Under the pieces are notes generated by a model. That model was not told where the DNA came from, searched no databases, and was given only the letters and a program-made list of their open reading frames with translations. The translations under genes and the position numbers were made by a program. A DNA stretch of 64,000 bases from the NCBI GenBank assembly GCA_020747065.1, contig JAGMVK010000008.1, forward strand, positions 1,178,001 through 1,242,000. The letters are read 5' to 3'. Of this stretch, positions 1 through 64,000 are shown in pieces. How positions within the stretch are numbered: the stretch's first letter is position 1; each line of letters begins with the position of its first letter. Source of the DNA: Cadophora sp. MPI-SDFR-AT-0126. Taxonomy: Eukaryota; Ascomycota; Leotiomycetes; Helotiales; Ploettnerulaceae.

Positions 1-154
1 CGCGCATGGCCTTGGCAGTACAGTACATTCTTTGAACATTCGATATCCGTTCGTTTAAGTGCTGGTCCGGTTCTCTCTATTCAAAAACGACGACCCTGAC
101 CATCTTTGCTGTATTGTCCTCCGCCATGCTTTTCATCAATGCCTCGCCTATACA

Positions 155-1942
155 TCAGACTTTGTAAGCTTCCATCTGAGCTTCTACTCGCTCTCGGGCA
201 ACATTCCAGCTATCCTGCAAAGAGCAATCGATCTTCTTACAAAACACTCTCCAAACAACACTCTGCAGACTTGCATATGACATTGTGTATCCCATCTCGT
301 ACGCATTCATATTGTCCAAGCCATGCTGCATTTTCGATCGGGCCCACAGGTCTGAGCGTCTCAATCGGTCATTGGACCCCTGGATATATGCGAATGCAAA
401 CGCTGGTCCATACTTCTGAATGAGATCTTCAAATACGCACATGCACTCTCGAATCCAGTTATCATTCCATAAGTCTTCGACGGGTGTTGTATCGGGTGTG
501 TACAGGCGGGATGCATTTGAAGGTGGCGCAGACTATGGACCGTCAGTTTCTATTCACTAACCTGTAATAAATGAGAGTCTCGGGTCGAAGGCTGTGTTCG
601 GAATGGACAAGATATCAGGTCAGAGCATTTGAACTTGTGCCTACCGTGTTATTGAGAAGGCCTGAGGTATGAAGAGAAGTCTTGGTCATTGTGAAAAAAC
701 CATGTCCCATAACCTCAACAATTACACCCAAACTGGCCAAGTCTTGGGAAGAAAGGCTCTCAAGAAATTCTGATTGCCGGGCTCGTATTGCAGGAGTTTC
801 GGTGAGGCTAGTCTATAGATCGATAAGTCAACATCGTAGGATTTGCACTGAGTCACTCACAGTACGGTCTGCTAATCTGTAAAGGAGCAGAAGAGCTCTC
901 TTCTTGAAAACAATTAACCGTTTCGAAAGCTCGTCCTTAGGAATATTCAGCGTGGGCCATCCCGAGCTATTCGTAGCATCCATCATCTCGGTGATCTCGT
1001 GGTTGACCAAGAAATCGATCGTCTGCTGCCGACAGTGCATCTCGTCGATCCAAGGATAGGAAAGTATTGACACAGTGAGATCTCCAGGTGGCATTCGAGA
1101 AGACAGAATCATAACTTCATCTACATTCGTGTAGGCAAAATCATCTTTGCTGGTATCTCGTATGCTCTTGCAAATGGAACGTTCATACTTTAAAAGGAGA
1201 GAATTGAAGTCCTGCCAGTCGTCAGCAGGTTCAAGGAAATGCGAGGGGACCAGGAAGACTGACCTTGGAGAGGCGCAAAAGAGATCTAGCAGACCTCGGA
1301 TCAAAGTTTATCGTTTGTCCAGCAATTTGAAGGCATATTTCCGGCATGAGCACAATTCCTCCATTGCTCCGGAGTAGGTTTGAACGCATCGGCGCAGCTT
1401 ATGTATAATTGGATTGGTTCTGCGAGGAGTGAGCAACAGATGTACTTGTCGATGCACTGGAACAATAACTTACTCTCTAAAGCTTTCAGAATTATCCAAA
1501 CGAGGTAGATAGACTGAAAAGATGTAGGTTCGAAGCGATGGTGGGTTGGTATTGTGCTGTGGGTAAGAAGCAATGCAAATGAGTATGTTGAAAGAAGAAG
1601 ACACAGCCTTCGAGAGTCATCTTTATTTGAAGTCTTCACCCAACAAGGTATCTGACTGAGAAAGAGCTATTGAGGTGGTCTAGGTCCACCTTTCTTTGGT
1701 GACCGTGAATGAGGAGGAAGGCGCGAGGCTACGGAGCCTTGTGGAGGGGTCGAACTGACCATCAAGGTGCTTTCTGAAGGTTCCTTGCGCGTGATTCGAA
1801 TTTCTGGTTCCAGTCTTACTGGGCACGATGCTCCTCGATTTTCTTCCCTAATATCGCGACTAAGGAAGAGCGTAAGATGTGCAAAAGCTTTAAGAGGTAT
1901 GGCACAGATGGGCAGGTCTAATACCTTATAATTCACTGGCAT
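155..1942 (-). CDS. Unrecognised multi-exon protein
   Basis: I do not recognise this family. The 3' exons fit well: 1556-1474, 1397-1264, 1211-861, 812-645 and 532-155 (stop at 155). They are joined by GT-AG introns of 76, 52, 48 and 112 nt, all in phase. The product is a soluble, mostly helical protein. One conserved-looking block is HCRQQTIDFLVNHEITE, followed by GWPTLNIPKDEL and KKRALLLLYRLAD. The C-terminal block is rich in Trp and Cys and contains WIRECMCVFEDLIQKYG. No zinc cluster, signal peptide or membrane segment is visible. The 5' end is unclear: an ATG at 1942 opens a 91-codon stretch, but I could not join it to the 1556 exon with confidence, so the true start may lie between 1640 and 1942. 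Confidence 0.5.
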
Positions 1943-2772
1943 TTCTAAAAATCATGAATTGAGAGGCTGCGATTTGTGATACAACCGGAGGTACAACCGT
2001 GTCTTGGAATGATGCATCATTATATACCACTCCGGATTGAATGAGAATCAACATGGGCGGGATATAACGGAAGAGATAATACAGATTCAGGGCAAAGTCA
2101 GACTGCGACTGTTCTCGAACTTCCTGATACGACCAACAGCTGATCTATTCAACACAGTCAATTGGCCATGGAAAAGGGCTCCTAACGAAGATTCTAGTCC
2201 CATGATGAATTGTTGCCTCTTGCTTGATGGAATTTTTGCAGAATTTCTCTAGCAATGTATTCGCTAGATGTTTTGTTTACTCCTCGCCTGCTGAGATGAA
2301 ATGGAGCCAAGCGAGGTGGTCAATATGGACAGGGGAATCGGAGTACAGCTAAAATTACACAGGCAACTCTTATTGTCATAGAGATGCACTTTTAAAGTTC
2401 AAACAAATCTTAATAGCCATCTTTCATATCTTCTAAATCCATTCAACCAGGCACGAACCAGGGGGGGGGCCACCTCTCAGAGCCTCGTATCAAATACTCG
2501 TTTCCGTGCCGGCTCATGAGAGTCGGGTTTAATCTATTGAAATTCAAAATGCAATTGCTCTTTACCATGGAAAGGAGACACGTCATTTAGCATTAAACAA
2601 AACATGAAATCCAGAAACCTGCATTTACAACCAAAAGAAAACTCAAAAAGGCAAACATAATTCAAGGCTAGCGACGGCCCTTCCCGAACCCCACCAGCCG
2701 ATCCAAGCTCCCCTGGACTTCCTGCAGAACAGCCAAGCTCCAGCTCCAAGCTCAGAGCTTCTTCACAACGCC
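1943..2772. other. Intergenic, divergent promoter region
   Basis: No gene is seen between the divergent starts at 1942 (-) and 2773 (+). It holds a run of nine G at about 2461-2469 and an A-rich stretch at 2590-2660. Short open frames here show no coding character. Confidence 0.5.
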
Positions 2773-3852
2773 ATGCTCTCATTGCGAGCACCAGCCGTAG
2801 TCAACAAACTCCCCATCCGGCGCCTCCACAGCTCACAACATGCCTTTCAACCAGTCCCAACCATCACCGGCCCCCTAAATACGTTCTCCGTCGACGAATT
2901 TCGCGCTCGAGCTTTCACGCCCGAGAGACCCCTCCTTATAACCGCTGGAGATGGAAAGCCCAGGCCTGGAAATGAGAAGGGTGTGAAAGCACCGACGTGT
3001 GCGATACCAGCTGCGGAGAAATGGTTCACCAGAAAGGCTTCGTCTACAACATCTGAGGATGCAGGAGAAGAAGATGGATTCGTGATCCTCTCACAAGAAT
3101 ATCTCGCTCCTTTCAGCTCAACAATCCTCCCCTACGAGCTCATCACGCCACACCCAAGCAAATCCGGCCCAGACACAAACGCAAACGCAGACACCATGAG
3201 CGAACTATCCACCCTCCTAAAACACTACACACAATACTCCTCCCCCAGCAGTACATTCCACACCTTCTCCGCCCCCCTCTCCCTCTTCCTCCTCGCCTCG
3301 AAATGCCTCGCCTCCTCCCCCTCCTCACCCCCACCCCAAACACCCCAACTCTACATCGCCCAAGCCCAACTCCTCTCCCTCCCCTCCCCCTTACAGCACG
3401 ACCTCCCAACCCCCCACCTAGTCTCCCACGCCGGAAAAGGCGACATCTACGACTCCAACCTCTGGCTCGGCCTCCCACCAACCTACACCCCCTTACACAA
3501 AGACCCGAACCCGAACTTATTCGTCCAGTTAGCGGGTAGGAAGCAAGTGAGGATGTTTGAGCCGAGGGTTGGAGGGGGCATTTATAGGAGCGTGCAGGGG
3601 AGGATTGGGAGGGGTGGGTTTGGAGGTGGTGGGCAGATGAGGGGGAGTGAGATGATGGAGGGGCCGGAGAGGGGGGCTTTGTGGGAGGCTGTTTGGGGGG
3701 ATGATGGGATGGAGGGGAGAGATGGTGGAGCAGAGGAGTTTGAGGCGCTTGTTGGGCCTGGAGATGCGCTCTTTATACCCAAGGGGTGGTGGCATAGTTT
3801 TAGGAGCGTTGGGGGAGGGGTCACAGGGTCGGTCAATTGGTGGTTTCGGTGA
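2773..3852 (+). CDS. Cupin-8/JmjC-like Fe(II)/2-oxoglutarate dioxygenase
   Basis: Single exon, 359 residues. The C-terminal half carries the double-stranded beta-helix signature of JmjC/cupin_8 oxygenases: TPLHKDPNPNLFVQLAGRK supplies an HxD pair (His242, Asp244), and FIPKGWWHSF near the end supplies the distal histidine (His341). These three residues would bind iron. Proteins of this group hydroxylate proteins or RNA using 2-oxoglutarate; the substrate here is unknown. The N-terminus (RRLHSSQHAF, basic and hydroxylated, no early acidic residue) looks like a mitochondrial presequence, so a matrix location is inferred. The middle (about residues 120-235) is low-complexity Pro/Ser/Leu. The coding strand is extremely C-rich at 3120-3500 and then G-rich at 3540-3840. 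There is no intron. Confidence 0.82.
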   Translation: MLSLRAPAVVNKLPIRRLHSSQHAFQPVPTITGPLNTFSVDEFRARAFTPERPLLITAGDGKPRPGNEKGVKAPTCAIPAAEKWFTRKASSTTSEDAGEEDGFVILSQEYLAPFSSTILPYELITPHPSKSGPDTNANADTMSELSTLLKHYTQYSSPSSTFHTFSAPLSLFLLASKCLASSPSSPPPQTPQLYIAQAQLLSLPSPLQHDLPTPHLVSHAGKGDIYDSNLWLGLPPTYTPLHKDPNPNLFVQLAGRKQVRMFEPRVGGGIYRSVQGRIGRGGFGGGGQMRGSEMMEGPERGALWEAVWGDDGMEGRDGGAEEFEALVGPGDALFIPKGWWHSFRSVGGGVTGSVNWWFR

Positions 3853-4298
3853 GTATAAGATAATACCGTTACTTCTGTATAGTGAAGAGATGTAGATCCT
3901 GCACTTGTAGATATGATGTGTATTTGTATGAGACAGGCTTCTCGAACGGCGGAGTTGGATTCCCGCAGTAAGTATAGCCATACTATACTAAGTGTGACTC
4001 TCAAACTATTGGAGATATTCAAGAACTACAACTTGTAATGTATGGAGTCCTCGGGCTGAGCTGTCTAGCTTATCTCTATTGTGATTGCTGTACTTCCAAT
4101 GCAAAGTACACCTAGCAAAGAAGTTGAGACACGAAGAAAGCCTGGTCAGCCTAGTCTCTCGAGACACCAGCTCAGAAGACTGCAGACTGAGATATTTCGT
4201 TCGATCTAAGGTTTTGTATCGCATCAGATACTCGAGTCCATGCATTATGGCCGTTAGTATCTTGCTTCCACCCAGGAATCTCCTACATTCCCCAGATT
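3853..4298. other. Intergenic, convergent 3' ends
   Basis: Spacer between two converging genes. Nothing beyond presumed 3' untranslated sequence is seen. Confidence 0.5.
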
Positions 4299-5950
4299 CT
4301 AGGTGGTTGGTGTATTTTTATGCCACTCAAACCACCAATCTTCATAGGGATCCATATCCTGAGTCCATGCCCATTGCTCTTGTACCAATTCCGTAGCAAT
4401 GTCCTGGCCAAATCTCTCTAGAGGGCACAGTTCCTTTATATGACCGAGTGAGGGCATACACGACTTGTCTCTTGACCCGAGCACGAACCTCTCGAGCTCT
4501 TTCGCATCCGAATTCTCTCTACCCTCAATTTCCTCCCACTCGTTGTCGTAGATTGCCAGCCCGTCGTCTCGAGGTAATAACAGCTCAAGCTTTTCAAGCC
4601 TGAGGGAGCCTCTCATCTGTAAGAGAGATTGTTTCCAAACACATCGGCATTCTCTTGCATGGTAGGCGCGCCAGTCAGATGGTCCTACAGCACTGTTGAT
4701 GTGTAACCTTCTAAGGGCTGACGAGTGCCTGCACAAGAATTGATAAAGCATTGGTGTCATGTACGTAGCTTGTGCTATATGAGAAATCCGGAGAGTAGTG
4801 AGATATGGGAATGTAAGATCGTAGAATGGGGCAGATAGGCAGAGGAGTCTGGGTACATCGTTCGTATCTCGTTCGTCAAAAGCGTCTCCCCAACCCAGAG
4901 TCAAGCTCCTCAGAGGCATCGAGCCTAGGAATAGTGCTATGTTGCGAGGAATTGTATGGGTTTCGGTGTGGGTATAATCTAGATAGCAGCCGCTGAACTG
5001 TATAGCTAGATCCTGGACATGTCGCACAGAGCTTATCATGGTCGTCAAGTGATTGAGAGGAGACAAAATATGCGCTTCGTCAGGAGGCACGAAACATAGC
5101 ATGGGCATACGGTCCATTCGAAGATTGGCGAACGTCAAGGATGCCGCATTTGCTCCCATTAGGATAGAACTGTAGAATTTCACAGCTAAAGACTGGTCTT
5201 GAAGTGTGCTTCTGAGACCAGCAATATAGTCTCTTTTTGGCATTGTGTTCCACAATGAGGCCAGAGATAAATCCTGAAATGGATATTCTCCAAACTCAAC
5301 ATGGATAGTCTTGATATTAGGCATAACAGCCAAGGTACGCGCAAGCAGTGTAGCGTTGCAGAAGTCATCATCATCATCGCCAAGATTGATGGAAACGTCC
5401 TGCCGTCTCAAGGATTCTTCTTCCACTGAAGAAGAGGAACGTGCGAATATTCGATGGACGTCGTTGTTGAACTTTGCGACGTCTGAAGTATATTGTTTGA
5501 GAACAGGATCTGAACTATACCACATCCACTGACATTATGGAGCATTAGCGCGTCGCTCAAATAACACTTCAAACCGGACCGCTAATTGATGGTAGTTGAT
5601 TGAATTTGGAGATATATTGATAACATAGGCAGGATGTATCTTACATGTCGCACAACGAGATAGTCTACATCGTCCACCGAGAAAACTATTTTGCGGATCC
5701 TCTCCCTCAGCCAAGGGCGACGAGAGACTTCGATGAGCTTGTTGACATGGTTCCTGTTTGGGCGAAGTACAAGCCCGTGATTCCAAGTTCGTTTAAAACC
5801 AGCGATAGACCAGACGCGGGATACCAGACGGATATTCAAGTGATCTTTGAAGTCGACGAAGTCAAGAAGTCGTTGTTTTAGTTCAGAAGGCAAGGTAGAC
5901 AATTGGTCGCGTGCCGGAGGAGGACCAGAAATAAGTCTGTGAAAATCCAT
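4299..5950 (-). CDS. F-box domain protein
   Basis: Two exons, 5950-5645 and 5528-4299, joined by a 116-nt phase-0 GT-AG intron, giving 511 residues. An F-box lies at about residues 17-60: LSTLPSELKQRLLDFV, then LNIRLVSRVW. F-box proteins connect substrates to the Skp1-cullin-1 ubiquitin ligase. The rest has irregular leucine-rich segments (for example SMPLRSLTLGWG, LEKLELLLPRDD) but no clean LRR array, as is typical of lineage-specific fungal F-box proteins. A short acidic patch (DDDDDF) lies after the splice junction. The substrate cannot be deduced. The start is the first ATG of the open frame and leads directly into the F-box. Confidence 0.8.
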
Positions 5951-6955
5951 GTTCTAGACGATCACTGCCTGCGAAAGGAGCCTGATTGAAGATGATTCTA
6001 GGAGAGTTTAGTGGATTCAACGGTAAATGATCAGTTTGCAACTCGATGCACTCAGGGAAGCACGTCTATACTGTATGTAGATCTGTAGGTAGGGCAATTC
6101 TCACAAGCACTTACGGGGTTGAATCAGAATCATGACTTGGATATTTTCCCGTCAAATATGCCAACTTTGGGACCAGGCTGACAGCAAAGCCGGGGAGGAC
6201 TCGGCTGAAAAACTCGCTATGAGCGGACAAGAGGAGGCCAGACGAACGCTTAGTGTTGTGAAAAGTTATGCGAACCTAGATAGTCGTCCAGTACCGCACA
6301 GCACTTTCAAGAAGATTCTGAGTAGGTAGAGGAAAGCAAGGAAGGGGGAGCGGTCGTCTACGTTGGCGGGACACAACATCGCATGCCGTGCCGTGCCATG
6401 CCTACCGCTAGCCGTGCTGGGCAGGGGTGACCAATGGCCCATCAGCTCCTGCCAAAGCCTGCAAGTGAGAGAGAGACATCCGATTCGGCTTCTCAGGTCT
6501 CGACTCGACCACTTTTTTTTAAGTCAGGTACCTGTGCCCTTCTTCATCTTCCTCTCTTTCTTTACTTTATTGAATGAGCTTCGGTTCCATGATTTCAAAG
6601 CTCGATTCGAACGCTCTGATTCCCCTTTAGCAACTTCTTTCCTGCTGGGGGGTTTTTTCCCTTTCTTTTTTCACAATTCATGCTCCACTAAATTCTGCTT
6701 GTTGGCAAGATCACACCACTTTGTGTCAATACTATGCGGTACCCCAGAAATCAGTTGAGTGAAGTCGATCTATTCAGATCTCATATGTCTACGCTCAAGT
6801 TCTCCTCTCCTTATGCAATAGTACAAAGCTCAATCGAGATTTTCGAGAGCATGCCCGACGCCTTGAAATGTATCCACCTCCATTTTCCGGTCCTTTTCCG
6901 AACGCCCCAACCAAATCAAATCATCAAATCGTTTCCATGTCACCAAATTCCTGTT
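5951..6955. other. Intergenic
   Basis: About 1 kb upstream of the F-box gene and downstream of the iron transporter. It contains T-rich stretches at 6510-6560 and 6640-6680 and a GTGCC/GCCGT-rich patch near 6385-6420. No convincing gene. Confidence 0.45.
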
Positions 6956-8168
6956 CTATGACTTTGTAACACCACCCTCTTCATGACTGAAGAGGTGTAC
7001 CAGTCCCATAGCAGATCCTGCCGCAGCACCACCGACAATCACCATCTGCAGCCCACCCCAGCATCCCGCTCGAATGTTCTTCCCTCCATCCCAACCAACG
7101 ACCACGCACGTCTTCACATATCCAAACAAATATAAAGCGACCACCATGACACCAATTGAGATGTACAGCCCTTCGTAGACCTGGTTGGCCCTGACAAAGA
7201 AGTATGGGATGAGCGGGAGAAGACCACCGAGGAAATACGCAAGAGCGATGGTGAGGGCGGATGTTAGAGCGCGCGAAGAGGCGGGGGGTTCCTCACAATG
7301 CTGGAATTTCATGACGAAGTCGACCAGATGCGGCGAATCTGCAAGATGCTCTGTGAGGTCTTGCACTGTGGTTTTGGGGAGCTCGAATGGTTCGAAGACT
7401 TCGGCGATGTCGCGGATGACGGCTTGTGGGTTGGTGGTGACTAGCTGTTGGGTTTCCTCTCTTTGGGCGTGGTAAGAAGCACTGGTAATGTTAGCAGATG
7501 CTGACGGTTGCAGGAGAAGTAGGACCATACGCTTCGCTCTTTGCTCCCAGATACCCTCCGAGTCCCATCGAAATGGCTCCAGCTATCAACTCCGCGAATC
7601 CTCCATAGATAACGACTTTGGTATTTCCCAACGCGGAGAGTCCAGCAGTCAGAGCAAAAGGAACTGTTAACCCATCAGACAGACCAATGGTGGCGTCCGA
7701 GATGACTCTTGCATCGATCCTGAACCCTTTCCTGCGGTTGAGCTTTTCGGTCCCAGAATCCTGTTGCGATTCAACATCCGTATCCGAGTCTCTAGACGGT
7801 GTTCTTTGTAGAGGTTCTGATCCTAGGTCATTATTCTGGTCAAGCAATGGCTGTTGAACACCATTACTCCAGTTCGAAGCCGTGCCATAATTAGTCTTAG
7901 AGCGGACAGGAATTGGCGTAACAGTCTGGCGAAAGAAAAGATTCTTCAAGCCAACGAGAGACATGGCCTTAATCGGTGATGGTGTTGGCTTCCTGCGAAT
8001 GGTTGTTCGGCGAGGTATTGGTCTTCTAACTTGTGAAGGGGCGGGGGAGACGTTGTCTGCTGTAATATCAGAAGGCGAATATGGGATGTAGCTCTCCTGA
8101 CTTTGCTGATTTCCGGGGCTCAATCGATCGTAACGTGCAGTATTTGAAGCAATGCTACCAGGTGCCAT
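6956..8168 (-). CDS. CCC1/VIT1 family vacuolar iron/manganese transporter
   Basis: Exons 8168-7531 and 7481-6956 with a 49-nt intron, 387 residues. The first 125 or so residues are a disordered Ser/Pro/Arg tail. The VIT1/CCC1 domain then begins with RVISDATIGLSDGLTVPFAL, the conserved first membrane helix, followed by GGFAELIAGAISMGLGGYLG. A cytosolic metal-binding stretch rich in Glu comes next (AQREETQQ onwards), and then three hydrophobic helices (ALTIALAYFLGGLLPLIPYF, a central helix, and the last one ending AAAGSAMG). The family moves Fe(II)/Mn(II) from cytosol into the vacuole in exchange for protons. All family landmarks are present, so the protein is probably functional. Confidence 0.9.
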
Positions 8169-9494
8169 GACGGGACCAGCTTCATATGTACTCCTCTTCT
8201 CGCTATCCAGTCCACCTCAGTCATTGTTTCGCTGCGCAGGGCAATACCTAGACCTTCAAATTTTGGTCAGCAGCAAGTAATTGCGAGGCTTCTGATTGGC
8301 TGCCGAGCTAAATGCTGGAAAGCTTGTGGGACGTTAGCGGCCGTTGATTGGCTTTCTCGTTTCAATTCAGGCGGTCTTGTTCAGGGTTTACGCAAGTGGA
8401 GAACTTGGAACCTTGTCAGACCCCGATCTCCGATTCTTTTTAAGTATGAATCGGGACCGATGTGGAACTTTATATGTGTGTAGGTGCAGATGCGATGGGA
8501 TGCAGTTTTATATGGGTTTTGCGGTTTCTGGCTGCAGGTGTGGCGTCGTAGCTTTTTCCACTTGTTCGTCTGATGACTTATTCTGGATGAATAATGCTCG
8601 ATCTTTGATTGGGTGCTTCGATTTCGGTATTCGAAGTTGGATTGCCTCTTTGAAGACTAGAAGTTCAGATCCTGAGTAATGGCAGGCGGTCTGGATTCTG
8701 GATTTATAGATCGCGGGGGTTGATCCTAGACACGGGCTTTTTGGTCACCTTTCTCGGTCCCGAGACTTACCTCCGTAGCAAACTGAGTGTAGGGACGGCC
8801 GTAGCGAGTTTTGAGATTGTGGACGTAAGTTGATATTGAAATCTTCTAATTGGCTATATTTGTGTTTGAAGGTACGGAGTACGGATACGGCACTGTTCTG
8901 ATGACGGACATATGACTAGGCTGCTGATTTGTTACTCAGGATACCGATTTGTCTCCGTGCCATTAGAATACGGTCATATCAGCTTGTGATTTCTGTATAA
9001 TGTGATCTAGAGCTTCTCCTTGACATCGAAGTAGCGCATATCTGTTAAGTAATCTTCGTTTGCGACTTTGCTTGTGCAAAATTCTGCCCACGGCAACCAG
9101 GCATTCGCCATACTTTGTTTGTTGCCGGATCGGGGTTTCGCTGCCACGCAAGCGAGTATCTGGTTTGTTTACTGTACTGAGTTGTGAGTCTTCAAATTTC
9201 CGTTTGGCTTGCTTATGAAATGGTCACTTTGGTTTGTGCCAACGTCGTACGACAATGACTCGCTGAACTTTGTTCGCCGTCTGTTGACCCTTTACCTATG
9301 ATTCATTCTTTTGTACATTGTCCAATTGTGAATTCTCAGTATGTTTTTGAGTGACCTGGCCCACGACTTGGGCCTTGAAAAACAAATCCAGAAATCAGAA
9401 GGGTATAAACTCCACGCCAAAACCAAAAGAAATACCCAACTCCCGGCACACGGACCAACACTGTACAATTTTCAGTTTCCGATGACACTCTTCA
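8169..9494. other. Intergenic, promoter of the CCC1-like gene
   Basis: 1.3 kb without a gene. It includes the presumed promoter of the transporter on its left side. Short frames at 8344-8679 and 8963-9151 lack family resemblance and are not called. Confidence 0.45.
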
Positions 9495-10758
9495 TCACTT
9501 CCTCGAACTTTTCCTCCTCCCGTTCCAAGCCCTGATACCCTCCTTCCCACTCTCCTTCGCATTTCCCCACGCTTTTCCACTCCTCTCCTTCACCTGATGC
9601 TTCTCTGCCTCGTCTCCAATATCCTTCATCACATCGCCCCCAATACTCGTCCCATGCACCCAATCCATCAAACCCCAAGGCGCGAAGTTCCCTCTCCCAT
9701 GACCCTCACTATGCAGATCTTGACGGCGAGCGATGCCACCTAGCATAATGCCGGGAACGGTGGCGTACCCGGATAAGGTGAGTGTCTCCTCTAAGGTGAT
9801 GATGGAAAGCAGGAGCAGGTAGGTGAGGAGATGTGTGCGGAAGACGAGGGAGGGAAGGTACGTGGGCAGGAAGCGGAAAAGAATATAGGAGAGCGGATGG
9901 TCATAATGCGCTGCGAAGGAGTAGGGGGATGTAATGGAATGGAAGTAGGTTTTGTGGAGTTTGCTGATATAAGTCGGTGAGTCTGGGTGGAGGATGAAGC
10001 GATGGATGTAATATTGGAGAACCTGATGCATGTTAGTTCTGACCTCTTCAATATTCCAGTAATTTTGGGGATTTGGGTCAACATGTAAGTCAAAACCCGA
10101 GCTCCATTGGCAATGATCGGGCTTTTGATGCGCAAACATGCAGCTTGTCGGAATATCTAACCGAGATTTGAACGTACCTCGCGAAGAAGTAGCCCTCTCA
10201 CAACATCCTGGAATATGGACCACGGCATCGGCAAAGTCGTGCTAACCTTCAACGCACTTCGAATATGCAGCACTTCCGTAAACAGCAACTCCACCGCGGC
10301 CTGTATGGCAACCCCTAGGAAAATGTTGAACAAACTCAATCCAATCACTTGCAGAACCGGAGGGCTCCAGCCACCTCTTTTCTTTACCCGCACCCCACCT
10401 GTCCTTGTCGGCAGTGCAGCAGAACCCTGAGTCTTCATGCCGACCGCCAAACTCGGAATGATGGAGTCGAAGAGGAGGAATAGAAGCGCCGGTACTAAGA
10501 AGAATAGGGCACGAATCGCGAGCGTGCCTACGACTTCGACTTTCAAGGGAGGCTGACTGAGAACAAGTGTACTCCATGTCTGCGCATCGATTAGCACACA
10601 GAAGACTGGAGGGAGATGGGCATTGGGCGTGTATTGGCATGTGAGTTTACGAGATCGCGTACCATGTAGAAGAAGAGAATGTTGATTGAAGTGCTGTAAG
10701 AGGTTAGAGAGGGCATGAGGAGGTAGCCCACGATGGGTAGAGACAGCATGGCGCCCAT
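9495..10758 (-). CDS. Sterol desaturase/fatty acid hydroxylase superfamily protein
   Basis: Three exons, 10758-10663, 10579-10178 and 10022-9495. Introns are 83 and 155 nt, both phase 0 and both with CTAA branch sites next to the acceptor. The product has 341 residues. Several hydrophobic helices lie in residues 1-110. The di-iron histidine boxes of the ERG3/ERG25 superfamily follow: HRFILH (His173, His178), KLHKTYFH (His189, His194), then SFAAHYDHPLSY. The third box is degenerate: RRQDLHSEGHGRGNFAPWG replaces the canonical HDxHH, although the WGLMDWVHGT tail is retained. The enzyme would be an ER membrane oxygenase on a lipid; the substrate is unknown. The C-terminus is Lys/Arg-rich. Two in-frame ATGs (10758, 10749) are possible starts. 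Confidence 0.82.
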
Positions 10759-12517
10759 GATGGTGTTTGGTGTTTTAGTTTCTCACTCGAGAGCTTATTG
10801 GCGAGTTCGAGGCTGCATATACATTGACTGCTGGTAAAAAACACTGAAGGGAAGTCAATGTAGAAGTAGAAGATGAGATCGTGACAATGGGCAGATGAGA
10901 TATACGAAATATATATCGCAAATGAGAGATATAAAATCCTTTAGAGAAGCTCTCCTCGCAAACCTTCAAGGCTGTCGCAAGTTATGGTTCATCTGGACCC
11001 TGCGCTGATGACGATGTCATAGCTGATCAGCCCCCAAGCAGGATTTCCTGTAGCGGCTGAGGTGTAGGCGGGCACGGCGAAATGATGTTCCAGTGTATCC
11101 AGCAGGCCTCGCGTAATTATGTCTCTCCTTATCAAGCCATTCAGGGGTCAGTCAAGTCCTCGCTCATATCAGCCTTGATATCGAAAAGCACCAACATAAT
11201 ATGGAAATTATGCATTATGAGCTGCGCGGAGGGTGGTATTGTACCGCAGTTGCATAAATCAAGTGCTTGTGTTTGGATCGGAGTGTTTCTCCTGACAGCA
11301 TAAGTATCTCGTTTGAGTTTCATAGATCATTTACCAGACTGCAACTCTCCTCTGCTGAGATATCCCCAGTTAGGATCTTTGGACGTCTCTGCAAGTGATC
11401 CCACGAAAAAGGAAAAGGAACCTTGAAACCAACAATTCCGTCCCCCCGCACGTCCCTCCGCATGTACCGAACCAGTCAACACCCAATCGAATAGGAGGTC
11501 AGATTAGAATTCCCCGGGATTGGATTGTTCATCTGCAGGGTACAGTACAAGGGCTGACTGAGTTTCCTCATGTCCCACGCCCAGGTCCACTCATAGACTT
11601 TAGAAGAGAAAGAAAATGCACACAGCTGTTGCCACCACTTTCTCTCCGATATTTACTTTTTTCCGGCCCAACCCTTCGTTTCTTCGTTTCTTCTTCTGCT
11701 GTTCAGAGTTCATCCCTCCTTCAGATCTTTCTACCCGACGGTAGCACAGCAGACTGACAGCTTCAATCTCCCCGCCAGCTCACCCAGACTTCTATCATAA
11801 TTGTGCCTGATCCAATCCCACGGCTTTACTTTGGATCCACCTATATTTCTGAACCCTCCTTTTGGCTCCCGCCGGCCCCGCTGGACTAATTGGTGTACTA
11901 CATCTCCTCCAAGCCAGAGAAACACCGTCGCGCGTGCCATTCGATCCGACAACCTCTCGCGCCTCTCTTGTCTTTCGGAATCACGATCTTCATTGTTTCT
12001 GCTCAAAGATTCGCTCAGCAATTGTTTCTGCTGCCATCCTGAGACAAATTACGGTTCGCTGGGTTGAACTGCTGCAGGTCACCTGCATAAAGCGAGTCTG
12101 TGCCTACTTGGGTAGCGTTGATTATCCCCTTGTTGGCCTCGTTTCTCCTGAGAACTTTCTCCCGGCAACCTGCATCTGCAGCTGCATCGGCACCACACCA
12201 CACCACCACCGACACCACCGTGTGCCTCGAAAGAAGCTGTCGAGACTATCGCACAGTCTTTACCTCCTTGCCCCAGGCGAACACCTGCATTGTCTCCCTC
12301 CAATGGCATTTTGTGCATAGGTGTAGTCAAACGTCCACCGAACGCGTCGAGTCGTCTGAAACATCTGGTTCTTGTCTGTCGTTTGGAAAAGTGTCAATGC
12401 ATCCACCAACTTGCTAGACCTCCCGAATCGAACGCAGCAAGCACCTCTGGTTCTCGGGAATATTCGATTTGCGCTCAGATTCCTTTCAGCCTAAGCAGCT
12501 AATAGTCTGGAGTGACC
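10759..12517. promoter_or_regulatory. Intergenic plus long 5' leader of the hydrolase gene
   Basis: 1.76 kb with no convincing gene. The stretch 11640-12500 is pyrimidine-rich (CTTTCTTCGTTTCTTC-like runs) and leads to the ATG at 12518. It is likely promoter and long 5' untranslated leader. Several long frames lacking an ATG start cross it. No intron could be fixed here. Confidence 0.4.
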
Positions 12518-15270
12518 ATGGACGGTTTCTCCACCCCTCCACCGATTCCAAGTCGGACGCGGCAGCATGCACGCCGTAAATCACTTCAGGGTCCTTCTGC
12601 CAATTCCCAACGGGTCCATGTACAGCCTGCCTCTCCAGAAGTTATCTCATCCTTAATTACCTCCCTTTCGATCATATCATCGCCTGCCAATCAACTATTT
12701 GACGGTCTATCGAACTCGTCGCCCGCTTCCCCAGCTTCGACGAACGCTACGAACCACACTTTCGGTCATCTCGGGCAAAACAATGGAGCGCGATCATCGG
12801 GTGGAAGTTTTGGCATAGATTACGGGGCATACGAGCAACCTTCACTTGCAGAATTGATAGCGCAGGAGTCTGAGGCGAATTTGGACGAGCTCGCGGCCCC
12901 GACTCCAGTCATAAGGACAGCCAAGCCACCGTCTGGTTTCTCACCTCTTACTGCGCCTAGGTCCCCTGGAGATTCAAGCCCTCTCAAGTCATTCCTGAGA
13001 GGCAGCTCACGACCTTCCTCTAAAGGATCAATCGGGTCCAAAGATGAGACAAGTAGCATTGGCAATCTATCAGTCGAACCTGGACAAGCACCAACTCACG
13101 AACTCCGCAGGAAGTCATCGAGTGACAGCTGGGGTAAGAAACAAGGTCGCAACCAGAGAGGATTAATGTATATGAGTTCCAAGGAGCGCCTGCGAGAGAG
13201 GGAGCAAGATAAGAAGAGAAGTGCTAGTTTCACAACGAGCAGCGGAAAGGGCCTCGGATTGGATCGTCTACCTATACCACATTTTGATTCGGACTCATTC
13301 ATGGCCGAGAATGCGATCGGAGAAGAGCCTGAACAATCACCAACCAGAGGCAAAACAAGTTTAGAACTTGACGCAAGCCCGGCGCCCAACCCAGGTGGGG
13401 GGATCGGCTCAGGACGATTCATACCTGCGAGAGACTCTTCCTTGAGGAAGCCCGCCTCGGCGACGAAGAAGCGAGCAACGCAACGGTCGACCCGACAGAC
13501 GGGGAAACAGAAAACCACCGAGGACGAGAATGATACTATCCATGAGCTGGACGAAGAACAACAAGATCGCAGACGGGAACGAAGCCGCAGAGACGCAAAA
13601 TCATCTGAAGCAACCTCCAAGATGATGGAGCCACTGGACAATTTAGAAATGCCGCGACCCTCGAAGAACAAGCACCACCCGGAAGGTTCTAAGGATCGGT
13701 TGAGCGTAGTTGAGGATGCTGAGGAAGGGGCCCCCTCGCCAGCTGTTGCACAACGCAAAACTCGACCAAGTCCGGAACGTCATCGTTCCTCAAGCCAGAA
13801 GAGAAGATCTGGCAAAGCTACCCCTGAGCCTCAGGAACCTGGCCAAGTCAAGCGAAGTGGATCGCGACTGAAGCGTCTATCAGCACCTCTCAGTCCAAGA
13901 TCAGACAGGAACAGTAATCAGTTCTCGAGAGTTGGTTCTCCAGAGCCTACCAAGCCACAAATTCATGTGGATGATCGACCAAACAGTGCTGATTCCATCG
14001 ATGATGCTGTAGAGGCATATCTATGCTCTCCGCGTCTATCCCAGAAAATCAGACATCCCCAGACCGGCAGAACCATTTCATTCTCCGAAGTTGGCGATTC
14101 TGAAGGATTTGCGGTATTTTGCTGTGTTGGTATGGGGTTGACCAGATATATCACTGCCTTTTACGACGAACTTGCTTTGACTCTAAAATTACGGTTGATT
14201 ACCCCAGATCGGCCTGGTGTGGGAGACAGCGAGCCATATAATGACGGGACTGCAACCCCTCTCAGTTGGCCAGGTAAGCTTCCTTGGTCTGCTCTTGTTT
14301 CATGCGCTAATATTTTGTAGATGATGTGTACGCAATCTGCCAGACATTAAAGATTACTAAATTTTCCATCTTGGCCCACTCAGCCGGTGCTATATATGCG
14401 CTCGCTACCGCTCTGCGTATGCCTCAACATATCCGTGGTCGTATCCATCTCCTTGCACCCTGGATCCCCCCTTCTCAGATGAGCGTCTTTGGAGCTCAAG
14501 TTGCCTCACCACCGGCAAATTCCCTCCCAACCTCGCAGCGTATACTTCGCGCCTTACCAACTCCTATTCTCAAGGCAGCTAATTCGAGCTTCATGAGTGC
14601 AACTAGCAGTTCGATAACAAGCAGTTTACCCAAATCAAAAGGCCGTAAGCGAAAGTCTACTGGTCGTGACACGCCTGCACCATCTGGAAGGACCACAGTC
14701 ACTCCAGGTTTGGACAAGGAGAATCATGGTAGAAATTCCACAATTTATCCAGATCCATCTGAGCCTGGAGCTCTCGAAAGAGCAGCCAAGGATCCCACCG
14801 ATCAAAACAACGAAGCTGCAATACTAGCAGCGGCAGCCAATACTCTAGCAGACAAGGAACGCCAGATGACTTACGACACAAGACTTACGCATGCAATTTG
14901 GGATCTGGCGACGTCTGGGGCCAATCCTGCAGTTGATCTTCTGGTGTGCTTGGAGCGCCGCCACACGATCGGATTCAGATATGTTGATATCACTCGTGCA
15001 GTTGTCATTCATCACGGAAGCAAAGATACCAGAGTGCCAGTGGAAAATGTCCGATGGCTCGGCAAAACGATGAAGAAATGCGAGGTACGGGTACTAGAAG
15101 GAGAAGGGCATGGTCTCATGGCCTCGGCCGCAGTAATGGGAGGTGTCCTCATGGAGATCGCCCGTGAATGGGACGATTGGATGAAGGTTACCGGGAACAC
15201 AGCTAATGGAAAGAACGAGACGGGAAGGAGGACGTTGAGAGAACGGGCAAGTGTTGGGGGCTTTAGATGA
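12518..15270 (+). CDS. Alpha/beta hydrolase with long disordered N-terminus
   Basis: Exons 12518-14273 and 14321-15270, with a 47-nt intron (CAG|GTAAGC to TTTGTAG), 901 residues. Residues 1-510 are low complexity: Ser/Pro/Arg/Lys with many possible phosphosites. An alpha/beta hydrolase domain follows from about residue 515. It contains an oxyanion-type segment CVGMGLTRYITAFYDE, the PDRPGVGDSE strand, nucleophile elbow AHSAG (Ser606), acid HHGSKDTRVP (Asp821) and histidine GEGHGLM (His849), so the catalytic triad is complete. A basic disordered insert (about residues 690-770) sits in the lid position and contains DKENHG, a KEN-box-like degron. The start is the ATG at 12518, in a good context (GACCATGG). 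The substrate is unknown. Confidence 0.85.
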
Positions 15271-16850
15271 GCATGGAGAATACGATGAGTTCCAGTGTAA
15301 GATGGGTGGGAGGAGCATGCTTTGAGCTTTGGCGTTGTTGGGGCTTGGAGGGCAGGGAAAGCCCGTGGAGGTGTACTATTATGAGGTTCAAGACCTGGGC
15401 TTAGACCCGTACGTACGATGTATAGCATTGCTCATGATACTAATACATAATAAATTTGCTTCAGTAAGGACATGGCCAGTATCTACAGCGATCCCAGCTA
15501 AAGAATGCCAAAATGCGTGGCTACATGGGAGTGGGTAAATTCGAAATACTTTGACAATCACCAATGAAGCAATGCCGAGAAATTGACGATATATTCATCC
15601 ATCCATCGACCCGTTCATGCCTCCAGCCGCGTCCTGCTCCCCGACTTCGCTGATGTATCACATTGACCGCCTTAAAGATGACGAACACTCTGGCTGTTTT
15701 CACATCTGTTTCCTATGAAACGCCAAAACGGGTTATCGGGTATTGCTCCTTGCAAGAAGCTTTTTAGAAGTCGGCCGTTTCGAGGTCAGATCTGTCTCAT
15801 CATCAACGTCAAGCGAGTCGACCGACATCAAGGTATCCATGCCCGAACCACCCGTACGGGTAAAATAGCCGTTACTTTCTCCACCTGGAATACTTGGATT
15901 CAGGGGTACTTGCTGCTTGCACTGATCATCCCCTGCCCTGGGCTACAACCCACTATCGATTTCCCAAGGCTTTAACTTCCTTGGGATGGGACAGTGCAGG
16001 ACAGTGGAGAAATCGTGGATGCGAGGACGCGCCGTCGCCCGCCCAGCTGGATGCAGTCGGATCGAGGTCGAGGGCGAGGATGCGCGTGGCCTTATTTTAA
16101 AGTCTGGGTCTGGACAGGTACCCGTATTGTACAGTAGTGCAAGTCAAGTGCTACTCCGCATTTCAAAGCTTCCTTTCCGTTCCATCCTTTTCATCGCCCT
16201 CTCTCGTGCTCCTCCTCCCTTTCAAAACTCCAGTTTGAAACAAAACGTCCAAACGAACTATACAGCTCATTCAGTGACGGGACTGACTGACTGACTGACT
16301 GACTGACCCCTTCGCATGGGCTTTGACGCTCGATTTCCCTGTACCTCGGTTCTCAAAGAATACTTTATTTCACTTCACGGCCGCTCACGCACTCCATACA
16401 CTCACGCTCGTCTGTTCCTAATAATTTCGAGCTGATCTTGGCACCTTTTCTCTCGACGATCTCATATCCACATCTGCATACTCAGGACACAAGAGCTGCA
16501 GCTCGGGCACATCAATTCAAATGTCACGCTATCATCAGAGTCGTGAGTACAGTTGCATATTTTAGAGTTTCCCTATCTCACCCCCACCGTCAATCCCATT
16601 CCTCCATCCCACCACTGTCGAGTCTCGTGGCTGGTAGCTAGCTAGTGCTGGATTTCGAGGGGTGCCACTCCCGTTTTTGCGAACACCAAGAAGCGCACGA
16701 GTTACACCTCTGACACGAGACTTTGAATTGTTTTGGAGGACGCCCTTTCTACTTCATCTAAATTTACCTCACTTCACAAGCTGACAGCGATCCCAATCAG
16801 CAACAAATACCACGCCCATCTTCTCGCGGCGCACCCCCTCCTCCTCCACC
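15271..16850. other. Intergenic, upstream of glutaredoxin gene
   Basis: 1.58 kb between two same-strand genes. It contains the (GACT)n repeat at 16281 and a pyrimidine-rich leader just before the ATG at 16851. Nothing else is recognised. Confidence 0.45.
16281..16307 (+). repeat. (GACT)n microsatellite
   Basis: A perfect tandem array of six GACT units plus three bases, about 545 bp upstream of the glutaredoxin ATG. It probably lies in the promoter or 5' leader. Confidence 0.95.
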
Positions 16851-17808
16851 ATGCCCTCCATGCGGCGCATCAAAGTCTTTAGCCTCCTCCTCGTCATGGC
16901 CATCATAACCCTTCTCTTCTACACCTCCTCCTCTTCATCCAAATTCGACCTCGAATCCTCCCAGACTGGCGATTTCTTCTATAAGACCAAGTCCGCCCTC
17001 GAGCGCACGTCGGTAGGCGGCGGAGCATCAACAGCTGGGAGAGGCAAAGTGGTAGGCACGAGTACTGGGAGTGAGGAGGATGATAAGGAAGCGTCGAAGG
17101 CGCGGCTAAAGGAGGCGGCGCAGATTGCGAAGGATAATGCGAATTTGAAGGCACCGAAGCCTGATCCGCCGAGCAAGGTCGTGGGTATTGGGAGTGCGGC
17201 AGAGGGCGCGGAGAAGAGCGTCGCGGGGAGGAAGAAGTTCGGCACTGCTGGGGGAAGTGAGGCACAAGTTCCTGTTAAAGAGGAGGAAAAAGGGAATCAA
17301 GAAGAAGAGGAGGTGAAGGCGGAATTCAACAGTATTTTGAAGAAGGCGCCCAGTGAGTACTTCCCTTATTGCAAACCCAAAGCTACCGTCAACTACTCTT
17401 GACTTACAACGTTGAACTTCGCTGACAACCAACCCAGTAATCATATTTTCCAAGTCATATTGTCCTCATAGCGCACGCGCAAAAGGCATCCTCCTCGAGA
17501 AATACCTCATCGATCCTAAACCCTACGTTGTAGAACTCGACCAGCACCCACTTGGCGCAAAATTGCAAGCCAAACTCGCAGATCTCACAGGCAGGAAAAC
17601 GGTACCTAATGTCCTGATCAATGGACTGACGATTGGGGGAGGTGATGATGTGGCGGAGTTGGATTCGAGTAGGAAGTTGGTGGATAAGGTCAGGAATTTG
17701 GGGGGAAAGAGGATGTTGGAGGTCAAGTTGAGGCCGATTGAGGAAGCGAAAGAAACTGTGAAGGAGAAGGTGGAGGAAGAGAAGGATGAACCACACGGGT
17801 TGAGATAG
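16851..17808 (+). CDS. Membrane-anchored monothiol glutaredoxin (Grx6/7-like)
   Basis: Exons 16851-17352 and 17438-17808 with an 85-nt phase-1 intron, 290 residues. Residues 8-24 (VFSLLLVMAIITLLFY) form a signal anchor preceded by Arg/Lys, placing the protein in the secretory pathway with a lumenal C-terminus. A disordered Lys/Glu/Ala linker runs to about residue 165. The glutaredoxin fold follows: IIIFSKSYCPHS with the active Cys176 and Ser in the second position (monothiol CPHS), then KTVPNVLING with the cis-proline, and IGGGDDVAEL, the glutathione-binding GG-D segment. Yeast Grx6/Grx7 have the same layout and act in ER/Golgi redox control. An acidic/basic tail ends the protein. The intron falls just before the catalytic strand. 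Confidence 0.9.
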
Positions 17809-19126
17809 TGAGGTCTTCTACTGGTTTGTTCAAGGGAGTCTGTGAAAAAGATGGCATTTTCTGGCGCTGGGGTTTCGGATTCGGAATGGGAATGGGAAAT
17901 ATGCACTGCGACGGCGTTGGGATTTCTGGTCAAGGTTGGGTTGTTTTACTTGTCGATTGGAAGTATTTTGCCGGTCTGAAAGAGATGCCACAACATTGTG
18001 TACTCTTGCACAGGAGTATCTACGATAAGATGGTATTCAGCGATTGCGATTTTTTTGTTATTAATACAGAAAGCTTCCAAGCAGCCTTTTGGGCGTCCTT
18101 ATTCTATTCTACATGTAGGCGCGAAAGCGGCCTCGAGGAGGTAGCAAGCTTCTTAGCCAGCAAGTGCTGGAGGGGACTATTCTTTGTATGTGCCCATTTC
18201 TTGTCAGAACTTGTTATGTTATATCGGAATTTCTTACCAACCATCCAAAGCCCCATGAACGATAATATTCTGGATTCTTTCTTCTCTGGGGGCTTTTCTA
18301 AGTCATGTAATCGTCATGACACTTTAGTTGCTCAGTTGTGAGTCTCTCGCTACACTACCAACAGTATTTGTTTTCATCCCTCGGCGAGTACACAAACGGA
18401 GAAGTCCAGTCTCCATAGCCCGAAACTTTGTTTTTCTGAATCTCTATTTCCCGACCACGAGTTTTACTCATCTCTAAAGTACCGTGATCGATAAGGAGCC
18501 TCTTTCATCTACAATTAGATTCTAGCCCTACCTGAGTAGTGTAGGGTTGATGTTGGGGCAGACGCGGAAAAGTCATCAACGTCATTACCCGACTCGTCAA
18601 GGCGCCGGTGCCAAACCAAACACAATTAAGCGACAGCCTACGGTACTTCCCATACTTTACATTGTCAGAACATCTGCAGGTGGGTTATGGGCCATGAGAT
18701 CATAAGCTTATAAGCTTATACTTTAATTCGTTGCCGGCTTGCCCCAAAGCTTACTGGTGGTCGCTGGTCGCTGTGCTTTTCCGGGTCCGAAGACCGAAGC
18801 TAGACGAGCCAAGGTACTATGTGGCGGTAAGAGATGCTTTTTTTTCATGGGGCTGGTTGAGCTAGGGATACTCATGAGCGGCTCTTTTTGTGCATTTGGT
18901 GTGGTTTGAGAATGTGATATCATGTTTGTTCTGGATGTCCGCGGGTACCGCGAGGCAGGCGAAATGCCGATCGATCGATCTGTGGAATATGAGCTATGGA
19001 AGTAGGTCTGTTTGATATATGTTTATGTCCCCGTGCTTCCTTTCTCACGTTTCTTCATCAAATTGCATACCGATTCCACTGATCTCCTGGATATTTTTGT
19101 CTCGGTACACAAGGAAAGTCGACAAG
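17809..19126. other. Intergenic
   Basis: 1.3 kb between the glutaredoxin stop and the MFS start. It contains GATCGATC repeats near 18970 and AAGCTTATAAGCTTATA near 18705. A 177-codon frame beginning at the glutaredoxin stop is not supported as a gene. Confidence 0.45.
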
Positions 19127-21175
19127 ATGAAAGAACTCATCCGCGACACTGTCTTCGGACACTTCCTCCGCCTCGTATCCCGAGGAAAACTCATGATATT
19201 TGAAGAAGAGCGTGACCCCTCTTTATGGAAACGATATGTCGATACCGAGAAGAGTGGACGGATGGCGCACCATGGGCATACTGGTGAAGCAGAGAAGGAA
19301 AACGAGAAGGAGACTAAAGACACAGATGATTCTGAGAGTCCGGAACGAGGAATATGGCAGAAGGAGGAGGAGACTACAAACGGAAATGGAAATGGAAATA
19401 CAGGAAGGCAAGGCCAAGCTGTACTAGGACAGAATGGCAATACGAGGAATAGCTCGGAGACGAGATTGGGAAGTGTGGATAATGGACAGCAGAGAAATGA
19501 AGTCAGCGGTGTTCTCGTTGATCCTGAGAAGGGGAGAGATGTCAACGTTGTTACGTGGTATGGAGATCATGATACAGAGGTATTTCTATCCACTATCCAG
19601 CCGTCCAAATCTCCAATTTCAACTTTTACGATGCCTCAACACTCAGCATACTTACCGCATCTAGAACCCTATCAACTGGTCGACCCCCAAAAAGTTCTTC
19701 GTCACAGGCATGATCTGCCTCCTTACCTTCAGCGTCTACATCGGCTCCGCCATCTACTCCGCCGGCACCCAAGAAATCACCCAAGTCTTCGGCGTCAGCA
19801 CCGTCGCCGCAACCCTGGGCCTCACCCTCTTCGTCGCCGGCTACGGTCTCGGCCCCATGATCTGGGCCCCCATGTCCGAGATCCCTCAAATCGGTCGGAA
19901 CCCCATCTACATCGGCACCTTAGTCGTCTTCGTCTTCTTCCAGTTCGGCGTCATCTACGCTAAGAACTTTGGAATGCTGCTGGCCTTCCGGTTCCTGACT
20001 GGGTTCTTCGGATCGCCTGTCCTGGCTACGGGTGGTGCGTCCTTGGCTGATATGTATCGGCCGGCCAAGAGAGCTTATGCCATTGCTATCTGGGGACTTG
20101 CTGCGATCTGTGGTCCTGTTTTGGGACCTCTGGTCGGTGGGTTCGCTGCGCAGCATAAAGGGTGGAAGTGGCCGATCTGGGAACTGCTTTGGCTCTCAGG
20201 ATTCGCGCTCATTGTGCTGATCATCTGTCTCCCCGAGACGAGCTCCGCGAACATCCTCTACAGACGTAGTCGTCGTCTCCGTAAGCTCACAGGCCGGAAG
20301 GATCTGAAATGCGAGCCCGAAATTGTAGGCGAGGATATGACCGCCAAGGACATCGCGATGATGACTTTGATCCGACCATTCTCACTAACCTTCACCGAAC
20401 CAATCCTCTTCCTCCTCAACCTCTATATCGCGCTCATCTACGGCCTCCTCTACATCTGGTTCGAGAGTTTCGTAATTGTATTCACAGGCATCTACGGATT
20501 CAACCTCGGTCTCGAAGGTCTCTCATTCGTCGGTATTCTCGTCGGAGGATTCGTCGTCATCGGTCCATTTTTCGCCTACCTGTATTACATCCAAGAACCG
20601 CAGTTCAACGAAAATGGCGAGATCAAGCCGGAGAAAACGCCTCCCTCCCGCCTTCGTAGGCGCCTTTTGCATCCCCATTTGCATGTTCATGTTCGGATGG
20701 ACGGCACGGCAGTCAGTTCACGTACGTATTCATCCTCATCTATGATTCCTCTAGATCTGGGATCTCGGATCAAAGACAATGTCTCAAGATTGACTGATAT
20801 CTTGGAAACCGAGATCCTGATCCTAAGATTTTGATTTTAAATTCGCTAACATTCATGCAGTGGATCGTCCCCATTATCGGCTCCTCATTCTTCACCATCG
20901 GCGCCTTCCTCCTCTTCAACTCCGTGCTCAACTACCTCGGCGACGCGTATCCCGAGTACGCCGCTTCTGTGCTCGCCGGCAACGATTTCCTGCGGTCGAG
21001 TTTTGGAGCCGGCTTCCCGCTGTTTGCCGGGGCCATGTATAAGAAGTTGGGAGTTGCGTGGGCGAGTTCGCTGCTGGGGTTTCTGGCGATTGCGTTTATC
21101 CCGATCCCGTTTGTGTTGTACTTTTATGGGGAGAGGATCCGGAAGGCGAGTAAGAGGGCGAGGCATGATTTGTAG
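19127..21175 (+). CDS. DHA1-type MFS drug:H+ antiporter, frameshifted in this sequence
   Basis: Exons 19127-19579, 19665-20721 and 20861-21175 with introns of 85 and 139 nt. About 607 residues if the frame were continuous. The cytosolic N-tail (MKELIRDTVFGHFLRL, then a long Gly/Asn/Glu-rich stretch) leads to TWYGDHDTENPINWS. Twelve membrane helices follow, with the DHA1 motifs GYGLGPMIWAPMSEIPQIGR and FRFLTGFFGSPVLATGGAS. Members export drugs or polyamines at the plasma membrane. At 20634-20637 the coding sequence reads GAG AAAA CGC, one A more than the frame allows. Upstream (GEIKPEK) and downstream (RLPPAFVGAFCIP) segments both fit the family but lie in different frames. As written, translation stops early, before the last helices. 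Upstream ATGs at 19019 and 19025 are alternative starts; I prefer 19127 because MKELIRDT resembles family N-termini. Confidence 0.82.
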
Positions 21176-21570
21176 AACGTTGTGAGGAGGTGAGGTGGGA
21201 TGTATGATATGGGATAGATGGGGAAAGATAGATTGTACATATAGGGCGTGTGGTAATGTTGGTCGACTGCTAGATTTTGGAGTATAGGGTCTGGACATGG
21301 TTCTTGGATTTGGTGCTTAGATAGCGACAATGTTGCGGGTATGAGTGGAGACATGAAAATATGAATAGATTGTTAAACATCATGTCTCTTTTTTATAGTT
21401 TGACGCATTTGTGACTGAAAACGGTTGACTCCATTCGCCTATTCCCTTCTCGAACTTGGGTTCATGCATTCAGAGTGAGAGAAGTCCAGGCGGTGACAAG
21501 CCAGCATTATATGCCATTCTATCTACTCATTCTAATTTACGCCAAATGCCAAACATAACATGCCTAACGC
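21176..21570. other. Intergenic, convergent 3' ends
   Basis: 395 bp between the stops of the MFS and WSC genes, which face each other. Nothing is recognised beyond untranslated tails. Confidence 0.5.
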
Positions 21571-24500
21571 TTAGAATGCCTGCAGATAATTTTCGTCGTA
21601 CTTCCTATCCCTTAGCAACACCGGCTGGTACTTATACACATCCAGCAGGCCACCTGCACCACAATATTCCTTATTGTTCCCACTACATAGCATGTTACAG
21701 CTCGTGCTCGAAACTTGGACAGCTGTAGCTGGCAGTGTTGATGCGCAGTAGCATTCGCTCGCTATTATGGCCGAGTCAGCAAGTTATGTGGGGTGCCTAA
21801 GTGACAGTGATTCGGGGGCGTCACTTACAGTATTCGACACCAGCATAAGTCCCGTCCGGCATATTGGACTGACAGAAAGCAACGCATGACTCAACCGACA
21901 TGTTCGCTCCATCTGCGTACATCACCGCGCCAAGTAGACGGCCAGCAGGCGCTTCTTGATAACAGCCTTGGTATATGTATTGCCCTACGCTCTTCGGATG
22001 GGATGGGTAGACATAAGCGGTATTGTTGAACACGCTAAGCCTGCTGGGCCCTCCGCAGAGTTCGAGGGAATTTCCGTTGCAAGGCATTGTGCAATCAGTG
22101 TAGACGAGTGTCGCAGGACTGGAGAGTTGGTTGTGGCAGTAGCACTCTGACGAGTATTCGATTCCTGCAAGCGCGAAGTTGTTGGCTGCACAGAAAGCTT
22201 GACAAGACTCAACTGTCATGGAATCGCCAGATGTATAGGCTGCCCCTGGTAGTGTCCGGCCTTCGACTTCGTTGGCACAACCCATGTACTTCCAAGAACC
22301 GCTCATTTGACCAGGGACAGGCGTTCCGATCCAGAGAGGCGGGGGACCTGTCGTTGTTGCGACTTTCGTGGATGAGCTGATTTTGGAAGACATTCGCGAA
22401 GATGAGAAGGCTAAGATTCTGTCAGTCATGTCTCAGAAGCATTCATGAAAATTTCGGATGTTACCAGTAGTCGTGTGACGCAGTGTTGTAGAAGCTAGGG
22501 ACAATGTCAGCCTATCTTTCAAAGACACCACTGTATCTTGGCACTTACTGCTTGATTGAGCCATTGCAGTACTGCTCCGAGATGTTGTCGTCGGTTTGGT
22601 GCTAGCTGTGGAAGATTTAGTCGTTGTACCAAAGTTGAATGTGCTTTTCGTGACGGAAGATGTAAAAGGTTTTGAGGTCGATGTTAATGTTTTCGACGTT
22701 GACGAAGAGCTTTTAGCAGAGTTTTTAATGGAAGGTGACATTTTGGATGAAGAACTCTTGACTGAAGTGCTAAATGCCTTGGAAGTACTTGAACTTGACC
22801 TGACTTGTGTCTTTGACATAGACATCGAACTGGTCGAACTAGAGCGCCGAGAACTGGGGCTGCTGGGAAGTGTTGACCTACTGGAAGAGGAGCTTTTGAT
22901 CGATGTGGACAGCTTGGAACTACTCGAAGTGGGCTTTACGGAGCTGGAGGAGAGCTTTGACGATATTGAGGCTGATTTAGAAGAAACCGTAGACACTTTC
23001 GATGATATTGAGGTCGATCTAGACGAAGTCGTAGAAAACTTCGAACTTGAGGTGAGCTTGGTACTTAGTGACGAAGGCCGCAAACTGCTTACGGATGTTT
23101 TTGAAGAAGTCGCAGATGATTTAGACGTCGTTGACAACCTAGTTGATGCCACAGTTGAGCTAGCTTTGGTGGTGAGCGTTGATGATGGCAGACTGCTCGA
23201 CGATACCTTGGTTGAAGAGATGGAAGTAATTGTTGGTAGCGTTAGGCTGCTCTTCGAACCGATGCTAGAGGATCGAGAACTACTTGTAATTGCTGTTATC
23301 ACCGACGATGAGGTGATCCGAGTTGATGATATGGCTGAAGTGGAGGAGCTGCTGATCGGAGCGACCTGATAGATATTCAGGCGTGCTCCTCCGCCACAGT
23401 ATTCGAGAGGATTGGCGGCACAGACTATCGAGCATCCGTTGATTGTCGGGTCGTTGCTTTCTTGGACGACACTGCCGCTGCGAATCACATTTCCACAATA
23501 GCCTAGAAAGTGTACTTTAGTACATGTAGCAAGCGGATAGTTTGACAACCTTACATTCTTGTCCATACTCTACTCCGAAGAAGGTATATCCGGCACACGC
23601 TGCGGCACAGGTCTCCACATCAGTATTGAGACCCGGTATAGGGAGAAGGAGACTGTTCAGAGCACGTCCGGTAGTCGCTTCACTGTAGCAGCCAAGATAA
23701 GACCATCCTGGAAGTGTCGTGACAGTGATTGGTCCAGTCGGCGTAGCTACTGGCGTTGGAGTTGATGTCAAGGAGACAGAAAGACTTTTCGAGCTTGTTG
23801 AGCCACCTGTAGATGCTGGCTTTGTTGTACTGATGGACTTGACTGTGCTGCTTGGCACGGGGTCATTGCCATCAAGCATGTACAAATTAAGACGACTTCC
23901 ACCTCCGCACCACTGGAGTGGATCGCCCTTGCAGATCATATTACAGCCGTTGACATTGGGGTCCGAGCTAGATTGATTGACCGAGCCAACACCAAGGATA
24001 TTTCCGCAGTAACACTTGACTATATAAGTATATGCCACAGGAGTGGAGGGTCGTTAACCTACCTGATTCGCGTACTCCATTCCCCAGTACGTATAGCCTT
24101 GACAAGCCATCATACAACTCCCTAGTGCGAATCCACCCGCAGGCTCAGGAGGTGTCTTATCACCCAGGGCGCGGCCATTGGTTCCTTCACTGTAACATCC
24201 CAAGTAGTTGTAATTGCCAACTTGCATCGGGACTTGCGGACCATACAGAGCTGGATCCGTGCCTTTGACATATTTGGTAGGATCGTAGAAGACAGATACG
24301 TATCCAGTCGCTCCACATCGATCGTTGGAATCACCAGGGCAACCGAAATTGCATAATGTGTCGGTGGGGTCGAAACTGGTCAAGGGAGGTGGAGTGTTTC
24401 CGCACCTAGGGGGAGTCAACAGGAGTGCCTGAAGCCTTTGGTTCATCTTACCAGCATTCTGTCCCAAATTCTGTACCTGCGAAGGCATACTTGCCGGCTG

Positions 24501-27500
24501 CTAGACACGCCGTCTGGCAGTTTCCATTACTATTAGTGTCGCTTGGAGCAAGTGGTTCGCTAGAAAATAATCGAGGTCCATTATTGTTCTCCTTGAAGCA
24601 GCCAAGATACTGATATACAGTCTCTCCAGTAGATTTGATCGGGCCAACTTTGTTTGAGACAACCGTGCCAGTGATTTCAATGACATGTACGCCCCAAGTC
24701 AGATCATTGGCATTGAGAGTCCAGCTGTTATTGACAGTGAGGTCGGGTTGATTGTACTCTTCTGTATTGGCGACAAAGAGGACCTCACCATATGCACAGG
24801 TCCCGGTGGCGATTAATTGAGACTCATGGAGCATTGTTGGATCACTGATGTGGAACACACCATATGGAGGCTTGCTCTTGGAGATTTGGAGAGATGATCC
24901 TCCGTTGTTGCAAAGTCGGATTTCGCGTGAAGATGAGCTTCCCGGAGCAACCTTGCCGAAGTCCATGAGGAGGCTGGTCTGAGGCAACCATCCTCCATGA
25001 CCATTACTGATCGAAAAGTTCGCAACTGGGGCTGTAGATGCTGATGCCTCGAGTGTAATGCTCGCTGTCCCTCCATCCGACCTTGAGCGAGTCAGTTAAA
25101 GTACTGTTGCGGTATAGCGACATGAATGCTATCATCTGCTTGGCGACGAGGGACGCTTACCAAACTTGCCAATAAGTGTTATAAAGTCCAGTCCCTGTTA
25201 TAGGAAAGAATGCAGCATCAACAGAGATAGCTTTATTTGCTGCAATCTTGCTTCCAATGGCCGGAAGAGTAACAGCAGAGAAACCTAGACAATTAATATT
25301 GCTTGTTATACAGCTAAATGGAGAGCAATGAAATGGACATACCTGGTCCCATATCCCACTTTCCATTCTTGATAGTACTGTTCACGTAGGTTGGTGAATT
25401 CTGGAGCTTGTCATTCGTGTAAGCATATCCTAATATGGTGAGAGGACTTAGCCCCTTATTGGCAATTGTAACGACACCTGAGTTGGGCTTGATGCCGTCG
25501 GGGGCCAGGACAATGATACCGCCGAAGTCGACGGTAGACGGAGTGACAGCAAGGAAAGGCTTGGTGGAGACTTGCGTGCCCACCAACGAGATTGGAAAGA
25601 GAGTTGCGAATCCAGAGACGGCATTTGTTGTGAAGAGAGTGAGTGGGGTACTCTTGATACCAGGAACAACGTTGCTGTATGATGCATTATCATTGCTGAC
25701 AATCTGGACATTGGTGAGATCCCAAGTGACGGGAATGGAAAATTTCGCTCCCACAGCTAGTGGCCCCTTGGGTAGATTTGCATTACTTGCTTTAAAGTAG
25801 TCATTCCCAGTATCCAGCCCATCGAGAGATGTAATTGCCGCAATTGCAGTACAGTTGACAACTCGAGTGGCCTTTGCGCCAAGGGCAACTTCACCAAAAT
25901 CTACCGGCGAGGTACAGTTGAGGGGCAAGTTGACTGGAGATCCGAGGCAGTACAAAACGCCATTACTGTCTGTTGTATAGACTCTCCCATCACCAAAGGC
26001 AGGCCGTTGAAACTTGTTTGCTCCTCCGATTTGGGGCATTGGAATACTTTTCATGATACCGTTCTCTGGAACAGCATACCAAGCTCTGATTCCAGCGTCG
26101 GGATCAGTCATCCAGAGTATCGCAGTTCCAGGCTGGCCATTGAGAGATGTGATTGTTGGAACACCAACCCCAACTCTTCCAGCAGATATCTCGTTAGTCT
26201 CGGCGACTTTCGAGAATTGTGGCACCCCTCCAGAAGTAAAACCAAGTTGGTAGATATATGTGGGATATCCAACAGGTGTGACATAGATGTAGCCGCCTTG
26301 GAGAGGGTAAGAGCCGGCAGCACCGAACACAGATTTGCCCGTGGATATGGTTTGTATGATTCCGTCCGTCTGTCCAGCTCCAAGCTTATATCCACCAAGA
26401 TTGTTCGTTGATAAAAGGTATATCTTACCATTCTTTCCAGCAGTCACAGCCATCTTGTCAACTGCGCCTCCAGAAAAAGTTGCGGGGTCGAGAAGAACAA
26501 GTCCACCAGCGCCAAAGTCTTGATCATTACCGTCCATATTGATGTAGTCATATGGCTGGAAGTAATCAGCTAAGGTCAAACCTCCCGTAGAGGAATCGAC
26601 TGCTAGATTGATTGCCGACTCCCCAAGAGTTCGACAACCACTCGAACCAGAAGCTGGGGCACCAAAATTCTCATGGCCCACACCATTTCCAGAGACAACG
26701 AAAAGTCTCTGGCCATCAGTCGCTGGACTCATGCCACTCATCCATATTCCAGCCTCACCTCCACCTCCACCTTGAAGCAGGTTGTTTGTTTGAGCAGTGA
26801 GCGGGCCACTTTCGACGGCAAATTGCGTGACAATCTTAGCTTTGTTGACATCGACACCAATGACTATTCCGGTGTAGTTGAAAAGATCACAATGGCCGCC
26901 AAAGGCACCATACACTACTGATCCGATCTGGGTGAGGGACGGTCGCTGAAGGATGACACCGCCGTGGAAGTACTTTCTCGGATCATTGTCCGCGACGGAT
27001 CCATCGATGAGTACCGGAGGATAAACATCAGCTAGCGTGTTGATGTTGACAGCATGAAAATAGTAGACTCCATTGGGCGTTCCTGTGTTTCCTGGAACAC
27101 GGAGGTTTGGGATATATGTCTTTGCAAAGAAGTAAACGGTATCCGTAGCGGGGTCGATAACAGGGGTACCAATAATTCCTATGGTGTCAGGAATGTCTGC
27201 AAATGGTGAGATCGAATACGGCCTTGAAGGGGTGTTTGGAGAGGTTACCTGCACACCCAATGTCCGACTGCAAGAAGGGAGTGTGTACTTGACGAGAGTT
27301 GACTAAAGCACCCGTTTTGGCGTTTAGAGTTCGGATCCAGTTTTGGCTCGAGGCCATGAACAAAAGTTGAGGGCCCCCTGCAAGTGGTGTGTAGGTCAAA
27401 GGCTTTGCGTAGAACTGCACCTTACATTAGCCGACTATCACAGCAAGAAAAGCATATATAAAAAGCCATATCCGCGGGGTATAAGAAGCAAATTGTCTCT

Positions 27501-27778
27501 GACATCACTAGTTGACAAGTACTTGAAAGATGAGACGAACCTGTTCCTTGGGATTGAAAGCGACTTTCCAGATCTGCCCAAAGGCGGAAGAGTCGACGAT
27601 ATTTGGATCCATATTATGATTAGGTCTTTCCCTATTAGCCACAGCTTGACTTAAGATAGTCGTCAACTTACAAGTAGCCAGATTGCGAGACATCAGCGTC
27701 GCGGTATTCATCGTAAGACGCAACTCCGAGGGACTGCCGTGCCATCGCCAACGCGGCGATTAGTGTTGAGAAGCGCAT
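21571..27778 (-). CDS. Secreted PQQ-propeller protein with five WSC domains
   Basis: Twelve exons: 27778-27672, 27631-27541, 27414-27249, 27196-25343, 25284-25161, 25081-24452, 24405-24063, 24014-23555, 23502-22549, 22494-22465 (30 nt), 22410-21829 and 21761-21571. All phases agree and give 1,843 residues. A signal peptide (MRFSTLIAALAMARQSLGVA) is followed by a PQQ-like beta-propeller to about residue 500, with repeated strands such as LFMASSQNWIRTLNAKTG. Ig-like segments of the ASPM/SPD-2/Hydin type (VDFGEVALGAKATRVVNC, VDFGGIIVLAPDG) run to about 930. WSC domains begin near 936, 1055 and 1208. A 250-residue Ser/Thr-rich, probably O-mannosylated linker follows, then two more WSC domains near 1615 and 1720. 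WSC modules bind wall polysaccharide, so a cell-wall or extracellular role is inferred. No GPI signal or membrane helix is seen at the end. The third intron acceptor could be 6 nt earlier. Confidence 0.85.
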
Positions 27779-30102
27779 AATGAGTGAGAAGCTTGCGTCA
27801 GGTAACGACTGTAAGAGATTCTGAGTATTGTGTATGTAAATGGGTGTGTTTCTTAAGCAGGGTGGCGGTTGTCATACCAAATTACTGGAAGTAGAAGTCT
27901 AGAAGATTGATGGTATCGCCAACTTCATGACGAGGGCGAGAACGATGAGACCTTGATTAAGTCACCAGGAATCGAGTCGAATCGAGTCTCGAACAGCAAA
28001 CAAGACAAAGACGGAGGCGAAACTGCTGTTGATCATGTCGAGTAACGGCGGGTACCTGCTTGATAAAGCCTTGACATCTAGACACGCGCTCAGAACATGT
28101 AGGATGGCGAAGGAGCTCAACGAAAATCCACGAGAATTGAAATGGCAGGGAACGATAAAAAGACGTCTGTCCAGGAAGTCTCGAGGGATAGCCAAGCCTT
28201 TTGCTTGGCTCAATCTTGATCTGCCATCGTGTTCCGCGATTACAAAGAGATGAAGACTTCTACATCCGCTGTATTCGGCCAGCTTGTAACAATAAGGAAG
28301 GGAATGCACAGCTTGATCCGATCTGAATGCCAGATCTGGCAAGGTACCAACGCTTCTTGCTGCAAGAAGATGCTTCCACGATCTAAATCGAGAAGCAGCT
28401 TCCCGATTCGCAAACACGAGGAGACCTCCAGCCCCTGAATCCATCTTGGGCCGTGCAGCAGTCCACGACATTGATCATAAATTGGCGATGAGCCGCATGC
28501 AGACCACCAATAAAATGAAGCCAAGGACGGGATTTGAGCCAGAAAGGTAACGCGATAGAAATTCCGAGGGGCTTGGAATTCACGTCAAAGTCCTGAGTTT
28601 GGAAACCGACATAGCAGCCACCAAACGAGTTCCGGGTTCTCGCAGCCAAAGTGTTACACGCTCAAGGAATACAAACAATTCAAACTTGTCCACTTTCTCG
28701 ATTTTCCCTTGAAACTGCTTCGACACGGAGAATTCCCTCCCCGCTGTCCTCGTACCCCAGGAAAAAGTTCTCGTGAGGCGTCAACACTAATCTGTCAAAA
28801 GCCAAAGCCAGCCGCGCAATCTCACTGAAGACGCCACGGCTGACCATCGACTCTTGGACTTTTGACGCCTTTTAATTTCTTTACGCCAAAGGCTTGCAAA
28901 TTGCCCACAGACACGATATCAGCTAAATTCTCGCCGAGAACGATTCGGCTTCGCAACGACGAAGCGTTGTAGAAGTTCGGTGCCAATGAGGCTGCTTCTG
29001 GCCAGGGGAACAGTGCACTGGCCAGGCTTTGTGGCACCGCGAACACAGAGTATGGAGAGGATTTGCATGGTATGAGGGGCAAAAGACAAGCTTTGAGGCG
29101 TTCGGGTGTGCCTGCTTCTGTTCCTTGATTCAGAGAAGCTGAAGGCTGTTTTGGCGAGTAAATACTTCCTCGATCGGTGCCTTGCAGCTTTGCTGCTGTA
29201 CTACATCGTCATACAAATGTATCGCCCTGACGGATGCAGGAGAGTATGGATGCTGGTTTGATGGGTTATTGGATTTGGCGGCTTCATTTTCGATAATTAA
29301 GTCAGAACATCTGAACAGAATTTGGTAAGGATCTAAGGAAGTGAAAGTCTTCGGGTGCTGACTAAACAGGTAAACATCATGTTATGGAAAGACCTAGCAG
29401 TTACAGCGACACTATCTAGATTTATAAATTTTCAGGACATATATCTTATTTTAGCTCATAAGAACGATCCCTAAATATTTCAAAAAGCTGTCTTATATAT
29501 ATCTTCCAATATCAAACCCTGACTTTTTATTACATTCTTTCCCTCCTCCAACACCACTGATCCAGACCTTCAATAGCTCACATCGTATCACCGCGCCACC
29601 GATTCTTGCACACATTGTCGGGCAACAACTCATTTTGTACTTCTCGTGAGCTGCTATTTCAAGGCTACCCATACTCGGCATCCCGCATGGATGGCTTTGG
29701 CTGACACCGCCAGAGTGCAGTGCATTCATTTCCGAAGGCAAATATTTTTGGCTGGCTGGTTGCTGAAATGGTCTGGGGGATATATTTGTGTTATCAAGGA
29801 CTCGTTCTGTAGGAGGCTAGAGACTCGAGAGGGAACTAGATTATAGCCAAGCAGTTGCGGGTGGCATGTTATTTTCAGAGTAGGTGAGAAGATTCAACTT
29901 CAAGAATGGAAGAGCTGTGTATACTTGCATAGAGTCTTGAGACCTAGAGCTATTGAAAGGGTAAGGATATCAAGTGATGGATTAAGGGAGACCGGGAAGA
30001 CGCCAGGCGGAATGGCTGTGTGAATCCACCTTCCACCAAGACAGATCCGTTTCCGCTCGCGAGAAGAATCTCTCCTATTCAACTAGCTGATTCGTGAGCT
30101 CG
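27779..30102. other. Intergenic, 2.3 kb
   Basis: Upstream of the WSC gene and downstream of the methyltransferase gene. Open frames on the minus strand (27962-28471, 28383-28649, 28822-29082) show no recognisable family and no shared splice structure. An AT-rich patch lies at 29400-29500. No gene is called. Confidence 0.45.
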
Positions 30103-30918
30103 CTATAACTTCCACCTAACCACAAACCCAAACACAGTTCTCCTCAGCTCCTCATCCCCCCTATCCTCCACAAACATGACCTTCTCCATCTTCTCCTCCA
30201 ACACCTTCTCAACCACAAAGCCCCTCTCCCTCACCAGATCAAAGAAAGCCATGTCCTTCTCGTACAACCACGGTCGATACGGCGTGAAGAACACCAACGC
30301 TTTCGCATCCTCGCTCTTAAGCAGCGTGTTCTCAATAGTCGAGACTAACTTCCCGTGTTCTGAGTGGTTGAATAACAAGTCCGCCAAGATCAGCACCTCG
30401 AAACCTTTCGCCTCGTTCTCGTCGGAAGTTGACGGAAGATGGGTAAGTAAGCCCTCCACATCACCACCCCAACAATACCCCTCCGCCACCAACCCTCTCT
30501 CCTCCCTCCCCTCCCCATCCACCCCCTTCTTCTCCCCACCATAAAACGCCTCCACATTTCCCCACAAGTTACCCACCAAATCCGGATCCGGATAATCCGT
30601 CACAACCACCTTCCTCGCCCCCAGAACCGCACACACCAGACTCGGCAACCCGGCTCCAGCGCCAAGCTCAAGCACCGTCTTGTTTTGCACGAGAGAAGGG
30701 TTCTTCTCGAGATAGGTGGAGATTAGGCGGCCGGCGTTCCAGAGGTGGTGGCCCCAGAGGGGGTTGTGCCCGACGAGGGTGACGGTGAGGATCCGTCCGG
30801 AGAGGAGGGTGTGCGTTTCTGTTGTGGGGGTTGGCGAAGGGGGGTAGTAGTCGGCGGGTTCGGTGAAGAGGTCGAGTCCTCCGTCTCCGTCGGAGAGGGA
30901 GTCGTCTTGGTCGGTCAT
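30103..30918 (-). CDS. EFM7: Protein N-terminal and lysine N-methyltransferase Efm7 (Nnt1-like)
   Basis: Single exon, 271 residues. The motif LDLFTEPADYYPPSPTPT near the N-terminus is characteristic of the Efm7/Nnt1 family, which trimethylates the N-terminal Gly and dimethylates Lys3 of elongation factor eEF1A in yeast. The seven-beta-strand fold follows: GHNPLWGHHLWNAGRLISTY, the SAM-binding loop VLELGAGAGLPSLV, strand 2 with acidic VVTDYPDPDL, and post-II segment EVLILADLLFNHSEH. The frame extends upstream to 31008 without an ATG, so the start is the ATG at 30918 (MTDQDD), just before the family motif. A glycine/glutamate-rich insert (GGEKKGVDGEGREERG) lies between strands. Length matches the family. 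Predicted to be cytosolic. Confidence 0.9.
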   Translation of the reverse strand: MTDQDDSLSDGDGGLDLFTEPADYYPPSPTPTTETHTLLSGRILTVTLVGHNPLWGHHLWNAGRLISTYLEKNPSLVQNKTVLELGAGAGLPSLVCAVLGARKVVVTDYPDPDLVGNLWGNVEAFYGGEKKGVDGEGREERGLVAEGYCWGGDVEGLLTHLPSTSDENEAKGFEVLILADLLFNHSEHGKLVSTIENTLLKSEDAKALVFFTPYRPWLYEKDMAFFDLVRERGFVVEKVLEEKMEKVMFVEDRGDEELRRTVFGFVVRWKL

Positions 30919-32919
30919 GGTGAGAGTTTCAAGCTGAGATTGTTGTTGTTGATGAATAGGCGAGCTGATAAAGAGGATGGGATCACGTGAGGGTATGAAT
31001 GTTTCCACTGGTGGATTTGTTTCAGGCTCTCAAGGTTGGCTGGAGTTGTGTTAGCTTCTTGGACGGGTTTTAGGTTTCGTTTCGTTTGTCGAGATGGAAA
31101 GAAGGACTGAGAAGGGGAAGACTTACGATTGGTTTGTAGTTGAGTGGGTACAGATGATAGTGCGATTGCAAGTAGATAGGGTTTGGGTGTCGGGTATCTG
31201 GTGTACCTGGATGGGGGGGAGTTTGAAATTATTTGGACGTTGTATGTACTTGTACAGTAATGGCACCTGAGTCCTGTGCAAATATACATTAGAGCGGGTA
31301 GATTTTAATATATTTTGGAGCACATGACATACCTAAGTAGTGTTGGTCGGCTCTCCGAGTCCTGTGTCGTGTTGATTCTGTACTGAGATAGTCGAGAAAG
31401 TTGAAGTTTCGATGTTTTTTCTAAGCGAGAACTTTGGTGGGAGGACTAGCCTGACCCTATTTAGTTCTACTGTAGGATCTGTTTATTGACACCTGCTTAG
31501 ACAGGCTCTTCGGCAAACCGGTTGAGGAAGCCTGGCGCCAAAAGCAAATATATTTCAGAGCCATGAATTCCTTCTTCATCTGCAAATGCTCATAATCTGT
31601 GGTCTGTCAACTGGAAATCGAATCAGTATTCTAACGAAGTACTGTACTGTACTGTACTGTACAGTAACCCCTCCAACCCCGCCGATCGCTGATTAGATAA
31701 GGCTAGGTCCAGACTTTGATGATCAAGTCCCGCCCGTGCCTCGGAGCTAGGGGCGAGCTACGTTATAATTCTCATCCCCTTCCCAGCCTTGCTTGTTTCA
31801 AAGGCAAGATTTGCTTTTGGTCTGGCATCACAATCAGATCAAGAGCAATTGATATGTCGGGGGGACTCAGATCTCATTAAGCGAAATCGCAGATCGTGTT
31901 TCTGTATATCACAAATCGACCGACTTGATATTATTCAGTTGGCCGAGTATTACTACTTGGGGGGGATTCTTTCATCAGCCATGCCGTAGCCTTCTCACGG
32001 GCTGCATCGCAGGGTCCCTTCTTGACTCGCTAGACCTGCGGAAGTGGCGTTCTCTCTCCAATCAGACCTGGAAGAACTTGCTCAAAATCATCCACCTCCG
32101 CCAAACATTCCTAACCCTCCCCTCCATATCCCTCCATATCTTCACATCCATCACAGCAAATGCCTGCTGCCATGATCCCATTTCTCCCAATCCCACGCCC
32201 ACAACGCCGCCCTCCCCGCCAGACTTTGACCCCATCACCCTTCGGACACAAGAACTCCAAAAGACCGGCGGGGTGAGATGCAAATTTTATGTGTCTACCA
32301 CCGAGTTTCACGCCATTCTCTAGTCAATAGACAGGCGAATTGACACTCATTGTCCCAACCCAACCCAACTCAACTCAACGCAAGCGCCAGTCCCATCAGC
32401 TCGGATCCATCCCGTCATATCACACCGACAGAACCCAATTTGCAAATAAGAGACCTACCTGCTTGACATCCGCCGCCGACGCATCCCTCTTTCCCAATTA
32501 ATCAGCGCAAATCCCCTCTTTGTCCTCCCTCGTCCCTCCGAACATCGTCCTATGGCCGCAGTTTCCAATACTGATTCAACGATCATCCATACGAATCCCT
32601 TCCAACTGGCCGATCAAGACCCTTTAGGACCTTTGAGCTAGAACATAGACAGACGCGCCAGACGCTGGCACCAGGACAAGAGAGGACAGGGCATTAGGAA
32701 GACTCGCTCGCTTGGGTTCATACAGCCTCATTGCGCCGGTCCCCAGTGCCAGTTCATGCAGGCTGCTGCGACCCGGAAGTATCGATAGCATCATCCGAGA
32801 ACCTCGAGGCTATTTCAACTTCGTCAACTTGTGCAGCTTGCCTTGCCTTGCCTCGTCTTCTACTACTGACCTACCGATCACCACACCCTATTCAACAGAA
32901 CTGCCGCCCACAAGTGGAG
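30919..32919. other. Intergenic, 2.0 kb, divergent promoters
   Basis: Lies between the divergent methyltransferase and copper-fist genes. It contains the GTACT microsatellite at 31639, a C-rich, low-G stretch at about 32100-32240 and a presumed 5' leader before 32920. No gene is recognised. Confidence 0.45.
31639..31662 (+). repeat. (GTACT)n microsatellite
   Basis: Nearly five perfect GTACT units followed by AGTAAC. The unit is close to self-complementary (GTAC), so the array can fold into short hairpins. Confidence 0.9.
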
Positions 32920-34653
32920 ATGCCGTTAATCAATGGAATGAAGATGGCCTGGTATGTGCTTGTGTCTTTCATTGTGGATGCTTGGCACGGCTGAGCGCTC
33001 TTGTATGCGCCAGGAACCTCATCGATGTTATCGACGACGTCTGTGATCTTGTGTCTTGCTTTCGTTGTACATGTAAGCGCATGCTGACTCTTTTACTACA
33101 GTGAGCCATGTATCCGAGGCCACCGATCCACGAAATGTACCCACGCGAATGAAAGACTGATGGTTCCAGTAAGAAAACCCGGACGACCATTAAGCGCCTG
33201 CCCACATCCTCAAGATCAAGCATGTGGTTGTAGCAGTGTAACCGCTGCAATTCCACGGAAGCAAGCATGCCACTGTGCCGCTGATCCCACATCACCATCC
33301 AAAATCACATTCAAAATCGACAAAAAAGCCGGCAGGCCTCCGTCCAGTAGGAAAGCATCTTACTCGGCGAGCCTAGAGAGGATGGATCCGAATATGATAA
33401 ATCTACAAGGACCACAAGGCATTCCGGTTACCTACTCCAACGGCTATGCTGTTACTGCTCCAGCTCCACAGATGATTGGGTTTTCGCCATCATATCCACA
33501 GCAACACTATGCCATACCGATACAACCACATCCACAGGGGATTTATAACGGGACAAATGGTTACATGAATGGCGGTGTACACAACGGGCTTGAGCATGTC
33601 ATGGAGAGCCCCTTGGCTACACCTGTCCCGTACAACAGTAGAGACTCTGGCAAATTTACGAATGGAGGCCCATACATGGAACCTACTGAAGCTGCCGAAG
33701 AAGTCGAAGTACCCAACGGAGGTTCATGTTGTGCTCCCAAACAGAGCGGGAACAAGACCAATGGTCATAGTCACACATCAAGTGCCAGTTCAATCTCAGA
33801 ACCCCGAGAGCTTGCCCCGAAGGTATCAAGTTGTTGTTCCTCCAAAATCAGACCAAAGCTTGAACCAATGTCAATACAATCAACGCCACAGATGGCGCAT
33901 CAAATGTTACCCCACAATGGAATCCATTTCCAACCTACCGTCTTCACGTACCCCGCCACCTATGGCTCGTTCCAGAATCCACTCCACCCAACCGTATGGC
34001 GACAGAGTCTGCAAACAAACAATTACTCCCAGGCTGCCTTCGCATCAGGACAATTACCTTTCGATACGCCTCTTGGCCCTGGTCTTGATACTGTACACAC
34101 ATGTGGCTGCGGAGATGGCTGCCAATGTGTCGGCTGTGCAGCCCATCCATACAACGATGCCACCCAAGACTATGTCCGCTCAGCCTACAACCTCTCAATG
34201 GAACACGTCAATAACGAACCCTACACAAACGGTCACCAGCACACAGACAGCAACGGAGCCGTAAATGGAAACGGAAGCGTGAACGGAAACGGCATATCCC
34301 CAATCCATCCTCCAGCCACCGACGCCGTAGCCTCCCCGACAGCGCTCACCCCATCAAGTACAACCTCCGCCAATGGCGAAGAGCAGAACTACTCCGCCGC
34401 CGATTTCTTCTTTGTCAGCTACCCCTTTTCCGGCGACGGTTGTGGAGGCGACACGCAAAGCTGTCCCTGTGGCGACGATTGCGAGTGTTTAGGATGCACG
34501 ATTCACAGACAGCCTCCTATACCGTGCATTGGTGACGATGCGGGTTGTCCGTGCGGTGATGATTGCCAGTGTATTGGGTGCGAGATACACAAAAATAGTG
34601 CGCCTCCAGTACCTGAGGCGACTGAGGTAGCTGAGGCTTCACCTGCTGGATGA
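32920..34653 (+). CDS. Copper-fist transcription factor (Cuf1/Mac1-like)
   Basis: Exon 1 is only 32 nt (32920-32951) and exon 2 is 33102-34653, with a 150-nt intron. The product has 527 residues. The join creates Cys11, so the full copper fist reads MPLINGMKMACEPCIRGHRS then TKCTHANERL. The zinc ligands Cys11, Cys14, Cys23 and His25 are in canonical positions, and RKPGRP is the minor-groove DNA-binding motif. The copper-cluster cysteines follow (ACPHP, ACGC, ACHC). The C-terminus has three Cys-rich modules near residues 345, 458 and 486, of the form CxCGDxCxCxGCxxH, suited to Cu(I) clusters. Two extra CC pairs (GGSCCAPK, SSCCSSK) lie in the disordered middle. Proteins of this type sense copper and control copper transport genes; whether this one activates or represses is not visible. 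Confidence 0.9.
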
Positions 34654-35595
34654 GAGTTGCATTACAATTGCAACTATTTCTTTTGATTGAGTTATCATAT
34701 ACACCTGCATTGTTCGGCGTTCACGAATAAACATGGAAAGGAAAACCTTCCCGTTCTGGTTGCATGTTGGGAATCTGCTACTTACCATTAGTCAGTGAAG
34801 TATGGAATGAGACTAAATGTCCTTTCACAAATCGAATCGCATGTAAGGGACAGGTGGATATAAAATTCGCAAACCTTAGGCATCCCTTTTACTTCTCCTT
34901 ACGAGAAATGGGAAATGGGCGGACACTTCCTGAATGAATGATTGATACCCCTTCTTCCTTTCTTCTCGCCTTCTGGTGGCTTCTTCTCTTGTCCTGAGAT
35001 TGCCAGGCATTGAAAGGAGTTCTGTTTATAGTTTAGATAGCAATGCGGATGCTGGCGATGTGTCTTGCACGTCAGGTTGCAAGAAGAGTCGCCGAACATC
35101 CTTCAAGAAACCAAATTCTGATTGTTTATATTTATCAATTGACCAAATTCAATCTCGCTCTCCATGAATATTGTATAGTCACAGACTCTCCCCTGCTTTG
35201 CCAGATGTGACATGCAAAGTCATGCCACCTGACCCAGCCTCAGAACCGCTCGAATATGTCGAGGATTCGTTCGCTCCAAAATTTCATCCAGTGCGAATCG
35301 AGAACTAGCTCATCCCAAAACTCCAGATCAAATCTCATCAATCTTACTGTATCATGCACAGAATGCGCCGGTGGCTTCCTCGCCATATTATACACAATTC
35401 CCCCACTCCCTCGACCTTCTTTTCTAATATCCCCTCTTTCTCATAGCCTTGCAGGAAAGGCACAGGCTGAGACCGAAGGGCGCGGGATGCTTCTCTTCAT
35501 ATTCCGCAGTCCTTGATTTCCCTGCTTTTTTTTTGGGTTCTCATCCCTCTCTTCTTCTCTTGGTTGTTCTCTCATCTCTCCCTCCTCCTGCACTT
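34654..35595. other. Intergenic, convergent 3' ends
   Basis: 942 bp between the stops of the copper-fist and zinc-cluster genes. It contains a T-rich tract at 35525-35540. No gene is recognised. Confidence 0.45.
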
Positions 35596-38265
35596 TCACC
35601 AAGCAATAACCGTCTCCCTCTCCTCCCTCTTCCCATCCTTTCCCACCAGCGCCCTCTGACACTTGACCTTAATATATCTTTCCGGCATATGGAAATCCAC
35701 AACCATCAATTGCACTCTATTTTCCTCAGGGACGAACCATCCCCTCTCACTCCCAATCCCATTCCTCACCATACTCTTCTTCCGATTTGGTACACCCTTG
35801 CCACTCGCCTTACCATTGACATTCCCATTACGATTTCCGTTCTGGTCTCCGATGTGAAAAGGGCCAGCGTGACGCTTCGCACCCGGTCCGTATGCTTCAG
35901 CACCATACTCATCGCTCGACCCATGCATCTCCCTGACAACCTCCGAAATCCTCCGTCCGCCGTCCCATCCGCCAACTGAGCGTTTGTCCTCAACAATATG
36001 CGGCGGACTCGGATAACTATTCATCTCGCTCGAAGTCGAAGATTCGGGACTTGTCGATGCCGACGGCGACGGTAAAGGTGGCTCCGGCAAACCATCTTCT
36101 TCACACGCAGCTAGCCAGCGCCCGATCCGCGCGCTGAGCACACCATCCCACATCCCCTCTTGTCTGGGACTTGTGAACAAGAGGCCGATAGCTTCGCGGC
36201 GGATAACGGGGGTCGCGGCATTTACTGGCTGTAACGTGTAAAGGCGGAACAATGCCAGTGTCGAAACTGAAGCGGGTGTTGCGGGGGAGGTGGATGGAGT
36301 CTTGCTCTGCGACGATTTTCTTGCATGTGCTTACAATGTAGGCGAAATCTTCTCTGTAGTCGTCGTAGAGCATTTCCGATTCGTTTTCCACGGTGGCGAG
36401 CATTATGGCGGTACATTTTTGGTTAAGGGAGAGGATTAGCGCGGCAGCGTTGGTGACTGTTCCATCTGGGAGGATGGCTGTTTTGAGGAGGGGCGCAAAG
36501 GCCTTCTCGAAGAGGGAGAGTTGTTTGGTATGCGAGTTGTATTGCTTGGTTATTAGAGCGGGAGGGTCGCTTGTTGAGGGGGCGTAGCGTCTGTTGAAAT
36601 GGGTGCGACGGTAGAATTGGAGGGTGCGGTCCATGAGGAAGTCCCAGCATCGTTGCGCGGTGGGGAAGTCGGTGAAGGGAGCTGCTGGAATCGGGAGGTG
36701 CCATATTTGATGTGTGTCCCATATTAAGGGAGGGATGCCAGGTACCATTCCGAAAAAGAGACCGGATCCATCGAGGCGGACGAAGGATTGTATCAGGACT
36801 TCTTCGATTGTGAGGTCGTTCTGGAGGAGGGGGACAGGAGTTGGACTTCGAGAAGCAAGGGGACGCTTGCGGCTTGTTGTTGTCTGTGATGCTGTTGGGA
36901 CTTGTGATGGCTTGGGTTTAAGCGTTGATGGGGTGGGAGGAGCTGTTGAAGGGGGCGTGTAGGTCATCGGTGTTGCTGGATTTGAAGTTGATATGCCGGA
37001 ACCTGAAGGCTGTCTCATGCCACAATATGTCGGAGCTTCTGGTGAAAGAGTTCCTGCTGACGCTCTGCTCTCACTGAAGTGCTGCTTCGTTGGAGACGGC
37101 AGTAATGGAGCCTGAGTAACCCTTCTTCGTTGATCTTGTTGGATTGGGTCTTGTCTGAACTCTGTTCCACCCATGTGACGAATCAAGAATTCTGGATCAT
37201 GTACAAGCGATTTAGCTAGATCACCGTTTGGGTCCAATTCTATGAGGCTGGCTTTCTCATGTGTCACATGTGGCGGAGGATGGTTCTCGCTTTCGAGGTA
37301 TTCTTCTACGTGCTGGGTAATGGCTCTGTCCTTCGAAACGTTGTCGCAACCTTCTCTCGTTTGGAGAGTATTGGATACTTTACTTATATGTCCAGACCTG
37401 GACCTCAGCGCATCAATGGCACCTTGCCGAGGGATCCATGGCCGCGAACCAGGCTTGCCCATGTAATAGCTTCGGAGGATTTTCAGTCCTCCATAGATTT
37501 GCTGGACACTGGATGCATAACAGCCTTGAAATGTCTCGAAGCAGACAAAAAGTAAGCATGCAATGAGAGCATTCCTCAATTGTGGCGAGCCGGAAGAAGA
37601 GATATAGCTGTTGAGTGACTGGATAGCCCTCAAATGTGCAAGGACAGCTTGCTCGTGGTGCTTCTTGTCGATACTTTGGATGACATTGACTTTCAGATTA
37701 GGACCAGGCGCAGACTCTAGACTCTTGTTGAGGGCACCTAGAGCGATGACAGAGTGACGGATGGCGGCTACACTATGACTCTCCTGGAGCACAAGCTTCG
37801 TCCAGAAGGTCGGGTCGTAGAAGCCGGAAAGCTCATGAGCGGTACGTTCAGTGAAGACCTGGAAATATCTGTGCTCGTCTTCTGTAGCATGGATGGACAC
37901 ACTTGGGCCGTAAAGACTGCTAGATGGAATCCGAGGTTGGAGTTGAATTAATCCACGAGACTGGGCTGGCTCGGGAGCATAGCCGTCACAGAGTCTTCCA
38001 AACTTCTGGCATCGGAGACAATGGGGTTTTGTTTCGTCACACTTAACTCTCCGAGCCTACATGAATCATTAGCATCCTCTTCGAGCAGTGTATCTTGGTA
38101 ATGGCCACCTACCTTACAGGTCACGCAGCCAGACTTGACCTTGGGCTTACTTGCGCGGGGTTTCTTTACAAGCCGACCCTCATCCGAAGACGATGACCGC
38201 CGATACAGCTCGGTAGGATAGGCTTGTATTGCTGGAGGGTACCGGACGGTGTGTTGCATGGCCAT
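35596..38265 (-). CDS. Zn(II)2Cys6 transcription factor, frameshifted in this sequence
   Basis: Exon 1 is 38265-38113 and exon 2 starts at 38056, with a 56-nt intron. The intron splits the zinc cluster: SGCVTCK joins ARRVKCDETKPHCLRCQK and then FGRLCDGY, giving all six cysteines. A Fungal_trans_2 (DUF3468)-like region follows (HELSGFYDPTFWTKLVLQES, IRHSVIALGAL). Near the C-terminus the frame reads PLHVTASKCRDP, and the family continuation VIRREAIGLL lies in the next frame. A run of five C on the coding strand (plus strand G5 at 36208-36212) has one base more than continuity allows. As written the protein ends at 36101 (702 residues). If the frame were continuous it would run to 35596 (about 870 residues). 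A nuclear regulator; the target genes are unknown. Confidence 0.82.
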
Positions 38266-41200
38266 CTTCGAAGGATGTTGCACAAAGTGGTTGGCGATGG
38301 CTAGAAGTAATGTTCAGGAATGCTGAGGTCCCCATAAGCAGCTCTCGGGATCGTCGAAGCTGCTACATGGATCAGTTCAGGGATCGGCGAGTGCATGTAT
38401 GTATTCAGCAGAGTTAGGAGGTAGCTCCAGAAAGTGAGTTCGAGTCGAATATGAATATGAGACATTCAAAGTGTGCATAGTAAGTGTTGTTAGACATGTT
38501 GGGGTCTGAGGAGAAGAGTTGATAAGTATGTTCGGGGGTCCTTTAGTTTAAAGATTTGGGGCTCGCTAGGCTGTGGTCTGTGTCGGTCCTGCCGAAGTTC
38601 GACGTCCTTGGTGCCGGGGATGGGCGAATCAGCAGCTTTCATGCCCTGTACTTCCTCGCAGCGAATCGCGAGATTGGGAACGGTTGAGCTGGGGGGAGGT
38701 CTTGGGTAACTGGGTTCGATGAGGTATGGGAGGTCCGCGAGTTAGAGAACCTGGTGGCTTAGAACTGCCGGATGTAACACATTTTGGAGAGACATGGCGC
38801 GCTCAGAACATCTTCGGGTGCGGCACCAGTTGTTCAAAACAAACACTCAGTCAGTTAGTTAGTTAGTCAAAATACACGATACTGCTATGGATATGGATGT
38901 GAGGAGAAAAGAAGACGAGAGTAGTTTAGTATGAGGGAAAATATTGGCTTGGCCAGATATCAGGAAGGAAGTGGGCGAAAGTGAAGATAGGAAGGATGCC
39001 AGGACCAGGAGCTCTCTAGCCTGCTCTTTCTATCTAATCCATGCTCTGTTCTGCTCTCAACTTCCTCTCCCCCAGGGGCCCAAGGGTCTTCTTGGTCTAG
39101 AAACACGCATTGTTATGATGCTCCTTATCCTAGCACTGTACTGCAAGTACCTCTTCAAAATACCAGTGCCGTGGTTCATTCATCACACAGATCTGCAGTG
39201 TACTGTACGTACAGCGTCCCAAGAACCCATTCTCAGTTCTGACTACACCTCGATTCGATATCGACATTGCGCAGATCACCAGGCTGTCATGGCGGTCTGG
39301 CACGCTGGAGATGGATTTTACTGGACGGACGACGAGGGATGCCGCCGTGGTGGATTATTATTGCAGGCGAAGCGAAGTGAAGTGAAGTGGATGTCGTCAG
39401 GAATTGGTGTCAGTAATGGAACGATCCGACGCATCCTAGACAGGAGGACGACGGGGTTGCGGGCAGACTATTGGATGCATTACGGATGGACTGGACTCCT
39501 TGTGAATTATTCCATGCTGGCGGGTTCTGCCACATCCACCACCATTTCATTCCCCATGTCTCACAGATAAATAGAAAGCCGAAACTCTGCGCCTGATTGG
39601 CTCCAAGTACGGTCCCTTGCGTGGAATGGAACCTTGATAGGACAGAACAGACAGCCAGTTTAGGCCTTTTGCCCCTATAACTTGCGTAATTTACATTACA
39701 TGGACCGCCTGTCATGAATCCGGAACGGCGGCCGATATCTAGAGTATTATTTACTGAGATCGAAAGACGTGCGTGAGATCTGGTCAGCACTTGAACCACT
39801 TGCGTCCAGCAAATTGGACGAAAGGTTGGGGGAAACATCGATATCTCCCTGGCCCAAGGGGGTCCCCTCCACATCCCACCTTGCCGAAGCGAGCACGGCG
39901 GCGCCGTAAGGCTGCGTATCAACCACGAATAGAAACAGCACCTCATAACATACAGCCACTTATGAGGGATGAATGCATACTTTGGAACAACGACGTCTTA
40001 CTGCGATCGATCAAGCTCAAGTCGTCTGATTAGATACTTTTTCTCGTACCTGCTGCAATGGGGCCAAGCTCAGTAGTCGCCCTGTTCGACAAGTCGTTAT
40101 CTGACTGTCTGTCTTCAAGGGGGAATAGGGAAATAGTGCGAGTCGTGCCTTAGCTTCCCCACCATGGATCCACCATGGGTCTGTTATTCGTAAGGCTGAC
40201 TTCTTCATGCCTTACGACTTCTTCCAGACCGTCCAGTCTCTCTGTTTTGATTCGGCCGGTACAGGTTAATCGGTTCGACATATGCGAGACGACCGCTGAT
40301 TGCTCTGGATGTCGCAAGTCTCTCGTCAACTCTGCCTCTAGTAAAGCTTCCATTCTTCTGCGCCTCCTTCTCTACATCCCTCGGCGATCCGGAAAATGGT
40401 GAGCCCTAACGGTTATATGCATGCCCCCAGCCCGGTAAGATATTACCAAGAACCTTACAAATTTCCCGACTTCTGATACATAAATAGACAATTCCTCTGA
40501 TCGACGGATTGCAGAAAAATTTGATGAGGTGGAAATTTATTCGACTTAATGTTTTTGGCCTTATCATAGCCAGTAAGACGCCGACATGGCTGGGAAACGG
40601 TAATTGGATACGCCTCAACGCAATATCCCCAGCTCCTGGGAAAGGGGAGCGGCCCAAAAAGACGTGGCACGACACCGCCCTCCCATCCCATGCAGGCCAT
40701 GCTTCTGAGGATGCATACCAAGTCCCAAGCGCTGTCGCATGGGTGCAATCAGAAGCCGCAAGCCGTTATTCGATGCAGGGGATGAGTTTTGGGGGCCGTT
40801 CTCAGACATCAATCAACCTCCCGAAGTAGGAGCGAGCAACTGCATTTGCTTGGAGAAGGATGTTGTCGACCCGGTCTCCTTGATCAGCTCGTCTCTGGGA
40901 AACAGCTTGAAGTGTAGCGGCCATCCTGCATACTACATCAGTCCATCGACTTCGGACGAATTGATTCGTCAAATTTTCGAGGCAACGACCCGTCAAGCTC
41001 CTCATTCATGGTTGTTCGCTTTTGCCGTAGAAAGGGAGGAACAAGCAAGTTGACTTCGAACTCAAGTTCACCTAGTGGAAAGTTAATTCTTCTTTTGTCA
41101 GATGGTCAGTACTATCCCCAGCAGCCAAGGACAATTCATCTCCCAACAGGTAGGAGAAGATGTACGTGTTCGGACCTAAGTGTCAATCACAAGCATATGT

Positions 41201-42305
41201 CACCCATTTCTTGGGAGATATTTCAAAGTTCTTCCTGTGCTCCGTCATCTCTGCACTACAGTAGAAACAAAAAAGATGTAAGCTGGATTCACACAACCAA
41301 ATTGCTAATTGCGATATCTACCGTTATCAGATGGCAAGGCAACAAGGCAAGAGCCAATCGCTGATTAGAATGGGAGCGAAAGGAGACCAGAGATACTATC
41401 CCATTCATCTCTGTTTCCAGTATCTGCGACATGGCTTAGGGCAGACCTCATGGAGAACCTAGCTGGTTCTCGAATTCTTATCCATGGGACCCGACTCGGG
41501 TAGTCTTACCTGGAAGTCGTATTTGGACGCCAATCAGATCCAAGTATATTCTTATTTGGACTTTATCCATTCATAATTGAAGCATACCCGGGCTCCGGTC
41601 GCAAGCTGACATGTCATCTTGTTACTAGGGTGTTTAAGTAAGGAAAAGTCGAGAAATGTCCCAGAAGAGCATCGACTAGAGCATGTGCTTTCGACGTGGC
41701 AAAGGTGCGAAACTCCTGAGAAATCCTGGGGAAATTTTTTTTTCGGACTTCGTGAACTCAAAACTCTTAAGAACAAGAACATTGGTTTCAAAATTTCCAA
41801 TCCAAGTTCAACATGCTCTTATTAAAACTGTTCAGAGGATCCAAAGTGCCGAAATGAGAACTCCTAGCTTGGTCTTCGCTACCAGCAACATGTGTAAGCG
41901 ACCAAGTGGCCGGCCATGATACTCCCAGACGACCCAACACCCCAATTCTCGGGACATTCTAACGCAGTCTTAACGATAATTGCTTACACACTTCCCAAGT
42001 ACTCGGGTTCAAAAGAATTGTTCCAGGACGGACTTTCCGGATCCCACGACGAAGCCTAACAAACCTGATTTCTCAATCGTGACAAACACCTGACGAATCG
42101 GCTCAGGTAATCCAGCCCTAAAATGGCGGAATAGACCCCGCGCTCAGGGCAGTAAAAACACTCCACCCAGCTCCATCGTCAGCCTCGTCTTCGTTGACAG
42201 CAATAGCCATAAACATTCAACTCTTCCAAAAGAAATCTTGTCTATATTTCTCCCTCATAGGAAAGTTCGAGTTTCTTTACCTGGTCTTGGAAGATTGTTC
42301 TGGAA
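38266..42305. other. Long gene-free stretch, 4.0 kb
   Basis: The longest gap in the window. The left end is the promoter of the zinc-cluster gene and the right end the promoter of the interrupted dioxygenase gene. Frames at 38944-39570 and 39410-39946 overlap on opposite strands, and the first does not begin with ATG. I see no transposon ends, coding relic or RNA gene that I can support. Confidence 0.45.
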
Positions 42306-42326
42306 ATGGCAGATCCAGCATTGTAT
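42306..42326 (+). pseudogene. Detached first seven codons of the DOPA dioxygenase gene
   Basis: ATG GCA GAT CCA GCA TTG TAT encodes MADPALY, the expected N-terminus of the dioxygenase whose remaining exons resume at 44329 with TYPSPLAGWENAP. The 2,000-bp element sits between them. Reading on from codon 7 enters the element and stops after 15 more codons. Confidence 0.8.
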
Positions 42327-42358
42327 CCCACCGACCGCCATCGGTTGCACCTTTTAGC
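42327..42358 (+). repeat. Left terminal inverted repeat
   Basis: Starts CCCACCGACCGCCAT and ends GCACCTTTTAGC. It pairs with the right end over 29 positions with 3 mismatches and one 3-nt gap. Confidence 0.85.
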
Positions 42359-42420
42359 CGGACAGGGATTCTGACCAATCAGAGAGCCGCATTTCAGGGT
42401 TGGATGCAGTCAATTCTACT

Positions 42421-44184
42421 CTACTCTACAGCGCCATGATACCTATCAAAACAAGGGCCTTCTTTACATAGATGAATATTACACTGTTTACAGCCATACC
42501 AGACGTAACTGCGTAAGGGAGAAGCCTGAATATTCGTTGATATTTCCCCTAAGGGTACACGCTGTTGAGACCCCCTATACCTCTCCCCTTGACACGCTCT
42601 ACAGTTACCTCTCCAGGTCATACGTAGTTTCTGATGACGCGCTGCCGGAATAAGAGATTCGTCAATATTTCCGTGTGAATAATGTCGTTTCCTCGTGCCC
42701 GGAGCCGGTCCAGTAGAATGAAGTAATGCCCGCATGATTTCCTTCCTGAATTTGACTTGAGTCGTCCACTTGTCCTTGTCGTCTACATTCCAATGGTCTT
42801 CGATATTAGCATGTATCGAAATCAAGTAGCAATTGACAAGGACCGTCTGAAGAAGCCAGTTCCATAGGGCCTGCCAACCCCCTCTTCTAATTGGTCTGTC
42901 CCCTGAATTGTACGCCTTAAGCTGATCACCAACATCCACGGCATTCATGAATTGGTTATAAAGCCAGGCAAATTCGGGCTCATCTAAATCCCTCACATTC
43001 TGGTCTCCAAACCATAGTCTAGAGACAGCCGCATTTGAAGAAGTTTCACTTGGTTTGTGACGGGGGGTGCTGACGGTACCGGTGCCATCGCTGCAATTCA
43101 TCATAAAAAGCGTAGGTGCGTTGTCGTTCCAGAGAGCCTGGGTAACAGTATTGTCGGTGTTACAGGCTGTAAAGAGAGCATTGTAAGGTATCCGGGTCTC
43201 TACTTTCTTTGCATTTGCTTGCAAAGTCAAGAGCCTTTGTACGATACCGGCATCCCGTCTTGCTGTCCCAATAGCACCAAAACCAAGCTCCCGGAGGTAC
43301 ATCATCAGCTTGTTCGACACAAAGAGGTTGTCTAGCAAAACGATATAATTTGCGGAAGGAAGACGGCATAAAAGATGTGGTACTACAGCTTGAGTACGAT
43401 TCCCAGTGAGGCCGGCTCCCCTATTCGTCTTTGGACCACCAAGTGCAGCAGGAGCTCGTACGCCTTCCGGTCCATTGGCACCTTTAGAATGCCAGGTCCA
43501 ATGTAAAAAGTAGCCTAATTGGGCTATAACCCATACCTTATAACCCGTAGGGATAGGTTTGGATGGTACAGTTGTTGTCTCAAAAGCTCGTCCGGTAAAG
43601 CGTTGCATACACTCATCCACAGCAAGGTTTCGGCCAGGTGTCCAGAGCCGAAGGGATACTCTCTGAATGTGAGAATTCAGTGGTTCTACCCTCTCAAATG
43701 ACCGTAACTTCGTGCCCTGAGGTGGAGGGGCACAAAGACAGAACCTCCGATGTAGAATCTCAAAGCGGTTCCGTGACATGTACTTGCGTACTGCGTGTTG
43801 CGGCCCATCCTCCTCCGTAGACCAGTAATCCTCAATTTGATTCTCTACATGTATTCCCATGTAAATCAAGACTCCAAGGTAAACCTTAATCTCCGGGAGA
43901 GTAGTGTTGTACCAGCCATTTGAGCGAGAGTGAGGTTTGACGGTTTCAGGCTCTTTGACATTAAGATTTGTGAAGTCTACGATTTGCTGGAGTATCTCGT
44001 CCGTGAAAAAGAGAGAGAATATAGCAAAAGGATCAGTAGAACTGACAAAGAGAGGTAGGTTTATTTGGGGTTGAAAGTCAAGGCAATGGAATGGGATAAA
44101 TGGCCCAGAACCCTCTTTAATCGGCTTCGCTTTAGGACGGTATGTTCCATCAAGGATAGGATCAGGTTGCATGTCTTCAGCCAT
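42421..44184 (-). CDS. piggyBac-type transposase (DDE_Tnp_1_7)
   Basis: Intronless, 587 residues, uninterrupted. The N-terminal half has the transposase helical region (EIKVYLGVLIYMGIHVENQI, YMSRNRFEILHRRF). The catalytic acids fall in the expected contexts: LAVDECMQRFTGR (Asp190), YIVLLDNLFVS (Asp285) and MNAVDVGDQLKAY (Asp417, with Asp420 nearby). The C-terminus is a Cys-rich domain (CRACQGERY, then GCKQCNIHLCKEGPC), matching the zinc domain that piggyBac uses to bind its ends. It would excise and reinsert the surrounding element by cut-and-paste. It lies antisense to the host dioxygenase gene. All acids and cysteines appear intact, so activity is plausible but not shown. Confidence 0.93.
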   Translation of the reverse strand: MAEDMQPDPILDGTYRPKAKPIKEGSGPFIPFHCLDFQPQINLPLFVSSTDPFAIFSLFFTDEILQQIVDFTNLNVKEPETVKPHSRSNGWYNTTLPEIKVYLGVLIYMGIHVENQIEDYWSTEEDGPQHAVRKYMSRNRFEILHRRFCLCAPPPQGTKLRSFERVEPLNSHIQRVSLRLWTPGRNLAVDECMQRFTGRAFETTTVPSKPIPTGYKVWVIAQLGYFLHWTWHSKGANGPEGVRAPAALGGPKTNRGAGLTGNRTQAVVPHLLCRLPSANYIVLLDNLFVSNKLMMYLRELGFGAIGTARRDAGIVQRLLTLQANAKKVETRIPYNALFTACNTDNTVTQALWNDNAPTLFMMNCSDGTGTVSTPRHKPSETSSNAAVSRLWFGDQNVRDLDEPEFAWLYNQFMNAVDVGDQLKAYNSGDRPIRRGGWQALWNWLLQTVLVNCYLISIHANIEDHWNVDDKDKWTTQVKFRKEIMRALLHSTGPAPGTRKRHYSHGNIDESLIPAARHQKLRMTWRGNCRACQGERYRGSQQRVPLGEISTNIQASPLRSYVWYGCKQCNIHLCKEGPCFDRYHGAVE

Positions 44185-44297
44185 CTTTTCTGTGGTAATT
44201 TGAGTGAGAATTGCTCTTGTTATGGCACATTGACGATTGTATTAAGGGGGTGTTGATGTGCCGTCGCGGGGGGCAACGACCCCTGCAACCCCACCAC

Positions 44298-44326
44298 GCT
44301 AAAAGGTGCCTATGGCGGTTGGTGGG
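44298..44326 (-). repeat. Right terminal inverted repeat
   Basis: GCTAAAAGGTGCC, then a segment ending GGCGGTTGGTGGG. Its reverse complement matches the left end from CCCACC inward. Confidence 0.85.
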
Positions 44327-44328
44327 AT

Positions 44329-45149
44329 ACGTACCCCTCTCCGTTGGCGGGGTGGGAAAATGCCCCGCAGTTACCAGACGAGAAGGCTGAGGATGGGAAA
44401 AGTGAGTTTATCTTCTCAACGAAAGAATATTTTGATCTTTCTTACGTATCTCAAGATAAGTCTGTAAATACGGAAGATTTACTAATTCTCATCTTCAGGC
44501 TACAAAAACCCTCAAACGGGAGTGTTGAGCAAGAGTTATGAACGATTCACTGAACCGCTCGATAATGGCAGACGAGGAGCTTTGTATGTGCTTTTCCTCT
44601 TTTCTCCTTTTCTCTGAATCGAATTGGATAAATTTGGAGAGATGTTGTTGCAATGAATCAGATTGAATTGGACTGATTGACCGAACAGTGATATACACAT
44701 CTACTATTTCCAAGCCAACCCCCAACAACTCCAATTCGCCAAAGGACTCTGGACACGAATCCGTCTCGAATGTAAGTCCTGCCTTGCCCCTTCCCATTCC
44801 CTTTTTCCTAACTCCTCTCCCAATCCCCAAAGCTTCCCAAACCCTAAAACTAACACCAACTCTTCCCCCCACAGTCCCCGAACTCCGCATCTACACCTTC
44901 TGGGACCGACCCGTCGGCCCCCACCCCGTCGCCATGTTCGAAGTGAACCTCTTCACCCCCGCGCAATTCGGGGCTTTCATCCCATGGCTAGTGATAAACC
45001 GTGGTCCGCTGAGTGCGCTGGTACATCCGAATACGGTGGATGAGGAGGGCAAGATGTTAGATGAGTATAGGGATCATACGCAGAGGGCGACGTGGATGGG
45101 GACGCCGGTTGTGTTAGATCTGAGTATCTTCAAGAACAGGGGGAAGTGA
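44329..45149 (+). pseudogene. DOPA 4,5-dioxygenase family gene, separated from its start codon
   Basis: Exons 44329-44401, 44499-44583, 44689-44771 and 44875-45149, with GT-AG introns of 97, 105 and 103 nt. Together with the seven detached codons they encode 178 residues, typical of the family. Hallmarks are YPSPLAGWENAPQLPDEK, the metal-binding strand FDIHIYYFQANP, FPELRIYTFWDRPVGPHPVA, MFEVNLFTPAQFGAFIPWLV and the C-terminal DHTQRATWMG. The family cleaves catechol rings extradiol; the physiological substrate in fungi is unclear. There is no in-frame ATG between the last stop in the element (44254-44256) and the fourth exon, so this allele should make no functional protein. The coding part itself is undamaged, which suggests recent inactivation. 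Confidence 0.85.
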
Positions 45150-45511
45150 AGGTTGGAAGTGAAGAAGGAAAAGGAAGGATTTGCATATTCAATTTGGGAC
45201 ATTTACGTCAAAATCATACGTAAGTAACACCCAGGAGGACGCGATCTGTATGTATCCGTTTGAAGGAAGAAGAATTTGTGCATTTTATTGCTTGACTTGG
45301 TATCACTACAACCCACGGCGGCATAACGCATTTTTGCTATCTCAGAAGTCGCGAGTGACCGAGATATTGACCACTCGCGTATACACCCATATGCTGATCG
45401 CTGTCATCAAAGTAAAAAACACCCTCCAGTCTAATAAACCACTCCGGACGTTAAACCAATGCCTGCGAACGCCTGCAATGAAGAGCGAGTCTCACGAACA
45501 ATGGGAACCGC
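45150..45511. other. Intergenic, convergent 3' ends
   Basis: 362 bp between the dioxygenase and casein kinase stops. Nothing is recognised. Confidence 0.5.
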
Positions 45512-46589
45512 TCAGTCGAAGGCGGCGCCATTCGCTTCTACTGACATAGGACTCCCACCACCGTTGGCACGACGGTTTCTTCGAGACTGTTGTCTGAGGC
45601 GAGTTGGGGCACCATTCATGGACTCCTCCTCACTTTCTTCGGGATGTTCAGCGTTATAAATGGCAGCCTCGTCTAGGTCCCTGATGTCTTCGGGACGGTC
45701 TCTCAGCCAAGACATGCGTGGACCACTTCGTGCACGTTCTGAGACTCTGAACCCGTAGATCTTGGGCTCATACATGTTGCCTTTGCCAAGCCCGGGCGCG
45801 AGGTTGGCAGCGTTCATGCCATTGATCTTCTCCTTCTCCTCTCCATCAGAAGCCGCTTGTAGTGTTCGGTTGCTGTGAGAACCAGCAATAGCCTCGACGC
45901 CCTTCTTGCTGATATCGTAGTCGGGGAAAGTCATGAGGAAAAGAGCACCAAACGTTCGGCCGAAGAAAGCCCCGTCGACTGTCTGGAATCGAGAGTTCGG
46001 TGGAACGTAAACATCCAGGCAGGAAGGACAGAACAACTTAACAGTATCTTCTCCTGGTACATCTGATAACCCAACAGGCAATGTGCGAGTTCCTCCACAG
46101 TAAGTTCGAGGGCAGACACCAAAATGTGTGAGTTCGTACTTTTCGGACATTTGTTGGATACCGGCGCGAGAGCAGATAAATCGTTGATGGATAAGACCGT
46201 AGAGCATTTCGGCAGAGGATTCAATGATGGAGAGGTCGGAAGCCATGCGATGGTGTCTCCGGTCTGCCGCAGCTCTGCGATTTAATCGTTCCTCCCCTTC
46301 GATCGAGTCATCTCCTTCCTCTTCCTCCTCATCTTCCTCATCATCCTCATCCTCTTCAGGCTCAACATCTAGGATCATCTAGAGTCCTCATTAGCTCAGC
46401 TCTCATTGATATGTATTCGCGCGAACATACCTCTAGTGCCTCCTTATACATGGCCACCTGTGTCTGGAGTCCTGTCAGATTGAAATCATCCTCAATGAAG
46501 TCTTCTGATATCTCCGCAAAGTATTCATGGCCGAGTAAGGAACAAAACGATGATATCCATGATTCTGGTGTGCCTGATGAGGAAGACAT
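45512..46589 (-). CDS. CKB1: Casein kinase 2 regulatory (beta) subunit
   Basis: Exons 46589-46431 and 46378-45512 with a 52-nt intron, 341 residues. The opening SWISSFCSLLGHEYFAEI, then EDFIEDDFNLTGL, is the invariant CK2-beta N-terminus. A Glu/Asp tract follows (about residues 58-85), as in yeast Ckb1. The zinc finger has Cys142, Cys147, Cys170 and Cys173 with the canonical 5/23/3 spacing (GVCPRTYC, LFCPSC). GRTFGALFLMTFPDYD is the conserved segment after the zinc finger. The C-terminal tail (YEPKIYGFRVSERARSGPR, then about 70 low-complexity residues) is longer than in animals. The subunit dimerises through the zinc finger and anchors two catalytic subunits. Whether it corresponds to yeast CKB1 rather than CKB2 is inferred from the acidic insert. 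Confidence 0.93.
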
Positions 46590-47380
46590 CCTGGTATGGT
46601 TTTGGTGAACACGGGGGCGTCCTTCACGTTCGGTTGGTGTCCTTTTTGCGGTCCTTCCTTTCTAATGCTGCTAGTTGGTGCTTGGCTCTTAGCTGCAAGC
46701 CACCCAAAAGGAGTCTGTGAAGGCTATAGCGTGTATTTGGCTGTCTTCGACACCGAGATGGATTGAAGGTAATATATCCTGGCTTGTAAGGTATCCTTCT
46801 CCAGATATTGGCGCACGTTGGTGCACGTTCCCCACTGAAGGCTGAAAGGAAGGATTTCTGCCTTGAAGCACGGTAGATAGACCGTCTGCTGTAGAGCTTG
46901 AGCTGCAAGGGGTCCAATGTCGCTGGTGAATTCAGTCGGCCTGTTGGTGACAGGTAGTGTATCGGGGCGCAGAGCGCAGAGGGAGGGGCACCAGGCGATT
47001 GTTTTGACGAGGCCGGTGGAGGCTCTGTTGGAACAGTCCGAGATGTTGGGGGCAGAGTTTCTGACTGGACACCGCGCGCCTGATCTTGATTATTTGAGGA
47101 GAATCCTCTCCTTGCTAGACAGTGGGGTGGTCTGGATTTGTAGCAGGATCATAGGCATAGGCGCAAGTGTTATCAGAGTTGCGAAAGGATCGTCCTTTCC
47201 TCACCACCCCGCTGTTCAGGAGCGCTCGGCAGATCCGGCTTCGGTGAATCGTTGATCCGCGAAAAAGAGTAATACTGATCGTTTTTGACCATCTTCTTTT
47301 CAATTCTTACATGTACGCACGACAATAGATTGGCATTCTTTCCTGCTCCTTATTATATTTAGTAGCTCCTAATTGTGTGT
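46590..47380. other. Intergenic
   Basis: 791 bp between the casein kinase start and the 3' end of the monooxygenase. A 112-codon frame at 46917-47255 begins with ATG but shows no family resemblance and is not called. Confidence 0.45.
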
Positions 47381-49445
47381 TTACACCTTATTTGCAGCCA
47401 CCTGCAAGAGACCAGCGCCACTGAAAAGAACTGTCCTTGCAACTCCCCTCAGATACGCCATACTCCTCGGTACCAGCCCATGCTGCTTCTGTGTTATGAT
47501 CCCGATTAGAAAGGCTATCATTGCCAGACTTCTAAGGAGCGTAAAAGCTGATCTCTTGATCAGTCCTTTCCGAGTGTACTTGATGTCCCAGTCGCTCCAA
47601 GTAGGGAACATGCACCGCAGAGTAAACCAGATCTGAGTATATCTGCATTGGTGTTAGCATGTTACAATACAGAGGGAGAGCTGACTCACGGGTACACGGT
47701 AGAGTTCCATCCTTTTTCATCTTTGTACCAGCTGCCGCAACCACCAGTATTCCAGACTCTTTTCTTCAAAGCACTCTGAGTATCTCTTGCCCATTCAAGC
47801 TCTGCCTCTTTCTTGATTTCTGCAATTGCAACATCTCCTTTTAGGATCGGTCCGATGAATTTCAGACTCATGTTCACCATATTTTCGGAAGCCATAATGA
47901 CGGATGAATGGCCAGTTGCTGTATTTGGACCAAATATCGTAAAGAAATTGGGAAACCCATCCATAGCTGTGCCCATATACATCTGAGCTCCTCCACGTTC
48001 ATCGAATACATCGTGTAGCTTTTTCCCATCTCTGCCCGTAATATCGAGTGGGTGAAGCCACTTTGTCGTTTCGAATCCATTGGCGAGAACTATGATATCA
48101 GCCGGGAGCGTCACTTCATGAGAAGGTGCATTGCTTGTGGTGTCGCTCATCGCGGGATATGTGCGGCCAGGACCCAACGTTACGGTCTTTTCGCCGAGAC
48201 TTGTGAGTGGGAGTGTTGTCAACTCAACAAATGGATCGTTCAAGCCAGGAAACCACGTAGCATCGAAAATACGACGTTTGCATCCAACTCCATAATTTGG
48301 AGTAAGTATCTCATGGTACTTCTTGGGGACTGTCTTGTGCATGTGAGCCAGAAGTTGAGCCTCCAGTTTCTTCCGTTCTTTTTCGTGGTACTCGTCGGAT
48401 CCGAACAACCTCCAGTCGTATTCAGCTCCAGCGGCAATTATGAATCGAGTCACCTTTCCGAATCCTCGAATGTGGGTATTGAGCCATGGCGACCACTTCT
48501 CCCACCACTTGTTCCCTCCAGGTGGAATTTGTCGTGGAACAACCCAGGGTGGAGAACGCATGAGCTGGGTTACTGACTTTGCCCCATATTCTTTTGTCAG
48601 GCGAGGGACGAATTGGGCTGCGCTGCATCCAGTACCAACCACAATGACATCTTTGTCCTTGAAGTCCACATCGTACCTCCATCTAGCGGAATGGAAGATC
48701 TCGCCCTGGAACTTATCATTCCCAGGAATACTCTCTGGCCAAATCTTGGGCTCCACCAGGCCACCCACGCTGCTCACCAATATCTTACACCGAATTTTCT
48801 CTTCCGAAACGTAGACAGACTGTCTGCCTTCTTCACGGATTTTCTTAGCTCGGTCATATTCTGAAAGATCACCGACTCCCGTCAACAGGTGCTGCAATGT
48901 CACTTCCCAGACCTGTTCATCCTCAAGCCATTTGCATTCTCTCACATCGGTATTAAGCTGGATCTTATCCACAATCTGATACTTGTCGCAGACACCTTGT
49001 AGGTATGTGACGATTTCTCGCCCTTCTGGGTAGAAGGTCGTCCACTTGGGGTTGGGGCAGAAGGAGAACGAGTAAAATATGGCTGGTCTATATTAAGCTT
49101 CCACATTAGAGATGTTCCCTTCGATGCGGGTACACTTACACATCACAAGCTACTCCTGGATATCGATTGATCCACCAAGTCCCACCAATACCTGACTGTC
49201 GATCGAAGATTCGAAATTGGTCATGCCCGAGAACCTCCTTTAGCCTACAGCCCATGGCAATCCCCGACTCTCCAGCCCCAATGATAGCTACAGGGTAGTA
49301 GGTATAGCTGCTCGCGTCATATCCATTGTCTTTGCGTATCGAGGTGCCGTACATCTTCAAGAAGGAAAGCTATCAGACCACTTTCCGACACGCGGTTGAG
49401 AGATGAAGGGTAGATTAGGGGACTTACAACATCAGGACGTTCATC
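47381..49445 (-). CDS. Baeyer-Villiger-type FAD monooxygenase
   Basis: Exons 49445-49428 (18 nt), 49354-49140, 49087-47690 and 47642-47381, with introns of 73, 52 and 47 nt and all phases matching. The product has 630 residues. FAD-binding Rossmann motif AIIGAGESGI lies near residue 30, followed by GIGGTWWINRYPGVACDVPA, the conserved flavin-monooxygenase segment. The Baeyer-Villiger fingerprint FxGxxxHxxxW appears as FQGEIFHSARW, directly followed by the NADPH Rossmann motif VIVVGTGCSAAQ. Such enzymes insert oxygen next to a ketone using NADPH and O2; the substrate is unknown. The last exon adds a hydrophobic stretch (LAMIAFLIGII). The start is the ATG of MKRPDV: an ATG 16 nt upstream runs into a stop in its frame. 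No neighbouring genes suggest a metabolic cluster. Confidence 0.88.
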
Positions 49446-51800
49446 CAGAATTGACGACATTGTGAAACAGGTGTTTGCGTGTCAAAACACCTACTTCAAC
49501 GAAATCTCTCAATCAAGATGTGCGTGCTCAGAAGTGCTGATGAATTTATAAGAAGCTTTCGCCTTTAGATTAACTCAAGATGTCCTGACACCAATTCGGA
49601 GAGAAAGGGACAAGAAAGACTAATCATGCCTGTGCTACCCCAGACCTCCCCCGCACTTCGACGGTTCGAGGCTTGCATCAGGAAGCAACCGAGGCAGATC
49701 TGCGGGGAAGGTTTGCCGGGACTAAGTTCATGGCCACATTTTCCAACAGGTATCACATGTTGTCTCAATATTTCATGGCATGACTTCATTTGACATTGTG
49801 GATTGTATTTCGTTGCTCAAAAGAGGGGTTGGTTTCTTTGTTTGGAAAGAGATGGGTAGGCGACGGTCATCCTTTGTTTTTGCTCATCTTACCTTAACCG
49901 AAAGCTTGAATCCACCCTGTCTGTCAGCCAATGGCATGCAATGAAATCCAAGAAATATCTGTTTTCATCATGAGAGGCTGGCAGTTTATGGCGGAGATCG
50001 ATCCCTTCCATTTGCTTATTTGATGTACTTGCTTGCATCCATTGTCACCAATATTGTCAATAGTTCTAACCTTATCAACCATCTACCTTTTGCGAGTGGG
50101 AGCAACAGCTTCTGAAAGCTTGCTTCACTCCTCAGTCTTTGCCAATTTTGCTCTGAAACATACCTAACTGTACAGTGCCAGACTTGAATGCTCTCCTCCC
50201 TCTTCCGTACATTTCATTGATGCTGAAGAGTCTGGTCTCGGGTTCGATAAATGACTTTTTGCAAAGGTACTGCGATCAAGCCAGATAGGATATGTGCAAC
50301 ATATTAACGTTCCAAGGCATCCTGGATATATCCCGATTGGCTCAAGGGGTCTTTTTCTTTGGGAATAAAGACAATTTTTCTATCTTTTGATGAAGTCAGA
50401 GATCGCTAAACAATGGCGATCCACTCTACTGCCGTGCTTGAACCATGGAGGACCTGGCAGCTGCCAAACTATTGCCCAAATCTAGAGCAGTGCGCTTTCA
50501 GCTAGTGTTGAAATATTGCCACAAGAACTTTTAAGGAATAGACTATAGGCTTGGGAATGATGTCTCCACAACTTGCTGCTTGGAGCATCGTTGTTCTGGG
50601 ACAAGGCGTGCGTCTGCTCTTGACAAGGTCAAAGGTAAACACGCTAAGAGTAGACCTCAACCACGAATGTAAATCAGATATTTCCAAGATTTGACGTCAG
50701 TAAAGGTCTAAAATTATTCTACGACATTTAAACCTTTCAAGGCATATAGATGTATGGTTCTTGTTTCGTCTGAGGTAGGAACATCCTTTAGGGTTACACA
50801 AGGACTTAGGTCACCAGTGAGCCATTCACATCACTGAGGTCTGATCCTTTGTTACCTGCAAGTACGAGTACATTCAAGTGTCTCTTCTTTACAGTTCGAT
50901 TATAATTCATGATGACTCGTCCTGTCCGATGCGCCTCTTTACTGCCTCTACTCCCGAAAAGACGGTGCTACTGGGTAAAAAAATGACGAGGTACATTAGC
51001 ATATGAGTGGAGTGCTCGAAGGAGTTTCTAGAGGAGAGTAATGTTAAATTACTTAAACTTAAGCTATGTATTGTCTTGGAAATGGACAACCTATTGATGA
51101 CGCCAAAGAGGAAGATGGTGCTTCCCATAAAGCCGAGTGATGAGTTGTGTTCGTATTGCTTCGCACTGATTATGTACAGTAACACTGGTGGTGGTGGTGG
51201 CCTTAATTGAGCCATTAAGTGCGAACCTTCCCACATGCTGTATCATCATGCATCTCGCGCAACACAACACCACCCTCAGAAAGAATGGCGAAGATGGAAC
51301 AGCCGCTCAGACACGGTCGCGTGAGTATATTCAAAAGCAAGCCAGGAATGATTTTCGTGAAAAGAGACAACCCGTACAGTGTCAGCGATTCATCTGACTC
51401 GAAGTTCTGCACGTGGATGTCTGATTGGACGAAATGACTTCCTCCAGAGCGCGTGTGAGTGAGACACCTTGAGGGCTGCAAGGCGAAGTTCAGGAATACA
51501 TCAAGAGAGCGATGACCGAGAACATCTTCTTATGAAGACTTGTTTGTTGTGAGCCTCCAAAAAGTTGTCTTCAGAAGATAAAGCTTTGACTTCGGACCCC
51601 CCGTTCTCGAAAAGTCAATCAATCCCAGTAAGAAGAAGCCACGAACGTCACCGCACCGTTACCGTCAAGGTGCTCGCTCAAAAAGCGGATATCAGCAGAA
51701 CCAGAACCAGAACCAGAGGCCAACGCCTCTTGACGTTCAATCAAGAATGGTCAATCGCCCCTAAGTATTTTATTCTATCTTTCCTCAAGATTGTCTCGCA
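49446..51800. other. Intergenic, 2.4 kb, divergent promoters
   Basis: Lies between the divergent monooxygenase and endopolyphosphatase genes. Only short, unrelated frames are present. A (GGT)n/(GTGGTG) patch lies at 51186-51200 and an ACCAGA-rich repeat at 51700-51718. No gene is recognised. Confidence 0.45.
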
Positions 51801-54056
51801 ATGCGTTCCACCGTAATACTATTAGCAGCCTGTCTGCTTAATTTGTCCCATGGTACACCCATCGGCGATACCCAACCCACCCTGCAGGTGCCATTGGAGG
51901 ACCATCCACAGGCACAGGAACAGTTACAAGCCTCACGACGATTGCATGGGAGGTTTCTGCATATCACAGGTGGGCGGCTGATTTCCATCTTATCTTTGTG
52001 CCTGGCTAAGTAGATTGCAGACCTCCATCCCGACCCTCATTACAAAATCCATTCTTCGACCGAGGAGGATGATGCATGCCATAGAGGCAAAGGCCTGGCG
52101 GGTATATACGGTGCAGAAACATCGGATTGCGACACGCCATACGCCCTGATAAACGCGACCTTCAAATGGATAGCGGATAACCTCAAAGATAACATCGATT
52201 TCGTCGTATGGACGGGCGACTCTGCGCGGCACGATAGCGACGAAAAGATTCCTCGAAACGCGAACGAAGTCCTCAATACGAATAGATGGATCGCAGAGAA
52301 ATTCCTGGAGGTGTTCAGTACCGACGGCAATCCTAAGAAGGACCTGACCATTCCAATCGTCTCTACATTTGGCAACAACGACATCCTTCCTCACAATATC
52401 CTTCTTTCGGGCCCGAACAAGTGGCTGAAGACGTACACCGACATTTGGAGCAAGTTCATACCGGAGGAGCAGAGGCATGGATTTGAGAGAGGAGGGTGGT
52501 ACCTCGTTGAAGTCATTCCAAAGAAATTGGCAGTCTTCAGTCTGAACACCCTCTACTTTTTCGATCACAATGCAGCAGTTGATGGGTGTGCCTTGCGATC
52601 CGAGCCGGGCTACGAACACTTCGAATGGCTTCGAATCCAGCTTCAATTCATCCGAGATCGTGGCATGAAAGCAATCCTTATCGGCCATGTCCCCCCAGCG
52701 AGAACAGACAGCAAGCAGCTCTGGGACGAGACGTGCTGGCAGAAATATACCCTTTGGCTGGATCAATACCGCGATGTCATTGTTGGAGGGCTTTACGGGC
52801 ATATGAACATCGACCATTTCATGTTACAAGACAAGAAGCACATTGACCTGGTACTGGCTGGTGGAGATGAATCCGACAGTGCGTCCATTCGTACGTTGAT
52901 GGACGAGGAGCTTTCAATCGAGTCTGCAAACGATTATCTTGAAGAACTGCGAGCAGATTGGTCGGGTTTGCCAAATCCAAATATTGCATTCAAAGATGAC
53001 GACACGGTGGACGATCTCAGCAAGAAGCCTAAGAAGAAGAAGGGCAAAAAAAGCAAGAAAGAAAAAGCTTTGAAGAAGATTGGAGGACCATGGGGAGAAC
53101 GTTTCCAGGTCACTCACGTCAGCCCAAGCATCGTTCCCAATTTCTTCCCAACTCTTCGAGTCATGGAATACAACATCAGTGGACTTGACCTCTCAGCGAC
53201 ATGGGCCAGCGCTAAAGCCTCCGATCAAGCACAAGAGATGGACTGGCTTGAGGAGGTTTCTGACCCAAGTACTGAAGAAACAGACGACGAAGCTGCAGAC
53301 GACGAGAATCCTGATAATGACGAGGAATCAATCGCGAAAAAGAAGAAGCACAAGAAGCCAAAGAAACCCAAGAATCCAGATCTCATCGTACCAGCTCCGC
53401 CTGCGAAGAGCTCACCCCCTGGACCCGCCTACTCTCCTCAATCTTTAACACTCTTGGGCTTCACTCAATACTTTGCCAATCTGACTTACATCAATGACGA
53501 TAATTATGTGGGCGGTGAGGAAGCAGAGACCGACAAGTGGCACGAGGGGAAGCACAAGGGAAAGCACCCGAAAGACAAGGTTCCGCATCCGAGACCTTTC
53601 CAATTTCAAGTCGAATATGACACTTTCACCGATCCCATATACAAATTGAAGGATCTGACTGTGCGAAGCTACATCAAGCTCGCTCACAGAATCGGACAGT
53701 ACAAGCCTCAGAAAGGCGATCAGATTGACGAGTCTTCCGATGACCAGGATTTTGAGGAGGGCGACCAGCAAGAAAGCGACGAGGATGATGAGATTCTCGC
53801 GAAAGAGGATGATGACAGCGACGATGACGATTATGACGATGAAGATCATGAGATGGAAGCCGAGAAGAAGAAGCACAAGAAACACAGAAAGAAGAAGCAT
53901 CACCGTCAACATGAGAAGAACAAAGTCTGGCTGCGATTTGTCAGACGTGCGTTTGTAGGAACCTTAGAAGAAGAGGACCTCAAGTCATTTGACGAGGACT
54001 TGGGATTCGATCTCGGTGACGAGACCACAAAGTTCGACCACGATGGAGAGTTGTGA
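51801..54056 (+). CDS. PPN1: Endopolyphosphatase Ppn1
   Basis: Exons 51801-51969 and 52021-54056 with a 51-nt intron, 734 residues. The N-terminal hydrophobic segment (STVILLAACLLNLSHG) is a signal or anchor for the vacuole. Metallophosphoesterase motifs appear in order: FLHITDLHPDPHYK, FVVWTGDSARHD, STFGNNDILPHN, ILIGHVPPA and GLYGHMNIDHF. These bind the two metals that cut inorganic polyphosphate chains internally. The second half carries Lys-rich tracts (near residues 392, 495 and 672) and an Asp/Glu-rich block (about 623-670), interleaved with conserved pieces such as GPWGERFQVTHVSPSIVPN and SLTLLGFTQYFANLTYIN. The intron splits the first motif just before Asp57. The start is the ATG immediately before the signal segment. 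Confidence 0.92.
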
Positions 54057-56312
54057 TTATAGACCGCATTCCACGGAGTTTGGATTGGATGTTCTTACTG
54101 CATTATCGGCGTTGGGCAAGCATGGGCGTAGTATGGCATGGTATGATACCTAGGTTCTTTATTGTATTGAATAAGAGCCTTTCTTTGAGCATTACCTAGA
54201 AGCATCAAATGCGAGTCTGGCAGACTCTGTATTATGAACACTTCGTTATGATTTGCTTCTGTTCCTTGCTTCGTGTAGATTTTGTTAAGACGTTATTGGC
54301 AGGTGTATTGAAGCCTGTTACCCATGCGTAAGCAACGTAATGCATACTCTTGTGGCTCTGAGACGTATGAATCGCGCTCTTCAACTACTTCCCAGAGATT
54401 TGTTCTTACATGAACTGCTCAGCACTGAAAGTTGAAGTGCTCAAGATGTGCTTGGAAGACCATTGCAGGATGGTTGAAGCTTTCCATAGCTACGTCCAAA
54501 TCTAGATACGGGCTCTTCAGACCCTAGATCACAACAATGAACTGAAAAGATCACTAGTCCAGTGGATGGTTGTCTGACATTGTTCGAGGGTTGTGCATCG
54601 TCATGGTGCATGGCAGCTTTGTTGTTGCATGTTGATAAAATCAAAGGTACACACATACTCTTCAGTCTCTTCTCTCCTCACAAATATCAATTAAATGATT
54701 TTCCAATACCGTCTCTTAGAATATTGATTGAATGACTTGGCTGGTGGAGGAATTCACTTTCTGTTTGTTTTGGTTGAAGGTTTTCGGTTAACTTGAAGCG
54801 AATTTCTTACCGAGACAGTCTTGAACAGCAAAGCTTGAAATGATCCTCAACTGGTGGTGGTATTTTTAATCGAATACAAGCATACTACCGTGAGTTTGAG
54901 CTTTAGTAGGCTTGTTGAGAGGTTGTTAAAACTCGTCTTGGGTTTTTGCTCTTCTTGGATCGTAGCCGAACTCAAAGCAACAAGCCTCCGTCTTTACTCA
55001 CTCAAAGTGTCTTATGTGCTTGTATTATGTTCTATTGATTAATGCCTTAAATTAAAGATTATAGAGAAGAATTATTTTGGTAACTATCTAGTTGCTCTGG
55101 GACTAGTTGCGCGGTTGAGCTGTTTAAGTCCTTCAAATGACTAGTGTGTAACTAGTAGTGATGAAGTATATTCCACGTCAAGCTGCACACAGAGGAGACA
55201 TCCTACTCTTCAAAACTTTTAAAGAGCATTTAGATTAGTTCTATGGCCGTTGTTCTCTGTAGGAATCAGGAGGGGCGAAGACGCCTGTTGTCGTAAGGCT
55301 CCTCACTGGAGGCTAGACTTGCGAGTGCCATTCGAATGGTTTGTGCCAATGCCTGTCCCACCTCGAGTAGCTTATAATACTTTGAGTGCTTTCAACCTAC
55401 GAGTCCTCTTTGTGTGTCTCTATCTCAACTGTCACTTTTCGTAGGGATCGGTGGGTCAGATGTCTATGGCCGCTAGCCTCTCACTTACTCAGCCAAGATG
55501 CTGAGATCCTTCGAAGGCCATACACCATCCAACATTGAGCCCCACGGGATGCTGCAGGTTCTTTATAATCTTAACTCAATAAGCCAATCTCGCTTGGGCT
55601 AGCAGGCTCGTTGTCGGGGGTTGTGAGGCTCTCATCTCTCCAGCCTTCGGTAGCACGTCTGCCCCATCACTGAAGAGCTCTCTCGAGGACCCTCATGGCC
55701 GCCCTCCTGCCTACACCGGAACAACCACGCCCTCTTTTCGACGCACACAAGGCATCATTACTCTTCTGACCACATTCGTCTTAGCCTTTGTCCGCAATTC
55801 CATTTCGGGGCACCTCTCTCCCCGGCTTCTAGACCCAGACAGTCACCCTCCTGCTCTTCGAAGACCCCTCTGCACTCGTCCTGCCCTCTTCAAGCGCCGT
55901 GTAATCTTTCCTCCCCCTCATCTCTTTCCGCTCTGGGCGTAGTAATCCGATCATCACCTCACATTTGATCTCCAAGTCCTTGGTGGATCCGCCTGAAACT
56001 TCTTGTTCATCGTCATCGCGCAATCTCCCACGACTACATCCTCTTCCGTATTTGGAAATCACCAGGCAAGCTACCTCCGCATTCACTCCGGATTAGGCCT
56101 CGACCTTCCTCTCGCTTATGCCCGGTCTCTTCCTGGATTTCCTATATATCCTCCATACATCCTCTCCTACTCTTCCTCTCTTCAACACAACACAACACTC
56201 ATCCTTCTCATACACCATAACAGCAGACACCTTCAAGCACTTCTCAATTCTCCTACTACTCTTGTCTATCACCACGTCTCCCTCTCTATTCTCCTCTGAC
56301 AAGGGAAGCACA
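54057..56312. other. Intergenic, 2.3 kb
   Basis: The left part is 3' flank of PPN1. The right part (from about 56080) is a pyrimidine-rich leader with CACAACACAACACTC before the ATG at 56313. No gene or RNA is recognised between. Confidence 0.45.
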
Positions 56313-58578
56313 ATGTCGTCCACTGCAGAAGCTCTCTGCAGCCATTGCAAGAAGCACCATTCCCTCGCAAGCTGTCCCTTGCTCGAGGAACAACAACTTC
56401 AGGCATATAGTCAAGCTGAGACTAGTGCAATTGTAGCTCTTGCCGGAATGCAGGCCAGCAATGCATCTGCCGCCATGCAAGCCACGGATTCAGATGCAGC
56501 TCGGCCTGGTAAGTCACGGCCTCGATCATTTGCTGCAGTACAAATTTGCCATTTGCTACCTTATATAGCATAGCTACTGGTACTCATACTGACTTCACAG
56601 CAGTGGAAGGTCTAAGCTACAATGGCAATGCATACCTTTGTGCCGATACCCTCAATACCATATCCGACAACCAAAACATCAGCCATACCGTTGGCAGCAG
56701 CTCCATCGCACCACCCGATCCATATGCCAATACATATCCCACAGGCTCAGGCTCAGAGGACTTCGCGTCGACCGTTGGAAATAGATTCAGCTGGGCCGAC
56801 CATCGTTCTACTTCTGCTGGAAACCTGTCTGAGGCAAAATCAACTACTCGAAAAGGTAACAAGATCGGCTCCAATGACAGCAATAACAGCTTCAATTTTC
56901 AGCGCCCCTCTCAGCACAATGAAAGCTATGGTGGCCCCGTCAAGCAGGAGTCTCATTGGAGACTTCCATCATTACCTCTATTTCTCGCTCGTCCCAGCAG
57001 CGGCAGCAGCAATAACATCGGCTTCAATATCAAGCATCCCTCCCAGGCCAATGGAAGTAGCAGCAACGCAATTCAACCGGAGTTTCAGACATGCCTATCA
57101 TCTTTTGATTCTGCTCCCACTACCAGAGCAACCAGCTTTTCAGAGAATGACGGTTATGGTCATGATGCAGATCGTGACGCTGCTTCCGAACATGAAGGCT
57201 TTTCCACGTCCGAGTACCAAGAAAGATCTTCCCCTGCCAGATCAGGAGCACCTGGTCTACTCCCTACACCAATCCGAAGCTTTGTTCCCTCTGGCAATCA
57301 TGGCCAATATTTGAGACCATTGGGCGTCCTCAATGATCAACGCACTCTGCCTGGTCCCTATCGCTACAACGGCTACGCCAATGATCCTGCAGCGAACTTT
57401 ACAAACCAGCATCAACGATCGGAAAATGGTTACGCTCCTCGCATTCATGCCGAACCTCTAATTGTTCCCCAGTATCACAATCTCTTCAACCCTGACGACT
57501 ATTTATTTCCAGATATTGTGCTACGCCAAGCGTCAGCAAATGTCAATCAGAATAATGGCAACCCAAACGTTTCTGATATTATTGGCCAGCGAGGAAACAA
57601 TCCAGGTCAGAATGTAAACTTGACCGTCAATGACCAAGTCTTGCATCCCGGCTTTCAACAAAACAACTATCAGGTACAAGCTGCTTCTCCCATCCAGCAG
57701 TCCTTCAACTTGAGACCAATGCCGAGTGAACCCGATATGGGGGACTATACCCACACTCCGACATTTGCAGTTGAAAGCCTGAAGAATTACGCAAAGGATC
57801 TCCAATCTTGGGCCTTTGAACTCTACCTCCACACTACCCGCCTCGAGAACCTTACGGATCTCCCAGGTCGGCTTTTATGGAATCGAGATTCGTCCTTCGG
57901 AGCCAGATTGATACTTGAGCGTACTCCAGCCAACCGTGAGCTTTTCGACGCCGCCATAGCTGCCGGTAATTCAGCCACTAAAGCCCTGATTCGGACTCGG
58001 AATTTGATCGATTCAATGAACGTCTCACCACCGCTGCCATCGAACTTCCTGCCGGCAGGTCAACAACCTCTCGGCAAATTTATGGAAACTGAGCACAGTA
58101 CTCCTGACAGTACACCAGTCAGAGGAACTAGTCGTGGTCGTGGACGTGGACGTGGCAGAGCTAGTCGAGGAGTAAGTGTTTACCTTGGCACCTGCCATTT
58201 GATACACAGCTGACATTGTTTGTGCAGGGACGAGTTGCCCCAGCTGCAAAGAGAGCACCCGCCAAGCGCAAGTCTGCCACACAGGATACCGATGACGGCG
58301 ACGATATGATGGGTGGTGACAATACAGCTTCTTCTGATGCCAAGCCAGCTGTTGTTAAGAAGGCTCCTGCTCGTAAGCGAGGTCCGGCCAAGAAGGTCAG
58401 GGGCGAACCTGCCTCAGATCCTGCCGATATCCCACAACACCAACCAGGATCTTCTAGTCTCCCAGTACCTGCTACCGATCACTCTGGTATGTTCGACGAT
58501 CGAGACCTTGACGCGGAGGGAGAGACCGATGAAGAATGGTTCGAGTCTCAGCGCCGCAATACTTTGGGAGTCAACTAA
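56313..58578 (+). CDS. Unrecognised protein with Cys/His N-terminus and RG-rich tail
   Basis: Exons 56313-56508, 56601-58171 and 58228-58578 with introns of 92 and 56 nt, 705 residues. I do not recognise the family. The N-terminus has a possible small zinc site, CSHCKKHHSLASCPLLEE (CxxC, HH, then C). Residues about 65-440 are Asn/Ser/Pro/Gln-rich and disordered, with AAx and NNGNPN runs. A folded-looking helical segment follows (EPDMGDYTHTPTFAVESLKN, then AKDLQSWAFELYLHTTRLEN and PANRELFDAAIAAG). Next come GRGRGRGRASRGGR (RG/AT-hook-like) and Lys/Ala/Pro-rich basic stretches (KKAPARKRGPAKK), then an acidic end (DAEGETDEEWFE). The composition suggests a chromatin or RNA-binding nuclear protein; this is inference only. 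The start is the first ATG before the Cys/His block. Confidence 0.75.
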
Positions 58579-59645
58579 GCGAGAGGTTGGAATCACTGTA
58601 CAATGGTTGAGTCGCTTTCTTGTGTTGCTGTGGGAAGAGAAATATGGATGCGTTGTTTTCTTTTGCTTTTGCTTTACATATGATACTATGGCTTTATGAC
58701 GGATGCTAAATGATTGATGGCATACATGGCTGACGACCGATGATGACGATGCTTGGAAGGATTTCAGAGACTGATTGCGATGAGTCACAAAAAACTTTTG
58801 CTGTAGATAGTTCTAGTTTGCGTACATACTCAGACAGATACGCTGATGCATATTTGCAAATAAATAAACCTGGGTCTACATATTATTTTTTATCTTGTCA
58901 ATTTCAAGAAGTGAGCTAGACCTGTGAGGCATTAAAAGAGAACGTAAAATAGAAAGCAGCCTCAGAGACGCAAGAGAGGCAAATGGATCTCAATTTCGAA
59001 CGATTGAGCCGAAAAGCGGACCATCTCTTGTCCAGAATTGTGGATGAATCAATAAGCCGCGAAAACAATTCATCCCGGAAATGACATTGAACATTTGGCC
59101 AGTGAATATATGAGTTAAGGGTTGTGACGACTCAGATCAACTTTACTGGTGCATGTGGCTACGAGTAAGGTATATCTTACTTTACAATCTTAGTCCATGA
59201 ATCTGGATGGATAGAAAGGAGCAGAGTTACCAGGATGGTGTTGTTAATGCTAAGATTATAGCAATGGCATTATGAGAAGATTTAGATTATAACTTGATAG
59301 AAACCATTGGAGATCACAATCGAGTTGCTTAAATGTAAGATCGTTTGTTTAGATTTATATGAATTAGATGTTTTTATCTAGAGATCATTTTGTATAGGTT
59401 GATGTCAAAGATAAGTTTAGATAGTTGAATCGTATGATTCTAAGTAAATATGCGACGTTCAATGTAATTATACAAATCATATAGTATTGAAAATAAGATT
59501 GTATACAAATACATGTAGATTGGGTTTATGCAGATCAGATTTGAGAAGCCAATTTCAAACTTGTGGTAGTTCTGCCATGCCCCCCATTGATCCAACGCCC
59601 AGTTACCAAAAGCACAAGCACAAGCTCAATCCCAGATCATAACTA
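58579..59645. other. Intergenic, convergent 3' ends, AT-rich
   Basis: 1.07 kb between converging genes. The part 59160-59560 is notably AT-rich with many TTAGAT/TATA-like words. No gene is recognised. Confidence 0.5.
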
Positions 59646-61553
59646 TCAAGATTTCTCTTTATCCCTCTTATCCCTCTGCCTAAATTTCTTCGTCAAATAT
59701 TTTACCCCCGAATGCGAAACCTTCTTCACCCACGCATCCAGCGTCTCAGTGACGTACATCAGTAACCTGCTGAAGAAGAACAGAAACAGGAAGGAAATGC
59801 TCATCAGCACCGCGAACGAATACCAATAATCCTGGGTTGTGTAGACACCTTCGAGATCTTTGATTTGAACTGAGAAGTAGCTGGTCATTAGACTGACCGG
59901 GAGGAAGAGGACGGAGAGTTTGGCGAGTAGAGTCGCGGACCGGGTGAGTCGGGCGGTAGCTTCGGTGTCTTTTTGTGCGTTGATGTTGAAGTACTAGGTT
60001 GGCGTTAGCCGTGGATGAAAAGAAGGAGTGGGGGAGGAGGCAGGGTAGACTCACTGTGGAAACCAAGGCATCTTTTTCGGCGAGGAATTCCTTTGTCTCA
60101 CTCAGGATGAGCAGCTCTAATCTATCGCCGAGTCTCTCGAAGCGTTGAGTAGCAGATAGGGCCAGCGAAACACCGCGGCTCCCCGGGGCAATACTGAAGC
60201 CAGTGGGAGTTCGAGACGGAGATGTCCCGTGAGCCATTGTTGTTTTGGGCTCAAGGATTCGTTTGATGAGATTTTTATACCCTTCGTACAAATGCTGGTT
60301 TTGTCTAATTTGACGTCCAAGAAGATGGAGTCGTGGGATGATTTGTATGTTTGGCGACGAATTTGCTTTTCGGTTCTGGTACGATCAGTGATTGGGCTTC
60401 AGCTGATACTTCATAACTACTTACCACCTCGCCAAGGATTGCATCTTGCTGCTATGTGTCAGCTGTATATTTTTTGGACTAAAATTGGGTCCACCTACTA
60501 GTTCGTCTAATCGTTTATGATACGTAGCAACCGTTGAGTATACTGCTCGCCAGTCATCAAACAAATAGTAAAATAGCAAGCTTGCTCCTTCAAGTCCTGG
60601 GTGCGCTTGAGCAGGATCTAACTTCAAAGCTTGCCGAACTGTTTGCATAGAAATAGGATCCGCTGTACCAAGCTTCGAAAGCTGACTCAAAACACTCAAT
60701 GTATTCGCTCGAATGGCTCCAAGGTCGTCCTTGTCTTCGATATGTCCTGGATGTTCGTGTAGGGATATGACGGTATCTACAGACTGTCAGAAGTGCCCAT
60801 AGAATGTATGTAGAGTGTCATACGGTCATCACATATGAAGAGCCATGAATACAAACGCTTCTGCCTCCCTTCAGACACCTTTTCCGTATCAATCTCACTG
60901 GAGAGAGGCTTCAACTCGTGGATCCAATTAGCTCCAACGCAAAGAACTACACATTATCAACATCGAGTCCTCAAATGCAGTACACAGGGTCCTTACATTG
61001 TGCTCCGACATCATGGGACTGGTAGTTTATCATCTGCCTTGCTAGAGCGTAGTGGCTAATATCATGAAGGGCAGACTTTCGCTGAGTCCTAGGCAAATCA
61101 AAGCTCATGCCCGTCGTCGCAACTTCGATATCATCCTTCCTGTATAGTTTGGCCTTGAATCTTCCAACAGGTTTATCTTGCTGGGCTTTCGACTCGGGTA
61201 GATCGGAACCAATAATAGCGAGAAGTCTGGGGGAGAATTTGTAGTGATTTCCAAGCAAGTTGAGTATGTCCTTTTGTCGGTGAGGGGCCCAAATATTGCT
61301 ATCACATACACATCAGTATTTCAGCTGTGCTGAAGAGAGAGACCACTTACATCCACCTGACAGGTCGTTCTGCAGGACTCGAACTGATCAACAGAGCTTG
61401 AATGCCATCTGCCTGGAAGTCGAAAGCGATTTCAGCACTCTCCTCCCCGAACTGCACCACGAAGTTGTGTGTTGATTCGAGAACTGCGCGTCCCAAGCAG
61501 GCTTTGAAGGTAGAATCCTCATCGAAATCTGCGAATTGACCGTTTTTCTCCAT
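59646..61553 (-). CDS. CorA-like divalent metal transporter family protein
   Basis: Seven exons: 61553-61351, 61298-60997, 60946-60824, 60776-60499, 60451-60425 (27 nt), 60375-60055 and 59993-59646. Introns are 47-61 nt with all phases matching. The product has 533 residues. The N-terminal two thirds are cytosolic and helical. The C-terminal segment has a long coiled helix (ERLGDRLELLILSETKEFLA), then TARLTRSATLLAKLSVLFLP, a first membrane helix, the short loop SYFSVQIKDLEGVYTT and a second helix (FAVLMSISFLFLFFFSRLLM). This is the two-helix CorA/ZntB-like layout found in many filamentous fungi. The GMN signature of true magnesium channels is absent, so transport is inferred rather than shown. 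The acceptor of the 27-nt exon could be 3 nt further on. Confidence 0.8.
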
Positions 61554-62047
61554 GTTGATGGCTGTAGGTGAAGGATTCGCGGTCGCATGAGATGCACGAG
61601 AAGAGTGAAGGAAGAAGCAGCAGCATCATGATGTTAGGAGCTGTCGCAGTATTCACTCCTGTTGGAAGCGCCTGGTGTGCAGCAAGGCTGCGCGGCTGAG
61701 GCCTGTGAGACATGGGGAGGGGGGGCACGGAGGTGTAAGGTAGCGTGTCCACTGACCGAATGCTCGGCAACTTTTCTAGGCTATTTACAGGGAAGCTCGA
61801 GGCTCGGTCTCAGTGCCTGATTTGGTACTTATTTCCATTCCCACGAGCCTTTGAGTCACAAGAGCTTCATCAGATGGCCCAACTACCTCCGTATTTCCTT
61901 TTCTCTCCAGTTTTTCGATGTTGTCTTCTTTCTATTGCTTGATCTTGTGTTCCTCTAATCACCAGCACCGTCTGTCTCACTCTCCTATTCCCTCGTGAGC
62001 AAGTGCGACCCGACGACACACTCTCGCAGTATTACCATTCTATCAAA
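61554..62047. other. Intergenic, divergent promoters
   Basis: 494 bp shared by the CorA-like and acetyltransferase genes. Nothing specific is recognised. Confidence 0.5.
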
Positions 62048-62822
62048 ATGGCCTTCGAGATTGTCCAGATACCTCGTGATGACACCAGTATTCGGAAGTA
62101 CGTGGATCAATACAAGGCTTTCAGGTTACACTCGTTAAAAACCGCTCCGCAATGCTTTGGCTCGACGTATGCAAGAGAGGTCGCCTTCACCGACGATGTT
62201 TGGTACGATAGGCTGGCAAATCCAAAGGCAACCACTTTTGTTGCAATGCAGTCTGATCGTATAGTCTGTACATTGACTACGATTGGGCCACTCCCATGTA
62301 CCGCAGAGGAGTATGTTCCCCGTCTCTCTTCATGTGCTTTGGCCTCCAGAAGTATCTGTCCGTCAGGCCTGTTCCTTCAGAGAAGTCTCTTCTGACCCGG
62401 CCACATTTCGTCTGTATTATCTTGAGTATCGTGATTCACATTGATTGTGTATTTCTTGACTCTGATGCATGTTGTTCAGATCACCTCCTTCTGCAAATCC
62501 CTGGGAAACGAGCCGAAGTGATAAAGATGGTCCACTTTCAGAGCATCACTTGCGTATCGACGGAATGTTCACCCTTCCCGAAGCTCGGGGGCAAGGCATC
62601 GCCAAAGGACTGCTTGAGAAGTCCCTCCAATATGGCTCCGAAGAAGCAGCGACATCGGGGATGACCTTTGTTGCAACCATAGTGGTCGACGACGATAATC
62701 CACCTGCCAAAGCCTTGTATGCGAAGTGTGGATTTGTGGCAATCGCTCAGGAGCCTTTGTTTATTGGAAGTCCTCGCATAGTGGTACTCATGAAGTATAC
62801 GCCGAAGTCTGTGGAACAATGA
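62048..62822 (+). CDS. GNAT family N-acetyltransferase
   Basis: Exons 62048-62310 and 62480-62822 with a 169-nt intron, 201 residues. The acetyl-CoA binding motif A is IDGMFTLPEARGQGIAKGLL (the R-G-x-G/A pyrophosphate loop). It is followed by the ATIVVDDDNPPAKALYAKCG segment, in which NPPAKALYAKCGF is the usual GNAT motif B. The N-terminus (YKAFRLHSLKTAPQCFGSTY) is the usual first strand and helix of the family. The substrate is unknown. It shares its upstream region with the divergent CorA-like gene. The start is the first ATG in the frame, in good context (AAAATGGCC). Confidence 0.88.
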
Positions 62823-63527
62823 GAGAGAATAATTCATGCGTTTGTGTTTTTTTCTTACGTTCACTCAGCTCTCAGATTTGCATGTCTAGTCTTTAGATAG
62901 TACCGAGAACTGCACTCTTTGTAATTTCAGATAGAAACCATAGATTTATATTTCCGCTCGGCGATCTTTAGTACTTCTTTCTACAAGGCATCTTCTCGGC
63001 CTTTATTTCTAAAGCTCAGTGTATGGCCAGAACTTAATACACGTTCCAGCCCAGCATTACCTCCCAACAACGAATGGCCACGAGAGAGAAATACTCGATA
63101 TCTCACATGAGGCAAGCCTTCCATCTTGGCAAACGGAATAGTGTGGCGGTGCACGTCTAGCTTCAGCCACATCTCCCCAGAGTCCAATGCGATCACGGAC
63201 ATGTTGCAGGGTCTCGCAGATCACCCCCCGCGCTACCAAAATATGCATGAAAAACAAGGAAACAGATACCGCTTTCTCGATTCTCATGGGGCGATGTCGA
63301 ATTCGCCACAGCATGGGTTGAAGGGCAATGACCAGGGCAGTTCAAGCTTGCCATTCATATTAATTGAGATCTCATCCTTTTGCCTTTCTCATTAGCCACA
63401 TCAACTTGGGACGAACTCTACAAAGCCATGATCCAACAATAATAAGGACAACCGATCTGGGGATACTTGCTATCAACAAGCTGGAAATCTTCGCTAGGAT
63501 TTGGACGACCCCGCAATCGAATTCGAA
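62823..63527. other. Intergenic
   Basis: 705 bp between the acetyltransferase and CFEM genes. Overlapping short frames on both strands look non-coding. Confidence 0.45.
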
Positions 63528-64000
63528 ATGCTCTCCATCAGCTTCATTGGCGCTGCTTTCCTAGCTCTCAATATCTTATCGTTACCCCTCGCTCAAGGCC
63601 AATTCGTGGACGACCTTCCTCAATGCATCCAAGATTGTATAGACCAGTCTCCTGATACCAATTGTGATATCACGGATATTGGATGCATATGTCGAGCCTC
63701 AGCGGGAAACTTCCTACCGGATGTCGTTACCTGCATGCATGGCAATTGCGATAACAACCTCGACACGAATCTTCTGTTAACGCCTTTGCAATTCGCTTGC
63801 ATGATTGCAGGTTCTCCCATCCCAGGGTCTGCTATTAGGAATGCAGAGAACGCTGCCAGCAGCTTGGCTACGCAGGTCACTACGACTGTAACGATGGGTG
63901 GTAGTTCAGCGGATGGAGGAGCTGGAGCTACGACAACAGTTTACGCACCACTGGTCTCTGTATCGACAGTAACGGTCACTACAACTCAGTCTGGGAGGAC
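63528..64000 (+). CDS. CFEM-domain secreted protein, 5' part
   Basis: The frame opens at the ATG at 63528 and is still open at the window edge (157 codons). The signal peptide is SFIGAAFLALNILSLPLAQG. The CFEM domain follows, with all eight cysteines in pattern: PQCIQDCIDQS, TNCDITDIGCICR, VTCMHGNCDNN and QFACMIAG. The Asp before the fourth Cys (CDITDIGC) is the haem-ligand position known in Candida CFEM proteins. A Thr/Ser-rich stretch begins after residue 120 (VTTTVTMGG) and continues to the edge. CFEM proteins act at the fungal surface in haem-iron uptake, adhesion or host interaction, and a GPI or membrane anchor may follow beyond the window. No intron is seen so far. Confidence 0.88.
   Translation, partial: MLSISFIGAAFLALNILSLPLAQGQFVDDLPQCIQDCIDQSPDTNCDITDIGCICRASAGNFLPDVVTCMHGNCDNNLDTNLLLTPLQFACMIAGSPIPGSAIRNAENAASSLATQVTTTVTMGGSSADGGAGATTTVYAPLVSVSTVTVTTTQSGR

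Follow-up and report, generated by a model that had tools for sequence, protein, structure and literature searches.

The canonical piggyBac transposon duplicates the tetranucleotide TTAA upon insertion, is cut with TTAA overhangs of four bases and restores the TTAA sequence upon excision (PMC3408717, PMC8086355). Together with the terminal motif CC[C/T]T the TTAA site is given as a hallmark of piggyBac (PMC2872659). In a survey of animal elements TTAA is reported for most piggyBacs along with a few other 4-bp variants, and CCCAT is listed among the terminal motifs (PMC10813416). From fungi the element Ti_tr1 of the truffle Tuber indicum has been described, which carries the PF13843 domain and is reported with a TA duplication; its authors call its classification unclear (PMC3864998). 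An AT duplication within TATA was not found described for piggyBac-like elements in our searches of the open-access PMC literature.

The window analyzed here is a stretch of 64,000 nucleotides from Cadophora sp. MPI-SDFR-AT-0126, a genome of 54 Mb in 38 contigs; the genus is placed in the Helotiales. In all likelihood, a recently active transposon of the piggyBac superfamily has inserted in this window into a TATA sequence of a DOPA 4,5-dioxygenase gene, duplicating AT and severing the start codon. An Rfam scan of the window gave nothing at gathering scores. The features of the locus are as follows (positions of the window):

42306..42326, plus strand: DOPA 4,5-dioxygenase exon 1, 5′ piece, codons 1–7, ATGGCAGATCCAGCATTGTAT (MADPALY), the last two bases being the left AT of the duplication
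42325..42326, no strand: left AT of the target-site duplication (within TAT/CCC), placed by the codon-level fit to homologues
42327..44326, no strand: piggyBac-type element, 2,000-bp core CCC...GGG with ends CCCACC, identical at two other places in the genome
42327..42358, plus strand: left imperfect terminal inverted repeat (85.7% identity when left end 1–35, which takes in the flanking TAT, is compared with the right end)
42421..44184, minus strand: transposase ORF, intronless, 587 aa from the first ATG, PF13843
44298..44326, minus strand: right imperfect terminal inverted repeat
44327..44328, no strand: right AT of the duplication (within GGG/ATA)
44329..44401, plus strand: DOPA 4,5-dioxygenase exon 1, remainder, TYPSPLAGWENAP..., with the frame ACG TAC CCC (TYP...) resuming at 44329
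44499..44583, plus strand: DOPA 4,5-dioxygenase exon 2
44689..44771, plus strand: DOPA 4,5-dioxygenase exon 3
44875..45149, plus strand: DOPA 4,5-dioxygenase exon 4 including the stop codon; PF08883 match of 96.5 bits for 44874–45146

The right-hand part of the gene consists of four exon pieces with three GT-AG introns of 97, 105 and 103 bp. We reproduced the statement of an earlier note on this DNA that the remainder of the gene is free of stops and frameshifts: there is none in the right-hand part (44329–45149). By its domain the broken gene is a member of the DOPA 4,5-dioxygenase-like family PF08883; cleavage of the DOPA ring is predicted from the family name.

With the right-hand part alone as query, lacking the seven N-terminal codons, 1,067 dioxygenase homologues were found, of which the best 120 were listed and all 120 aligned. 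Since the query held the right-hand part only, a match of the seven N-terminal residues constitutes independent evidence. Exactly seven residues precede the threonine at the junction (codon 44329–44331) in 99 of the best 120 of 1,067 homologues, and 4 to 15 residues precede it in the other 21 aligned. The closest homologue among the matches listed, P0001 from Cadophora sp. M221, is 93% identical over the 171 remaining residues; its length is 178 aa, that is 7 + 171, and its N-terminus reads MADPSLYTYPSPL / MADPSLYTYPSPLEGYENAPQ. Two more, P0002 and P0005, start with the very residues MADPALY. Among the named relatives in the matches listed, identity falls from the 93% of Cadophora sp. M221 to 89% in Oculimacula, 86% in Rhynchosporium and 85% in Drepanopeziza. 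The earlier note had taken MADPALY (42306–42326) and the sequence from 44329 onward for two pieces of one split N-terminus, a proposal that hinged on MADPxLY continuing into TYPSPL in other proteins. This is what we find: MADPxLY runs into TYPSPL without a gap, the homologues are contiguous across both pieces, and a chance neighbouring of MADPALY and TYPSPL is thereby ruled out. As they stand, the 5′ piece and the right-hand part are mutually out of frame. Frame arithmetic shows that colinearity with the homologues is restored by a net gain of 2,002 bp, i.e., the element plus one AT, and neither by 2,004 bp (duplication of TA) nor by 2,006 bp (no duplication). The claim that removal of the element and one AT joins the pieces in frame thus holds at the level of the homologues' codons.

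The inserted DNA is, as had also been claimed, a complete piggyBac-type element of 2,000 bp with inverted ends, which are imperfect and about 30 bp long, and with one PF13843 transposase frame. The PF13843 profile (DDE_Tnp_1_7) matches the transposase with 162.4 bits over profile positions 1–349 of 349, and sequence comparison with the solved structures gives E values of 4e-14 for piggyBac and 1.5e-9 for piggyBat. D189 (numbered without Met) lies inside the part that aligns significantly to both 6x67 (piggyBac) and 9c0f (piggyBat), D416 is found in second, weaker stretches of the two alignments, and D284 is aligned only in a 9c0f stretch of negative score; these three residues form a putative DDD catalytic triad of the transposase. 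At least 65 of 7,997 candidates scored are homologues of the transposase. A metagenomic protein shows 88% identity along the full length, and the others reach at most 57% among the matches listed. The ends CCCACC share CCC with the motif CC[C/T]T, the fourth base not being T; other families of the genome start with CCCA, CCCC, CCCT or CCG, a few ends being mutated.

Two other groups of elements were considered as well. Tc1/mariner elements duplicate TA and have a transposase type of their own; we rejected membership in this group, the duplication being AT and not TA and PF13843 being the only Pfam match at E ≤ 0.01. ISL2EU elements duplicate AT and encode their own transposase type plus a second protein. 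In the window element PF13843 is the only Pfam match at this cut-off, and one long ORF covers most of the element.

The same flanks recur throughout the genome. All 31 copies that we examined, which belong to several piggyBac-like families and to one MITE, have TAT before the element and ATA after it; for some of these copies the way of locating the ends favours finding TAT, namely for L001, L002 and the MITE, whose ends were found with the strings TATCCC and GGGATA, and for L068–L071, for which the TAT-bounded row was chosen among the inverted-repeat matches. The MITE ends agree with the limits of the BLAST matches within two bases. The 31 copies comprise 19 of the window element and its relatives, two of a second family (L001, L002), four of further families (L068–L071) and six of the 262-bp MITE. 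Ends were thus examined for 25 transposase-type and six MITE copies in a genome with 76 PF13843 matches, some copies being counted twice among the latter. A TTAA duplication occurs in none of the 31 copies, and no fixed base was found among them outside TATA. The use of AT instead of the TTAA expected of piggyBac is systematic in this genome, in every family examined. That one AT is duplicated at the dioxygenase gene had been noticed earlier and is reproduced here; the contrast with the expected TTAA had not been drawn out.

Seen by themselves, the flanks could mean a duplicated AT inside TATA or a duplicated TA, the inverted repeat then being one base longer, and it is therefore the sites of known unoccupied state which decide. 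Three sites, judged by their homologues or an unoccupied paralogue, show a 2-bp duplication of AT and not of TTAA or TA. In the DOPA gene only the net gain of 2,002 bp fits the codons A-L-Y-T-Y of the homologues. At L027 the element splits a 684-codon frame. The protein P0188 covers both pieces: its alignment to the left one ends at residue 424, and the alignment to the right one begins at residue 427, the second residue of that piece; a single P0188 residue, Y, lies between the pieces and matches the TAC junction codon of the AT reading. In a further protein, P0187 from Cadophora sp. DSE1049, this junction is spanned by ASLLYDYG, and the protein ends a few residues later. At the third site, L017, the flanks as joined under the AT reading align without gaps to an unoccupied paralogue, L040, for 119 bases, of which 16 lie to the left of TATA, and only one base differs. 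Another paralogue, L043, matches them over 108 ungapped bases with 92% identity and reads CATA, and L044 extends only four bases to the left of TATA and adds little. A fourth site, L018, weakly suggests AT: under this reading a frame of 517 codons is open, and under TA the left side has only 18 open codons, but since another left frame of 185–186 codons is open under two other readings this site speaks against TA without being decisive. For the genes broken at L018 and L027 there was no Pfam family over the cut-off, and for the L018 gene no NCBIfam match. The unoccupied relative of L026, L074, is 76% identical with several indels close to the junction, and for L023 a paralogue of the empty site was not found. 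The joined flanks of L020 were also used as a probe for an unoccupied site; they led to a neighbouring MITE family instead and were discarded.

The target duplication could alternatively be TA, as the truffle authors report for Ti_tr1 (PMC3864998), with the element then ending in T-CCC...GGG-A. All 31 copies allow this parse, and a mechanical open-frame test gives it a point at the window locus itself. In this test 31 loci (21 + 6 + 4) were examined for frames of 70 or more open codons on both sides of the junction. Under TA this was found at one locus, L012, which is the DOPA locus, where the stop-to-stop frame across the junction has 70 codons compared with 46 under AT; the latter number is small because exon 1 ends soon past the junction, and here the homologues decide. 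Under AT two loci (L018, L027) reach 70 codons, under the readings without AT or TA duplication three (L013, L018, L025), and all remaining loci stay below 70 codons under every reading. With a wrong 2-bp offset, 9% of 1,500 positions drawn at random from the window show 70 or more open codons, and 0.13% show 185 or more. The test is mostly uninformative, with L013 and L025 leaning away from AT; on either side of these two loci there was no Pfam match over the cut-off. Against TA stands that it predicts an unoccupied site shorter by two bases, whereas the unoccupied L040 shows the full TATA, that the DOPA and L027 genes would both be frameshifted relative to their homologues, and that only 18 codons would be open on the left side of L018. 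With contradictions at three sites we regard TA as very unlikely. The reading without any duplication is ruled out by the codon-level homology together with the unoccupied paralogue.

A separate question is whether the gene could still be expressed. The native ATG frame enters the element and stops at 42372, and ATG 42306 is the only ATG within 42151–42326. The earlier note had found a GT-AG splice across the element to be out of frame, and we come to the same result: none of 18 pairs with ATG 42306 and acceptors from about 44200 to 44402 gives an open in-frame splice, and a wider scan with all acceptors from the left end of the element onward found no in-frame GT-AG rescue, so that this route is rejected. 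The remark that the right end of the element offers no in-frame ATG is likewise borne out, the frame upstream of TYPSPL staying open for 24 codons into the element without an ATG. The first Met of the right-hand part itself is residue 101 of 171. Elsewhere in the genome the only further PF08883 region at E ≤ 0.001 (C35:420858–421454) is weak, with 34.9 and 29.1 bits, and hence a close paralogue able to stand in for the gene was not found. From these sequence data we infer that the dioxygenase gene is null in the sequenced strain. A working protein could nevertheless be made if the transcript were spliced unusually, if translation began at a codon other than AUG, or if a promoter and start codon inside the element were used. 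The open 24 codons would suit such a start, and the retention of every strongly conserved residue and of the splice sites in the right-hand part would fit continued selection too. Against this stand the lack of a suitable Met and the failure of all 18 splice pairs, in scans covering GT-AG introns and AUG starts, and we consider continued production of the protein improbable. Still less do we believe in an error of assembly or in an insertion confined to some nuclei of the sequenced culture: the junctions obey the TATA rule just as those of 30 other copies do, and three identical copies with different flanks are hardly something that mis-assembly could arrange, which leaves this explanation a barely credible one.

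A genuine insertion into the dioxygenase gene is also probably a recent one, as the earlier note had supposed, and it may, as also proposed there, be polymorphic between strains. The two further copies (on C36 and C19) do not differ from the window copy at any of the 2,000 bp, and their flanks are unrelated. A sister group of ten copies shows 79–83% identity to the window copy. Its four more diverged copies depart from the majority sequence of the group at 418 positions, and 399 of these changes are C>T or G>A, as is expected of repeat-induced point mutation (RIP). The TpA/ApT ratio of these four copies is 1.19–1.37 as against 0.88 in the window copy, which has no RIP-like composition. In the broken gene all 68 columns that are conserved at 95% or more (best 120 of 1,067 homologues) keep the consensus residue. 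It is the three identical copies without RIP-like composition and these 68 of 68 retained positions that argue for a recent event.

The target was the TATA spanning codons 7–8 (TAT ACG) of the conserved dioxygenase gene; insertion duplicated its central AT and left the start codon cut off from all that follows codon 7. The duplicated sequence having 2 bp and the target being the palindrome TATA, the simplest inference is that the two strand transfers of the transposase would occur 2 bp apart (T^ATA on either strand), in contrast to the 4-bp spacing of canonical piggyBac at TTAA. We think that our sequence comparisons are best read as a fungal piggyBac branch which inserts into TATA with a 2-bp stagger. 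The more far-reaching proposal would be that the whole fungal branch, Ti_tr1 included, has moved from the 4-bp TTAA to a 2-bp AT stagger in TATA, a change shared within one genome by several families of transposase and by a MITE; we lean towards this proposal, with considerable reserve. For a branch with a 2-bp stagger, 2-nt hairpins, 2-nt 5′ overhangs and still clean excision would be predicted, seamless excision by way of hairpin intermediates being a trait of the piggyBac superfamily.

Genes broken by transposons are common in fungi, and the gene loss alone is therefore minor, though a clean case. The disruption is ordinary in kind and it is the AT duplication in TATA which is the part worth specialist attention. 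TTAA is treated as a hallmark of piggyBac. The use of TATA and AT by PF13843 elements, one of which has identical copies and an uninterrupted transposase frame, offers a natural case in which to study what determines the spacing between the two cuts of a transposase. Possibly it also explains why one such fungal element stayed unclassified, and it is a caution for annotation pipelines which require TTAA.

Compared with other ascomycete PF08883 dioxygenase-like proteins, up to the 93% identical P0001, the gene of this genome differs in having its start codon and first seven codons cut off by the element. With piggyBac of Trichoplusia ni (PDB 6x67/6x68) and piggyBat (9c0f) the window element shares the PF13843 domain with a significant match over the first part of the core, the aligned D residues, a C-terminal Cys/His-rich segment and inverted ends starting with CCC. 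Unlike piggyBac with its 4-bp TTAA, the element families of this genome use TATA with a 2-bp AT in all copies examined. Paramecium PiggyMac is likewise a piggyBac-derived enzyme acting at non-TTAA sites, the excised IESs having a conserved central TA; in contrast to the window element it is described as a domesticated excision system with 4-base staggered cuts centred on TA (PMC3408717). Ti_tr1 and the window element both come from ascomycetes, both encode a PF13843 transposase, and both have a 2-bp duplication other than TTAA. Ti_tr1 is reported with TA, 52-bp inverted ends and a three-exon transposase of 566 aa (PMC3864998), whereas the window element has AT in TATA, imperfect ends of about 30 bp and an intronless transposase of 587 aa.

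Three copies of a sister element of the window's piggyBac-type transposon are 100.0% identical among themselves, one being longer by a single base (L018), even though the transposase match of each contains one TAG. It is therefore possible that a defective copy was mobilised in trans, or the TAG may lie within an intron or be read through.

C23, L016, sister element copy
C12, L017, sister element copy
C20, L018, sister element copy

The L017 copy has landed in a separate repeat (L040, L043-L046), which seems to span about 2.2 kb and to be bounded by inverted ends (TAACCG.CTTCCCTTA.ATAATCCCGCCCC).

Open frames are split at two loci:

C12:2832495-2834515, L027, relative of the window element
C20:240928-242932, L018, another element copy

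At L027 the interrupted frame is conserved, comprises 684 codons and has homologues in Cadophora: P0187 (Cadophora sp. DSE1049) and P0190. The frame split at L018 (517 codons) matched nothing in Pfam or NCBIfam; on visual inspection it resembles a membrane protein.

In the window, the downstream neighbour of the split DOPA 4,5-dioxygenase gene is:

45512-46375, minus strand, gene for a regulatory subunit of casein kinase II (159.5 bits to PF01214)

Elsewhere in the genome there is a family of 262-bp MITEs, whose six copies share 99.6-100% identity, end in CCCCTCAAGCGG and are flanked by TAT/ATA:

L055-L060, on C14, C37, C2, C25, C8 and C4

A fuller element with the ends CCCCTCAAGTGG (L068), carrying two transposase match pieces which are both free of stops, may be the mobiliser of this family.
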